DNA from: Thecaphora thlaspeos | Lineage: Eukaryota; Basidiomycota; Ustilaginomycetes; Urocystidales; Glomosporiaceae | Direction of reading: 5' to 3' | DNA length: 64,000 bases | Assembly: GCA_900291925.1 (NCBI GenBank) | Contig: UWYS01000001.1 | Coordinates: 1,240,001 to 1,304,000 of the forward strand | Shown here: in pieces, positions 1-64,000 of the stretch | Numbering within the stretch: position 1 is the stretch's first letter | How the letters are laid out: each line of letters opens with the position of its first letter | Program-made: the position numbers and the translations under genes | The notes under the pieces: generated by a model | What the model was told of the DNA's origin: nothing | Database searches by the model: none | What the model saw: the letters and a program-made list of their open reading frames with translations, nothing else

Positions 1-1015
1 CCGTCAGGACGTAGGTCATGGCATTCTTGGCGAGCGCTACGTCCGAAGTGAGTGAGGGTTAACGTGGCTGGTCTTGATTCTCAAGGAAGTTGGACATGGC
101 GAGCGGATCGACGTACATCGATCGGAGCGTGTTGATCATGTTTCTGAGCTCGCCGAAACCCTTGTTGGTCCCCTGAAAGGCACGCTGGAGAGGGTAGTAG
201 ATGGGATAGTTGAGCAGACCGTCCATCGATGCGCCCTGGTACGGCTTGACTTAGGCAGGATCGCCAGAAAGTACCTCGCCGACATTGTAGACGCCGCTGG
301 CGGGCTTGAAGTTTGGCCAGAAGGTCTTGGAGACGTGCTTGACCGTATCGACCCTTAGGCCGTCGATGTTGTAGTTGCGCACGAGGCCAGAGAACCAGCT
401 GTTGAGTTCGCTCGCCACCTGCGAGTTTTCCGTGTTGACGTCCGGCAGACCGTCGTTCGGCCCGCTAGCGAGCCAGCATTGCTCGACGTTGTTCTGGTCG
501 TTGTAGTTTGTAGTGGTGCAGAAGTTGTGGAAGAAGCGCTTCTGGTTCCACGGTCAGTAGATGTTGTAGTAGTTGTCATCGTTTACGTTTCCCTTTGCCT
601 GCGGTCCCGTGTGGTTGGGAGCTACGTCGACCATCAGGTACATGCCTCTTGCGTGGAGCGCCGCCGAGAGCGCCTTGAGGTCGTCGGCCGTGCCAAAGTG
701 CGGGTTGATGCTGTAAAGATCCTGCGCCCAGTAGCCGTGGAACGACTGTCCCTTGACGTTCTTGACGACGGGAGAGATTCAGATGGCGTCGAAGCCGAGT
801 CCCTGGATGTAGTCGAGCTTGCTAATGATACCCCGGAACGTACCGCCGCGGTAGTCGCGCGAACCGTTGGGACAGTTGCCCGGCGTCCCCGCTACTGCGA
901 AGCGATCCGTGATCAGTTGGTAGATGGTGCGCGTCTTCCAGTCGTTTGTCGAAGCCGCAAGGGCGCTCCCGACGAGCGAGAGCGAGAGTAGTAGCGAGGG
1001 AACGGTCAGCTTCAT
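1..1015 (-). pseudogene. Secreted alpha-amylase (GH13) pseudogene, 3' end beyond window
   Basis: Reading leftward from the ATG at 1013-1015 there is a signal peptide (MKLTVPSLLLSLSLVGSALA) and then Taka-amylase-type sequence: IYQLITDRF, the region-I-like DVAPNHTG, the nucleophile motif GLRVDTVKH and the acid/base region GEVLSGDPA. One frame is kept throughout but is cut by four stops: TGA at 779-781 (where the family has the Trp of AIWISP), TGA at 554-556, TAA at 251-253 (the Tyr of GDPAY) and TAA at 59-61. The last catalytic block reads NQDQPR where NHDNPR is expected, and a conserved Cys before GGTF is Arg. The even spacing in a single frame rules out introns as the cause. An active family member would hydrolyse starch outside the cell; this copy cannot encode a full enzyme. 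The gene continues past the left edge. Confidence 0.88.
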
Positions 1016-1128
1016 GGCGAAGAGTCAAGGTGAAAGGAGCAGAGGAGGGCAAGTGGGGAATGAAGGGGGGAGGAACCGGAGTCGTCATGACGAGGGATGG
1101 TGGATGCACAGGCGTAAGAGAGGCCTCC

Positions 1129-1134
1129 TTTATA
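1129..1134 (-). promoter_or_regulatory. TATA box of the amylase pseudogene
   Basis: TATAAA on the minus strand, about 115 bases upstream of the amylase ATG. The promoter motif survives although the coding region is broken. Confidence 0.5.
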
Positions 1135-1139
1135 CATGC

Positions 1140-2379
1140 CCAGCGACGTCACAGACGATATCGTCTAGCCACGTACAGCTAGGACGCAGAGCTATGGACG
1201 CACTTGCCACTGCACGACCGCCACCGACAAGGACGTCTTCCAAGCAACTTGGGCCACCGGTAGGCACATACGAACCCGCTTGACGCCGCCGCCGTCGCCA
1301 CCGCCACGCTTGTAGCCGAGACCAACACCGGCGTGCCTGCGACCCCGCCGATGCGGGGCTAAGTTACAGCAGAGTATGGCTTTACGGAGTGTATGTAAGT
1401 ACTCGCTAGAACTGTGCGGGCCCCAGATGCTGGCAAAAAGCTGAGCTTGCACGTACGAACCGCTCCACTGGCTCGGTCGACGATGCTCCGTCCTAGACCT
1501 TCTTGAGCCTGGCGAGCTTGTCCGCATCTTGGCACGACCAAGCGCGCCTCAGAGTTCGTCCGACATGGTTTGGATAGAGGGGGGTTTCCCCTTTTGTTTT
1601 GCCGTATGAGATTGCTTGCCGTTTTGCTCTTGAGGTCAGGACGGCAGTCGTGCGGGGTGGGACAAGGGGAGGGACACCGCCGGTGGGCGGGCGATGCGGG
1701 GTCGCAAGGGCTGCGGAGACAAAGGCCTAGCTTGACCCTCAGCCCGTCGTGGGACGGTGTTGACAGCTCGCCAATCGACAGAGTCTACGCAGGTTTGTAT
1801 GTAGAGTGATGTGGTTGTCGCTTTCGAAAGCCCACCTCCTCTGATCCCCAGATCCCGACCAAGTTTGCCCATCCGGTCGGGACCTGGCAAGGTCAACCTT
1901 GGTTCATCGTCACATATATGGAGACTGAGTGGCGTTCCTTGCGTACGACGATCGCCGCATCCCATGCCCGCCGGGCGGACCCTCTCGCGCTAACGAACCC
2001 TTCGTAAAGCTGGAGGAACGCTCACGGAGCGACGTGTTCCGCCCGCCCGTGAGCGTTTACGGCTGCTCAGTACGGTACAGTACCAGCCTACAGCAACGAG
2101 ATCGAGAAAGTCTTTCCGACGATCCCGGCGACTCGGTCAAACCCCGCAGAATGGTTCGAGGTCGTCTGTGTGAGGTCTTCAACGCTCTTGATGGGCGCAC
2201 CCCAAATGGTAGAGTGCATGTGCCCAAAGTCGCAGGCATGGTGCGGGGTATGGAGAAGCGTCTATATGAAATGTTCTGTTATCTTGCAGTACCGTGGGAC
2301 GATGGTGTAAACGAACGTTATTCTATGCTCTATGGAGCCCAAAGATCCCTCCTTCTGTCTACGTCCTTCATCTTCCGTT
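1140..2379. other. Intergenic, no gene seen
   Basis: This stretch lies between the amylase promoter and the 3' end of the GH16 gene. The open frames here are short, conflict with one another and show no family motif. I see no RNA gene or repeat. Confidence 0.5.
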
Positions 2380-3749
2380 CTATAGCATCAACGGCAGTCC
2401 GGCAACCAGGCTCATGGCTGCCGCAACGACGCCCACCGCCATCGAGGACGAGAGGCCGACGGCCGAACTCGCCACCGATGTAGACGAGCTGCTGCGGGCG
2501 CTCTTGGCCGTCTGGGCAGAGTTGGCAGCGTTGGCCTTGCCGCCGCCGTTGGTAAAGAGGCGGAGCGAGTCGACACCCCAGTACGTCTCCTTGTACTGCG
2601 GGTCATTGAAGGAAAGGTAAGCAAGGAATGGAGGAGGTCAGAAACAGCGTGACACGATGAGGGATAGACGATGGGAAGGGGGAGACGCACCGAGCTGCCG
2701 TTGTAGGCCACCTGCGCACTGCAGGCTGGGTAGGTTGCGGCGCAGCCGCTCTGGTCGTACTGTGCCGTGGCGAACGGGAAAAGGGCAAGGATTGCTCGGT
2801 GAATCGGTGGGTTTCTTCAGCATCAAAGGCCTTGCCAGCGATCCTCCGCGGCTTGGCGTCCGTGGTGAGCTGCCCGACTTGTCGTCACTCACAGTGTTTG
2901 CCGCCCAGTCGCCGCAGAGGGTGATGTCAAAAATGATCTTGTGCATGCCAAAGTCGCTGTAGCAGCTGCTGATGGGTAGATGGGCGTATGGTTCGCCCCA
3001 CGTGCTGGTGTCGATGCTGCTGCTTCCGCTCCTGAGGTTGGTCGGAAGGGCGCTCGAGTTCAAGGAGGGGAAGTACCACAACTTGACGCCCTGCCCCTCG
3101 GTGCCAAAGGACCGCTCCATCGCAAAGACGCCTCCGCCGGCCCTGTTGAGCGCGGAGCCCCAGGTGGCGGCGGGGCCGTTGTTCGTCTCTGACCTGCAGC
3201 CCGAGTTGGCCGGGGTGTAGGCGGAGCAATTCGTGTAGGTGATATCTCCAAAGGCGTTGGCCGAGGCGGTGTCGATGACGCAGGACGAGCTGGTGTGGGC
3301 CGAGACGAGGGCGGTGGCGTACTCGTCGTTTGCGTTCTCGAGGATGTCAATCTCGCCGCCGACGGGCCAGGCGTCGAGGTCTTCTGTGACCGTCCAGAAG
3401 GCAGGCCAGCTCGAGCAACCGACGGGGACGTGCGACACGTTGAGCACGTAGACGCCGTCGCCGTAGCTCGCCTTGGAATGGAGGCGCACGCTGGGACGTC
3501 CCGAGAGAGCCGTCTCGACCGTCGAGACGGCCATGACAAACGCTCCCGCATCGTCGACGTAGCTCAGGTTGGACGACCTGGCGGCGTCGAGGCTCTGGTA
3601 GGTGACAAGGCCGTTGGTAGGGTCCGTCTCGTTGAACCAGTCAAAGGCATCGAAGAAGTCGGAGCCGGAGATGTCGGCCGTCTTGGTCCAGCGAGGAGCG
3701 TCGAAGAGACGACGCCCGAAAGGGCGAGCGTGTGTGGTAGCGAGGGCAT
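2380..3749 (-). pseudogene. Secreted GPI-type GH16 beta-glucanase, frameshifted in the signal peptide
   Basis: Exons 2893-3749, 2691-2759 and 2380-2595, joined by introns with GTGAGT/CAG and GTGCGT/CAG ends. The body is a GH16 laminarinase-type beta-glucanase: SGSDFFDAFDWF, then the catalytic GGEIDILENAN (E-x-D-x-x-E intact), then CGDWAANT. A Ser-rich tail with a hydrophobic end (SSSMAVGVVAAAMSLVAGLP) fits a GPI-anchor signal. The only ATG downstream of the TATA box (3749) starts a good signal peptide, MPSLPHTLALSGVVSSTLLA, but the catalytic domain (WTKTADISGS) follows in another frame. One missing base near 3685-3690 explains this. Apart from that lesion the gene looks functional, so a base-call error is possible. 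The enzyme would act on beta-1,3(4)-glucans at the cell surface. Confidence 0.82.
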
Positions 3750-3851
3750 GGCGATGTCGATGTCGATGTAGAGTGGTACACGGCAGGTCAGGTAACTGAG
3801 TCGAGTGTCGAACAGGGGGCCAAGGACGGGTTGGGAAGCACTCTTGCCCCT

Positions 3852-3859
3852 TTTATATA
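3852..3859 (-). promoter_or_regulatory. TATA box of the GH16 gene
   Basis: TATATAAA on the minus strand about 100 bases upstream of the GH16 ATG. Confidence 0.5.
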
Positions 3860-4452
3860 CATATGTAGCATCGTCGACGGGGGACGCTGCTCGGCCGTCG
3901 AAGCAAATGGTTCAAACACACGCAAGACACCGACCAACGGACGACCGGCCGTGGCGAATGGGCAGGGCGAGTTGGGCTTTTGCTTTGGCTTGCTGTCGGT
4001 CGGAGTGATAGGGATCGACACAAACTTTCCCGCTGAGCTTCGACGAGCGCGTGCGAGCGAAAGCCACTCTCCAGCGCTGCTGGTGGCGAGCTACATACAC
4101 CGTCCTCAATTGCATTGCCAAGGAGCGTGCCGAGCGGGAGCCGGAGCGTGAGGGCGGAGCGTGAGGGCGGAGCGTGAGGGCGGAGCGTGAGGGCGCGTGG
4201 TGTGCAGTGTGCCTCGGGCTTTGCCGCGCAAGTAGGCTAGGCTTGGAATGGACGGTGGCAGGCATGCTTGCCGCAGCTCGGAGTCATGAGTGAGCCACGC
4301 GCTTCGCCTCTGTTCGCACTGCCGCGTATGCAGCACCATCCCGAGCGGCAGGCTGAAAGGCAACATCCAGACCGACCCGCCATTAAGATTTCACGACATC
4401 AACTCATGATGTATGCCCCACGCTCGGAGCAAACAAAAACGAGCAAAAACAA
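3860..4452. other. Intergenic between GH16 promoter and tRNA-His
   Basis: No gene is recognised here. The only structure is the 13-bp tandem repeat at 4144-4195, listed separately. Confidence 0.45.
4144..4195. repeat. 13-bp tandem repeat, four copies
   Basis: Four exact head-to-tail copies of GAGCGTGAGGGCG. It is a simple minisatellite with no spacer structure and no coding context. Confidence 0.9.
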
Positions 4453-4555
4453 TGCAGTCTGGAGGAATCGAACATCCGTCTAGTCGGAGGGCGGAAATAC
4501 CGCGACATCTCCTTGGAGCCACAACGACTCGTACTAACCACTATACTAAGACTGC
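4453..4555 (-). tRNA. tRNA-His (GTG) with a 31-nt intron
   Basis: On the minus strand the acceptor GCAGTCT (4549-4555) pairs with AGACTGC (4454-4460), with A as discriminator at 4453. The D arm contains TAGTGGTTAG. The anticodon stem AGTCG/CGACT holds the loop TTGTGG + C, giving anticodon GTG. The intron sits after position 37, the usual nuclear tRNA place. The mature length is 72, as expected for a tRNA-His that receives G-1 after transcription. The T stem has one non-canonical T:C pair (GGATG/CCTCC), so slightly reduced function cannot be excluded. Confidence 0.85.
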
Positions 4556-4799
4556 TCAATATTAGCAGACATACATTGTAAGAATATAATTTAATTAGCA
4601 GTCTGTCAGGTTACTGTAACGCCGCGTGCAGGCGTTTGGGAAGTGGAGCGCCAAATTTCGAAGGAAAATGGCAGCGTGGAGGAAGGTGTTGGCTCGACCC
4701 CGCCACCATGCCACGGCCGACTGCGCCACACTGCGCCACACTGCGCTCCATTCACTGCCTATGCCAGGCAGTTCAGATTCGTCGCAGCTGTGTCCAGCC

Positions 4800-7700
4800 A
4801 TGGCAGCCGTGGCCGCCATGGTCCAGGCTCGCCAAACGCCCAACGACAGCGATCCGGACGATGATCCCGCCATCTTCTACCACGCGCTCGACAGCCTCGA
4901 GCTCCCCAAAGAGCAACCACGGTCCACCTGGCACGACGCCACACCGACCTCCGATAATTCGGGCGGACCCAAGGTGGCCTCGTCAGCGCCAGCACCGCGC
5001 CCCATGACCACCGCCTGGTCGATGCCTTCCGCGAGCGCCGTGCCCTCCTCGGCCGACTTTCCCTCGCTTGCCTCAACGTCGACCCAGCCATCGAGCAAGA
5101 AGCGCGCTCAGGCGTCACCCTGGACGCACTACTCCGACTCTCGACGGCCTTTCAATCCTTACCCTTCCCGACGCCAGGAGCTCGTCAGGCGCACCCGCGA
5201 GACCACGCGATCCGAGGGCGTCCATGGCCGCTCGACGCCGCCAAAGAAGCGCCATACCGGCCTCAGCGGCGTCCAGACGCTCGCCGCCCTGCTCGACCAG
5301 CACGCCAGGGAGGCAGAGCAAGAGTACCTCGACGAAGACGATGTCGGGCCCGTCTCGGCGCGAGGCGCGAGCATGGCCTCGCTCACGTTCCGCGACCTCA
5401 CCTCGTCATCCGCAGGCGGTGCGCGCAACAGGCGCTTTGCGCCAGGGTACGGGACCGCCGGCCTTATGGCCTTCGGAGCCGGGTCCTTTGGAGGTGAGCC
5501 GCTCAAGGTGCTCGATCACATGGACGACGAGCTTGGTGCGGCTCACATGGGACCCAGGATCTATGCACGCAACCCAAAGGCGCCGCAGAGGATACGGAGC
5601 GAGGCGGACCGATGGAAGGGCAACGCACGCAAGCTGGACTCGACGGGGACCGCGAGGGATGATTTCATGGCTCCGCCCGCATCGACGGCTGCAAGCGCGC
5701 CTCGAATACAAGAGGATGGCCCCCTCGAGAGCGAGAGGCAGAGGTCAAACGAAACGACGACAAGAGCGCTCTGCCAAAGGCTCGACCGGGTCATGGACGG
5801 CATCACGGACGGCACCGATTTCATTGCATTGCTAAATCTCGCTAACACCAGTCTTGTCCTGCAGGATCTCGAAAAGCTTACATCTTCCGTCGAAAGCGCA
5901 GCCCGCATTGACGATTACGCATGCTCTGTGCTCGCACGCCTGCTCCGCCTGAGGCTCGCGCGGCCGATGCAGAGCTCTCGCACTGAGGACGACAAGAACT
6001 CCGAAAGATTGGCGGACGAGGCCCTCAAGCAGCTCCTTAGTGTGTTCACGGCGTCACCGTTCGGCCTCGAGCTCCTCGGGCGGGCACTCTCCTCCAGTGC
6101 CAGCGCCAGCGCGGGCACGGGCACGCAACGCGATGGCGATCCCCTCTTCGAGACCCTTGTTACCGACCTCGTCGGCGTCTGCGGCAGATGCATCTCGGCC
6201 TCAACCGGCAACGATCCCAGCGCCAGCCCCGACGCGTTCCGAAGGTACCCACTCTTGCTACAGTGCTGCATATTCCTGCGGCTCCTCTTCCAGCACAACA
6301 AGTCCTTGCGGCAGCGCGGAGCCCGATCGCTACCGCTCGAGCTCTTCTACTGCGTCATGGTGGACACGACACCATTCCTTGAAGACTTTGTCGAGCTAGC
6401 CCACCGCCCGAGCCGCGCACAGACGTTGTTCAATGTCTGCCAGTTCCCCTTTCTCCTCAGCCTCGGCGCAAAGGCTCGGATTCTTCAGTTCGAAAACGGC
6501 ATGCGGGCTGGTAAAGCGGTCCGTGATACCTCACGCCGGCAGGCGGTGACCACGTACAGAACCAGCGACGGAAACGCCAGCCTCTCGTCGTCATCTCAAC
6601 GTCTTAGCCTGTCCGTCCATCGAGAGCAGGCGTACACACAGAGCGCGGGTCTGCTGCTTCAGCTGCTCGATGACGACGAGTCAACAGGCGACTTCAACAA
6701 GCCTGTGCGCGTTGAATTCCTCGGCGAAGACGCTGCTGACGGAGGTGGGCCCACCCGCGAATGGTTCGCCACCGTATCCAAGGGCTTTCCTCAAGACCTG
6801 GTGGACGACAAAGGTTGTTTCTCCTCGTCAACTCGAGACGATACGGGAACGGCAGAGTTCCTCGGCGTCTTTCTCGGCCTGGCTGCTTTCCACGGCGTCA
6901 AGGTTTCGTTGCCCTTCGACCTGCCCGCGTTCGTGTTCAAGCTGGTCTACGCGGCCAGCCTTGATGAGTCACTCGACCTGCACGATCTCGCCGAGGTGGA
7001 CGAGCAGATGGTCGCTTCTCTCCGACAGCTCCTTGAGTGGTCCCCGGGCCCACCTGCTGACGACGGCCCCGACCTACCTGCCGCTGACCAGTTCGACTCG
7101 ATCTTCGGTCTGAGCTGGAGCGTTGACGCATCGCGCAGAGACTCTCACGGAGGTGTTTACGTCGAGACGGTCGACCTCGTGCCCGGGGGCCGGCATCGGT
7201 CGCTCCGTCTCGCCGATCGAGAGCAGTACGTCCGACGCCTGGTGCGCTACCACCTCGTCGACACGGTCAAGGCGCAGATCGATGCTTTCCGTCGAGGCTG
7301 GGCCTCTGTGATGCCCGTCGATCAAACGGCAAGCAGCAACACCACGAACGGCATCGGCGCCATGCGCAATGGACGCGAAGCGATCGCTAGAGGCGGCCTT
7401 GCTCTCAGCTTGCTACGTCTCGAAGAGCTGCGATCTATCATTTGCAGCCGGAACAGCAGCCAGCCGTCCGGCCATAGATTCCCCGCTCGAGACGTCGGAG
7501 ACGGCGGGCAGGTCAATCTGGACGTCAAAACGCTGCGCTTACACACCCAACACATCTTCCCGCGCGCAGAAAAGGATATCGCGACGGATCCAATCGAGTC
7601 TACGCAACGACGATCCACGGACGCAGTGGACCACTTGTGGTCAGTCTGGGAAGCGCTGGACTGGTCGGATCAGCGGAGGCTGCTGGCTTTCATCACGGGA

Positions 7701-7955
7701 TCGGAGGACCTGCCCGTTACGGGAGCGAGGGCGCTCGGCCTGCGGATTCACCTGGTTGAGCTCGACGCGATCGTCGGCGTCGCGCAAGACGATGGCGAGG
7801 AGGTAGAGATGGCGGAACGAAGAAAGCGCATGCCGCTGCCGTGGTCTTCGACCTGCACGCTGACGCTGTTTCTGCCCAATTATCCACACAAAGAGACGAT
7901 GGAGATCAAGGTGCGCAAGGCGATAGAGCATTGGCGAGGGTTCGGGCTGAGGTAG
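4800..7955 (+). CDS. HECT-type E3 ubiquitin ligase (Hul4/UBE3A-like)
   Basis: About 1,051 residues without an intron. The N-terminal 500 residues are low-complexity and Arg/Ser-rich with no domain I recognise. The C-terminal half is a HECT domain. It starts around 6680 with VRVEFLGEDAADGGGPTREW, continues through FLGVFLGLAAFHGVKVSLPF, and ends with the catalytic block SSTCTLTLFLPNYPHKETM (Cys near 7855) and KVRKAIEHWRGFG. The enzyme accepts ubiquitin from an E2 on that Cys and passes it to substrate lysines. The start is uncertain: the frame is open from an ATG at 4626, with others at 4668, 4761 and 4800. I chose 4800 because of its GCCATGG context and because the preceding residues look non-coding. 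The closest family by overall plan is Hul4/UBE3A, but the subfamily is an inference. Confidence 0.85.
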   Translation: MAAVAAMVQARQTPNDSDPDDDPAIFYHALDSLELPKEQPRSTWHDATPTSDNSGGPKVASSAPAPRPMTTAWSMPSASAVPSSADFPSLASTSTQPSSKKRAQASPWTHYSDSRRPFNPYPSRRQELVRRTRETTRSEGVHGRSTPPKKRHTGLSGVQTLAALLDQHAREAEQEYLDEDDVGPVSARGASMASLTFRDLTSSSAGGARNRRFAPGYGTAGLMAFGAGSFGGEPLKVLDHMDDELGAAHMGPRIYARNPKAPQRIRSEADRWKGNARKLDSTGTARDDFMAPPASTAASAPRIQEDGPLESERQRSNETTTRALCQRLDRVMDGITDGTDFIALLNLANTSLVLQDLEKLTSSVESAARIDDYACSVLARLLRLRLARPMQSSRTEDDKNSERLADEALKQLLSVFTASPFGLELLGRALSSSASASAGTGTQRDGDPLFETLVTDLVGVCGRCISASTGNDPSASPDAFRRYPLLLQCCIFLRLLFQHNKSLRQRGARSLPLELFYCVMVDTTPFLEDFVELAHRPSRAQTLFNVCQFPFLLSLGAKARILQFENGMRAGKAVRDTSRRQAVTTYRTSDGNASLSSSSQRLSLSVHREQAYTQSAGLLLQLLDDDESTGDFNKPVRVEFLGEDAADGGGPTREWFATVSKGFPQDLVDDKGCFSSSTRDDTGTAEFLGVFLGLAAFHGVKVSLPFDLPAFVFKLVYAASLDESLDLHDLAEVDEQMVASLRQLLEWSPGPPADDGPDLPAADQFDSIFGLSWSVDASRRDSHGGVYVETVDLVPGGRHRSLRLADREQYVRRLVRYHLVDTVKAQIDAFRRGWASVMPVDQTASSNTTNGIGAMRNGREAIARGGLALSLLRLEELRSIICSRNSSQPSGHRFPARDVGDGGQVNLDVKTLRLHTQHIFPRAEKDIATDPIESTQRRSTDAVDHLWSVWEALDWSDQRRLLAFITGSEDLPVTGARALGLRIHLVELDAIVGVAQDDGEEVEMAERRKRMPLPWSSTCTLTLFLPNYPHKETMEIKVRKAIEHWRGFGLR

Positions 7956-8057
7956 CTCGGTGTCGCAGACGACGAGATAGATGGATCGTAGATTAAGCTG
8001 TGTCCATGACAAGCCAGGTGCGACGTAGGAATACAAAAGCAAGGTCTCTTACCGCCA

Positions 8058-9785
8058 TCATCGAGCCACTTCCTTCGCCTCCTTGTCCGACTGACGCTGA
8101 CCCGAGGGACTCTCTTCGGCGTCGTGGTCGATCTGCATCGCCCTCTGGTTGTGCGTGACGTCGTCGTAGAACTTTCTCCTCTGCCTCGCGAGGAGCGGTC
8201 CGTCGAAGAGGACGTCCATATGTTGAAGCGAGATACCCTTTGTCTCTGGCACGAGGAGCCAGACAAAGACAAAGGCGAACGTCGTCCATACGGCAAGGAA
8301 GATGAAGGTATAACTCCTCATCGTCTCGATCATGTAGGGAGCCGAATAGACGATGACAAACTGACTCAACCATTGGTTTGCCGTCGTCACCACCATCGAC
8401 ATCGCCCTGACGGCTAGAGGGAAGACCTCGCTCTGGAAGATCCAGGGTATACCGTTCCAGGAGAAAGATTAGAATGCGCCGAAGAGGTAGACGCATACTT
8501 CACCCTCGTATGCTCCGCCATCGCGTGGAACCGTCGTGGTGAAAGAGTGCGAGACGGTCGAGTAGATGCCGAGGTAGTACATCGAAAAGGCCGCACCGAC
8601 AATGCCGATCAACAGCGGAACATGTCGTCCCACCCGGTCAACGATGAAGAACATGAATAGAATCGTTATCACCATCTTGACCAGGCCAAAGATCCCCGTG
8701 GCTAGCAGAGAGACGCTCGTGCCCGTGAAGCCGATGGACTTGATCAGGGTGTTGCTGAAGTAGTTTAAGGCATTGCTGTTGGTTGGAAGGCCGAGAGTCG
8801 AACGGGGAGGGGACGGTATGGAAGAGGGTCAGATGCTTGTTCAGCGAGGATGATACGCTAACGTCGCGATGCGCGCTCCGCCGCAGCAAGGGGAAGCGGA
8901 GGCTTTACTCACATGCCGGAGAGGTTCTGCAGCCACATCAGAGCGACGCCGAGACCCAGACGGACCCTATTTTCGGGCGCCACGCACTCCCTCATCTTAC
9001 CGGCCAGCGACAGCTTGCCACTTGGTCCGAGCTCGGCGTGAATGTGATCCCTGACCGAGTCGATCTCGTAGGCGAAGTAAGGATGGCTGGGCGGTAAGTT
9101 CCTCAGCCTGGCCAGGACGTCTCTTGCCTTTGCCTCTTTGCCTGCCTTGATGAGCCACCTTGGCGACTCCTACTGGAACGTCATGGCGATGATGAGCAGT
9201 CCGGCGGGGATGAGCTGAACGGCAAAGGGGATCTGCCACTGCTTGTTGGATCCGTCGTCGGGGACATTTTGCTCGACGCCGTAGTCTGTCCAGAAGCCGA
9301 TGACGAGCGCTGCCTGGAGACAACATTCGAAGATGCCCACCAATCGACCCCTCGTGGCTGGCGTGCTGCATTCGCTGATGTAGTTGGGCGTCACCAGTGA
9401 GCTCGACCCTACCCCCAAACCCGTCAGGACTCGACCGGCGTACATCATCCCCAGATTCCCATCCGAGACCGTCTGCAGGATCGCGCCGACGATGAACAAT
9501 AAGCCCGCCAGCATCAGCGCCGGTTTGTGACCAAACGTCTCCGTGATGGGGTAGACGAGGATCGCGCCAAAGAAGCAGCGCGCCTGAAAAAGCGACTCGC
9601 CCCCCCCCCCAAGTCGGGCCGCGCTCCGATCTCATATCGGCCGGCCGCTCGCTCTCGCCATCGGAGTTGGCGAGCCGATGGCCGACGCAAGGATGCACGA
9701 CCCTTTGCTCATCCATTGCTCGCTGTCGCGGCGTCTATGACGAGCCCACTAACGCTAAGCCGACCGCAGTCGTAGCCATCTTGCC
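8058..9785 (-). pseudogene. MFS sugar/quinate-type transporter pseudogene
   Basis: The minus strand reads a sugar-porter MFS protein in two main exons, 8913-about 9785 and 8058-8775, joined by a GTGAGT/CAG intron (8776-8912) that restores QNLSGINALNYF. Family landmarks include GAILVYPITETFGHKPALM, GRVLTGLGVGSSSLVTPNYISE, ESPRWL and the C-terminal VPETKGISLQHMD. Lesions are TAG at 9170-9172, just before ESPRWL, and TAA at 8469-8471, where a Tyr of the FxYSFSWN block belongs. The first transmembrane part near 9600-9780 is also scrambled: a run of 11 C lies at 9600-9610, and only a GYDCG-like trace remains upstream. No start codon can be assigned. The nearest family is the fungal hexose/quinate permeases; the substrate is unknown. 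Confidence 0.85.
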
Positions 9786-9844
9786 ATCGAGATGCTGCAC
9801 TACCTGTATGTAGAGCGATCCGTCCGATGCCACCGCCCTTGTCG

Positions 9845-11887
9845 TCACCGCTGCGCCGCCGCCGCCGCCTGCGCCTTCCTCTTCTTCTCCTCCCTCCTCC
9901 TCTTCGCGGCCTCCTCCCTCTCCTCCTGCGTAGCGGCAATCTGCAGCGCTAGCCGGCCCGTCGGACCGCGGCCGTACACCGACCTCGCCTGGGCTACGGC
10001 GTCGCCACGTCGCTGTTGGTCCTCTTGCTTGTCCAGCACGTGCCGGCTGAAGCCCTGCCGCAGGTTGAGGAAGCCGCGCTGGAACCAGCCCATTGCCATC
10101 AGCTCCTGCTGATCGCGCAGCCGCGCTTCCTCGAGCAGCGCCTCTTCGCGAAGCCGACGCGCTCTCGCCGCGACGGTCAGAAACTCGTCCGTCACAAAGC
10201 CCTCCGGCGGCACGCCGCGCCCAATGCTGCCCAGCCCGACGACGCCCTTCCACCTGGGAGCCGGAATGGGCGACGAAAACGTTCCGAATCCCGTTAGCGT
10301 CGGGTTCAGCGAGGATGAATAGACGCCCTTCAGCCCGATGGCGCTGCTGGCGCTGCTCTGACCTCGTACCTTTTCCCCGCGCGTCGCCGCCTCTCTCGCC
10401 AGCTTCTCCTTGTTGAGCTGGGCGGCTATCTCGCTGCCCTGTATCATGAACCGCATCGCCTGATCCAAGAACGGCCGGAACAGCTCAGAAAGCCAGGCGT
10501 GGACCACGTTGAAGTCGCAGTTGTGTGAGAGAAAGACGGCGGCGACGTAGGCCTCGAACACATCGGCGTCCTTCTTCACCAGGCCTTTCTTGATGCTGCT
10601 GCTGCCGTCCTCGTCGGTAACCGCCGCCACCGTATCGGCACTGAGCTTCTCTTCCGTCGTGAGCCGCCACGAACCATTGAATGGGGGCTGTTGCTGCGCC
10701 GTCGGTGTCCCCTCACCAACCAGACCATCGTCGACCCGAGACGCCGTGCGCGTGCTCGGCGACGCTAGCCGTTTAAGCTCCTCGCGAAGCTCCCTGCGCC
10801 TTTCCGGCAGACCCGACTCGCGATAGAGGATACCGAGGATGTTGTTCTGCGCCGGGTAGTTGCTCAGCATCGTCAGCGTCCGCTCGTTGATGTCCGGATA
10901 GGTCTGGTAGGCGAGCAGCCGCGAGCTCATGTTGACGATCGAGTCGCCCAGCTGCTCGAGGCGCTCATGGTCCTCGAGGTCGTAGTCGTCGACCAGGCTG
11001 TCCAGGAAATCGTCCTCGTATGCCCCCTCGTCCTCCTGGTCGACGACGATGCTCTTGTTCAGGCGCAAGCTGAGCGTCTCGAGCCAGCGATCGTTGATCG
11101 GCGGCACCCGCTTAGCCCAATTCTCCGGGTCGGGACCGAGTGAGAGCCAGATAGTGTCCCGCTCGTCCAGGTCGGACGGCGGCGTGCTGCCCATCGAAAA
11201 GAGGCTGAAGATCGACGACTCGTCCTGCTTGATGTGGCCCCTCTCGCGCGCCCTCCGGATCGCCTGAGAGATGATGCGCGTCTGCGACTCGAGGCGTTCG
11301 GTCTTGTTTAGAGCAGCAACCGCGGCCTCTTCTGCCTGCCGCCGCTCCTCTTCCTCTCGGACCTTGTCTACATCGAGCGAAGAAGATGCTGATGACGGGG
11401 TGCCGTCAACGAAGGCATGACCGGCAAGCCGCTCCTTTGCAGCGACAAAGATGCGATTCAGTGCCTCGCTGATGCTCGCGGCTCTAGCAGAGGTCTGCGG
11501 CTCTAGCAGAGGCGGCGGAGGAGCTGGTGGTGGTGGTGGTTGTGGTTGTAATGGCACTGTTCGCGCTGTCGGTGATGGTGTTGAGGCTACTTCTGCTGCT
11601 GATGGGGTGGACGATGTTGAAGTCGGCTGCGGCGCAGATATTGGAGCGGTCGAGCTCCGTGGGAACGGTTGTGGTATCGGCGATGTGCGCTTTGCCTTCC
11701 AGGACGATGGCGCCGGCTGGCTACGCTCGTCAAGGAAATCCTTGACCCTGGTCGCAGACGATTTCTTGAAGATTACACTACGACGAGTGGCAGCAGCAGC
11801 AGCTCTCGTCAGCATCACAGTCACATTGCCGGCGCGGAGTCCCCGACGGACTGCGGCCCCCACGCGTTCGCCGAGGCGAGTCCGCAT
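9845..11887 (-). CDS. RNase III-domain protein, probably mitochondrial
   Basis: A 680-residue open frame. The N-terminus is Arg/Ala-rich and free of acidic residues after the first few, as in mitochondrial presequences. The RNase III fold spans roughly residues 250-465. It has the signature HERLEQLGDSIVNM near residue 307 (canonical ERLEFLGDAVL) and, near 440, DVFEAYVAAVFL, which carries the second catalytic Asp/Glu pair. A linker of about 90 residues separates the two. No double-stranded RNA-binding domain follows; the C-terminus is a basic coiled-coil-like tail rich in Glu, Arg and Ala. Candidates are a homologue of large mitoribosomal proteins with an RNase III fold (mL44/Mrpl3 type) or a mitochondrial RNA-processing enzyme. 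The frame stays open upstream of the first ATG (FGPEYKKRSKRPKDKHSKLA), so a further 5' exon is possible. Confidence 0.72.
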   Translation of the reverse strand: MRTRLGERVGAAVRRGLRAGNVTVMLTRAAAAATRRSVIFKKSSATRVKDFLDERSQPAPSSWKAKRTSPIPQPFPRSSTAPISAPQPTSTSSTPSAAEVASTPSPTARTVPLQPQPPPPPAPPPPLLEPQTSARAASISEALNRIFVAAKERLAGHAFVDGTPSSASSSLDVDKVREEEERRQAEEAAVAALNKTERLESQTRIISQAIRRARERGHIKQDESSIFSLFSMGSTPPSDLDERDTIWLSLGPDPENWAKRVPPINDRWLETLSLRLNKSIVVDQEDEGAYEDDFLDSLVDDYDLEDHERLEQLGDSIVNMSSRLLAYQTYPDINERTLTMLSNYPAQNNILGILYRESGLPERRRELREELKRLASPSTRTASRVDDGLVGEGTPTAQQQPPFNGSWRLTTEEKLSADTVAAVTDEDGSSSIKKGLVKKDADVFEAYVAAVFLSHNCDFNVVHAWLSELFRPFLDQAMRFMIQGSEIAAQLNKEKLAREAATRGEKVRGQSSASSAIGLKGVYSSSLNPTLTGFGTFSSPIPAPRWKGVVGLGSIGRGVPPEGFVTDEFLTVAARARRLREEALLEEARLRDQQELMAMGWFQRGFLNLRQGFSRHVLDKQEDQQRRGDAVAQARSVYGRGPTGRLALQIAATQEEREEAAKRRREEKKRKAQAAAAAQR

Positions 11888-12973
11888 GGCGATGAATCGG
11901 TCGCGTCGAGTGGTGGTCTGTCCACGCCTGTCGCTGTGGGCGTGCTTGGTCTGCTTGGCGAGCTTCGAGTGCTTGTCTTTGGGCCGCTTGGAGCGTTTCT
12001 TGTATTCGGGACCAAACTTTCCCCTGTAATGATTGGTGACGTGCAGACGTCGAACGCCATAGAGCCGCGCTGAATGATGGTCTTTGATGGTGGCGGCCGG
12101 AGTGGAAGAGGGGGACGAGGAGCAGCAGGAAGCGTGTCGAGCATCGGGTTAGCCAAGCTTTCTCGCCTGAAGCGCCCAAAAAAGCTGGCCTCTGCCGCCT
12201 CATTTGTCGCCCGATTCCCGAATCCTTGGCCGGCCTCGAGGTGCACCTCTCGCCCATCTTGAAGCTTGAACTCGAGCACAATGATGCGCTGGCAGGACCG
12301 CCTATATGCATCGCTGGAGAGCAGAGAAGCGTGTAGGAGTCTCTCGCCGTACATGACCGTAAATGGGTGTGTGTCTGGCGTAGTCGAAGGAGGCGCCGTG
12401 AAGGAATCATTCGCGCGAGAGATGCGGTAAGAGCGCGCGCACCACATGCCTTGTGCCGCGCGGCTCCTCTCGACGGCGCGCACCCACCTTGGCTCGGCGA
12501 AAGGCCGGGGCGCAGGGGCGCAGGGGCCAAGTGGGAAGAAAGTCGGGCCGCGTGAATTAGGATGACGAGGCGCATAATTACATCTTGTCTGGACCTATCT
12601 CGGCCGTAGGGCGACGAGGAGTGGCACCAGCACTCGCACGGCAACCCACTGCCCGCGCGCCTGGGAGCGGGCTGCCTCAACCCGCTTTTCCACGTCGCTG
12701 CCGCTCCTTCTTATCTTCCCCACCTTCCCCCACCATCCCCTCCCCCTTTGCCTCCCCCTCCCTCCCTAAGGCCGTGTCTGCTTTCTTGGTCGTGTGCGCG
12801 CTCTCGGTCACCGGGTTCCATCAAGGTGAGTGTCTGACCAGCGCGCCCACCACCACTATCCGGCACTCGACCGGCGCCAAAGATCATCGATTCCTTACTG
12901 AACCCTCACACGCTGCCTCCTCTCTTCCTCGCTACAGTGTCACGCAGGACGGACATTCGCCCTTTCCACCGCC
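11888..12973. other. Divergent promoter region of the RNase III and proline dehydrogenase genes
   Basis: No independent gene recognised. The part up to about 12100 could hold extra N-terminal coding sequence of the RNase III gene on the minus strand. The C/T-rich stretch at 12690-12800 probably belongs to the 5' region of the proline dehydrogenase gene. Confidence 0.4.
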
Positions 12974-14992
12974 ATGCCCGCCCCGTTTGCGCGATCCTTG
13001 TCCGTGGCACCGCGCCTACCTTCGGCCACGCTGCAGTGCCTCCGCATCAACAGACACACCACGTCGCCCTTGCGCTCCTTCTCCTCGGCCAGCGCCAGGT
13101 CATCTGGTCGGCAGTGGCAGCAGCAACAGCAGCATGCCTTCCATGCCTCGCGCACCCGCTCCTTCCTCCGCCTCGGCACCGCAGTCGCTAGCGCCTCCCT
13201 CGCACTGGCCGCCGCTGATGCCCTCTTTGGCAGCAGCGAACACCGCATCCTCCTCCTCGACGACAGCACCGCCCACATCGCCGAGTCTCACGTCCACGAG
13301 ACGCCAACGGAGGACGAATCCTACCAACCCCACCGGCCGCTGCGCAACCACTCGCTCTCCAAACTCCTCAACAGCTACGTCGTCTTCACAATCTGCTCGT
13401 TCCCCTGGATCGTCAATGCCGGTCCCGCCTTGATCGACTGGAGCGCCAGCACCAGCCTCCCCTTAGTGTGGCCGGTCACCGAATGGCTCGCCAGGCGCAC
13501 CTTCTTCAAGTGCTTCGTCAGCGACGACTCCGCACACGGCTCGCTGCCCGTCCTCTCCGACCTCTCTAGGGACTGCCTTGGCTCACTCCTCGTCTACTCG
13601 GTAGAGGTGACAAAGGACGGCGCACAGGGCAATGGCGACCATCCTTCCACCAACGAGGCCGCCTCGAACAAGTCGGCTATCCACCGGCCCTTTGTTGACG
13701 AGCTGCTCCACAGCGTCGACGTCGCTGCAGAGTTCTCGGCCCTTCCGCCCACTTTTGGCGCCGCCGACGCCGGCGAGGCAAAGGAGCTTGCCACGCGTCC
13801 GGACCGGTCCGGCAGTACCTTTGTCGCCATCAAGCTGTCCGGCCTGCTGTACGACTCGTCGGTCCTGGAGCGAGCCTCGGCCGCCATCGTGCCGCGCGAG
13901 TGGTTCAGCTCGCCTCCCGAGCCTGCGCCGCCGACTTCGATCAACGCCTCCGGCTACGCCGGCGCTCTGGCGATCCCCGTGGCTGCACTTAAACCCAAGG
14001 ATGTTGAGGCGCTCAAGGAGCTCTGGCAGGCGCTGCGCGAGGTCGCGCTGCGGGCGCAGCAGCACGGCAACGTCCGCATCGCTGTCGACGCCGAGTACAG
14101 CTGGTACCAGCCAGCCATCGATGCCATGTACGAGGCGATCGCCGCAGAGTTCAACCGGCCTGCTGGGAAGCAAAAGGACGGTGGAACCGAGGTCGGCGGC
14201 AGCAGGGGCGGCGTCAACGGGCCGCTCATCTACAATACATTCCAGGCCTACCTCCGTCGTACGCCGTCGCACCTCGCCGCCTCACTCGAGCGGGCTCGCA
14301 TGAACGGCTATACGCTCGGTGTCAAGCTGGTTCGCGGCGCATACATGGACGTCGAGAACGCCACCTGGTCCAACAAAAGCGTCGACACGCCGCCGGTCCC
14401 CGTCGCAATTAAGGGCAAGGCCGCATCGCCAGAGTACCTCGGCTGGAAGAGCCCCGTCTGGCCGACAAAGGATCTGACCGACCGCTGCTTCGATGGCTGC
14501 GCCGTCCGCCTCGCCGAAGAGATCCACCGCGACATCGAAAAGGGGAAGCAGACCGGTGCCCAACCGAGACTGGCCGTCATCTTTGCCAGTCACAACACCC
14601 AGTCGGCGCTCAAGGTGACGCGCAAGATGGTCGAGCTCGGGATGGCGAAGCCCGACACCGATCTCGCCGCCGCGGCCAAGCAGGCGGGCGAGCCGGTTCC
14701 ACTTGTCAACCTGCAGCTCGAGGAAGCAATCCGCGGGCGCATCTTCTTCGCCCAGCTGTACGGCATGGCTTCGGCGTTGACGGCGCGGATGCAGGCTGCC
14801 TTTGACCCGGATTCGGGCGGAACGGGCCCGCACGTCGTGCTCAAGTACGTCCCCTACGGTCCGCTCAAGCTCGTGATGCCCTACCTCGTCCGTCGCGCCG
14901 TCGAAAACGCCAGCGTCATGGGAGGCGGCGCGGCGCGGGAAAAGGAGCTTGTGCGCAGCGAGATCCTCTACCGGATCGGCCTGAAGCGCTAG
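12974..14992 (+). CDS. PUT1: Proline dehydrogenase, mitochondrial
   Basis: 672 residues in a single exon. It oxidises proline to pyrroline-5-carboxylate with FAD, the first step of proline catabolism in the mitochondrial matrix or inner membrane. The N-terminus is a Ser/Arg/Ala-rich presequence with a Gln run near residue 53. The PRODH barrel shows GVKLVRGAYMD near residue 450, ASHNTQSALK near 540 and the C-terminal signature YVPYGPLKLVMPYLVRRAVE near 625, which forms the proline and FAD site. The frame is uninterrupted and no residue key to the family is missing. The ATG at 12974 gives the presequence; an upstream ATG in another frame at 12937 is not used in this reading. Confidence 0.93.
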   Translation: MPAPFARSLSVAPRLPSATLQCLRINRHTTSPLRSFSSASARSSGRQWQQQQQHAFHASRTRSFLRLGTAVASASLALAAADALFGSSEHRILLLDDSTAHIAESHVHETPTEDESYQPHRPLRNHSLSKLLNSYVVFTICSFPWIVNAGPALIDWSASTSLPLVWPVTEWLARRTFFKCFVSDDSAHGSLPVLSDLSRDCLGSLLVYSVEVTKDGAQGNGDHPSTNEAASNKSAIHRPFVDELLHSVDVAAEFSALPPTFGAADAGEAKELATRPDRSGSTFVAIKLSGLLYDSSVLERASAAIVPREWFSSPPEPAPPTSINASGYAGALAIPVAALKPKDVEALKELWQALREVALRAQQHGNVRIAVDAEYSWYQPAIDAMYEAIAAEFNRPAGKQKDGGTEVGGSRGGVNGPLIYNTFQAYLRRTPSHLAASLERARMNGYTLGVKLVRGAYMDVENATWSNKSVDTPPVPVAIKGKAASPEYLGWKSPVWPTKDLTDRCFDGCAVRLAEEIHRDIEKGKQTGAQPRLAVIFASHNTQSALKVTRKMVELGMAKPDTDLAAAAKQAGEPVPLVNLQLEEAIRGRIFFAQLYGMASALTARMQAAFDPDSGGTGPHVVLKYVPYGPLKLVMPYLVRRAVENASVMGGGAAREKELVRSEILYRIGLKR

Positions 14993-15665
14993 ACGGTGGG
15001 GTCCAAATGCAGCCTTGCACCATTCCGACTCCGTCGAACGGATGCCTATCAGTTCACTTCCCCTTCCCTCTCCTTCTTTCCTGCTCCTTTTATTCTTGAT
15101 AAACTTATCCTGCTTACGATCCTCGCTTCTCGACGGTATATCAAACGACACGGGACGACAACTTACCACGGCACGGCGATCCTGCCCTTAACACTGGACC
15201 GCTACTCTCCATCTTCGACACTCAGCAACCACATACCTCGACGGCACGGCAGTCCTGCCCTTAACACTGGACTCACATCTACGCAATACCTCCGCCCGCT
15301 CACCACGCATGCATCCAACATCTTTTCACCTGCAACACGCACTGTACTTCTAGGCCGCGCCAAAGCCTCTTAACACATTTGGCACTCATTCCCCGGACCC
15401 CTGCATCGCTCCTCTTGTTGTCGTCATCGTCATTGTCATCGTCATCATCGTTGTCTTCTCTCCTGTAATAACAAATACTCTCTGACACCGTCGTCTTCTC
15501 TCGAATCGAGAGGGTGATTCGAGATCGACGCGAACGGACGATGGGCATGATGCGTGTTGATTGAGCGACTCTTGTGCATCGATCGATCAAAGCGAAGATA
15601 TATAAGTAATTTCATTTGGCGAATGCAGTGCAATACTAGGTGCAACGACGATGCATTGCGCTCTT
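14993..15665. other. Convergent 3' region with a direct repeat
   Basis: It lies between the stop codons of proline dehydrogenase and FKBP. It holds two near-identical copies of about 33 bp and a GTCATC microsatellite (about 15419-15456). No gene is seen. Confidence 0.5.
15167..15272. repeat. Two 33-bp direct repeats, 73 bp apart
   Basis: Copies at 15167-15199 and 15240-15272 both contain CCTGCCCTTAACACTGGAC and differ at a few bases. This looks like a local tandem duplication in the 3' flank of the proline dehydrogenase gene. Confidence 0.8.
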
Positions 15666-16922
15666 TTACTTGATCTCGACGAGCTTAACGTCGAAGATGA
15701 GGGTGGAGTTTGCGGGGATGCCTGGGATCTTTTGGTTTCCGTAGGCGAGTTTAGGCGGGCAGGTGAGACGACGTTCCGAACCGACCGTCATTCCCTTAAC
15801 TCCCTCGTCCCAACCCTTGATGACCTCTCCCTTTCCGAGCTTGAACAAGAAGGGCTTGCCCTTGACGCACTGGTCGAACACCTTGCCGTTCTCAAGTTTA
15901 CCGACGTATCGCATCCCCACCTTCATACCTGGCTTGGCCTGCGGTCCTTCACCCGCCTTCTTCTCCTCGATGATCAGACCAGAGGGGAGCTTGGTCTTGG
16001 CGAGCTGTTCAAGAGGGGTAGGAGGCAAAGCGAGGCGAGGGACAGGTGTCGGCGATTTAGATCGTGAATGCGGGGACGGTGGGATACGGTGAGAACGAGT
16101 CGGTGCACTTACCTTAGGCGCGGCAGCGGGCTTCACGGCCTTGGCCTTGGTCTCCTTGGGCGACTTGGTGGTGGGAGCCTCGGCCTTGATCTCCTTCTTG
16201 GCGGCGGGCGACGCGGCGGCAGCCTCCTTCTTGGAAGGGGTGGAGGTGGCCGAGGCCGTCTCGGCCTTCTTGGCCCTCTTCTGCTGGTTCTTGGAGAGGG
16301 CCGAGGCGGGGCTGTCGATCTCGGAAGCGGCGCGCTTCTTGGCCGACGCAGTGTCGGCAGCGGCGGCCTCGATGGCCTTCTTGGCGGCAGCCTTCTTGGC
16401 GGGCGTAGCGGTCTCGACAATCTCCTCGAACCTGTCCTCGGCATCCTCGTCGTCGTCGTCGTCGTCGTCGTCCATCTCGGCCATGTCAAAGTCCTCGTCG
16501 TCCGAATCGTCCGAATCGAACTCATCGTCCGAATCGGGCTCCTGGTCGTAAAAGTCCGGCGGGGCAACATAGTTCCCGATCAGGTCGATGGCAACGTCTC
16601 CCGTGATCGAGAAACCGACCAGCTCCTCTTCGCAAAACTGAACGTCGACGCGCTCCTGCTCCGTCCGCCCAGCGACGAGCGTGCAGAGCGTGTACGTCTT
16701 CTCCTCGGGCTTCGGGAGAGACTTCTCATCGTCCTCCTCGTCCTCGTCGATAGAGTAGCTGTCCGGGAACGAGGTGTAGGTCACCTTGACGAGCGCCTTA
16801 GCGCCCTCCTTGACCTCGTCGGCAAAGGCAACCTGGGTGATGCGGAAGTCACGCAGAACCTCCATGTGGTTCGTCTCGCCGGGCGTGAGCCTGAGGCCGA
16901 AGAATCCAACGGGCTGGGCCAT
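15666..16922 (-). CDS. Nucleolar FKBP-type peptidyl-prolyl isomerase (Fpr3/Fpr4-like)
   Basis: Exons 16113-16922 and 15666-16004, giving 382 residues. The N-terminus ([18 protein letters not shown]) is a nucleoplasmin-like fold, followed by acidic tracts ([13 protein letters not shown] and a run of eight Asp) and long Lys/Ala-rich basic segments, as in nucleolar histone-binding FKBPs. The C-terminal FKBP domain carries [32 protein letters not shown] and [20 protein letters not shown], with the rapamycin/proline pocket residues present. Such proteins act in chromatin and ribosomal DNA silencing. The intron 16005-16112 begins GTAAGT, ends CAG, is 108 nt long and has no stop, so a retained form would add 36 residues in frame. 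An upstream in-frame ATG near 17039 would add a His-rich leader; I chose 16922 because the family fold begins there. Confidence 0.9.
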
Positions 16923-16973
16923 TTCGATGTACGTATGTGGAGAAGGTGGAGGGGAATCGAGTTGATAGTGTCG

Positions 16974-17030
16974 ATGGTGGTGATGGTGATGGTGATGGTG
17001 GTGGTGGTGGCAGTGGTGGTGGTGGGAGGA
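16974..17030. repeat. GGT/GAT trinucleotide microsatellite upstream of FKBP
   Basis: An imperfect run of GGTGAT and GGTGGT units. Read on the minus strand in the FKBP frame it would encode about 12 consecutive His residues just upstream of the chosen start. Confidence 0.75.
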
Positions 17031-17213
17031 GCGGGCCATAGCAATAAGAAAGTATTTGGCCGCTTTGGAGGGCCGTGGCCCCGGGGCAAGAAGAGCAACG
17101 AGGCTGGAAGAAGAAATTGGAAAAACCAGCGTGGATTTTCGCTTGACACGCCCAAATTTCTCGCGCGAAAGTCTGCACGAGCCAATCACCACACGCACCA
17201 ACACTCGCGGCTC

Positions 17214-18135
17214 ACGCGTCTCCCTGGGAACCTGTCCTTCCTTTCCTACCACCATCTCCTCGCCACCATGGTGCACCATCTCTCTTGTCGATGACCATCT
17301 CCTCCTGTATTGTTATTTCCTCTCTCTGACTCCATCGTTGCCAAAGTGGTCTTCACTGCTCTTCTGCCATCATGCCGCGCCACACAGTCCTACCGTCACA
17401 CCACCGAGCCGTCCGCAAAGAGGCAGCAAAGCTTGACAACCTTGCCACCTTCTACAACGTCTTCGCCCGCACCATCAAGGAGTATGACATTGCACGGGAC
17501 CAGCTGTACAACATGGACGAGACGGGCGTGATCATGGGCTTCTCTGGGAGGCAAAAGGTTGTTGTGCCGGCAGAAAAGAAGATCTCGACTTCTGCAACAA
17601 GTGCTGGGCGCTTTGGATTGTGCCGGTCTGCTTCCCTGCCCTTTGACCACCTCCTGTGCAAACTGCAGGGCAGCACAGACAAGAGAAAGGGCAGCCTTGT
17701 CCGGCACAAGCTGCTCAAGGCAGCCGAGACTTGGCATCATGCGACCGAGCTTGCCAACGAGAAGAAGTGTCGCAGTGCCTCACCGCTCAAGACCATTGCC
17801 AAGCCAGGCGACCGCCGTTACATCTGCAAGGACCAGATGATCGGCAGGGCCACGGGAGAGCGGCTCACCACCCATTGAGACCGCCAAGCCACCCACAATG
17901 ACCGACTCACTTGCACTGGATCCCTCCCTGCCCAGGCCAAGCAGTCTTGAGGCCTACAACGTCCCCCTGATCTTCCGTGACCCCTATGGCGGCTGTGGAG
18001 GACTTGGCAAGCCGGACTAGCTGTGCATTGCATGTAGTTGCCTTTTTCGTGTGGTCATCAACACAAGAGATGGTGCGCCATGGTGGCGAGGAGATGGTGG
18101 TAGGAAAGGAAGGACAGGTTCCCAGGGAGACGCGT
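17214..18135. mobile_element. Pogo/Fot1-type transposon remnant bounded by an 84-bp inverted repeat
   Basis: The left arm 17214-17297 and right arm 18052-18135 are inverted copies that differ by single substitutions and a small indel; the core reads GGAACCTGTCCTTCCTTTCC on the left arm. The internal 750 bases hold a shortened transposase gene (separate entry). No clear TA target duplication is visible at either edge. The left arm lies in the 5' region of the FKBP gene, so either the element inserted there or its arms include captured promoter sequence. Confidence 0.65.
17372..17878 (+). pseudogene. Truncated DDE transposase (Tc1/mariner, Pogo/Fot1 type)
   Basis: The frame contains FYNVFARTIKEYDIARDQLY followed by NMDETGVIMG, the block around the first catalytic Asp of Fot1/Pogo transposases. 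It continues with a Lys-rich piece (KLLKAAETWHHATELANEKK) typical of the C-terminal end of the family. The N-terminal DNA-binding helix-turn-helix part and the catalytic core between the first and last Asp are absent, so an internal deletion has joined two ends. At 168 codons it is about a third of the usual 500 or more. It cannot be an active transposase. Confidence 0.75.
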
Positions 18136-18226
18136 TACTCTCAATCAATTCGGCGCCAACAGCGTTGCGGACCTCGCGACCGTCGTACAAACCACCGGCT
18201 AACTAGCTAGCTCTTCACCCGCTCAG

Positions 18227-20337
18227 TCACGCCTCGCCCTCTTGGCGGCCCTTCTTCTTCCGCCTCCTACTGCTGCTGTCGGTAGCGGCGACGGGGAACG
18301 CAGCGCCCGGGACCGCCTTCTTGGAAGCAGCCTCGGCCGCCTTGCCCTTCTGTCCCGCCGTTGTCCCCGCTGGCCCGGCGACGCTCCCGCCATCCTCTTC
18401 AACTTCGTCTTCATCAGCGCCATAGTCCAGGCAGAGAGCCAATCTTCCCCTTGCTGAGAGGTACCGGATGTACGCAGCTGCGTCACCGGCCTCTTCGTCG
18501 TCTCCTTCCAGCCTCTGGGCATCGACAATGGTGCGGTTCGACCAGCGCGGTCCAAGCCCTTTGGCCCCTCGTGCTCGTGAGTTCGAGGCTCCCGCATCGC
18601 CGTTGCTTGCCGCCATCGATGATGGGCCGCCCGCCTTAGCCATCGGACGGTGCATCGCGAAGCCGTCGTCCTGGTCCAACACGAGCGCTGAGCCGTCGAG
18701 CGCGGTGTAGATGTCTTCCGGCTCCTCTTCTTCCGCTTCCGCATCCTTTGCAGCACCCCCCCCACCGTCCTTGGCCGCGTCGCCGTCGACGGCGCTGGAG
18801 TCGGTAGCAACGGCCTTAACCTTGGCCTTTGCCTTCTTCGGCACCGTAACCTTGTGCGTCTTCATGTTGAGGCTCAGCACCTTGGCGGTCCGCTGGGCGT
18901 CCTGGGCCAGCGTCCGGGCGCGGGCCATGCCGCCGTGCTTGCCGACGACGGCGGAGGCGACGGGCGTAGCGGCGGCCGACGTCGACGAAGACGAGCCCGC
19001 CTCACCGAGCTGCGGGAACATCGATTGCTCTTCCTTGCGCTTCTCCTTGTTCAGCCGCTTCTGCTCCCGCATCATTTCGATGTGGATACGCTGCTGCTCG
19101 ACGAGGTCCTCTCTCTCGGCGGCTAGCTTGGCCACCAGATCCGCTCGCGCCGATGACGACAGCAGCGGAGACGCGGCGCACGACGGGCAGCTCGAGAGCG
19201 GCGAGAGCGGGCTTGGAAACAGGGCCGCGCAGACGACTAAGCCACAGGAGAAGCAGATGGGGACGTTAGGCGCCAGCGAGTGTTCTCGGCCTGTCGAGCA
19301 GCATTGCGAGATAGAGGGTAGGTCAAGGTCAACCCCCGCATGCCGACGTTGACGGCCGCCCCTGAACACCCACGCCCAGAGAGAAGCACCTACCTTGGCA
19401 GAAGCATTGCTTGTGGTGGACCTTGTCTTTCGGGGCTGAGCCGACGTCACTCTCGGACGTCAGCTCCTGGATGACTGCGTCGATCGCCAGCATTTCGGCC
19501 GTTGGCGGATGGCTCTCGGCTGGCTTGGGCGGTTTCAAAGTCTGCCCCGCCGGCGTCGGATGAGGTGTGGAGGCGGCAGTGACTGCGGCTTCGACAGGCT
19601 GCGCCGGCACGCTCCGTGCATCTCTAGCGGCCTGCCGAAGCGAAGAGCTGAGTGACTGTGGCTCCAACGGGCCGAGCTTCGCAGGGGTCTGCGTCTCCGA
19701 GACGGGAGTGCGAGCCGGCGAAGCGCCCTTGCTGGTAGGGCCTTTCCCTTTGCCCCTCGAACCGAGTATCACTTCGTCGTCGTCGTCGCGTTTCTTCATG
19801 TATACAGTCCCCATTCCGCCGAACGCGGCGCTGAGCTCCTGCATCCTCTGGCTGTCTTCCTCAATCTGCCGGGGCGGCAGCGGCTTCCCGATACCCGCGC
19901 GGGCGCTGAGACTCTTCTTCCCCTTTCCAGGCCTCATCGAAGGTCCATGGGCAGGGTTAGGGCCGAATTTGTCGGAACCTCTCGGTATAGGAAGGGGAGC
20001 GGGCGATTGTGTGGGGAAGCGCGATTCGGTGAAGCTCGAGATGAAGGTTTTCATTCTTGCGTTGCCGGTGCCCAGCAGACCTTCGAGGTGGGACTGGAGA
20101 GCGCCGCGGTCGTCAAACGAATCGAGGAAGGGTAGCGCCTGCGAAGTGACTGTCTCTTTATCTGGGTGGTGGCGGCACGCGGGATAGCAATTAGGTGGAT
20201 TCGGCAGAGGTCAGAGCTTAGCTTGGTTTGGCTCACTCTTCCTGCGAGGTAAGATCTAAGGAATGCGTCTGATGCTCACCTAGCCCGAGCAGCTGACAGA
20301 GCTGCTCGGCCCAGACGCTGCCACCTCCCCGTGCCAT
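18227..20337 (-). CDS. RQT4: TRIP4/ASC-1-type zinc finger protein, Rqt4 homologue
   Basis: Exons 20280-20337, 19394-20161 and 18227-19290, giving 629 residues. The first exon boundary is set by phase: MARGGGSVWAEQLCQLLGL joins DKETVTSQALPFLDSF after CAG at 20162-20164. The N-terminal helical region resembles TRIP4 (SHLEGLLGTGNARMKTFI). Exon 2/3 forms a C2HC5 zinc finger, CFCQG-REH, CFSCGLVVC, then CPSCAASP, with all ligands visible. The C-terminal half is low-complexity, Lys- and Ala-rich, with a coiled-coil-like EREDLVEQQRIHIEMMREQK. Yeast Rqt4 belongs to the RQC-trigger complex that splits stalled ribosomes; TRIP4 does the same in the animal ASC-1 complex. No lesion seen. Confidence 0.85.
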
Positions 20338-21490
20338 CCTTGCTGTGGGTTTGTGGAGGGAGTTTTGGCGGAGGAAAGGGTGGGTGGAGAGGGAGGGTGA
20401 GAGAGTAACCCGCCGGTAGATCTGGGGATGGCGTCGGCGCTCTGACGGAGAGGCTTGGGCGGACTGAGCGCTCGCCTCCGCGCCATGTAGAGTTGAACCA
20501 AGCGCTCACCCGCGCGAAAAAAAAAAAAAAAAAAAAAAAGAAAAAAAAGCCCGCCACCGAAGCACGGACAGAGGCCCGGCCCGAAGTTTCGGTGCAAGGC
20601 CTGTCGGAAAAATACAGCAAAGAACTCCGGTGTCGCGCTCCAGCATCGCCCGCGCGGCGCCGTCCAACGCTAGACCGCTCGGTTGCTGCCTCCCGGCTGG
20701 CTACGGATGCTTCAGAGCATCCTGCTGGCCAGGATAAACCCAAACTTCACAGCGATGGTCGTCTTGCAACACTGCAAGACGAAGGGTCTGCCGCTGACGG
20801 CCGTCGGCAGGTCCGGGATGGGGCTGAGAGGGGCACCACGCGATCCCGACGTCGCGGCTGCCATCCTTGTTAGCGAGACGTCAACCACCGGAAGCACATC
20901 CGCAGGTCGATATTTCGGGGGGCCAGGGGGTTCGGAACAGCCGTCGGCGCCTTCGTCTGACCGTACCTTAGCTGGACGGCAGGCTCCGTCGGTCAATCAG
21001 TCACACGTCGACCCCGCTGGGGCGCGCGGTTATGGTTCAAGGGAAAGCCTGATGCAATCGCCAGGATCCGCGCACTTCGGGCTGCAGTCGTGCAGAGCGG
21101 CAGATCAGAGCCAGCCATTTCCGCGAGTACCTAGCGGCCTGGCCAAACAGAGACAGGCCGCTACGGCCCGCTCCGCTCGTTAGCCATCACGGCTCGTCAC
21201 ACCGACCGTAGTCCCGCATCGGCACTCGCGCCGTGACTGATCCTGCTGTCTGGCTGGGAAGAGGGAGAGAATTTTGGCGCAGTCATGCTAGCTAGCTGCC
21301 GTCCTCTGTGCTGGACAGGAGGGAACGAGGGACGCACTGATCGGTTCCAGACTGCGGGGCACCGTGTCGGGTACCAGCGTCGCGGCAATTCAGCGCTCGT
21401 CTGCTCGCTCCGCTCCTTCTCTCTCTCTTCCCCTCTTCTCGCTCTTGCTCCCTTTGCCCAGTTCTCCTTCGGAGAATCTTTCGGGGTTTT
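20338..21490. other. Divergent intergenic region (Rqt4 / dehydroshikimate dehydratase)
   Basis: No gene is recognised in about 1.15 kb. It holds the long A tract at 20517-20548, listed separately. Short frames on both strands lack motifs, including one that reads the A tract as poly-Lys. Confidence 0.5.
20517..20548. repeat. A23-G-A8 homopolymer tract
   Basis: Twenty-three A, one G and eight A, about 180 bases upstream of the RQT4 start. Such poly(dA:dT) tracts often exclude nucleosomes in fungal promoters; the length could also be slippage or an old poly(A) tail. Confidence 0.85.
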
Positions 21491-21493
21491 GGG

Positions 21494-21500
21494 TATATAT
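21494..21500 (+). promoter_or_regulatory. TATA box of the dehydroshikimate dehydratase gene
   Basis: TATATAT about 210 bases upstream of the chosen ATG, followed by a C/T-rich leader. Confidence 0.4.
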
Positions 21501-21708
21501 GAAAGTCGTCCCTCTGCTCCACCCTTTCTCTCCGACCATCATCACGCCTACCGTCCCGGCCCTTGTTTGTCCACCCTCTCTGCCCCTCGTATCGAATCGT
21601 TGCCTTGCCGCATCTCTACAAACGTCTGCTTCTACCCCTGTTCCTGCCTCACTCGGCTTAGCCGCATCGCTTCCCTTTCCCAAGATCAGCCTCCCTCACG
21701 ACGCAGCC

Positions 21709-23142
21709 ATGACACTCCATGAGACCACTCCTTTATATTCCATTTTCACCCACTCGGTCGGCGCCAACGTGGCCGGCCACTCGCTCCTCGATAAGCTTCG
21801 CGCCGTTGCCGCTGCCGGCTTCCACGGCATCGAGCTGTTCCAGGACGACCTCGACGCCTTTGCTAAGTCCAACGAGTTCCGGCACATACTCGACGCTCAA
21901 AGCGGCTTCCCCTCGGCCATGACACCCCCCGACAGCCCCCTCGCCGCCGGAAAGAAAATCCTCGTCCTCCCGGCCCACCTCGCTGCGCCCTTGGCAGCCC
22001 GCTCGTCGTCATCGTCGTCATCAGCGTCGTCTTCCCCTCCGTCGAGCCCCTCGTTCTGCTCTTTCCCATCCATTGCCTCCTCACCGCGGTTCACATCGGA
22101 AGACGAAGATATCTTCAGCTGCTTCGGCGATCTTTACGCCCGAAACGAGGACGGCAACTTCCTCATCGGACAGGATGCTATGCCGATGACGTACAACGCC
22201 CACGGCATCTGCACCGCCAGCGACGCCGCCACCGAGCTCGCCGCTGCTGCCTATCTAAGATCGGTCTGCGCCTCGCTCGGCCTCGCCATCTACAGCCTGC
22301 AGCCGCTGCGCGACTTTGAAGGCTGGACGCTGCCGGCCGACCGTCGCCTCGCGTTCCAGCGCGCTCGCTCGCGCTTCGAGGCGATGAAGGCGCTCGGCAC
22401 CGACCTGCTGCTCATTTGCTCCAACAACCAGCCAGCCCCCCGTACGACGGGCGACATCGGCGTCATTGGCCGCGACCTTGCCCTCCTCGCCGACCTGGCC
22501 CGCGACTTTGGAGCTATCGCCACCACTTACTCGGACGGCGGCGGTTGCAGCAAGCCGATCCGCATCGGGTATGAGGCGCTCTCTTGGGGTGCCCACATCG
22601 ATCTCTGGTCGCAGGCCTGGTCCGCGGTGGAGGCGGCTGACCGCGCCACCGTGGGCCTCATCCTCGACTCGTTCAATACGCTCGGAAGGCAGTACGCCGA
22701 TCCCTGCTCGCCTACCGGCATCGGTCAGACGGCCGACCCGTACGGCGAGCTGCTGGTGAACTTCGAGCAGATCCGCCACATTCCTGCAGACAGAATCTTT
22801 TTTCTGCAGATCGGCGACGCCCGGAGGATGGAGTCGCCGCTGGTCCCTTCGCCCAATGAGCACGAGCCAAGGCCGGCGAGGATGATCTGGTCGCGCGGCA
22901 ACCGCCTCTTCCCTTGCGAGCACGAGCTCGGCGCCTTCATGCCGGTGCGCGAGTTTGTCACGGCCGCCGTTAGGTGGGCGGGCTATCGTGGCCCCTGGAG
23001 CATCGAAGTATTCAACTCGAGCCTCTCGGAGACGGACGACGAGGTGCCCGCCAGGCACGCCAGGAGGGCGCGCATTGGCCTCGACAAGCTGGTCGAATCG
23101 GTCTACAAGGAGCAGCAGAATCAGCAGCAGCAGCAGCAGTGA
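21709..23142 (+). CDS. 3-Dehydroshikimate dehydratase (fungal Qa-4/QutC family)
   Basis: 477 residues, single exon. The family has a TIM-barrel of the sugar-phosphate isomerase type and turns 3-dehydroshikimate into protocatechuate in quinate catabolism. Visible family blocks are GFHGIELFQDDL, IYSLQPLRDFEGW, IRIGYEALSWGAHIDLW, LILDSFNTLGRQYADP, FFLQIGDARR and ARMIWSRGNRLFP, with the metal-binding Glu, Asp and His positions kept. Unusual points are a Ser-rich insert of about 40 residues after residue 90 and a C-terminal run of Gln. The frame is open upstream to 21364, but the ATG at 21709 starts the conserved fold. The fungal quinate cluster is not assembled here: no quinate dehydrogenase or regulator lies nearby, and the only related neighbour is the broken transporter at 8-9.8 kb. 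Confidence 0.85.
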   Translation: MTLHETTPLYSIFTHSVGANVAGHSLLDKLRAVAAAGFHGIELFQDDLDAFAKSNEFRHILDAQSGFPSAMTPPDSPLAAGKKILVLPAHLAAPLAARSSSSSSSASSSPPSSPSFCSFPSIASSPRFTSEDEDIFSCFGDLYARNEDGNFLIGQDAMPMTYNAHGICTASDAATELAAAAYLRSVCASLGLAIYSLQPLRDFEGWTLPADRRLAFQRARSRFEAMKALGTDLLLICSNNQPAPRTTGDIGVIGRDLALLADLARDFGAIATTYSDGGGCSKPIRIGYEALSWGAHIDLWSQAWSAVEAADRATVGLILDSFNTLGRQYADPCSPTGIGQTADPYGELLVNFEQIRHIPADRIFFLQIGDARRMESPLVPSPNEHEPRPARMIWSRGNRLFPCEHELGAFMPVREFVTAAVRWAGYRGPWSIEVFNSSLSETDDEVPARHARRARIGLDKLVESVYKEQQNQQQQQQ

Positions 23143-23671
23143 TTGCGCCGAGTCGGACGGAGAACATCTGGAGCTGCCTTCTCAGGCCGGCAATCTTCCC
23201 TCTGTGCTTTGTTTGGTTGGAGAGACGAAAAGGAAGGAGTGGAATAAGTGTTGGGCTTTGCCGTCGATCGTTTGTCTCTCTGGCGCCCTCTCCTCCTCTT
23301 TCCCTCACTTTTTCCTCTCGCGCGCACTCACTGAGAATACCTCTCTGTCACCAACACATTTGCACATGATCCGCTTTCTCGTTTCTCATCCTCGTTTTTC
23401 TTACCCGTTTACTGTTCACGTTTCGTCCCGCATCTCTCGTCTCCCTTCTCGGTCGATCGTTACTCTCTATTTCCCGGTCACTCGCGACACATACCCACGC
23501 TCGCGCAAATCGCTGCGTCTCGCCGCGTCTTTGCTGTATCGTATCGTAATCTCTTGTAATATAATCTCGCGAGGGCTTCCCGGCTGGACGCGGAAAGCAA
23601 GAGCGGGTCCGTCCAATCTTGATGTGTTCTTACATCCTACCACAGCCTGATTGCGCCGACCTTTGGCCTTG
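23143..23671. other. Convergent 3' region, no gene seen
   Basis: C/T-rich DNA between the stops of the dehydratase and PsuG-PsuK genes. No motif-bearing frame on either strand. Confidence 0.5.
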
Positions 23672-26277
23672 CTAACCCTCGACCAGCCCAACCTTTGCGA
23701 GCAGCGTCTCGAGCTCGGACCCAATTGCGTTTGACGAGACGAGGCTCCTAGCGGCCGTCAGCTGTCCGAGCAAGATGATGTTTTCGAGTTCCTCTGCCGA
23801 CAGATCGCTCTCTCCTTTAGCCTTGTCCTGCGATCGAGTGGAGCGAAGGGCATAGAGACCCGCAATGACGCCGCCGGCAAAGCTGTCCCCGGCTCCGGTG
23901 GTATTGAGAGTGTGTCCGTCGGTCATCGCCAGGGGCAGCTTTGTAGCCTGGTGATGTTTGACCGCTACGCTGCCGTCGGCCTTTGATCTTGAGAGAGCCA
24001 GAACGCCGTTGGCACCGAACTTGACGAGAAACGTCTCTACCAATCCAGCCTGGACGATTGCCATTGCGCTGTCGAGGATGCGCGTCGTGACGAAGCGTGG
24101 TAGGGCGAGGTAAGAACGCATCTGACTCGATATTTCCCCGTCTTCTGGTGTGGATGCCGGGAGGAGGTTGAGCGATACGGCGTGCGAGTGCATGTGTGTT
24201 AGTTCGGGCACGTTGGGTGTGCTGATCGATACGCTGCGAAGCGAAGGCGGAAGGAGGGAAAAGGCGTTGAATAGATGCAGCGATTTGGAGAGTGAGGTCG
24301 GTTCGAAGATCGTTAGAGGACGGACGTGGTCGGTGCTGCTGAAGATGTTGAGACCGGATAGGAGCGTGGCGATTTGGCAAGGGCCGAGGTTACCGTCGAA
24401 TGCGATTAGAGATGGTCGGGCGTCGGAGAGGTAGGTCGAGACGGTGCTTGCGTCTACCTCGTCGGTGTCGGAAGAGGAGGAGGGAGAGGGGAGGGGAAGG
24501 AGATGTCGTGTCCCGATCTCCATATCCGCCACACCGCTCAGCAGATCGCCGTCACTGTCCAGTGTGAGACTACACACCGCCGTCCTCTCCCCCTCTCCCT
24601 GTACGACGAACAGTCCGTCCGTACGCATGCCCAGTCTTTCCATCCCGGTTTGTAGTAGTTGACCAAACGCATCGTCTCCCCTCGGTGCGATCAGCTTCAC
24701 CGCGGATCGACTGGATGAGGGTAAGAGAGGGGAGAGGAGAAGCTTGTGTACCGCTTCCGAGACGTTGCGAGAGACGCCACCGAGTGACAGCTTGACGTGA
24801 CCGGGAGAGGTCGTTGCTGCCCCCCGCTGAGCGACGGAAGAGGGTTGGGACTGAGATGTCACGTCGATGGCCGCCGTGCCGAAGAAAAGGATCGGACCGT
24901 CGGCGGGTGGTACGGTCGTCGGCTTTGTAGCGGCCTAGAGATGGGAACAAGCGGGAGAAAAAGGACAAGGTGGATTCCTTCATTGCTTCGCAATTTGTTC
25001 TCTTCTATTCTTTAGACATGGATGGTTGTTCGTCCTGCCTTGGTTGTTCCCATGGCTGTTTTGCTCCTCTGTCGACCTTTGCGGCGACCGAGGGAAGGAC
25101 GCTGCTCTACCTTCCACTCACACTCTCTACGCCGCCCAGGCTGTGCGTGTTGCTCGTCATGTCGAAGTCGGCCCGCATCCTCTCCATCTCTGCCGCCACC
25201 TGCGCAGCCACCTTGGCATTGTTGACCACGAGCGCCCGGTTGCTCTCCTTGCTCTGTGGGATGAGCTGCGCCAGCCTCTTGAGTAGCCACGGTGTCGCCT
25301 CCTTGCCCCTCTTGTCGATCCCCTGCTCTACCGACTCGCGCACGGCGATCTCGACATTCTTCTGAATCTCCCGTCCCACCACTTCGAACGACGAGGGGAT
25401 GGGCACGCTAAACACCTGGCCGCTCCCCAGCGCGAGCTGCGAATTGATGAGAATCGAGGCGGCCGCCTGAGCATTGGAGCCGACAAAGGGGACGTGCAGG
25501 CCGGAAGAGGAGGTGTAGAAGGCCGGGAACTCGCCAGAGGGGTTGAAGGTCTGCACCGAGACGCCGTTCGTCTCGAGCACCTCGAGCGTGCGCGGGATGT
25601 CGAGGATGGACTTGGGGCCCGAGCAGAAGACCGAGACGGGCGTACGGCCAAGCTCGGTCAGGTCGGCCGAGATGTCCAGGGCTGCGGCCAAAAATAGAGG
25701 GAGGGGGGGCGAGAACGAGAGAGGTGCTGGTCAGAAACGAAGCGAAGGAAAGCTTTGGCCGGTCTGTGGGGCGCTAACTGCACTCACAAGTCTCTCCTCG
25801 GCGGTGTACACCGCCGATGCCGCCGGTAGCAAAGATCTCGATGCCGGCCATGTGGGCGAGGACCATTGTTCCGCTGACGGTGGTGCCTCCCACTGCACCG
25901 TGTGCGCGGGCGAGGACATGGGCGATGTCCCTCCTGCTGGCTTTGATGGCGGTGTTCCTGGCGGGGTCCTCCGCGCACTTTGCGAGGCGCTTGAGGTCGG
26001 CGTCCTCGAGGCCGACGAGAGGTCTGCCGTCGAGAAGGGCGATGGTGGCCGGGATGGCGCCGTTGTCGCGGACGACTGCCTCGAGCTCGAGGGCGACGTC
26101 GAGGTTGTAAGGGTAGGGGAGGCCGTGTGTGATAATGGTGGACTCGAGGGCGACGAGGGGCTGTGGGGCGGTACGCGAGAGGGCGGCCGAGACGGACGAG
26201 GAGAGCTGGAGCGAGGGGTGGGGAGTGCGGCGTTGGACGGCCGCCTGGCGGAAGAGGCGAGCCGTGGGTCGGAACAT
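23672..26277 (-). CDS. Bifunctional pseudouridine-5'-phosphate glycosidase / pseudouridine kinase (PsuG-PsuK fusion)
   Basis: Exons 25788-26277, 25122-25681 and 23672-24934, giving 770 residues. Both introns have GTGAGT donors, and the phase fits at each junction. The N-terminus (MFRPTARLFRQAAVQRR) looks mitochondrial. Residues about 35-350 are the glycosidase (IndA/PsuG): LVALESTIITHGLPYP, SGTMVLAHMAGIEIFATGGI, DISADLTELGRTPVSVFCSG, VGREIQKNVEIAVRE. From about residue 355 there is a PfkB-type kinase: ILFFGTAAIDVTSQ at its start and NTTGAGDSFAGGVIAG as ATP/anion-hole motif. Together these phosphorylate pseudouridine and split the product into uracil and ribose-5-phosphate. The fused order is known from fungi and animals. 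The alternative start at 26361 would add 28 low-complexity residues. Confidence 0.92.
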
Positions 26278-26761
26278 GGCTGCGGCGGCGGAGGAGGAGG
26301 AGGGGGAGGGGGAGGGGGTTGGTAGAAGGGAGGAAAGAGGAGCGCCTCGGCTGGATAACAAGGTGAGAGTGAGGGGGAGGGGGAGGGGGAGGGGGGCGGC
26401 GTCTTACCGGAGGTTGCCGATGGCTGCTTCGCTCTTCTCCGGCTTGGCGCGCACCAAAACGGCGCGCTTTTTGAGCTTAAGCTTCTTCCTGACTCGCGCG
26501 ACAGAAAAGAAGCCTCGCACTGCGCCACCAACCAGCCCAAGCCGGCTCGGAAGGCGGACCGCGGGTTGGCCACTCAGACTGATACGCACGGCCCCACACC
26601 ACGCCCCCACGAAAGAAGAATTTACCGTCTAGCGGCCCTCGCCCACGCCGCCCGCCCTTTGACCCCGTCGTCCTCGTCCCTTCTGCCGCCACCATCCCCT
26701 CTCTCTCTTTTCCCCGTCATCAGGCTGCACTCTCAACACGCGCGGCACGGCGGCAACGCTC
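26278..26761. promoter_or_regulatory. Divergent promoter of PsuG-PsuK and the paraoxonase-like gene
   Basis: About 480 bases between two divergent ATGs. It contains a G-run array (26370-26396) on the plus strand and a C/T-rich stretch at 26670-26720. No further gene is seen. Confidence 0.5.
26370..26396 (+). other. Potential G-quadruplex array
   Basis: Consecutive runs of five or six G separated by single A bases (GGGGGAGGGGGAGGGGGAGG and on), about 95 bases upstream of the PsuG-PsuK ATG. A shorter similar array lies at 26296-26318. The pattern meets the usual four-run G-quadruplex rule. Confidence 0.6.
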
Positions 26762-28742
26762 ATGCTCGTCCCTTCGCTCATCGCTGCCGCATCGGCCAGC
26801 CTCTTTGCATTCCTCACCTACCAGCCATGTAAGCCCATGCCCATGCCCGTGCCCCTTTCGCTCCCGCTTCCCCCCCCCCTTCGACCCGCATGGCGAGCTT
26901 ATCCTCTCATCCCCTTCCTGGCACCACACATCGCTCATAGACCAGGATCATGTCAAGCTACACGGTGTACGCCTCGATTCCGCAGGCGCCGAACAGCGCA
27001 CCAGCCTCAACCTAGGCTCATGCCACTCCATCTTCCCGCGCCAGCTCGACACGCCCGCCTCCCCCGCAGAGGCGAGCTACTGCGATGATGTCAACCTCCA
27101 CCGACAGACTGGAATGGCTTACTTCTCCTGCGATCCTTCAAGGCTGACGTGGGACGCAAAGGCAGCGCTATGGGACCAACAGCAGGGCGCAGAGCAAGGC
27201 GCCATCTGGGCATGGGACACGACAAAGCACAGGCATCCACGCAAGATGTTCATCTCCTTTCCGCCCGCCGCAGCACAGCCTCAGGCTCCCGCAGACCTCC
27301 GTACGGCCTTCCATCCGCTCGGCATCGCCGTCACCGTGGCGCATCCCTTCTACCTCCCGGACAACCTCAGCACAGTGAACGAGAGTGACTCGACAGAGGT
27401 CCCCGCCCTCATCGTCCTCGTCGCCAATCACCCACGCGCGCACGCCTTGGGCGTAGTCGATGTCTTCATCCATGACCTCGATGGTATCGGAGACAGGGAC
27501 AACACCGTCCTGCGCTGGATCAAGCGCATCGAGGGGGACGCGCTCACAGGCCTGGACGACGGCGACGAGAAGGCCGCCATCGAGCTCAACCCCTTCCGCC
27601 TGGCCGTCTACGAGGAGCAGCACTCGGACAGCATAGTGCGCGCCTACCCGCTACCGAGTCACGAACATAACCCCACCCAGACCGACGGCAGCCTCTCCCC
27701 GGCCGAGTTTGCGCGGCGACACGTCCGCATCCCCAGCTTCTTTGCCACCTCGCTCCCGCCACCTCCAACCAAGAGGAACTCCGCTTCGGGGGAAAGGCAG
27801 CACTCGTCATCGGTCTTTTCGACCTACAACGAATACGTGCGTGCGCTACTCCAGACGAGCCGGTTCAAGGCGCTCGACTCGCCCTCGGACCGCGTGTGGC
27901 TGCACCACTCGTCGGTCTCGCAGACGGTCCCCGTCCGCATGGACGGCGGACGGGTCGAGGCGTGGACCGGCTTCCCACCGCTGCTCGCGACCTGGGACGG
28001 GCAGGGCGAGCGCGGTGGCTCCAACACGTCGGCCAATTCGCTCCTTGTCCCTCGCGTCGACGTCAACCGGGCCGGCTTCAGCGAGTGGGAGCAGCACTGG
28101 GTGCGCGGCATCAGCTTCGGCATCACACCGCACGTCGTCGACGTCGATGCGGACCAGACGGCGAAGCGTCGGATCCACACCTACACGCCGTCGTTCTTCA
28201 GCTTCTGGAAGAGGTCGACGACCTTTCCCCTCCGTGCGATCGCAGTCGACACGATCGGAAGGGTGTGGACGGCCGGAACGCCCAATACGCTCGCGACCGA
28301 GCGGTGGATCGAACACCGGCGCAACGAGAAACGACGACAGCTCGGCTCGACGTTGTACCGCCCGGCGACGTCCGACTTCTCCAAATTCACCTCGACTCCA
28401 CGGCGTCCCGCCTCGCAGATCGACCAGACGACCTTCCTCTACCGCCCCGTCACCTCGGCGCCATTACACCCTTGGGACACCAAGGAGCTAGCGCGGCTGA
28501 AGAAGGAAGGGATCTTTGTCAAGAAGGAGTTTTATGCGGCGCCAGTGTTCAAGCAGGGCGCAGAGGGCGAGGCAGAGATCGAGACGAGGAGCAAGGACGA
28601 GTGGAAGCACAGAGGCTTTCTCCCGAGCGTACCGACTGCGTTGGCGGTCGATCATGAGAGGGGCTTCGTGCTTGTCGTGGGGGCGTATGAGGAGAGAGGG
28701 GTGGCCAAGTGCGCAATTCCTGAGGGGTGGGCTGAGAAATAG
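26762..28742 (+). CDS. Paraoxonase/arylesterase-like membrane-anchored beta-propeller protein
   Basis: Exons 26762-26828 and 26941-28742, giving 622 residues. Exon 1 encodes a hydrophobic N-terminal anchor (MLVPSLIAAASASLFAFLTY); the intron is GTAAGC...TAG and joins in phase to give YQPYQDHVKLHG. Family traits of fungal and animal paraoxonase-like proteins are CDDVNLHRQTGMAYFSCDPS near the N-terminus, LGVVDVFIHDLDG and WLHHSS. The C-terminal part has GRVWTAGTPN. These proteins are calcium-dependent six-bladed propellers that open lactones or esters; the substrate here cannot be told. The length is greater than animal paraoxonases (about 355), owing to polar inserts around residues 270-330 and 470-560. 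Confidence 0.68.
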
Positions 28743-29041
28743 CGATGGTGGGGACGGCGTACAGAGCTACCAACCTGTATATAGATGGGACGAGGCCCCT
28801 TTTTGGGTTTCTTTTGGGATGTCATGGAGATTCAGCACCTTTTTGGTGTCGGCTTCGGCGACGTGCAGCGCTTCTTTCGAGTCAGGACGGTTTGCTGACG
28901 AATGCCGTCGGAGAACACCAACCCGGACAGAAGGCAGCTTTTGTGCAGACGGGACTCATGACATTCTTGTTGCTCGGACGTCATTGGAAACTACACGACG
29001 GTCTTGTGATTGCTCTATCGAATCTACTTGACCGCCCTACC

Positions 29042-29691
29042 TTAGGCAAAAGCCGTGCCGTTCCACTTCATCTTGGCGTAATCAACGACCTTATTCTGAA
29101 GCGCACCACCTTTGGGTTTCTTTCCACCGTTGATGGGTCTAGTGAGCTTATTAGCGCCCTTCTTGACGTTGAAACTAGCGAGAAGGATCTCGTCCGAATC
29201 GGGGAGGGTATTGTTCTTGATACCGTAGAAGTAGGCATTGGCCTCGCGCTTGGTGACCTCGAGCTCAAAGTAACCACGGAACTGTCCGTCTGCGAACTTG
29301 AGAGAACGGTTGATCGAGACCAACTTGGACGCATACGCCGTGTACTGCGCCGGCGTCAGAGTTTGACCGTACGAAGAGGGAGACGAGACGGCCGTTCCAC
29401 CGAATTCTACCGCGATGGAGCCGCAGCCGCTCTCGGCATCGTAGGCTGATGTGTTGTTGACCCATTCTTCGTAGATCGTGTCAGAGACCCTGTTGAGTTT
29501 GTGGGCGGGGGCGAGCGAGGGCGGGAGGGAGGCAAGAGAAAAAGAACGGCATTCGTATGGTCAGATGAGCAACGTGCGGGCGGGATGGGCGCCAGGGCTG
29601 GGAAGAAAGTCTCACCAGGCGGCGTGCGTGTCTCCAGCGAGGAGGATGGTGTCGTCGATCTTGTTCTTGGTCAAGGTGTCAAAGAAGCGCG
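29042..29691 (-). pseudogene. C-terminal fragment of a PhoD-type alkaline phosphatase
   Basis: Two exons (29616-29691 and 29042-29489), joined by a GTGAGA/CAG intron, encode only the last part of a PhoD phosphodiesterase/phosphatase: NKIDDTILLAGDTHAAW, then VSDTIYEEWVNNTSAYD, GSIAVEFGGTAVSSP and RGYFELEVTKREANAYFYG. GDTHAAW is the conserved metal-site block. The upstream two thirds of the enzyme (signal peptide and most metal ligands) are not found in the 600 bases before it. The frame within the fragment is intact. The protein would release phosphate outside the cell. I regard it as a truncated remnant, though a distant or highly diverged 5' part cannot be excluded. Confidence 0.7.
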
Positions 29692-30300
29692 CTACAGTAC
29701 AGTAGCGTAAGTAGCTTGCTCTGCTGAGCTGCGACCGTGCTGGTCGTGCTGCTGGATGGTCAGCGCCGTGGCGGCACGAGCCTCCCTCGCCATTGCCATT
29801 GAGCGAGGCTGCGTGCGTGCTTGCCTACAGTGAGTGTGAATGACCTACAAGCGTGACCCGTGAGTGCGTCTTTGACACCACGAGGCAGCGATCGTGCCTT
29901 GAGGACGACAGGCGGGGAGCCAATGAGCTTCCTCGAATTCGTCAAGCAGCACTGAGCACGGTGCGTGGTGAAACGTGCCAAAGAGTAGTACTTGGCGACG
30001 ACGCTGCTGCTGCGGCCAAAACACACGCCATGCCCTGGGACGTGCGGTCCTCGCTTCTGCTACAGAGTCCAGTACCTTGCACCATGGCAGTATTTCCTCC
30101 GATGCCGCATGGAAAGAGCGCAGCGTATGACAGGCGATATTGTACTAAGCAGCAAGCGACATCCCTCGCTCATCGTCGACAGACGATGCAGCCAAAGACA
30201 AAGAGGATGACCGTCAAAGCCAAACACCCGGACCCCCCCCCCCGGGTCGCTCAAGTCACATCTTGCTCTCCTCACCTTGCATGTAGACTTCCTTTCGGAC
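29692..30300. other. Non-coding gap between PhoD fragment and phytase-type esterase remnant
   Basis: No frame here matches either neighbouring family. It contains a run of 11 C (about 30233-30243). This is where the missing PhoD exons would be expected. Confidence 0.45.
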
Positions 30301-31235
30301 TCACGCGCACTGCGCTCCTCTTCGCCTCGCTGTCATGCGATGCTCGACCGGCCGCCCGTCGCCAGGCAGCGTGGGGAGGAGAACGAGCGACTCCATCTTG
30401 GCAGCCACCAGGGTATTGTCCACGGGGTCGTCCTGTGCGTGCATCCCAAACGACGCTAGGTCCGACAGGAAGTCGACCATGTTGTAGTACTTGGCCACCT
30501 TGATGCCCGAAGCTAGCGTCCCGTTCGGTGCGACGGAACCGCTTGCAGAGTTGTATGACAACGAGTTGGCAATGTTGGTGGCTGACGAAAAGTCGATCAC
30601 GTCGACGTGCTTGTAGCTCGCGTCCGTCTCGCTATCGCCGAAGCCGTTGCCGTCGCGAACCAGCAGGCCGAGGACGATCGGTCTGATGTAGGTGATCTCG
30701 GAGACGGAGCGGGCCTTGCCACGCTTCGACGTCGGGACCTGGACGACGTATTCGCCGATCACCTTGGCGCTTTCGCCCGGGTTGGCGTTGAAGGTCGAGA
30801 AGATGGTCAGGCTCGAGAGCGCCGAGGCATCGTACTGGAAGAGGCAGAGGTACTTGGCTCCCTTTCCTCCGTCTTGCATCAGTCCGCCAGTGTGGACAAG
30901 GGCGGGATTGAGGCTCGTCGTCAACCTCGCATCCTCGATCGCCTCGTGGTAGAGCACGGTGTCCTTGTACACCATCTCGAATCTCTTGATCGCGTCAGCG
31001 TAGGCAAGCTTGCTGTTGCTCTTATTGTACTCGGTGAAGGTAAAATCGAAGGTGTGGTGCCGAGCGGTATAGTCGATGGTGGCTTCGACGTTGTAGCCGC
31101 GGTCTGGTTGGAGGCAGGGTAGCGGCCGATGGCGACCAGCCCGAGGCTCGAGAAGGAGGAGGGCGATAGCGTGGCCTCCGAGGCTGTCAGGGCCATCAGC
31201 GGAAGGAGGGTGAGCGATGGGATCAGCATAGTCAA
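30301..31235 (-). pseudogene. Secreted esterase-like protein of the phytase-type family (PF13449), degraded
   Basis: The ATG at 31235 starts a signal peptide (MTMLIPSLTLLPLMALTASEA) and the first strand SSLGLVAIGRYPAS. The frame then shifts near 31110, and the homologous sequence resumes in the next frame at LQPDRGYNVEATIDYTARHH. The block of about 40 residues that normally separates these parts (the GIGSA region) is missing. The rest follows the family down to YNMVDFLSDLASFGMHAQDD and NTLVAAKMESLVLLPTLPGD. It then ends at a stop after 30301 without the usual C-terminal DDYFLF-type block. So there is an internal deletion with a frameshift and a lost C-terminus. Family assignment is by recalled motif similarity. 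Confidence 0.65.
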
Positions 31236-31855
31236 TGAGGGGACAACGGATCCAGCGAGCGGCAGGGAATTGAAGCGAGTACGTTCTATAAGCTAGTCAG
31301 AGATGGACGGAAACAGCATCGACCGCTGCTACATATCCTGTCCCATTCCTTACATCGCCGGCACCACGATGGGAGATGCGGGGTGGTGGACATCTCTTTA
31401 CAGTAGCGAACGTAGCGGCAAACGAGCCAGCCGCCAGTTGCTTTTTGGACCACTGGCACTTGTTCTCGAGCGTCGGCATCTTGGCCCGAGTATGAGGTTG
31501 CATGGCGGCGGCTGAGATGGTGCTGCGGCGAAGCGTCGCGTTTCAGCTTCACCATGAACCTCATCCACCTCGCCGTCGAACACAACAACAGTAGTTAGTG
31601 GGCAGGAGCTAACTACCACGTGCGTCACGTGCGAGTTGATTTCAACGATAACGATGCTTCGGATGACGGTGGATGCCGGACTACGCCTTGCATAGATGAA
31701 GAGTCGGTACATATGGATCCAAGGAGCAAAGGAGCACGTTCCGCCAACGTAGCCGCTCCGCCCTCAGCTTCATCGGGGACAGTCGAGCCAGCCTAGCCCG
31801 ATCCCGGAGGCAATGCGAACAAGTGCGGGAATAACGAGATGGAGCAGCACGGCTG
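31236..31855. other. CpG-rich intergenic DNA, no gene seen
   Basis: Promoter side of the phytase-type remnant up to the edge of the CpG-depleted island. No coding frame with a recognisable motif. Confidence 0.45.
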
Positions 31856-32449
31856 GTGATCAGGGTTGTTGTGCGGTGTTAGCTGGCAATGTTGTGTGCC
31901 AATTTGAAAGAGGTGTATGTACTGTACAGTATGTATTGTAGCCCCCTGTCCCCACCACCAGGCACAAATCTTTGCCCTGCACCTTCTTATTGGCTCTTGC
32001 CAATGACAACATGGCTGAGCACTTGCGCTCCAACCAGGACACTGGCCTTTGCTGCCCTTTGCCATAGTGCATCTTTGGGAAGAGATAAGATCATGACCAA
32101 ACCATAGCCATAGCCAAAATATGAATTTTATTGTCAATTGCTCTCCCTTGCCATTGGTGTCTTTCTGAAGTGGAGCATCCAGGTACATTGGTTCATGGTC
32201 AACCTCTCTGTACCTGACAGTGTGAGGGGTGCAAGACAGACACCCACTCTGAGCCCATGCTCTGCTGCTTGCAGCTGTGGGGGAGGATGGAGTGAAGGGG
32301 TGGAGGAGTGGGGGGACCAAGTGTGTTCCCCCTGCCCCCTCCACCCTTCTCTTTGCAAAGTTTTAATCTTCTTTCCTGGAAGCCAAGCTACACCTTGCAC
32401 CCACACTGTGGCTTTGCTGCTCCTCCACTCCAATTTTTGTCAGCAGCCC

Positions 32450-32455
32450 TATAAG
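32450..32455 (+). promoter_or_regulatory. TATA-like box before the alcohol dehydrogenase pseudogene
   Basis: TATAAG about 127 bases upstream of the ATG at 32582, followed by a C-rich leader. Confidence 0.4.
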
Positions 32456-32581
32456 AAGGCACACACAACATCACTGCTCTCCATTCCCTTCCCTACCCTG
32501 ATCCCAACCAAGCCACACATACCCATCCCACCTGTGACATACCACACTAAGTACCACCCCCTCACCAACTACCCAGCAAAG

Positions 32582-33976
32582 ATGAGTGCCAAGGGATATG
32601 GGATCAGCAACACCAAGAACTGGACCAACTTCAAGGTCACCAAGTACAAGCTCAAGACAGCCAAGGACAATGACATTGATGTTGCCATTACCCACTGCAG
32701 TGTCTGAGTGAGTATAGCTGCTTGACTGGTGTAGTCTATGTTCTTGTGATAGTGCTTCTCACCCTACTGATTGCTGCAGATCTCTTCCCTTCACACTGCT
32801 GCTGCATACACACAAGGGCTTAGACATCTAAACCATCTCAGGCAGCTGGGGTCCCCTCAATGTCAAGATTGTTGTCCCTAGCCATGAGATTGTCAGCCGC
32901 ATCACAAAGGTAGGCAGCAAGGTAAAGGACATCAAGGTTGGCAACCACATTGGCATTGGTGCACAGGTTGGTTCCTGCATGTCCTGCTGGCCCTGAAAGA
33001 ATGAAAACAAGAACTGTAAGTAGGTGATGATGTGCAAGAACATTCATTTTGCTTTGCATAGGAGCTGTTACTTGTTTGCTCAACTTATACTTGAACCTGC
33101 TTGTCCATGCTCCTGTTCCCACAGACTGCACTGGCAATGGCAAGAGTGGCATTGTTGACACTTACAATGCCATTTACACCAATGGCAACATTAACCAGGG
33201 AGGTTACTTGACTGCCATCCACACCCACCAGCAATTTGTCTTCCCCATCCCCAAGGGCATCAAGTCAGAACATGCAGCGCCCACGCTCTGCAGCGGCTTG
33301 ACCATCTGCTTGCCTCTTGTCTGCAACAGCATTGGTCCTGGAAAGAAGATTGGAATCATTGGCATTGGTGGTCTTGGACACTTGTGAGTTGAATTATTGT
33401 GATGGTGGAGAGGGAGAAAACAAGATGACTGACTTTTTGATCACCTCACCCTTCTGTCTTTTCCTGTGCCCCTTGTCCCATCCACAGCAGCGTTCTGTTT
33501 GCCAAGGCACTGAGTGCCAAGGTGGTTGCCATCTTGCACTCCCCCAAGAAGCACAAGGATGCACTCAAGATGGGTGCTTTGCACTTCATCTTGACGGCCA
33601 AGAGCCTGTCTGGACCTCAAAGTTCAAGGACAAACCCTTCAACCTGATTGTCAACATGGCCTCTTCAAACACCATCAACTTTGCCGCAATCCTCTCTATG
33701 CTCAAGGTGCAGGGAAAGCTGATTGCTGTCAGCATGCCCAAGGATGAGTTCAAGATCCGCATCCAGAACCTGGCTGGCAATGGCTGCCTGCTCAGCAGCT
33801 TGCACATTGGCTCCAAGACCAAGGCTCTGGCAATGCTCAAGCTTGCCACTGAGAATAATGTTGAGCCATGGATTAAGCTGATCCCAATGAAGGACTGCTC
33901 ATAGGCAGTCAGGCGCATCAAGGACAATGACATCTGTTACCGCTTTGTCCTTGAGCAGGACATTGAGAAGAATTAG
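32582..33976 (+). pseudogene. NADP-type cinnamyl/medium-chain alcohol dehydrogenase pseudogene (Adh6-like)
   Basis: Exons about 32582-32707, 32780-33015, 33125-33383 and 33488-33976, with intact GT/AG introns. The frame follows zinc-dependent Adh6-type dehydrogenases: YGISNTKNW at the start, HEIVSRITKVGSKVKDIKVG, GPGKKIGIIGIGGLGH (Rossmann glycine motif) and FNLIVNMASSNTINF. Lesions: TGA at 32705-32707, exactly where the catalytic-zinc Cys of the CSVC block should be; the start of exon 2 no longer matches the family, with a stop before TISGSWG; TGA at 32994-32996 in the structural-zinc loop; a frameshift near 33600-33620; TAG at 33902-33904, where Gln is likely. Nearly all CpG in the gene is gone. 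It is non-functional, but recent enough for its splice sites to survive. Confidence 0.85.
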
Positions 33977-34229
33977 AGGAGGGTGTTATGACCCTGCTGG
34001 CCATGTAGGGACCAATTGGGCCTGACAGGCCTAGCGGCCCCTGTTGAGTACCAATTGGGCTTGAAGCACTCCCCCTCCAGCTCTGGAGGCAAGCTGGCTC
34101 CAAACATGGGAATACAGGGGAGGCCTGCTTGGCCATTGTGCAAGGTAGGACTCAATACAGGGAGGCTGGGCAGCCTTCTGCAGGAGCCCCTTGGTCCATA
34201 AGTAGTAGAGAAAAAGCCGTGGGCCCTAC

Positions 34230-34720
34230 AGCTTCCCCTTGTCAAATGTACTATACTGTCTTCTAGATAGCAAGGTACACTGTTGACACCCAATTGCCCT
34301 TGGCCTCTCCTGCAAGCCTCTACCTAGCCCGCAGCTGCTCCCATGGTATCCTCAAGTCCCTGTGGGCCATGCCTAACCAAGGGAAGCCATGGATGTCAGC
34401 ACATTGTTTTCATAATTTATTGCTCCTGTGCTAGATTTAGTGGACAGAGGATAGCCAGCTCTTAATCACAATGTTACATGACAAAGATAAGCCTGTACTT
34501 TAGGACATGTGAAAGTTAGTCCAACAAGATGGAGGATGCTATGTACAACAAAGAGCATGCAGCAATCAAAATGGTGTTAGGCCCCTGGGGTCTGGGTACC
34601 GCTGGGCTGCCAAGGGCAGAGGGGGCTTGCTGGAGAGGCTGAAGAGTGTACAGGTGTTGACATTGCACCAGAGCCCTAATAGACTATGTAGTACATTTGA
34701 CAGTGGGGCAACCTGGGGGC
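34230..34720. repeat. Imperfect inverted repeat around a 250-base AT-richer core
   Basis: TGTCAAATGTACTA at 34240-34253 recurs inverted at 34689-34702. The flanks show further patchy inverted similarity (GTTGACACC-like and CCTCTCCxGCAAGCC blocks). This may be the ends of a decayed non-autonomous element. No coding content in between. Confidence 0.4.
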
Positions 34721-35249
34721 TAGCCAGAGTCCCAAGCTATATATATCACGCCAGGGGCTCTTGAGGCCCTACCAACCCTACTGAGGGACTTCACACCTTG
34801 GCCAAGCGTTGACTGGACTTGGAACCAGGGGTCCTTGCAACTCCTGTGACCTGGTACTTGGCCTGTTGGAATGTGGCCCAACAAGTGTCAGGAACTTGCT
34901 GCATATGATGCTGTCTGCCAAGACCTTTGCCAAGGTGGCAGGCAAGCACAGAATTGGAAAGGATACGCATGTTGTTGTATATGTGAGTGTGGTGGTGGTG
35001 TATATGTTGGCTTGGCAGTGTGCATTGCTGATTGTCTACGGTTTTGCAACTCCCTTGCAACTGCTCAGGACACTCATAGGTGAGTCTCCTTAAAGCAGTC
35101 TAGGTCAAGCTGATGCTGTGGAACCTTTGGGCTCTGACATACCACCTCTCTCTCTCTCTCTATCTACACAACATATTTTTGTTGTTGCAAACTGCATTTA
35201 CCTTCAAGGTGCATCCATCTTTATCTGCTGCAACTTGCAAGGTTAAAGA

Positions 35250-35840
35250 TGCAAAGATGACTGACACCATTACTCATGGGCTCCAACAACCTCACAGGCC
35301 TTCAGACATGCCAAGGTTTCAGTGCTCAACAGAGGCCTACCTGCTTGGATCAATGCTGGCATTCTGGTGGAAGAGGGTCCAAAAAAGGAGCAGGTTAAGG
35401 TAAGCTGCACCAGCATCCCTTGAATGACTTGTTCTGACAGCCATTGACCCTGTTGCCATATTCTCTGCTCTCCTTGCAGCTGTTCAAGTACCCAGTCTCT
35501 GCTCTGACAGAAGGGATGATCCGCTTCTTCAAAGAGATGGTTGCCCATGCTCTGCAGGGAGCATACAGCCAGACTGTGTTGGATGCCTGTCCCAAGGGTT
35601 GGTTTGACGGTAAATCTCCAAAGCCCTGGCAGGGCCTGTTGTCAGGCCACATTCTGGGCTCTCTCTTGCTGCCCTTTTCCACCCTGCTCAACACCCAGGC
35701 CTCAAAGGACAGCAGCACCACACTCAAGGATCAGACTGAGCTGTGGAGGGTGCTCAGAAATGCCATGGGAGGTATGGATGCTCTTGATAAGCTCAGGCAG
35801 GGATCAAGTGGTGGACAGTTGGTGGCAACAAGCATGTGTG
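35250..35840 (+). pseudogene. Rhodanese-type sulfurtransferase (3-mercaptopyruvate/thiosulfate) remnant
   Basis: An exon ending at 35399 reads FRHAKVSVLNRGLPAWINAG, the end of a first rhodanese domain (family: HxxVSVLDGGLPAW). After an intron (35400-35479) the next exon, 35480 to about 35840, reads ALQGAYSQTVLDACPKGWFD, GKSPKPWQGLLSGHILGSLL and MGGMDALDKLRQGSSGGQLV. These match the second domain's DARPxxRFxG, PEPRxGLxSGHIPGS and GLEKLRQG blocks. The active-site loop (family CGSG) is altered to SMCGE. No upstream first-domain exons with a clean frame were found, and stops are frequent beyond 35840. The family transfers sulfur in cysteine catabolism. Confidence 0.62.
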
Positions 35841-35849
35841 GTGAGTGTC

Positions 35850-38090
35850 TCAAAGACAAGGGGTGCTTGAGCTTTCTGCAGCCCAAATCTCCACTGACAT
35901 TGTTGCTTGTGCTCATCTGCAATGTTTGGGTGTTGCGTTGACAAACAATAGGAAGCAGCATGACAGCATCCTGTGTCTGACTAGCGCTGCAGGAGGTGGG
36001 AGTGCAGAGCAGTATCTACAATGAGATGAGTCATCTACCTCTTCACAAAGATAATACAGCTGACCATGTTGCAGTCATGATGATTGCTGACAAGGACAAC
36101 ATTATATCTCTGGTTGCTCTGTGGTGGTTATTAGAGCTGGCCAGGCTGGGTTTTGAGGGAAAAGGAAGGTGTGCCAATCAGCAAGATGCCAGCAGAGTGA
36201 AGAGATGGGGTGTGTTCAGTCTCTGTTGGCAGCAAAATGGAGTGATGGTGTTGGAAGAGAAGGCAGAAAAAGAGGCCAATACAGTATGGGGAGGCAGGGA
36301 AGGTTGTGTCTGTGTCTGGCATTGCCTTTGACAGCCTCTGCCTTGGCTGGCTAGCCTACCTGATTAGCGCCAATGCACTTTGTTGCAAGGCACTACGCAA
36401 CATGGGCATCTCAGAGGAAGAGCAAATGCCAAAGAACAAGATCAACAGAGAGCTTGACATGAGTCCCTTTGATGCAGTTGATAACCTTTGCTTGAGAGCA
36501 TGATGTGCTGAGGCCCTGTCATTGCGTTTGCATGTCAAAAGATGACAGACAACAAGAACATCTACTTCCTCTACATGTACTAGACAAAGTCTGGAGTCAT
36601 CAGTGGCAAACAAGACAGAAGATGATGTACATTGAATGTGATGCCTTCTTGCAATGACAACTGATTGCCTTTGGAACAGCTGTCACCTAACAGAGTACAT
36701 ACAGTATGTACTATGTGTACACACACCTTTAGCTGTTTGGCAAGACTGTTGTGCATAAGTAAGGATGGTGATGGAGGGAATGCAGGGGAATGTCCTACTC
36801 TGACTGGAAGAACTCTGATGGCAAAAGAAAGGTGGTTGCTCATCTTGGGGTCTGATACACTCCAGTTTCAGCAGGCTGTAAGTTGTGTGGAGAGCAAGCC
36901 AGGTGCAATGTATGACTCTTGTCAAGTGCTGACCAAGCAGGTGCACCAAGCTCATCAAGAAGCATGGCCCAACTCTTTTCTGGCTATGTACAGTTGCTTC
37001 CATTAACCTAGTGGTGTGGATTGGAAATGGAGAGGAAGGAAGGAGGTGGGGGAGCAGTGTCCAAGGAACAAAGAATAACCTGCTGCCCATGAATTTTATC
37101 TCAAATTTGACAGAGCAACATGTCCATCTTCTCTGCTTGGCAACCACACCCTCACACCAGTGACCTGGACATGACCCTGAATGAACAAGGCAATGTTGTC
37201 TATTCAGATGCTTTCCTACTCCTTGTGGCTGTCATAAAGTACTGTATGTAAAGAGCAGCCACTGCCAAAGCACAGTCAATGGAGAATGCCAAGTCTACTC
37301 CCATCCAACCAGGCAAGGTGGACAAATGAGGCTTGACAAACATGCTAACTACCTGCCCATGCTGACAGGCCAGATACATCTACAGTCATTTAAGCACACT
37401 CTCTGTAAGCCATGACTGCCATGCTACATACTGTACTGTACATATATGCTCTAAGCATGAAAGATGTGGGCAAGGCAGAGCAGAAAAAACAAGCTGGGCA
37501 TCCTGTACAGTCTTTACCAAAGAAAGTGGTTGAGATTCTAAGTATTGCCAATGGACCAAGATCTCTGTTAGGCCCTCAATGTGGGCATACAGATAGATGG
37601 CCATGTTGATGCCACTCAAGACTAACTACCATACTCTTAGGTACCTTACAGTACACTCAAGACCAACTATAATCCTTGCAGTGTGGCCTGGTCATGCTCA
37701 ACCTAGCCCACAAGATGTAAGCTGACTGCTCTGGGTCTGCCTGCAGACACAGGGGCAATGAGGTGGTGGTAGAGATGATTGCAGAAGGCATGCAGTTGCT
37801 CAAGAAGTGCACCATCATCCCCAAACCAGTCCGAGCCTGGAGCAAGCCAGCCAGCGACAAGAGGCATGCACAAGTTCTTCACATGCCATCTGCCAACTTG
37901 TGCCTCAGCTCCCCGTCCCACCCCTACCCAGCCTGTGGAGCCGACACACACTCTGCCTTCCTCCCATTGCCCTGCAAGAGACTGTGATGTTGGCCCTTGC
38001 TCGTTGGCTATGCTATGATGTATGTACAACAATAGCGCCGCACCCCATTGCCACTCCAACAACAGCTAACTACAGGATAGGTGAGCCAAG
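35850..38090. other. Unassigned part of the CpG-depleted island
   Basis: Short frames such as 36306-36503 (ending NKINRELDMSPFDAVDNL) and 37763-37987 look like worn-down coding sequence, since they lack low-complexity bias. I cannot assign any family. Repeated TACAGTA-type palindromic motifs occur (for example around 36700, 37425 and 37650). Confidence 0.35.
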
Positions 38091-38100
38091 CCCCCCCCCC

Positions 38101-38858
38101 GTGCGTTCAGTGTTGCACCAGCGCACAACAACCCAAGCATACATGGAGCGGTTCATGGAGCGGTTCATGGAGCGGTTCATCGGACCGACGTATACCGACA
38201 GCGGTTGTCCGGCTCCTCGGAGCACAAGACGCCGGCAACATTCTGCAAAGCCTCCGTACTTGCAAAGAGTAGCACTGGAAACACTTACACTGTACGTCAA
38301 GACTGTACAGTGCAGTACGGCAACACGGCAAACGACGGCCGACTCCTTCAGCGACCCACGTCCGACTCTTAGCGTCGACTGGACCGCCGTCCGACCGACT
38401 CAGCACCTCGGACCTGTCCCACTCCACGCTTCCCCCAGTGCCTTGCGGCTTGGCTCTCCCACTTCCTCCGGCCTGCACTAGCCGGCGCATTGTCGCCATG
38501 GGTCTCGACCTACCTATCTGCTCGCCGTTATGTCCACCTGGACATTTATCCGGCTTCAGCAATGCTCTTTGCGCTGCAGAGACTGTCAAGAGACCGGTGA
38601 CCATCTCACCCACAATCTCGCCTCCCTCTCGCCTCCCCCCTCCCCCTCCTTGTCCCCCCTGCGTTCACCACTCGATTGCCTGACTGGTCGTGTCGTCGAG
38701 CCACTTGCTCTTCCTGCTCTTCTGACTTCTACGACGCTACAGGCGATGGCAATCACCATTTTCCCCGGACCGACGGAAATCGACACCACACTGCCTCTCT
38801 GCGACTTTCAGTAACCCGCGTACGACACCACCGCAGCCGCCATTTGCCATCCTAGCCT
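38101..38858. other. Upstream region of the transcription-factor-like gene
   Basis: CpG-rich DNA resumes here. It holds three 12-bp repeats (38144-38179). I searched all forward frames for a Zn2Cys6 cluster that could be spliced to the gene downstream and found none. Confidence 0.45.
38144..38179. repeat. 12-bp tandem repeat, three copies
   Basis: Three perfect head-to-tail copies of ATGGAGCGGTTC, just beyond the right edge of the CpG-depleted island. Confidence 0.85.
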
Positions 38859-41800
38859 TTGTCTCTCCAACTTCGGAAAGCAACGACGGTAGGGCATGCG
38901 GAGCGAAGCTTTACGACGGCCATAGACAGCAACGACAAGCACGACAGCGACGCGCAGAGCGAGTCCACCTCTGACCTTGGGCGATCTCCTCGAAGCGACT
39001 CGTCGACCAACGCATCGCCTAGCCTCGCCTTTAGCCTGCCCTCGGGTTTTGCCATGTATCCACGCGCTCGCCGCCCATCTGCGTCGCCTAACGTCACTTC
39101 TGCACGACAACACGTTGACACGACACGATCCCGTAGCCTGGATAGCAGCGTCTCTGGCTACTCGACCGACAGCACGCCGGGTTTTTGCACGCCCTCAATA
39201 CCGCCGGCCAACCTCCCTCTATCTCGGCTCCTGCCTTCGGCCGCGACTTTGACGACGTCGCAACTGCCTTGCTCCGAGAGACGGCAGCTATCTCCCTTGT
39301 CCGCCTCTTTGCTGCCCGCGGACCTCGACTCTGCGGGGGACGACCCCTTCAAAGGGATGGTGGACGTCTATTCCGGCCTTAGCCGGTCGTCGGGCAAGCG
39401 ACAAAGATCCACCACTTCTCCCTCTTCCAAGAGCTTTGCAAAGGGCGCGGACCTTTACGATCTCGCGGCTGTCGCCAATGGACTGGTGGCCCATCGGCGA
39501 ACAACGGCGCCCCTACCTCCGATCGTCAACGAACACAAGCGCTCGCGATCTAGAAACACTGTCGCGACGACCAAGGAGCGCCACGGCTTGACGGAGCTCC
39601 TGACTGGGAGTGGTGACGATGCGAAGCGTTTCAAGGCGGCTCACCTTGGCCTGGCGGGCACGGGTCTAGCTGCGTTGCCGTCGTACATCGTGCCGCAGCC
39701 ACACCCGTACCCAAAGGCAGCGCTGCCCCAGGTCGCCACCATACACGACCAGGTGACCAACAGCGGTCGAGCACAACACAATCACCGCAGCAGCGCCGAG
39801 ACGATCCATTCGCTACTGACCGGACTCGAGGCAAAGCGGGAGGAAGACAGTCGCAGCCATAGGTCCCGCTACCCGCTCGTCAACCTATCACCGAGTCAGG
39901 CCGCCCTTTCAGCACCGATACCATGGACAACAATCTCAAAAATGGAACCTCCATCTCTACCGATCCATTATTCTCCGACAAAGACACCACAGCTACCACC
40001 ATCGTCGGCAGCAGTGCCGGCAAGCGAAGACCCTCTCTCCTCGCAGCTCCTCACACAGCGGACGGCGCTCTTCTTCGAACACATCTACCGCGACGTCGGC
40101 TTTGGCATCTTCCCGCGCGCATACATCTACCCCAAGATTGGACAGAACCAGCAGAAGCAGGAACCGGGCTTCGCCGCGTTGGCGTTGAGCATGTCGGTGC
40201 TGGGCCTGTTGGGAGCCAGGATGCCGGTCGTGTCGTCCGGAGCAGTGACACCGACGGAGAGAAAAGCGTCGACCAATCTCCTGTCGCCCAAATCGGCAGC
40301 TGTTTCCAAGAGTGGCAAAGGATCTCTTCTTGAGGATGCAGACTGGCAAACGCCGTTTCAGCCTCCCGTCATGCCCGCCGCCGCTGCGGCACGTACCTCT
40401 GGGGGCGTTCAACCTTCACCGCCATCGCCGACAACGACGACCGAACAGCGGTACCAGATCGTCTCTTTGATCTCCTTTACGCTCTCGACGCGGGCCTTGT
40501 CGGAGGGGACGGCGTCGTTCGGCCAACAGCCAGGCTGCACGTCGATCATGACGTCCTACCTCCTCTCGCTCGCCCTCTTGTGCCTGGACGAGGCAGAGGC
40601 CAAAACGACCGCCGCGGCCCCTGTCGACGATGTCGAGCGAGGTAGCACCACAGCGACGGTGCCTGCTTCGCCGACCACTAACTGGAAGGATGCCAGTTTC
40701 TTGCGCTTCTCGGAAAGCGTGACGCTAGCCAAGATTCTGGGTATCGACAGGCTCGCCCTCGACGAAGAAGCTCAAGGTCAGCAGCGTTCGAGCCTTGGCG
40801 GACAGGCGGGCTACGTCCGGGCGAACCTGAGCGTCGAGGAGTACGAGAGGCGCATCAGGCTGTGGGCGTTGTTGGTGCGGACGGAAAGGTGGTGGGCAAC
40901 ACAGCGGTCAGGCTACCAACCACAACTGAGCGTCCCCACCGCTCCGATCGTACCGGCCGCTCAGCCGATCCTGCAGTCTCCACTCACATCCTTGCCGCCG
41001 CCATCGCCACCGCCGGTGATGGTGAGCTCTACGGAGGATGAGGTCGTTTCGGCAACGGCGCACGAGGCCTGGCAACAGCAAGTGCCCTGCCCGCCATCGC
41101 AGCCGACACCGGCCCTCTTCCGCAGTCAGGAAACCTCTGGTTCCATCATCGACTGGATCAGGTCGTCTGCTACCATCTCGGAGGTAACGCCTCATCGCGA
41201 CGCGTTGCAGCTGCCTCCGCTCGACGAGATCGAGACGAGCCTACCCGTATGCAACGACGTGGTGGACGCACCATCACCATCGTCGCCACAGTCGAAGCAG
41301 GACGACGACCTGGCCATCCTGAGCGAGATGGGCTTGCTCTCCTTCCGAGAGATATTTTCCAGCCGGTTCACGCGGCGCGACATCGAATGCTGGCAAGGTC
41401 GATGTGCCGCAGAGAACTGTCATCGTCTCGACAGTGCGTTAGCGCTTCGTATCGATGATTCGCTGTTGGATCTCTCGAGTTCCAACACGTCGCTACCTAT
41501 CGACACGGCCGGCAAGGCGGGCGATCGCGAGGCAGCGGAAGGACGTCGTCGTGCATCGCTCACGCACCGCGATGGGATCCTGCTCGATCTGGTCCGACAG
41601 GTACTCCGCTGTCGCCTATGGCGTGCATCGCTTCGACACGGCCTGATCTTCTCTTCGCCAGCATCACCTTCTGGCAGCGCCATGCCTTCCGCATCCAGGG
41701 TCACGCCGACAGCATCTACCGTCCCGCCACCGCTGCGTCCGGACCAACCGCTACACATCGGTCTCGACACGCTCGACATCCTTGAAGACCTGCACGATCT

Positions 41801-42278
41801 CGTCTTTGCTTCCCAGAGCCAGACTTTACCCGTCGAACAGGCTGAGGTCCAAGTCAACTCGCGTCGAAAGTCTTTGGTTCAGGCTTTCCTCCACGAGATA
41901 GCGGATTGCGTCAGGGCGGTAGCGCAGAGTCAATACAGGGATGAGACGTTCGTGCTAGAGGAGGAGGAGGAGACGGAAGAGGAAGAGGAGGAGGAAGGGG
42001 AAGAGGGCGGAGAGGGCAATAGAGAGGATCGAGAAGATATGAGGGCGACTACGCCCGAACCCCACGACGAGGCGGGCAAGGCCAAGGGCGACGATCAACA
42101 GGGTACTTTGCCCGACGCAGCGCCGGCCGGAGAGGGTACCACCTCGAATGGGAAGACGGGCCCTTCGACAACGACTCCTGCGCAGCAGCAGTCGGGCGTC
42201 CAGACAAAGACGACTATCCAACAAGGATCGAGGGCCATCCTGTTCGATCTCGAGCGATTCTTCCAGCAGGTCTTTTAG
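38859..42278 (+). CDS. Fungal transcription-factor-like protein (middle homology region), no zinc cluster seen
   Basis: 1,139 residues, single open frame. The first 380 residues are Ser/Thr-rich and likely disordered. From about residue 395 there is ALFFEHIYRDVGFGIFPRAY, then FAALALSMSVLGLLGARM, and near residue 670 YERRIRLWALLVRTERWWAT. These fit the middle homology region of fungal binuclear-cluster regulators. No Zn2Cys6 cysteine pattern exists in the protein or in the 750 bases upstream. The C-terminus has a strongly acidic stretch (EEEEETEEEEEEEGEEGG), possibly an activation region, and ends in a helix FDLERFFQQVF. It could be a regulator that has lost, or never had, its DNA-binding domain, or one whose N-terminal exon lies farther away. 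The assignment rests on weak similarity. Confidence 0.55.
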   Translation: MSLQLRKATTVGHAERSFTTAIDSNDKHDSDAQSESTSDLGRSPRSDSSTNASPSLAFSLPSGFAMYPRARRPSASPNVTSARQHVDTTRSRSLDSSVSGYSTDSTPGFCTPSIPPANLPLSRLLPSAATLTTSQLPCSERRQLSPLSASLLPADLDSAGDDPFKGMVDVYSGLSRSSGKRQRSTTSPSSKSFAKGADLYDLAAVANGLVAHRRTTAPLPPIVNEHKRSRSRNTVATTKERHGLTELLTGSGDDAKRFKAAHLGLAGTGLAALPSYIVPQPHPYPKAALPQVATIHDQVTNSGRAQHNHRSSAETIHSLLTGLEAKREEDSRSHRSRYPLVNLSPSQAALSAPIPWTTISKMEPPSLPIHYSPTKTPQLPPSSAAVPASEDPLSSQLLTQRTALFFEHIYRDVGFGIFPRAYIYPKIGQNQQKQEPGFAALALSMSVLGLLGARMPVVSSGAVTPTERKASTNLLSPKSAAVSKSGKGSLLEDADWQTPFQPPVMPAAAAARTSGGVQPSPPSPTTTTEQRYQIVSLISFTLSTRALSEGTASFGQQPGCTSIMTSYLLSLALLCLDEAEAKTTAAAPVDDVERGSTTATVPASPTTNWKDASFLRFSESVTLAKILGIDRLALDEEAQGQQRSSLGGQAGYVRANLSVEEYERRIRLWALLVRTERWWATQRSGYQPQLSVPTAPIVPAAQPILQSPLTSLPPPSPPPVMVSSTEDEVVSATAHEAWQQQVPCPPSQPTPALFRSQETSGSIIDWIRSSATISEVTPHRDALQLPPLDEIETSLPVCNDVVDAPSPSSPQSKQDDDLAILSEMGLLSFREIFSSRFTRRDIECWQGRCAAENCHRLDSALALRIDDSLLDLSSSNTSLPIDTAGKAGDREAAEGRRRASLTHRDGILLDLVRQVLRCRLWRASLRHGLIFSSPASPSGSAMPSASRVTPTASTVPPPLRPDQPLHIGLDTLDILEDLHDLVFASQSQTLPVEQAEVQVNSRRKSLVQAFLHEIADCVRAVAQSQYRDETFVLEEEEETEEEEEEEGEEGGEGNREDREDMRATTPEPHDEAGKAKGDDQQGTLPDAAPAGEGTTSNGKTGPSTTTPAQQQSGVQTKTTIQQGSRAILFDLERFFQQVF

Positions 42279-42595
42279 GATCTCGTCTTGCAGCAGCGAC
42301 TTTTGTATCATAGGTGTTCCTTTGTCGGGTCAGGGGTGATCGCGATACCAGGAAGCCGTTCGAACGTGTCCGTCTCGTGCAGCTGGTAGTACGTTTGAGA
42401 TAGCGTGTGTTCCTAGGCCGTCCCTCGCGAGGCGTCTCGATAATGAGCCTCACGTCGCTCGCAAAACCATGAGCTCGGGTCTGGCACTCGCGGTTCAGGT
42501 GTACTATCGCAACGCTGGTAGAGACGTGATGTCGCTATGTTGCATTTGCTGTGCCTGTCCTACAATGCTGCTTGTCCCGCGTCGGTTCCTCGTGC
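42279..42595. other. Convergent 3' region, no gene seen
   Basis: Lies between the stop codons of the regulator-like gene and RCF1. No motif-bearing frame. Confidence 0.5.
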
Positions 42596-43387
42596 TCAAA
42601 CCTGTCTCCTACCGTCCATACCAAGGACTGGCCTAGCCCTCTCCTTGATGGGTAGTGTGTCCTCTTTGCCCAACAACGCCTCCTCGAGCTCCTTGTCCTC
42701 GTCCCTGTCCTCCCTCGCCTTGGCCTTGTCCAGACGCTCATTGAAGCCCGTCTTCTGCTTGGCGGCCCGTTCGTCGGCGCGCATCTGCTGCCACAGGTTC
42801 GTCTGCTTTGTCGTCGTACCACCGTGGTTCTGTCCTGCTGCTTCGAGCGATCCCGGTGCGGAGGAGACGGCGGCAGGAGGTAGTGGTGGTGGGACAGAGA
42901 CCTTTTGGTTGTAGTACAGACTGCCGAGGACGGCACCGACGATGGTGAGACCCTGCAAGCCGACTCGCCAGCGGAGCGCTTTTTGGAATTGATCACGATT
43001 TCCCCTGCGAAGGTGATTGGAGGCGGCGATGAGGGCGCCACAGGTGAGAAGGGAGCCTGTTAGTCGTCGCAACGGAGCGGATCGGGACAGGCGACCGGGG
43101 TGGTCAAGAGGTGGATGTTAGCGTGTCGCTCTGAAGCAGCTGCTGAAAAGGCCACACTGGCATCAAGCTCCGAGAACCACATGGAGAGGAACGTGGAGGC
43201 AGCAGAGATGTTAGCCGGCTGACCGCAAGAATGGCTGCTCACCGATGGGGACGAGGGGCTGCTCCTTCATCTTACGAAAGAACTTGTCCCTCGTCGATTC
43301 GAGCGGTTGGCCGGCGACGCTGACGCCATCGTGCCACGAGCCTGCCGGCTGCTGCTCGATGCCTCGTTCGGACGATGGAGAGGCCAT
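42596..43387 (-). CDS. RCF1: Respiratory supercomplex factor 1 (HIG1 domain)
   Basis: Exons 43243-43387 and 42596-43056, giving 201 residues. The intron (186 nt) starts GTGAGC, ends AACAG and joins in phase 1, restoring KMKEQPLVPIG-SLLTCGALIAA. The HIG1 domain shows this first transmembrane helix, the loop HLRRGNRDQFQKALRWRVG (family signature (Q/I)X3(H/R)XRX3Q-like) and the second helix LQGLTIVGAVLGSLYY. A charged coiled-coil C-terminus follows. Rcf1 sits in the mitochondrial inner membrane and supports complex III-IV supercomplexes and cytochrome oxidase assembly. An in-frame ATG at 43471 would add 28 residues; I prefer 43387 because the extra residues are not presequence-like. Confidence 0.9.
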
Positions 43388-43763
43388 GCCGCTGCTGCTG
43401 GTCGATGATTGGATGCGCCGGGGTGTCTGTGAGGAGTCGCAAGATGTAGTGTTGTGGTAGAGGAGGGCCAAGTAACAGGCGAGCCTCGAGGGCGGCGCGA
43501 CGTTGGCCTCTGCCGAGGCGGACAGTCGTTTTTACGTAAGCTGTGCCCTCCACCTCACGGTGCTCATTCCTTGCCTGTCCTTGCCGCGCGATAAAATTCG
43601 GCTGCCACACACCCTCTTCCGTGGGCAGACAGATCAGTCGACGCTGGCCAGCAACTGCACACATCTCTTCTCGTCACCCTCGCAGACAAATCATCATGCA
43701 CATGTATGCTGAGACGAGACCAAAGACACAAGGGATCGATTCGGCAGGGGCGGTGACCGGGAC
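43388..43763. other. Spacer between RCF1 and SDH5
   Basis: About 375 bases on which RCF1 transcription must start and SDH5 transcription end. No extra gene seen. Confidence 0.5.
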
Positions 43764-44610
43764 CTAATTTGCGTCGAGCTCAGTCAGTTCTGGCATCCAC
43801 CGGACCGCCTTTTCCTCGTTCTTTGTGTGCTTGAGCAGCCTCCAGCCCAGCTTGCCCTCGGTCTCAAACGATTCGGCCCATCGCGGCGGGAAGGGCTTGC
43901 GGCGAGTGCACCAGTAGAAGATGTCCCAGTCCGGCTCGTCGAGCAGCTGCGCGAGTGCGTGCCAGGCCAAGCACGAGATGCAAATGTATGGCTTAGTTTT
44001 CGACAAGAGTTCGTCGGAGTAAGATGACCCAAGAAAGAAGCGCTGCGCAAGAACTTACCCGGTCAAACTCGTCAAGCTCCTCGTCGGGCAGCGCCTGGAG
44101 CTCCTTCTTTGCAAACGTGCTGAGGATGAGGTCCGTCTCCAACGTTCCCCTCTTCCTGCACTGGTAGATGAGCCTGGCGATCTTTACCTTCCTCTCTTCG
44201 CCCTCGCGTCCGGGCACGCGCATGGGTGCATCTACGCTGTCGATGATCTGTCTGTCGGATGCGAGGTTGAGGCCGGCCCACTTGCTCTCGGGACCGTGGT
44301 CGGCATGGTTGAGGTCTACGACGTCAGGCGAGAGCGGGAGAGGGTAGGGGTCGGACAGCTGCGCGTCGGGAGCTACGCCCGAAGGACCCGATGCGTTCGA
44401 GGTGGACTGCGAGGGCCCGGTGGCACCTTGGTCTGTTTCGAGCGGCGGGGGTCGGATGGCTTGCCGCGCGCCGCTCCGTGACGAGTTGAGGCGAGTCCAG
44501 GATGGTGGTGCGACGGCGACGGCGGCGCACGGGAGGATGGCGGTGCGCGTGGCGGCCGATGCCTGCTGTGCGGTGGCGCGGAGTGCTTGGCGGAGAATGT
44601 GGGTGCGCAT
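43764..44610 (-). CDS. SDH5: Succinate dehydrogenase assembly factor 2
   Basis: Exons 44059-44610 and 43764-43946, giving 244 residues. The intron (112 nt) is GTAAGT...CAG in phase 0. The N-terminus (MRTHILRQALRATAQQASAA) is a mitochondrial presequence. The SDHAF2 core reads ARLIYQCRKRGTLETDLILSTF, ALPDEELDEFDR and, after the splice, LLDEPDWDIFYWCTRRKPFP, all diagnostic. The protein promotes covalent FAD attachment to the succinate dehydrogenase flavoprotein in the matrix. The middle of the protein before residue 130 is low-complexity and species-specific. Confidence 0.94.
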
Positions 44611-44981
44611 CTTGATTGTTGTCGGTAGAGCGAGGTGAGAAGGTGGTCGGGTGGGAAGATGTGAGTAGGGAGGCGCGGGACAGCGCCAGCTTTAGCTAAG
44701 AGTACAGTAACGTGACGCGAGCCATTCTCCACGCCAGCCACGACCGGGAAGAATCAAGAAAGGAAGAAAGGAAGAAAAGTGGAGGGGGAAAGCGCTCTCG
44801 GCCGGCTGCTTTGTCAGCTCGCCTTTCCTAAGCTCGGTTTTCACAGCAGGCTTCAGCAGGCTTCACAGCAGGCAGCTCTACTTTTGAGCGGCCCTTTCTC
44901 CCAACCAACCAAGCCTTTGCCATCCCGACCTCGACCTCGACATCGTCCACATCCACCCCCTACTACAGCAAGTTAACGACC
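44611..44981. promoter_or_regulatory. Shared divergent promoter of SDH5 and COX20
   Basis: 370 bases separate the ATGs of two mitochondrial assembly genes on opposite strands. An A/G-rich stretch (AAGAAAGGAAGAAAGGAAG near 44757) and a short direct repeat (CAGCAGGCTT) lie within. A common control is an inference from geometry. Confidence 0.5.
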
Positions 44982-45587
44982 ATGTCAAGACTGCTCAACC
45001 CACCACCAGACTCCTCGGAGGGCGCACCGGGAGACAAGGTTGGTCTTGCCAGTGTCCGCCAGTGCCCGTCTGCGTGTCACTGTGTCCAAGCGGTCATACC
45101 GGCAAAACTCAACTGAAAGCCAATACATGCCTTCACCTCCCCTATCCATCCGCAGGCCGAGGTGAAAAAAGTACGAGCAGCGCTCTCCATGCTCGATCCT
45201 CTGCGTGACTTTTCAAGGATAGGTTCCATCCCATGCGCGCGGAGCAGTCTTTTGATGGGCATAGCCAGTGCCGCAGGAGTAGCCGGTATCAGCCTCGTGG
45301 CAGGGAGAGGTACGTCTCCCCCCTTAGCTCTTCCTCCTGGTTCTCTTGCACGTGCCAAATGCCCTCCCGTTGACGTTCTGCCTTCTTTGCTCTGTGTAGG
45401 TATGCGGAGAGGTCTAAACTGGGGCGTCGGTTCGTTCTGCTTCGTCTCATTAGCGTCGTGGGAGACGTGTCGACGTTCAAGAAAGGCTGAACAGATGCGC
45501 ATGCGCACCGTCATCGAGTCGTACAACCGAGGAGGCAAGAAGATTACGGCAAACATAGAGAATCATACGACGGCCGACCAGTCATAG
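44982..45587 (+). CDS. COX20: Cytochrome c oxidase assembly protein COX20
   Basis: Exons 44982-45038, 45156-45309 and 45400-45587, giving 132 residues. The family core is IGSIPCARSSLLMGIASAAG (first transmembrane helix), then GMRRGLNWGVGSFCFVSLAS, WETCRRSRKAEQMRM, matching COX20/FAM36A, an inner-membrane chaperone of Cox2. The second intron has a GTACGT donor. The first has GTTGGT, an unusual donor, but no better one exists and the junction is in phase (GAPGDK-AEVKKV). The stop is at 45585-45587. Confidence 0.88.
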
Positions 45588-45844
45588 CAGAGGCTTTTCG
45601 GCGGGCGGGCGGATACCAGCGTAGTCGGAACAGCGGAAGCGAGCGGCCCGAGCGAAGGGCGGTCTAGCATTCGTCAGCCACCTATTCTCCGAACATCAAG
45701 CGTCCACTGCTGTTAACAACACACACACATACGCAGAATGGCAATGATCACCAGGCCCCGGCGCCACATCAGCATCACCGATCGACTTTAATTCGCCGGA
45801 ACACGCGGACGGACAGCACCGTCCACTCGCTTGTGCTACATCCT

Positions 45845-46761
45845 TTACTTTTGCGCCTCCCCCTCCTCCTCCTCCTTTCTCCTCCTCTCCTCCTCGGCCT
45901 GCTGCTGCTGCTGGATGGCCACCCTGGCACCTAGGATCTTTGCCGAGCAATTTCGGATGTTCTGGTCTGCTCGCTGGATCCCGCCCTCAAAGGCGCGCTT
46001 GTAAGCGACGAGGGCCTCTTCGAGCTGCTCGCACGCCTCGAGCACCGCCGCCAGGTTGTACTGGATCTCTGGATCGTCCGGAGTGATGATGGCGGCCGTC
46101 TTGAGGTGCGAAACGGCCAGATCCGGGCGGGAGGGTTTCGAGAGGACGTAGGCGGAGGCGAGGTTGGTGTGTGCATCGGGCGAGTCGGGAGACAGACGGA
46201 GGGATTCGTTCCACGCTTCGATGGCTGCTGTTAGGTCGTCTGGTGGTGCGGAAAGAAGGGCCGGGACGAGGTCGCATTGTTTGAGGACAAAAAGAGAAGG
46301 AATCATCAGTGACTGTCTAATTCACACTTCGCTCTCAGATAGCCTGGTAGAAAGCGATCTTCCTACCACTCACGATCATGGTAATGGCAAACACCGAGAT
46401 TGAAAAGCGCCGAAGCGTTGGGCTTGATCTCTAGGCTACGCTTGTAGGATGCCTTTGCCTTTTCGAGGTCGCCGCTCTCGAGGTGCGTCGTACCTTCCTC
46501 GAGGAAGCGCTGCGACTCCTCCTCTGCCGGATCGTTGGGCGAAGAGGCTGCCGAGGTCGAAGTAGCGTATCCTCGCTGATGCCTGACGATGCGATGCTGC
46601 TGTGGGAGACGGGAGGTGCTGGCTTGCACCGCGGTGAAGAGGGAAGAGGGTGGTGTTCTGAGGCTTCGACGAGCTACAGCAGTGGTCGCGGCGATGGTGG
46701 TGGAGCGACCGACCAGGTTGCGAAGAGAGGCACGAACGGCTTGTGGTGCTGGTGAGAACAT
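45845..46761 (-). CDS. Mitochondrial TPR-repeat protein
   Basis: Exons 46374-46761 and 45845-46239, giving 260 residues. The intron (134 nt) is GTGAGT...CAG and joins in phase 1 (GVCHYHD-HDLTAAIEAW). After a presequence-like start (MFSPAPQAVRASLRNLVGRS) there are three to four TPR units: THLESGDLEKAKASYKRSLE, DLTAAIEAWNESLRLSPDSP, AHTNLASAYVL and QYNLAAVLEACEQLEEALVA. The tail is a basic/acidic coiled coil. TPR proteins are adaptors; its partner cannot be told. Its place next to RCF1, SDH5 and COX20 hints at a role in mitochondrial assembly, but that is only context. Confidence 0.8.
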
Positions 46762-47297
46762 AATCGATGCTCGCGGTAATGGTGGGGGTTCGAGTCACGA
46801 GGAAGAAGGGGTGTAGATGGTGGTCGAGAAGAAGTCGGGAAGGTGACGCACAGCGGGGGAAAAAGCGTCAAAAAGCCGGACGCAGCGGCTCGCGGACTTG
46901 CCGCTTTCTTCCTGGCCACAACCTCGGCCACAACGCGGCGTCAACATCCGCGCCACCGCACTTTTTCCAAAATGACGACGAGGGAGACCGTTCCCTCAAT
47001 TGATCGCATTTACAGGCATTTCACCGGGGGTATCCCTCACCAGCTGACTGCGCGACGAAACAACACGACACGATACGAGATCGAAATATGTACAGAGAAG
47101 AGGGGTCTAGCGGGGTGCAAAAGGGGGTATAGGGGGTAGCCCGGCACAGAGGATGGCAAGGGCAAGATCGAGCAAAAGGCTAGGCAGCGAAGCAGAGGAA
47201 CAAGCAAGCAGGCAGGCTGCCTAGCGACTGGAGTCGTCGATTGTCTGGCGCTCCTGGAGTTATCGACGCCAGTGATGTCGCCCATCGCCAGAGGCTG
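46762..47297. other. Spacer upstream of the TPR gene, no gene seen
   Basis: Promoter of the TPR gene and 3' region of the orphan at 47298. A GGTTCGAGTCA at 46786-46796 resembles a tRNA B box, but no tRNA arms surround it. Confidence 0.45.
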
Positions 47298-49010
47298 TCA
47301 CCTCAGCCTGCCGTCCTGCGTCTCGATCCTCTTCAGCGCCTTGCCGCCAATGCCATTGATGTCCTGCTGTGCCAGACCGGCGCAGCTGGAGCGACGTGCG
47401 GCGTCTTGCCTCCTCATCTTCTGGATGGCCAGACGCTCGACCTCATCCTTCCATACCTTTCGTTCCTTGCGCGGTGCATCCTGCGCCGAGAGGCAGGCTC
47501 GATCCGCCAGCTCGGCGACGCCTAGCGGCGACCCGGCCCGGACGCTGGCCAGCGAGTCGGCCATGCTGTGGATGGAAGCGGCATCGCTCGCTGTGCCCAC
47601 ACCCGCTCCTGCCGAGGCCGACGTCTTGATGGCGAGGGCGTCGAGAGACACGCGCGGCCGCATCGCCGCCGTCACGGGTGATGGTCTGGACATGCGCTTG
47701 GCGGCGGCGAGCTCGTCGACCGCGGGCTTGGCTTCCGGCTCCATGATTCGGCGGATGTCAAGCGACGTCTTCGGTTTCTGCTTTCGCAGCTCCTGCTTGG
47801 CCCTGCTCGTCTGCATCGCCGTCGGCGGCGGCCCGTCGAACGGCGTCGTCAATGGTGCGGCAGAGAGCTTGAGCACCTCGTGCCCGCTCACGTCAGTCGG
47901 AGGGGAAATCGCACCGCCGCCGGCGGTTTTGCGAGACGTCAGGGCGCCAGAGTGGAGGATGGCAAGGTCCGATGTGTTAGAGCTGACGAGTGTCTGCGGC
48001 TTGGAGTGAAAGCCCGACGCCGCCGACTGCCCGCCAGGAGCCTGCGGACGGATCTTGTCGCCAGATACCGGCGAGGGCTTGCTCGATACGTGCGGCTTGA
48101 TCTCCTTCATCGGCGTGGCAGCAGCAGGAGGACGCTTGGCGGCCGCCGCTTCATGGTTGTCGCGCCCGGCCGCTACTGCCGCCTTGCGCGGAGCAGGTGG
48201 TGGTGCCTCGAGAATTTCATTGGAAGAAGACGAGGCAATCACCTCGACGTTCGGGGCGGCTGCTGCTGCCAATACCTTGCACTCGGTGCTGACCTGTTGG
48301 GAGTGGTGCTCCTGGTGCTTCATGGGGATCAGAGGGTGGTTCTCGCCGACCAGGGGCATGCCCTCCCGGTGCTGTTGCTGGTGCTGCTTGATCGTCGTCC
48401 TCTTGCGCGGTGCCTCTGCGGTCGCTTCGGCCAGTCGAGCCTGCTTCGGGCGGACAGGCTCGAGAGGCTGGACGGGAGGCGCGCAAGGCTGGGGGGCGTT
48501 GCTGGAGGCGGCGATGTTGCCCATGACCCAGAGCTTTCCCTTTTCCTTCTCTCTCGCCGTCTCTCGCTCCGCCTCAGGCCTCGGGGGCGGTGCCCTGGCG
48601 GGCTCACCGAGCGACTGCTGGAGCAGCTTCTGCTGTTCGTCGGGATCAGCACCGGCCACCCTGCCGTACCCCTGGTGGTTGGCTATGGTGGATCGTTTGC
48701 GCGAAACCTGCCTGCCGAGCGCGGCGGCCTCTGCGCGTCTCCTCCTCTCTGACCTGCGATGTTTCTCGTCGATGCGGTGTGCGCCTGGCTTTGTGAGACA
48801 GATGCCGCCCGGGTTGGAGAGGCAGAGGCGATCGTGCCTGCGCTCCTGGACGAGCGCGGTGTTCTTTCCGAAGACGGCAGAGAAGCAGGCGGTCACGGCG
48901 CCTTGGAGGCACTTGTTGATGAGACGAACGAGGTGGTCGATGAATTGGGCACCTTTGAGGAAGCTCTGCTCGAGCAGGTCCGAGACGGGACGCGAACAGA
49001 CCAGACCCAT
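47298..49010 (-). CDS. Orphan protein with a possible N-terminal lipid anchor
   Basis: 570 residues, single exon, no family recognised. The chosen start gives MGLVCSRPVSDLL: Gly at 2, Ser at 6 and Cys at 5 fit N-myristoylation plus palmitoylation. After that come a hydrophobic/amphipathic segment (VRLINKCLQGAVTACFSAVF), a basic region (DEKHRRSERRRRAEAA), a long disordered stretch rich in Ala, Pro, Gln and Ser, and a charged helical end (APRKERKVWKDEVERLAIQK). The frame is open upstream to an ATG at 49226, but that extension lacks protein-like character. Protein-like codon bias over a 1.7-kb frame makes it a likely real gene; the function is unknown. Confidence 0.6.
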   Translation of the reverse strand: MGLVCSRPVSDLLEQSFLKGAQFIDHLVRLINKCLQGAVTACFSAVFGKNTALVQERRHDRLCLSNPGGICLTKPGAHRIDEKHRRSERRRRAEAAALGRQVSRKRSTIANHQGYGRVAGADPDEQQKLLQQSLGEPARAPPPRPEAERETAREKEKGKLWVMGNIAASSNAPQPCAPPVQPLEPVRPKQARLAEATAEAPRKRTTIKQHQQQHREGMPLVGENHPLIPMKHQEHHSQQVSTECKVLAAAAAPNVEVIASSSSNEILEAPPPAPRKAAVAAGRDNHEAAAAKRPPAAATPMKEIKPHVSSKPSPVSGDKIRPQAPGGQSAASGFHSKPQTLVSSNTSDLAILHSGALTSRKTAGGGAISPPTDVSGHEVLKLSAAPLTTPFDGPPPTAMQTSRAKQELRKQKPKTSLDIRRIMEPEAKPAVDELAAAKRMSRPSPVTAAMRPRVSLDALAIKTSASAGAGVGTASDAASIHSMADSLASVRAGSPLGVAELADRACLSAQDAPRKERKVWKDEVERLAIQKMRRQDAARRSSCAGLAQQDINGIGGKALKRIETQDGRLR

Positions 49011-49949
49011 GGCGAGGCGACTGGGCGGGGGGTGGTGAGATGAGAAAGTAGCGAGGTGGTGCGGAAGGAGGACTGGCCTGGCTGGCTGGCTAGCAGCTGT
49101 GCCGGGGTAGAGGCGCGCGCGTCGAGATGAGTCCTCGTAGATGGCGCAAAGAAGGTGATAATGGTGAATCGGTCGCCCCGAGGGGCAGGCGTGCGTTAAG
49201 GAGGTGGGGTGTATGTAGGTAGGCAATGGGTGGGAAGGGTCGGAGCGTTGAGCTGCTGTAGCGTTATTTAGGAGTCGTGAAATGAGGTCGTTAAGGGTTC
49301 CTGCGGCGCCGTGTCAAGGTGAGGCGTCGAGGGATGGTAGCGTCCTTAGGTCGTCGGGAGGGGCGATGGGCTAGGCAGGAGGAGGGGAGGGCAGGGTACA
49401 TAGGATGACTAGGGTAGGGTATCAAATGCCGGATGGGTTCGTTCTGAGGGGAGCGGGGACGTCGGGGTGCAGAAGACAGAGGATAGGGACATAGAAGGCG
49501 AAGAGAACGGGGGAGGGCGATGGGGATGATGTTGTGGATTGCGCGTGCTCCCTGCTGGCGGCGTCGATGTGGGCGGGGCGGGGCGGGGCGACGGTGCCGC
49601 GATGCAGGCCTAGAGGGATGCAGGCGTAGAAGGAGGCCAACACTCGCACGGGAGACGCGCGCGAGGGTTCGAGAGGCGAGGGGGGAGGGAAATCAGCTGA
49701 GTTTCGCCACTGCCATACTGTACTATTTTCTTTTCCGCGCCATGGTGTAAGGGCGTGCGATGCTATGACCTGCGTTTCAGAAGCAGCAGCACATGCCCTC
49801 TCGCAGCACAGGAGCCCCGTAGACCATACTACTAAATGGCAACGATAACGCTCGCACACATGCAAATCTCCTTCGCTGCCTTGATGGTGTGGCCGTCGTT
49901 CCATCCCTTGCCTCTCCGCCACCCACATATCGCTCCCGCCGCCACTCGC
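49011..49949. other. Intergenic, no gene seen
   Basis: G-rich promoter side of the orphan gene and the 3' flank of the pseudouridine synthase/methyltransferase gene. Frames on both strands lack motifs. Confidence 0.5.
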
Positions 49950-52900
49950 TCACGAGTCCAGTTTGCGGATGAGGAACACGTACTCGTGGTAGCCGATCTC
50001 GATCTTGCGCAGCATCTCCGTCCGTCCAGCGTCCAGGCCAGCCTGGCGGCTCACCCGTCCATCCTCCTGCGCCCTGACCCACGACATGCCATCGTCCCCA
50101 GCTTCGTCATCCGTGCTGGGTACAGCGGGACGCAACTCGTCGCACACCAGCACCGATCCCAGTCGCTTCTTGCGGCACAGCATCTCGTACACCTTGAGCG
50201 CCTTGGACAGCGTCCGCTGCTCGGCCGTAGTGGCGACCACGCTGCCGCCCGTACGCAGCACCGCCATCCAGCTCTCCAGAAAGGCCGTGTAGAGCTTCGA
50301 GAGCGACTGAGTAGACTTCTCCCTCCGTCCCCAAGGCAGGTCCTGAGCGCGCGACACCAGGAGAGAGAGAGAGCAACAAAGTGGCGCTCAGCTACACGAA
50401 CATTGGCCTTTCGCCTAGTCTCCCTTCCGCCTGGTACTCACGGTGACGATGGCATCTATGCTATTCCTCCCGCCAACAAAGGCGACCAGGTCCTCGGTCT
50501 TGGTGGTGTCGACGTGCTCGATGCTGACCTTGATGCTCTCCGCGTCAAACGCGCAGAGCTCGGCAATCTTCTGCGCCCGCTCGATGGTCTCTCCGTCGTT
50601 GTCGCAGCCAAACACGTCGGCTTTGATCCCTCGGCTTTCGAGCGCGCTGGCGGTCTCGAACGCGATCGACCCGTGGCCGCAGCACGGCTCCAAAACCCGC
50701 ACACGCCTCGGCCGCTGCGATCCCGCCGCCTCCAGACCGTCCTCGTCGTAGCTCAACGGGATGGGCACCGTCAGTCCCAGAGTCGACGCGCGGTACTGCG
50801 CCATGGTCGTGCCGCCGATGATGATCTCGTTGCGCTGCGTGGGACGACGGGCATGCGTCTTTAGCGGCTTCGGGAGGCAAAAGAGGAACGACAGCTGGCC
50901 TTCCACCCTCGCCTCCGGGTCAGCCGCCGTCACGTCGAGCGCCTTTTCGAACTCGTCGGCAACGCCAAAGCCGGGCGAAAACTTGAGCGTAATGTCGAGT
51001 AGCGGCTCCTCCAAGTCCACCTTCCACTTTGGCGGCGTCTCGGGATCCTGCTCCTCCTCCGCGCCGTTGAGCCAGGTCCAGGCGAGGATGCCAACGTGGT
51101 TGCCTAGCGACTTGGTCGTCATGCTCGGCAGCACGTAGGTAGACCGGTCGACCGAGGCACGGTACGTCAGCTGCTCTGGTCGTAAGGCCGTCTGGTCCAT
51201 GGTGGCCAGTTGGATATCGAGCCATGCCTTGAAGGCTCTTTCACGCGACTCGAGGGATGCGTTCCACGTCCCGTCGATGAGCACGAGAAGCTCCTGCTCC
51301 GAGTCGTACGACGGCGATGCGGCCTCTCCGTTCGCCTCTGCGTCCTCGTCGTTGTCGTTCTGCTCGCCAGCTTGAATCGCCTTGTTCTCATCGTCGTCGT
51401 CGTCCTCGCCGCCATCCCTCTGAGGCACGTCGGCGGCGACAGCTTCTGCGGCCTCCTTCGCCATACGTTCCTTGAGGCGGAAGTCGACGTCGTCGACCAC
51501 CCTCGCCGCCTCCAGGATTTTTCCATCCTTTTTTCGGTAGCCGTAGCCCTTCTTGCCCTTGCCCTTCTCGAAGCCCCTGCGCCGGTCGCTGGCCCGTTTC
51601 TTGGCCCTGCGGCTGTCTCCTGCAGCGAGCCTGTCTCGCTTGAGATCCTCGTAGAGCTTCTCTGGGAAGTCTGCTGAGCCCGCCAGGACGTAGGCCGACT
51701 TGGCCACGCAGAGGTCAGCGTCAAGGTACGAGCGTAACGCAAGCGATGCATACTCGGGATCGCTGAGGCATACGTGGGCCGACTGCAGGCTCGTCGCGAT
51801 GGCGCCCGATCTCGTCGCCGGTTTCCGACCGCGCGAGTGGGCTGCCTCGTGGTGGATGCGCTGGAGGACCTCGCGCTGTGCAAAGTCCTCGAAGCCTCGG
51901 AAGACCTCAAAGACGATCGGAGCGGCAAAGCATCCTGGCCGCATGGCTCTCGCGACCCTATCGGTATCGGACGGTCCGGAAGAGGCCGCTGCGCCCAGCT
52001 CCCGTCGGAGCGGGAAGTCGACCAGGTGCCTTGCTCGCCCAATCGCGACTCCTCTAGCGCCAGCCTCGAGCGGCCTCGGTACGGCAAGAGCCGCCGCCTT
52101 CGCCTGAATCTCGGACGAGATGGTGTTGCCCGAAGCCGAGGAGCCCGCGCTGATGGACGGCCCCTGAGCAGCGAGGAGGTCCTTTGGCAGCTTCTTCTCG
52201 CCGTCGCCCCATCCTCGCTGCAGTACAGAACGCCAGTCGTCTCGTGCCCACCATGGCAGGGCGTCCTCGAAGCTCCAGTCGTCTAACCAGTACTTGATCG
52301 CGTGCAGGTAGATGAAGAGCTCCTCCGGCGCTGGATCAGGTAGCAGCGGGCTGTGTGAGATCCGTAAGATGAGGAGGCAACGGGGCAGGTACGCCGTGAT
52401 CAGCTGACGTCGTGACACGAGGGCATGCTTCGCCTGCGGCGGCACTCACGATTTGCAGTCGGCGCAAAAGTCTGACGACTGCTCTCGGACTCTCTTCTGC
52501 CACGCCGTCTCGATGTCCTGCGGGCGGTTGAAGCCTTTTGCGGGGACCTCTCCGCCTGCGTTGAGCTTCTCGAGCGTTCTTCGCAGCAGCTCGTCGTCGG
52601 AAGGCTTGCTGCTCCTCCCGTTGGGACCGGGGACATAGATGTCGACGAGGCCCTCCTTTTCGTTGAGGTCCTTGAAGAGTACCTCGTCCTTCCACCGAGC
52701 CCAGTTGTCCTTGCCGTCTTTGTCCGACTTGATCGCGTGGACTACCTCTTCGACCTCCTTGAGCCCGATCTCGCCGCCGACCGTCTTCCACTGGTCAGGG
52801 ACAACGTTGACAAACTGGCTCGTGTCGACCCGCTGCCAGATATCGTGGCCGTAGATCGGATCGTTGCAGATGGGATGGCCCAGGTACTGGATGTGGACGC

Positions 52901-53777
52901 GAATCTGGTGCGTCCGTCCAGTGATAGGCCGGCCTGTCGAGGTGCGTGGGAACGGGCAGAGGAGATTGCCGATGTCAGTGAGGTAGTTGCGGCGGGCTAT
53001 AGCATGCCCGCTGCCTGCAACCCCGAGACAGCTGCGCTACTCACAGAAGACGACGCTCGAATCGTCCTCGGCGTCGTACGAGAGCCTGACGAAGATGGTC
53101 TCGCAGTCCTTGCCCTTTGGGTGGACGATGTTGACGCCGCTCTGCCGATCGATTGTGAGGATGGGCTCCTTGCAGGCGACCTCGCCATCTGGGAACTTGC
53201 CGCGGACACGGCAGACGTAAGCCTTGTTGACACGTCCGGAGTGGAACTGTGCGCTGATCCGGGTGGCGGCCTGCTTTTCGGTGGCGCAGACCATGATGCC
53301 GCTGGTGAGACGGTCGAGGCGATTGACGGTGTAGATACGCTCAATGCCGTGCTCGCTCTTGAGCAGCTCGGTCAGGGTGTGTTTGAAGTAGCGACCCGCT
53401 GCATGCACGGGTATGCTGCCCGGCTTGACGATGACAAGGATGCCGGCGTCGTCGTCGCGATGGAGGACCTTGATGGGTTCATCGGTGACGGGGGGCTCGT
53501 GTCGGTGGACGTTGTTGCAGATGAGGTCTCCGTCGGTGATGATGAGCCTTGGGTCGCCACGCTTTCCGTTTACGCTGCAGACGCCTTTGTGTATGGCCCA
53601 TATGTAGTACTCCTTTGTGCGGTCGCGGAACTCTGTGGTGAAGATCTCGAGGAGCTCCCGACCGAACCAGCGCTGCTTGGCGTAGGTCTGGAACTTGTAC
53701 CAGTAGGGCGGCGTCTTGCGCAGGCCAGTCCTGCTCGACTCGGCGACGTCGCTGGAAGCTTGCGTTGTAGACGACAT
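49950..53777 (-). CDS. Fusion: RluA/Pus9-type pseudouridine synthase + THUMP-related RNA guanine-N2 methyltransferase
   Basis: Exons 53045-53777, 52450-52933, 50442-52350 and 49950-50342, giving 1,172 residues; all junctions are in phase with GTGAGT donors. Residues about 20-440 are a Pus9/Rib2-like synthase: [20 protein letters not shown], catalytic [10 protein letters not shown] (Asp near 155), [19 protein letters not shown] and the C-terminal [18 protein letters not shown]. The same uninterrupted exon continues into a methyltransferase of the THUMPD2/3-Trm14 type: [17 protein letters not shown], an Asp-rich linker, the AdoMet site [16 protein letters not shown] near 956, and, in the last exon, [11 protein letters not shown] (family DLPFGKR) near 1042. 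One polypeptide could thus isomerise uridine and methylate guanosine, probably in tRNA. No stop separates the halves. Confidence 0.85.
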
Positions 53778-55690
53778 GGGTGCTCGCGTCGTCGTCGTCG
53801 TCGTCGTCTGCCGAAACTATCCGGTAGAGAGGTCGTACGGTAAGGGGTGGGTGGAGGACAGGAGAGAAGGATGGACCCCGCTGTCTTCCAAAAAGTCGCC
53901 AGCAATTCCGACAGCGCGGGTCTAGGCGCAAGCGGGCGCCAGACCCTCTCAACCGAGCCCGAATTCCGAGACTGGCTGACGAGCTCGGATCCGCAGCTTC
54001 GAAGTTCAGTCCGCGATTCGGGTCTTTCCGCCGGACCGCCGCCTGTAATTCGGCGCTTTGGCCGAGAAACGCTGCAGGTGGCCCTTCCGTGCCTCTCCGA
54101 CGAGGCCGGATGAGGTGAAAAGCTCTGCACCAGCCCATGACCTCACAAAGCTGATCCTGATGGCGTACAGCATTCGCGCGAAGCGAGTTGGAGGTTACTT
54201 GGTACTGTTGGCGATCGACGGCATCGGCTCCGAAAGTCAGACAATCGGGCCGATCGGGCTGCGGTGAGTCGCCGACTCGCCATCGGAGCTGCCACCACCA
54301 GGCCTAGACCATCTAGGCCTAGGCCTTACGGGTAGAAGCCTTGCGGGACGCCGACGGCGTTGCAAGAGCATCTCAGAGACCGAAGGCATGCTTGTGGGAT
54401 TGCTGGGGATCGTCTAATGTACAAATAGAGGGCCCTGGGCACCATCGTCGAGCTGGAATGAGTCATCTTCGACCGTCTGCTTTCTATAAGTACCAAGTCG
54501 CTCGGTGCCGGCGGTGCGGCAGGGATAATTTGAGTAGCGCACGGGTTGGGGAGGCTGCCGGGCCGCACGCGCGGGTGGCACCAAAGTTCCGCGGCAATTT
54601 CGGGGAATTCAGGAGACAGCCTATCCTGCGGTTGCTTTTTTCCTGCTGCGCGCTGCTGTCCGATGCAAGAACAGGACGGCATCTGTACAAAGGATAGTTT
54701 ACATGCCCGCGTGACGTAGCGCCACCTCCAACTTCGGCCTGCCTTGTGTATGTTCAGACCAGCTTGCCCTGTGCCTAGCCCGTGGAGAATGAATTTGGCT
54801 TATACGCACATAGAGGTACGAGGCGGCTTGGAGCCCCTTCCCCGCCGATCCAAAGGTCGCCGTGTGGTCGATAGGCAACGTCGCTTCGGCGTTGGATGAG
54901 CATAGAAGACGTCGACGTGGCCCCACAGCATCTTTGAGGGCTGTCTACCATGCTGACCTCGACATGAGTTCGTCCCAGCCGGCAGCGGGCACGGATGGGA
55001 TGACGGATCAATCCGTTCGCCCCGAGCGCGCCATTATTAAGACTATTGTGTAGCACTGCGAGATAAGGAGAGGTCCGCTTCCGGCGGACGCTGGCTACTT
55101 ACTTTGTTGGGCCACCAGCAGATGAGTGCTTTGCTACAAGCGATACGCCGCACGCAGGTAGAATACACACTGTACTGGTGACTGTGTAGAACACTGTGTA
55201 CTCTGCACCGCTTGCCTTATGTCAGGCCGGCTGCAGAGCATCGTAGGCCCATGTGCTTTGGTCACGTGTGCGAGGATGTCCTCGGGGCAAAGGTCCCGTT
55301 CTGCACTCTGCCTTCGGTGTACCCTAGGCCTCCCCAAATAGCCCCTTTGCCGCCCCTTTGCCGCCCCTTTGCCGCCCCACAAACCACAGAGGGGCATCGG
55401 CAGGGGGGCGACAAGTCGGGAGCCTCACCTTGGCCATTGGACTTCGTCGGGCCCTGATTGGCTTCTTGTAAGTCCAGTACGGATTGGCGCAACGGCGCGA
55501 CCGCGCACGTAACCCGGGCATTCCTAAACACCCCACCCCTCCCGCTGAGCTTGATTACAAGCAATCGCACCACACGCCACCGCCTATCAACAAAAACATT
55601 ATCTATCCGACCAATCATAGTCCACCGAGCCTACATCCGACGATCTGGTCAGAAGAATCTAGGCCACGCCCGACGCGCTTCACGCCACAG
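53778..55690. other. Intergenic, 1.9 kb, no gene seen
   Basis: Divergent region between the fusion gene and the amino-acid transporter. It holds a short tandem repeat (55341-55378). I found no coding motif, tRNA or transposon trace. Confidence 0.45.
55341..55378. repeat. 11-bp tandem repeat, about 3.5 copies
   Basis: Units of GCCCCTTTGCC in direct order within the upstream region of the transporter gene. Confidence 0.8.
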
Positions 55691-55696
55691 TATAAG
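55691..55696 (+). promoter_or_regulatory. TATA box of the amino-acid transporter
   Basis: TATAAG about 100 bases upstream of the ATG at 55793. Confidence 0.45.
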
Positions 55697-55792
55697 AAGC
55701 GACGAGGTGCAACACAACGCATCCCTCCTCCGTAGTCCCCATCCACAGTACCCACTCACACCCTCGAAACTCAATCACCGCCGCAGCCTGCG

Positions 55793-57771
55793 ATGTCGTC
55801 AACACTTGCCACCATGGTGCAGGGAGAGCGGTCGCCATCCCGGACTGATACGAGTTCGGAGAAGGCCAAGACCAACGATGACACACCCATCACCAGGGTC
55901 GACCCCGGGGTCAGACCACAGACCATCTTTGGCGAGAAGAAGGAGCAGTACCGTAGCGAAGAGGACTACATGTTTGAGAAGCAAAAGATGTTTGAGGGCG
56001 ACCACAAGTTCCACAAGCTCGGCTGGATCAAGCTCACCGTTTGCCTCATCGTCGAAGCCATCGCCCTTGGCAGTCTTAGCCTCCCCAGCGCCTTTGCAAC
56101 GCTAGGCATGGTCGCCGGTGTCATCTTGACCGTATTCCTGGGAATTATCGCAATCTACACCAGCTACGTCGTCGGCCAGGTCAAGATCAAGTTCCCGCAC
56201 GTATCGCATTACGCCGACGGCGGAAGGCTCCTCTTCGGCCGCATCGGATACGAGGTCATCGGAGTCATGTTCGCCCTCCAGCTCATCCTCCTCGTCGGCT
56301 CCCACTGCCTCACCGGTGCGATTGCGCTCGGGAACTTGTCCAACAATGCGATTTGCTCGATCGTTTTCGTCGTCGTCTCCGCCATCGTCCTCTACATCAT
56401 CGCCATTCCTCCGACGTTTTCCGAGCTTGCTATCCTGGGCTACATCGACTTCGTATCGATCTTGTTCGCCATTGGCGTCACCATCATCGGAACGGGCGTT
56501 CAGGCCGGCAAGCAAACGGGCGGCTTCGACGCCGTCAACTGGTCGGCCTGGCCGAAGGACGGTGTCACTTTTGCCAACGTGAGTTTGCGCGTTTTTTAGG
56601 GCGCGTCATATGCTCTTTCTGTCTAACATACAATTTCCTCTTTTTCTCCCTCCCTCTCGCGCCTTCACACTCTGCACCGATAGGCATGGCTGGCCATCAC
56701 GAACATTGCTTTCGCCTACAGGTAAGCCCCACGTCCTCGCAATGGGATGCAACCGGCGGACGGAGACCGAATAGGGGGACCGCCCGCTGACGCCTTCCGA
56801 AAACGTACATCACTTGTTTCTTGCGCGCAGTTTCGCGGTCTGCCAGTTCAGCTTCATGGATGAGATGCACACGCCCAAGGACTACGTCAAGAGCGTCGTC
56901 TCACTAGGCATCATCGAGATCGTGGTATACACCCTCACGGGCGCTTTCATCTACGCGTTCGTCGGTCAAGACGTGAAGTCGCCCGCTCTGCTGAGCGCCG
57001 GAACAACGCTATCTAAAGTAGCCTTCGGAATCGCTCTTCCGGTGATATTTATCAGCGGATCCATTAACACGACGGTGGTGGCTCGTTACATCACAAATCG
57101 CGTATACAAAAACTCCGTCATCAAGTACGTCAACACGAAAGCAGGCTGGACTGCCTGGCTTTTGCTGATTCTTGTCATCACGGGTAAGTGGATCGAGACT
57201 TCCTGAATTAGGGTTAGAAGGTTGAAGATCTCTGAACCTAGCGTGGACGAGTCGGCGATGTCGGGGCTGGTGGAAGTCCTGCAATCTATTTTCCAAGGCT
57301 CAACGACTGACCTGACCTGACCGTCTTCCAACCCTGTTATTTCTCCCGACAGTCATTGCCTTTGTCGTCGCCGAGGCGATTCCTTTTTTCTCCGCGTTGC
57401 TTGGCCTCATGTCGTCGCTATTCATCTCGGCCTTCACGTTCTACTTCCCGGCGATGTTTTGGTTCAAGCTGATCAAGGAGGGCAAGTGGAACTCGCCGCA
57501 AAACCTTGCCCTCTCACTGCTCAACGCGGCCATCTTCGTCATTGGCGTCCTGATCCTGGGATGTGGCACGTACGCATCCGTGCAAGACATTGTGAGTATC
57601 CACACGGCCTTTCTATGGGAAAGCATCCGGCTCCTGCCTCACGTTCATAAAATCAGCTGACTCAATCCTGCTTGACTGTTGCCACGATCATCAACGCTTT
57701 CCCTACCGCAGCTCGAACAGTACAACAACGGCTCGGTGCGCGGTTCGTTTTCCTGCGGTCCTCTCAGTTAG
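55793..57771 (+). CDS. Amino-acid transporter (AAAP/Mtr neutral amino-acid permease type)
   Basis: Exons 55793-56578, 56684-56721, 56831-57183, 57353-57591 and 57712-57771, giving 491 residues; every junction is in phase. A hydrophilic N-terminus of about 75 residues is followed by 10-11 transmembrane helices. The first carries KLTVCLIVEAIALGSLSLPS, the unwound first-helix region typical of the AAAP family. Other landmarks are VSHYADGGRLLFGRIGYEV, AYSFAVCQFSFMDEMHTPKD (family F-x-F-x-E-M) and TTVVARYITNRVYKN. The family imports neutral amino acids across the plasma membrane by proton symport. The 38-nt second exon is very short. No lesion is seen, unlike the other transporter in this window. 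Confidence 0.9.
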
Positions 57772-58130
57772 ACGTCGATACTGTAACATGACCACGTAAC
57801 ACAGGACAACAATGCAATGTTGCGCGGACAAGGATGTACCGATACCAATAACAGACTCATTGTAATGAAGGAAAGGAAGCGAAGCTGCGTACCTCTGGCC
57901 TTATGATAGCTCACCGCCCGGACTTTGTGATCCCTCGTGTTCTCTCTTCACCTTATCACCTTGTGTTTCTTCTTCTCTCGCGATTTTGAAAGAAGGTTTG
58001 TTGATCTGAAGCGGGTCGAGACAATACAACGATGAAGAGCTGTTCTTGAAACCAGGTCCACAAAGTAAACCGTTTTCTCCAAGTACTCCCAATAAAATTT
58101 TCACAAGTACGTTAAACCTGTTTATAGGGG
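57772..58130. other. 3' flank of the transporter, no gene seen
   Basis: AT-richer DNA between the transporter stop and the 5S rRNA gene. Confidence 0.5.
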
Positions 58131-58250
58131 AATCTGCGGCCATAGAGCCGTGAAAACACCGTATCCCGTCCGATCTGCGCAGTTAAGCACGGTATCGCTC
58201 AGTCAGTACTGCGGTGGGGGACCACGCGGGAATTCTGAGTGCTGCAGGTT
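58131..58250 (+). rRNA. 5S ribosomal RNA
   Basis: 120 bases with the fungal 5S signatures CCCGTCCGATCTGCGCAG, GTTAAGCA and GGTGGGGGACCACGCGGGAA. The ends pair over ten positions (AATCTGCGGC with GCTGCAGGTT), forming helix I with two G:T pairs. CCGTG pairs with CACGG as helix II. A T-rich stretch (TTTCTTTTTCTTTT) directly after the 3' end fits RNA polymerase III termination. It stands alone, outside any ribosomal DNA unit. Ends may be off by one or two bases. Confidence 0.92.
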
Positions 58251-58773
58251 TCTTTTTCTTTTGGAGCTTTTCGCATCACAAGGCTGTGTCGAGCCTTTGC
58301 AGTCGTCGTGCAAAGGTATATGAACCGCGAGGAGGCGTGTGCTTGCGGCTCTAGTCCTTGCCCACCTCTTGAAGGGTTGCGGATGGAACGGCGGTATCTC
58401 GGTAGAGCTCGAAAGGTGCTTCCTAGGAGCCTGTGGACGTGGCGTTGCAGGTCTTCTTCGCTTCCTTCTCCTTCTGGAAAACCTGACTGCATTCGTATTT
58501 TACCCGCAACGGATCAGCAGTACACGCTCATAGCTCAATGAGGAGGATAGCCGTGAGCTCTGCTTCGAATTACCGCTTGAGCTTCATATTTATCGGCAGT
58601 GCAAGAGAGAGTGGTGCCTGATACGGGCTTTCACGATACGTACGACGGCTGGCGACAGACGAGTCTACACCACCGGTGAGCCATGACGTTGCCGGACACA
58701 TGAAGGATGCTCGTGACACAGAACAGTCTGTGGGTGGACCGAGAGGGAGCGCGAGATGCGTCAATGCTTCAAC
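58251..58773. other. Intergenic after 5S, no gene seen
   Basis: T-rich terminator of 5S, then DNA without motif-bearing frames up to the stop of RRG7. Confidence 0.5.
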
Positions 58774-59790
58774 TCATAACGCCATCTTCCTTCCATCACA
58801 GAACAGTACCGGTCTATCGCTGCGACCAGGTACGAGGGATCTCTTCCACCTCACCTCCATCCTGCCCTCCAAGAGGCCGCGGGGGCCGGCCAGACCGTCG
58901 TTCCACACTATCGTCTGACACCTATCCACCACCTCAGCCATTCCGGCTTCTCCGGCCTGTTCGACGTGTAGCAGCATCATGGGAAACAGGCTGGAACGAG
59001 CCTGCATAAGCGCCTGTTTGCTGAAGCCTGAAGACGAGGCGATGATGCCGAGCACAGGCGCGTATAGTTCATCGTCGGACTCGTCTGAGTCGGTTGGTGT
59101 CGATGGGCGGGAGGAGGAGGCGTGTGCACGGTGTAACACCCCCTCAACCTCCCGTACGATGACCGGACCAATCTTCTTTCCTCCCTGGTGTTGACACTTG
59201 CACTGCGCCACGACTCGTATCCGTCGGCCGATCTCCACCTCATCGTGAATACTCTTTTTTGAAGGTGATGGGACCCTCCACCATCCTTTCAAATCGATCC
59301 CCTTGTCTCCTGCCCCACCGCAACGTTCTAGCTCCATGCCAAAGACGTGACCAAGCACGGAACCGCAGAGGTTCTCAAAGTCGGTCCCTCGAGCGACGGA
59401 ACTTTGTGTCTGCGTTGAAGAGGCGAGAGACAGCTTGGACGGTACTGATGGCTGTGGTGGTTCGTCCGATGAATTCGAGGATAGGGCCTTCTTGCTGCTC
59501 GATCGTTTTCGGGTGGTCGTTGGGCTCTTCAGCTCTTCCGGGGTCGTGGAGGCGACCTTGGTCCGCTTGCTCGTGCCTGCCTTGGAGGACGTAGCGGAGG
59601 TTCTCCTCGTCCTTGAAGCAGCGTCTGTGTCTTTCTTCTCTTCTTTCGCCAGGCGAGGATATGGTGCTGTGAAGACGCATCGGTGTCTCGATCCGGATCT
59701 AGCTGGAGTGGCCGCGGTCCGAGCAGAGACTGCGCTTGTTGAGGCCGCTCCGCAGACAAGCCGCCACGCCACGCGAGAGCGGCTCAGCAT
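58774..59790 (-). CDS. RRG7: Rrg7-type mitochondrial protein with a restriction-endonuclease-like fold
   Basis: 338 residues, single exon. The start at 59790 (MLSRSRVAWRLVCGAASTSA) gives a mitochondrial presequence; a longer frame to 59904 does not. After a Ser/Lys-rich linker the conserved domain reads GTDFENLCGSVLGHVFGMEL, ERCGGAGDKGIDLKGWW, VVAQCKCQHQGGKKIGP and VREVEGVLHR. The Asp of DKGID and the Gln-Cys-Lys form a PD-(D/E)xK-like catalytic core. Yeast Rrg7 is required for respiratory growth and mitochondrial DNA maintenance; its exact reaction is not established as far as I know. The family is recognised from its motifs. Confidence 0.82.
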   Translation of the reverse strand: MLSRSRVAWRLVCGAASTSAVSARTAATPARSGSRHRCVFTAPYPRLAKEEKKDTDAASRTRRTSATSSKAGTSKRTKVASTTPEELKSPTTTRKRSSSKKALSSNSSDEPPQPSVPSKLSLASSTQTQSSVARGTDFENLCGSVLGHVFGMELERCGGAGDKGIDLKGWWRVPSPSKKSIHDEVEIGRRIRVVAQCKCQHQGGKKIGPVIVREVEGVLHRAHASSSRPSTPTDSDESDDELYAPVLGIIASSSGFSKQALMQARSSLFPMMLLHVEQAGEAGMAEVVDRCQTIVWNDGLAGPRGLLEGRMEVRWKRSLVPGRSDRPVLFCDGRKMAL

Positions 59791-60328
59791 GGCCGTCAGG
59801 GGTATATGTGGTAGGTGTGATGCGGGACCGCTCTTTCCGGGTATCGTCAGGCTGTGTTCGGTCGATGGAGCATAGCGCCGAGGTGGGAGGTGACGGTCAG
59901 GCAAGAGGTGAGGCAGGCAGGCACGCGGCCTTTTTACGTCGCATTTCTTCCAGCTTTACAACGTCTTTCCCGGAAGCCGGGACCTCCTCAAAAAACCTCC
60001 ACTTCACCACCTCGACAGTGACAGTATACAGACGTTCACAGGCCGAGACGAGTCTATCGTGAGAAGAGCATCATGCGCTTTCATACCTATTCCTTCTGAC
60101 TAGTATTCTTACATCTATCTACGTAAGGCGGGAGGCAGGGGTTTAAATCGTGCTACAGTTGCAAACAGGTACAGCGCGTGAGAGAAAGTCCATTTCGAGG
60201 CAGGCGAGCCAGGATGAGGCGAGTAGGGTGCGGTACGTCTGTATAACTTTGCGAGGTTGCGAATGCGGAGAGTCTAGAGGGCCCAGAGTTTGACGATGCG
60301 GAGAAGGGAAAGTACTGTAGACGCAGAC
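59791..60328. other. RRG7 promoter and protease 3' flank
   Basis: No gene recognised in about 540 bases. Confidence 0.5.
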
Positions 60329-61778
60329 TTAAAGCGCCGCGAGGAACAGCATGCCGGTCGCTGGCCTCAGGAGCGAGGCGCCGCTGGTCTGGGTCGACGC
60401 GCTGGGCGCCCAAGTGACGACGACCGTGTCCGACGTGGTCCCGCTGTTGAGGCCGCTGGCTAGCGATGCGAAGCCGACCTGCCCGCTTCCGTTGGCCATG
60501 GTGAAGACGGAGTAGACGTTCTCGAGGAAGGCATCGCCTACGATCCACTGTAGGTCGTCCTTTGACGTCGATCCCGTTCCAAACAGGGCTCCCATGCACA
60601 AGGTCCCGGAAGGGTCGAGTGCGCCCGCCGAAAAGTCGGTGTCCGGGATGGTGTATTCGACGCCGCCAAAGGTGATGGTCGCATTTACCGGGTTGGAGCA
60701 TGGGTAGGAGTAGTAGCCCGGGCTGCTGGCGATTGCCGACGATTCAGGGATCTGAGAGTAGAGCGTCTCGATGACGTCGTCCGGTCCGCCGATCAGCGTG
60801 GTGCCCGTGTCGATCGCGGCGCGGTAGAGAGAGCCCAGCGAGGCGCCGGTGCCCGCCGTGGAGATGCCGTCCAGTTTGATCATCCAGTACTCTTCCTCGA
60901 TCAGAGAGATATAATTGATGTTCCCCTGGTAGAGCGATGTGTTGGTTCCACCCAGCGTAAAGATGCCTCCCTCGGCTTCGTCCCCCTTGGCGTTGCTGAT
61001 GGTGTTTCGTCGCTCCAGGTAGACTGTGGTGGGGAGGGAGGGGGAAGGGGAGGGGTTCAAAATGTCAGCGGGCGGTCGGGGAAGGACGATGCTGTATACT
61101 TGGTTCGGCGGCACGGGAATGCTTACATGAGAAGGTATCAACATCCATCTGCTTCCAAAAGGGACCGGCGCCGGCCCTAGAGAGTGCCTTGAAACCCATG
61201 CCCATGATCCCTGCTATGTGTTCGTCGGCCAGGTCGGACGATACCTCGTCAGCAACGGCCAGGACGACGCCGGTCCCTGTGGTCCCGGCCAGCGTGACGG
61301 TATCGGTGCCAAGGTAGCCCGCGACATCTCCACTGCCGTAGGTGAGGTCAAAGGTGGTGCTGCTGTTGGAGAAAGTTGAGCTGCTCGACGGGTCAAAGGA
61401 CGTCGAGGCGAGCCAAAAGTCGGCGCTGCCCGTATCGAGCACGACGGCGTACGTCTTGGCGGGCGTCCCGACGTCGATGTCGGCGAGCCAGGTGCTGTCG
61501 TACTCGAGGTTGATGAGCGACTCGGAACCGTCGCGCTTGGCCTTCTTGTTGTGCCCGTTGAGGCCGTACTTGCGCTGCAGACGGTCGCAGTGCGACTTGG
61601 ACCACTTGACCAGCTTGTCCGGGTCGGAGCGGGTCGGTGCACATCGGGTGATGGCGTGCGACTGCGGCGCACGTTTGATGCTGTTGGACGAGCCTGCCGT
61701 CGCCACGGGGAACGCTAGGGTGCTCCCGGCGCTGGCGAGGAGCAGGTTTGAGACCAATACGGTTTGGTCGACCTTCAT
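60329..61778 (-). CDS. Secreted pepsin-type aspartic protease (A1), probably GPI-anchored
   Basis: Exons 61127-61778 and 60329-61023, giving 448 residues; the intron (103 nt) is GTAAGC...CAG in phase 1, restoring DTFSFYLERRN. There is a signal peptide to about Ala22 and a propeptide ending near KKAKRDG, a possible Kex2-type site. The two catalytic motifs are AVVLDTGSADFW (115-118) and AAIDTGTTLIGGP. The flap YGSGDVAGYLGTDTV and C-terminal IVGDAFLENVYSVFTM are family-typical. The Ser/Thr-rich end TSGASLLRPATGMLFLAAL suits a GPI signal. The enzyme would cleave proteins outside the cell or at the wall. It is intact, in contrast to the other secreted enzymes here. Confidence 0.92.
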
Positions 61779-61909
61779 TGTCGTCGTGGTTCGCTTTCAG
61801 GTGAAGCTGAGGGTGAGGGAGGCGGTCAGCGACGGCAGCGGTGGTACTTGGAGTAGGGAGAACGACGTTGAAGATCCTCACGACGGGGGAAGACGGTCCA
61901 GGTGAGCGC

Positions 61910-61916
61910 ATATATA
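61910..61916 (-). promoter_or_regulatory. TATA box of the aspartic protease gene
   Basis: CTATATAT-type motif on the minus strand, about 130 bases upstream of the ATG at 61778. Confidence 0.45.
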
Positions 61917-63926
61917 GGGGAGTCAGGAGCAGGTGTGGTGGAGGAAGCTCGGATGGCGACCAGGACGGCAAGAAGGCATCAAGAAGACGTCATCTTCGTT
62001 CAGGTACGGCGGGCGAGTCGATGTATGGGGACTCGTACTCGTTGACGAGGGGGGAACTTCCGCCTGGTTCTCCGGGAGAGGCTGTGACGAAAGCACGGCA
62101 GGGAGGCAAGGTGCTCGCGGAACAGTCAGCACTCTCGTGACTGCTACCAAGTGGTTAGCCGGCGATTGGGTTGCTGAGTTCACCACCACGTCGACCTCGT
62201 CAGGAAGGGGGGCCGGTCCCGGAAGAGGCAGGGCTCGAGTGTCTGCATTCAAGCAACGACCCAGACGCGGGAGGGGGCAGGGAGAAGATGCCGCGGAAGC
62301 TGGCTCACGGCCACTTCTTCCGGCCCTGCCCAGGCCAAAGGAGGGGTATGTACTGTAGAGCACCTGTGAAACCGAACGCAGCCAATCTCTGTCTGGTGGA
62401 AGCTGGCGGAATAAGGGCTGGTGCGGCTGGGCGCAGCGCGGATGCGTTGCCAACCTGTGACTGCGTAGCGCCGGAAGGAGCAAGCAAGCTCGGGTGTAAG
62501 AGGATTCCTGCCCGACGTCAGGCGTGATTCTAAGATTCTTGATTCTTAGCTTGTGTGGTGAGCGAAGTTAAGCTGGGGACGATTCGGGCGGCGGGGAAGT
62601 TAGGGTGCTTGGTCCGCGCAGACGACGGCGGCACAGCAATGAACAGCCATCGGCCACATCGGCAGGCAAAGGCTGGGGTCGACCATGCATCCAGCCATAC
62701 GCCTGCCTCGTGGCCGGCCGGCCGTCTGCTTACGGTAGTGTATTCGTCGGCGGCGCAGCATAGTTACAGCATACATAGGATGACGACATCCCGGCGCCGT
62801 CGCCACCGCTCTGCTCCTTGACTCTGCCGTTGGTCGCTCCTAAGAATCTTCTCGAGGTGTGAGCAGCACCAAACGTCGTCTTAACATCCACGGCTGAGTA
62901 TGCCCCCAGTGTCATGAAGCTTGGCCCATCGACGTCCAGGCTGGAAGACGAGCTTGACTATGAGGTGGATGCGTTAAATGACAATCTACATGGATCGCCT
63001 CTGTCGTGATCAAATTGCAACGGCACCGGCCACGGCGAGCACGACCCAAGGACTGCGTCATATCGCCACCATGACACCAGACGAGACATCCTGGCTCCCA
63101 GGGTCCAGCTTGCCTGCTTTCGATGCAAACGACGGCCAACGGACCGGCGGGCGACGTTGCCCTGCTTCTTTTGGGTCCGATATCGACGCTCGTCGCCGCC
63201 TCTGCACAGCCAGGCGACGTCTCCACGCATCGTCCCTACTTACCTGCTCTGCTCCTTCGTTTGCGCCTCGCTTCCCTTGGGCGCTTTGACCCCGGCGCCA
63301 GATCTACCTGTCCTGATCCTCTGGCCCTCTGGCCCTCTGGCCCTCTGAGCTTCGCGATCGCCTTTCCCTCCCGTCCCTTGACCTCCTCCTCCGCTCTACC
63401 CTTTCTCCCCTCTGCTGACCCCCGCTCCCCCCCTCCCCTCCGTCCTGCTGCCCTTTGCCCTCCCCTCTTCCCGTCCCCCTCGTCGACACCTGTTCCCCGA
63501 TCTGCTCCTGCAATCAACTGTCCTTTCCCGCTTCGTCTCGACTCGACTCGATCTGATCGCCAGTCATCCCTACCATCACCATCGCCTCCCGTTCTCTTCG
63601 TCTTCTCTCTCCTCTCCTCTCCCCTCCCCATCCCCGTCTTCCTTTTCTCGGACTCCATCGCCCTATTCGTCGTCGGTGTCGTTTCGTCGTGACATCAGCC
63701 GCCGGGTTCTAAATGTCATCTTCAATCGACATCTGCCTCCTCCCGTCTCACGCAAGAGATAAAGAGCTCGCGCCTCACCATCCATCAGCACCTGCTGTCA
63801 ATCTTACACGGCATCTTCTCTTGCTCACCGCTAGCACCCGCTTCGTCCTCGGAAGTGGACAAAGTGCAGAGGTAGAACAGTCGATCGCCCGTATCTGAAT
63901 TCAGCGCAACACCAACCCAGCCTAGG
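61917..63926. other. Intergenic, 2 kb, pyrimidine-rich toward the right
   Basis: No gene found. From about 63380 to 63700 the plus strand is a dense C/T tract, the usual look of the leader of a strongly expressed fungal gene, matching the gene that starts at 63927. Long frames here result from that composition bias. Confidence 0.45.
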
Positions 63927-64000
63927 ATGGGTCTCCCGGCGGCATTGATCATCTTTGTCGGCTTCCTCAGCCTCGGCGCTTCCTTTGTCCTCCAGCTCCT
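63927..64000 (+). CDS. Start of a small membrane protein (partial)
   Basis: The ATG at 63927 (after CCTAGG) opens MGLPAALIIFVGFLSLGASF followed by VLQLL, a clear transmembrane helix or uncleaved signal at the very N-terminus. The window ends 25 codons in. A start of this kind is seen in PalI/Sur7-type four-helix proteins, but this is too little to decide. The long pyrimidine-rich leader supports a real start here. Confidence 0.45.
   Translation, partial: MGLPAALIIFVGFLSLGASFVLQL

Follow-up and report, generated by a model that had tools for sequence, protein, structure and literature searches.

Does one gene of Thecaphora thlaspeos encode two tRNA-modifying enzymes in a single polypeptide? 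The original prediction had proposed that an uninterrupted exon joins, in one frame, the end of a pseudouridine synthase to the front of a THUMP-type guanine-N2 methyltransferase, and that both catalytic centres look intact. The analysis presented here makes it probable that a single chain contains two complete enzymes, a pseudouridine-32 synthase and an m2G6/7 methyltransferase, joined by one ancestral fusion, and that the skin yeast Malassezia has lost the methylation while retaining the domain.

Results

The gene lies on the minus strand (53777-49950) of the window, by which we mean the whole 64,000-nt stretch of DNA analysed; the window is GC-rich and comes from an assembly of 20.6 Mb in 32 contigs. 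Spliced translation gives four exons and three GT-AG introns (111, 99 and 99 bp), with a coding sequence of 3519 nt that encodes 1172 residues. Exon 1 (53045-53777), placed by spliced translation and the PF00849 match, includes the start codon and encodes the greater part of the pseudouridine synthase core, and exon 2 (52450-52933) carries the end of this core and its helical extension. Exon 3 (50442-52350, 1909 nt) contains the C-terminal block of the synthase, followed by a linker, the ferredoxin-like domain, the THUMP domain and the front of the methyltransferase. Intron 3 (50343-50441, 99 bp) separates the residues AIVT from DLPWG, the motif IV that begins at the first base of exon 4 (49950-50342), and exon 4 continues from there through the stop codon. 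The predicted continuity of exon 3 was confirmed: its coding frame contains no stop, against 11 and 9 in the other two frames of the same strand, and at the base composition of this exon an open frame of 636 codons has a chance of about 1.6e-8. The C-terminal block characteristic of the synthase family (52299-52466, a span that includes intron 2) crosses the junction between exons 2 and 3, which splits its Ser codon; from PLLPDP onward it belongs to exon 3, in the same frame as the methyltransferase front.

Elsewhere in the window, a complete 5S rRNA gene (58132-58250, plus strand; Rfam RF00001, 110 bits) is located about 4.4 kb upstream of the fusion gene start and is the sole rRNA match of the window. 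A tRNA (4453-4555, minus strand; Rfam RF00005, 47 bits), unreported by ARAGORN under bacterial settings, has a 103-base span suggestive of an intron. The region 31300-38850 may be gene-poor or repeat-derived, with a GC content of 0.505-0.538 across 32-40 kb and no frame of at least 280 codons between 31296 and 38856. The open frame at 58774-59955 (minus strand) presumably resembles Rrg7-like mitochondrial proteins with a restriction-endonuclease fold.

How widespread is the joined architecture? A full-length search of 5.8 billion proteins, with candidates of 0.55-1.75 times the query length (about 645 to 2051 residues), returned 59 matches: 35 with both PF00849 and PF01170, 14 of a Malassezia group, two truncated (P0018 and P0019) and eight mushroom synthases. 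The last, which we take to be from Agaricomycetes, have no methyltransferase among their Pfam domains (five of the eight were rescanned) and represent the long mushroom synthases only, ordinary-length unfused synthases of any fungus being below the limit of about 645 residues. The same domain order, for which a search of relatives had been proposed, is thus present in 35 of the 59 matches and, together with PF00849 and UPF0020 in one coding sequence of the window, it supports the reading of the gene as a synthase-methyltransferase fusion. Since these 35 other proteins have the identical joined architecture, chance read-through of a missed stop is ruled out.

Fusion proteins from Pseudozyma flocculosa and Thecaphora frezii share 74% identity with the query across 99% of its length. 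Other Ustilaginomycetes with named fusion proteins include Ustilago, Sporisorium, Testicularia, Violaceomyces and more; Exobasidiomycetes are represented by Tilletiaria, Ceraceosorus, Microstroma, Sympodiomycopsis and Parajaminaea, and Malassezia is a third class with the fusion, these class assignments being our assumption except for six species whose lineages were looked up. Only six of the 14 members of the Malassezia group are named as such; the other eight were assigned by the trees, each of which includes 12 of these rows and which jointly cover all 14. One fusion (P0025) is deposited under the name of the fern Adiantum nelumboides and has a close relative (P0026) from another source; it most likely reflects fungal contamination of a plant assembly.

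A free-standing relative of the methyltransferase was sought among about 8000 candidates sharing five-residue words. With the half alone as the query, P0018 (a fused protein that ends prematurely) and P0060 (fused) were retrieved, and an alignment of eight halves retrieved, among these candidates, P0023 and P0025, both fused, as well as P0061, which starts within the synthase C-terminal block, and P0062, a partial protein of 298 aa.

It might still be argued that two adjacent genes merely appear joined, and that alternative polyadenylation after the synthase together with an internal promoter yields two proteins. Retention of intron 1 (52934-53044, 111 bp, GTGAGT...CAG) leads to an in-frame TAG soon after, and the frame through unspliced intron 2 (52351-52449, 99 bp) stops at CADCKS, with TGA at the donor, so that either event would end translation within the synthase or before its end. 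In addition, the linker between the enzymes (51927-52223, residues 449-547) is variable, with 60-121 residues over the 36 intact rows, window included (measured for residues 449-552), is mostly of low pLDDT in the predicted structure of P0001, and contains some Met in 23 of these 36 rows. However, the position of this Met is not conserved (at most 3 of 36 rows per column), retention of intron 2 would delete the conserved PLLPDP block, and open exon 3 covers the junction. Both domains occur in one gene model in each of the 35 database proteins and, furthermore, the Malassezia second half stays joined without its catalytic motifs, something that a free-standing gene would not readily account for. 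We therefore regard two separate proteins as very improbable, and treat the locus as one fusion gene.

The N-terminal half is, as far as its motifs and profile matches tell, an RluA-family synthase of the Pus8(Rib2)/Pus9-like type. PF00849 matches the window protein at residues 113-260 above its cut-off (E 8.4e-28), and the RluA subfamily model TIGR00005 scores 228.6 bits on P0001, over a curated cut-off of 192.7, and matches, at E up to 0.01, all 29 members of an alignment (A1) composed of 28 of the 35 fused matches plus P0060. The predicted integrity of both catalytic centres was confirmed at the level of conservation. The synthase catalytic Asp, within NRLDRLTSG (53298-53324, residues 152-160), is found in 36/36 intact and 14/14 Malassezia-type rows, and each SAM motif I and motif IV column of the methyltransferase is kept in 34-36 of the 36 intact rows. 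The R, H, Q and R columns of GRTHQIR are likewise present in 22/22 intact and 12/12 Malassezia-type rows of a second alignment (A4; 22 of the 35 fused proteins and 12 of the 14 Malassezia rows).

The core motifs NRLDR...SG and GRTHQIRVH are common to the fusion protein and to yeast Pus8 (Rib2) and Pus9, the RluA-family tRNA pseudouridine-32 synthases. Synthases of the Pus8/Pus9 branch make pseudouridine 32, and the N-terminal half most likely does the same in the anticodon loop, the one pointer to this position being the source names (P0011). The mushroom protein P0051 terminates soon after the same C-terminal block, and therefore the fusion point corresponds to the natural end of the synthase. 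Yeast Rib2 also bears a second enzyme domain, a deaminase. A deaminase domain of fungal Rib2 is mentioned in an excerpt of PMC8256712 as well. In contrast, the second domain of the fusion protein is a THUMP-type methyltransferase: no deaminase was found in the window protein among nine Pfam families at E up to 1, and the six places of the genome with PF00383 are all outside the window. Database names for these proteins comprise 'pseudouridine synthase', 'related to DRAP deaminase RIB2' and, for P0011, 'tRNA pseudouridine(32) synthase'; given that the fusion protein has no deaminase domain, the second of these is misleading.

In the second half, Pfam places UPF0020 at residues 957-1099 (E 1.7e-15). 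The predicted structure of the closest relative, P0001, has a ferredoxin-like, a THUMP and a Rossmann domain, arranged as in Trm14 and TrmN. On the window protein these correspond to an N-terminal ferredoxin-like domain (51561-51926, residues 548-669) and a THUMP domain (50862-51311, residues 753-902, structurally matched to Trm14/TrmN), both with bounds drawn by hand, the former on the P0001 model, and to a linker plus Rossmann methyltransferase domain (49953-50861, residues 903-1172, intron 3 included) delimited by UPF0020 and structure. SAM-binding motif I, EPCCGHG (50670-50690, residues 960-966), has its Glu in 36/36 intact rows and 0/14 Malassezia-type rows. Catalytic motif IV, DLPWG (50328-50342, residues 1043-1047), would fit the (D/N)xP(aromatic)G pattern that we take to be the one used for m2G6 enzymes; intact rows have its Trp in 36/36 and its Asp in 35/36, compared with 0/14 and 1/14 in Malassezia-type rows. 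The single intact row with Glu in place of this Asp (P0038, SELPWGQ) may be another weakened methyltransferase, outside Malassezia; it is not part of alignment A4, so that the 22/22 figures exclude its Glu.

Which RNA would this half modify? Trm14 and TrmN, both tRNA m2G6 enzymes, head its matches by structure and by profile. Trm14, TrmN and THUMPD3 methylate G6 or G7 of tRNA, and we consider the second half most likely to be of this type. Its product would then most likely be m2G at acceptor-stem position 6 (or 7), with a probable need for Trm112, for which the genome encodes a domain match (E 6.6e-6, with one stop within the stretch). The Trm14, TrmN and THUMPD3-TRMT112 enzymes share its domain order and are the top structural match over its whole length; their descriptions in an excerpt of PMC9957541 include no synthase domain, whereas here the enzyme forms the C-terminal half of a synthase. 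The Pfam THUMP family (PF02926) gave no match in the window protein or in eight of eight members at E up to 10, HMMER filters dropping most weak matches. The NCBIfam Trm14 equivalog NF040721 scores 37 bits on P0001, for a cut-off of 280; this model is archaeal, and the shortfall would speak against orthology with archaeal Trm14 and not against the wider family.

A Trm11-type second half (m2G10) is disfavoured. Trm11-Trm112 has the same domain set but a poorer structural fit (rmsd 8.6 vs 3.0), and another, separate gene of the genome appears to be of the Trm11 type, with a UPF0020 match and 40 bits for TIGR01177 (cut-off 316.55). We take the N-terminal motifs of that gene to be those of Trm11, and it matched none of the solved structures at E up to 0.01. 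Another alternative is that the fusion is real but its methyltransferase targets a different RNA, either rRNA, like AviRa or RlmL, or U6 snRNA, like THUMPD2, the two enzymes being joined for regulation or localisation. AviRa, indeed, exceeds its Pfam cut-off and is second in the profile search, RlmKL-type structures fit the second half well, and an excerpt of PMC13109388 gives U6 snRNA as the methylation target of THUMPD2, a member of this group of enzymes. Nevertheless, UPF0020 outscores AviRa (57.7 vs 28.8 bits), the rRNA guanine methyltransferases RlmL/RlmKL and AviRa rank below Trm14/TrmN by structure, RlmKL also in the profile search, and one source names P0011 a tRNA pseudouridine(32) synthase. 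With the tRNA m2G6 enzymes as best matches, we judge a different RNA target unlikely and retain the tRNA methyltransferase reading.

The 14 Malassezia-type proteins have kept the synthase catalytic Asp and a recognisable second half, and the SAM and catalytic motifs of the latter are gone. When did this loss occur? The working alignment comprised 58 of 60 rows (P0052 and P0059, >1500 aa, were excluded), from which a synthase tree of 56 rows (P0049 and P0058 lost by length) and a second-half tree of 48 rows were obtained, the latter excluding P0042 and P0048, whose gene models continue into PF20151. Both trees contain the groups Microstroma/Sympodiomycopsis, Tilletiaria, P0021-P0026, Violaceomyces with the smuts, and Malassezia, as judged by inspection, with the deepest forks partly unresolved. 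One fusion followed by joint descent would be compatible with both trees, and a single fusion before the sampled Ustilaginomycotina classes diverged is the simplest history. The second half evolves about three times faster, with 1.56 changes per column between the window and P0003 vs 0.47 for the synthase. In the synthase tree Malassezia nests among the intact fusions, and therefore the motif loss is secondary.

Is the Malassezia second half then a functionless, decaying relic, with no reason to persist other than being in frame with a synthase that is needed? The SAM region is reduced to a mean of 72 residues, compared with 133 in intact proteins, a long branch leads to Malassezia (2.2 changes per column in the second-half tree), and identity to intact proteins is low throughout the half (0.19 to 0.26 by region). 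A profile comparison set 12 of the 14 Malassezia rows, excluding P0042 and P0048, against 8 of the 36 intact halves, with an E-value that refers to this one pair. On the other hand, the second half is in frame in 14/14 proteins, its length being about 420-460 residues wherever the gene model is ordinary (12 proteins), and positions outside the SAM site, chosen here from the list of invariant ones (G563, E565, D566, W760, R800, P806 and R1156, P0001 numbering), are identical in 22/22 intact and 12/12 Malassezia rows. Among the Malassezia proteins, identity is 0.34 in the SAM region but 0.45-0.46 over the remainder of the half. The predicted fold is confident, though it derives from a mixed alignment with intact relatives and so leans towards theirs. 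A relic is thus rather doubtful, and retention of the half without its catalytic motifs indicates that it probably has a non-catalytic role, most simply that of holding tRNA for the synthase. The Malassezia models P0042 and P0048, which extend into DUF6533 (PF20151), probably include a merged neighbouring gene and not a third fused domain.

Discussion

A model can be proposed in which the THUMP module of the fusion protein would hold one tRNA by its CCA or 3′ end, the Rossmann domain would methylate G6 (or G7) in the acceptor stem of this tRNA and the synthase half would isomerise a uridine of its anticodon loop. THUMP domains grip the CCA end of tRNA and, because the same is expected here, both active sites could work on a single bound tRNA. 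Malassezia would later have lost the chemistry of methylation and retained the domain for binding or for stabilising the synthase. Such retention suggests that the second half is of value to the synthase in its own right, as a binding or stabilising element. We give about even weight to the further step that the Trm14-type half is chiefly a tRNA-holding arm, or a synthase stabiliser, and that methylation is an extra which Malassezia has discarded, leaving a pseudo-methyltransferase that would go on capturing tRNA ends, or stabilising the synthase, and thereby allow modification of a uridine in the distant anticodon loop.

Has such a fusion been described before? Its architecture is already visible in databases, and a search of the open-access literature by titles and abstract openings found no description of, or discussion about, a synthase-methyltransferase fusion. 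A single protein that combines a pseudouridine synthase with THUMP is known in Pus10; an excerpt of PMC9957541 classes Pus10 with the THUMP pseudouridine synthases, acting on positions 54 and 55, and not with the methyltransferases. The fusion combines known enzymes in a new domain architecture, and one lineage shows an unexpected pseudo-enzyme stage. Source names that read 'pseudouridine synthase' only, or 'DRAP deaminase RIB2', stand corrected, and the finding suggests that some fungi possess a Trm14/THUMPD3-type enzyme, baker's yeast being without one, as an excerpt of PMC10415138 gives the yeast ortholog of THUMPD3 as absent.

If the proposed activities are true, one polypeptide would introduce two modifications of unrelated chemistry at the two far ends of tRNA, and it would offer a natural case in which ordering or coupling of tRNA modifications can be tested. 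Malassezia, where the fusion is kept and the methylation motifs are gone, would provide a ready-made separation-of-function control. And if its second half is truly a pseudo-methyltransferase, one fused enzyme would have become the substrate-binding domain of the other, with the intact and the dead states coexisting in one subphylum.
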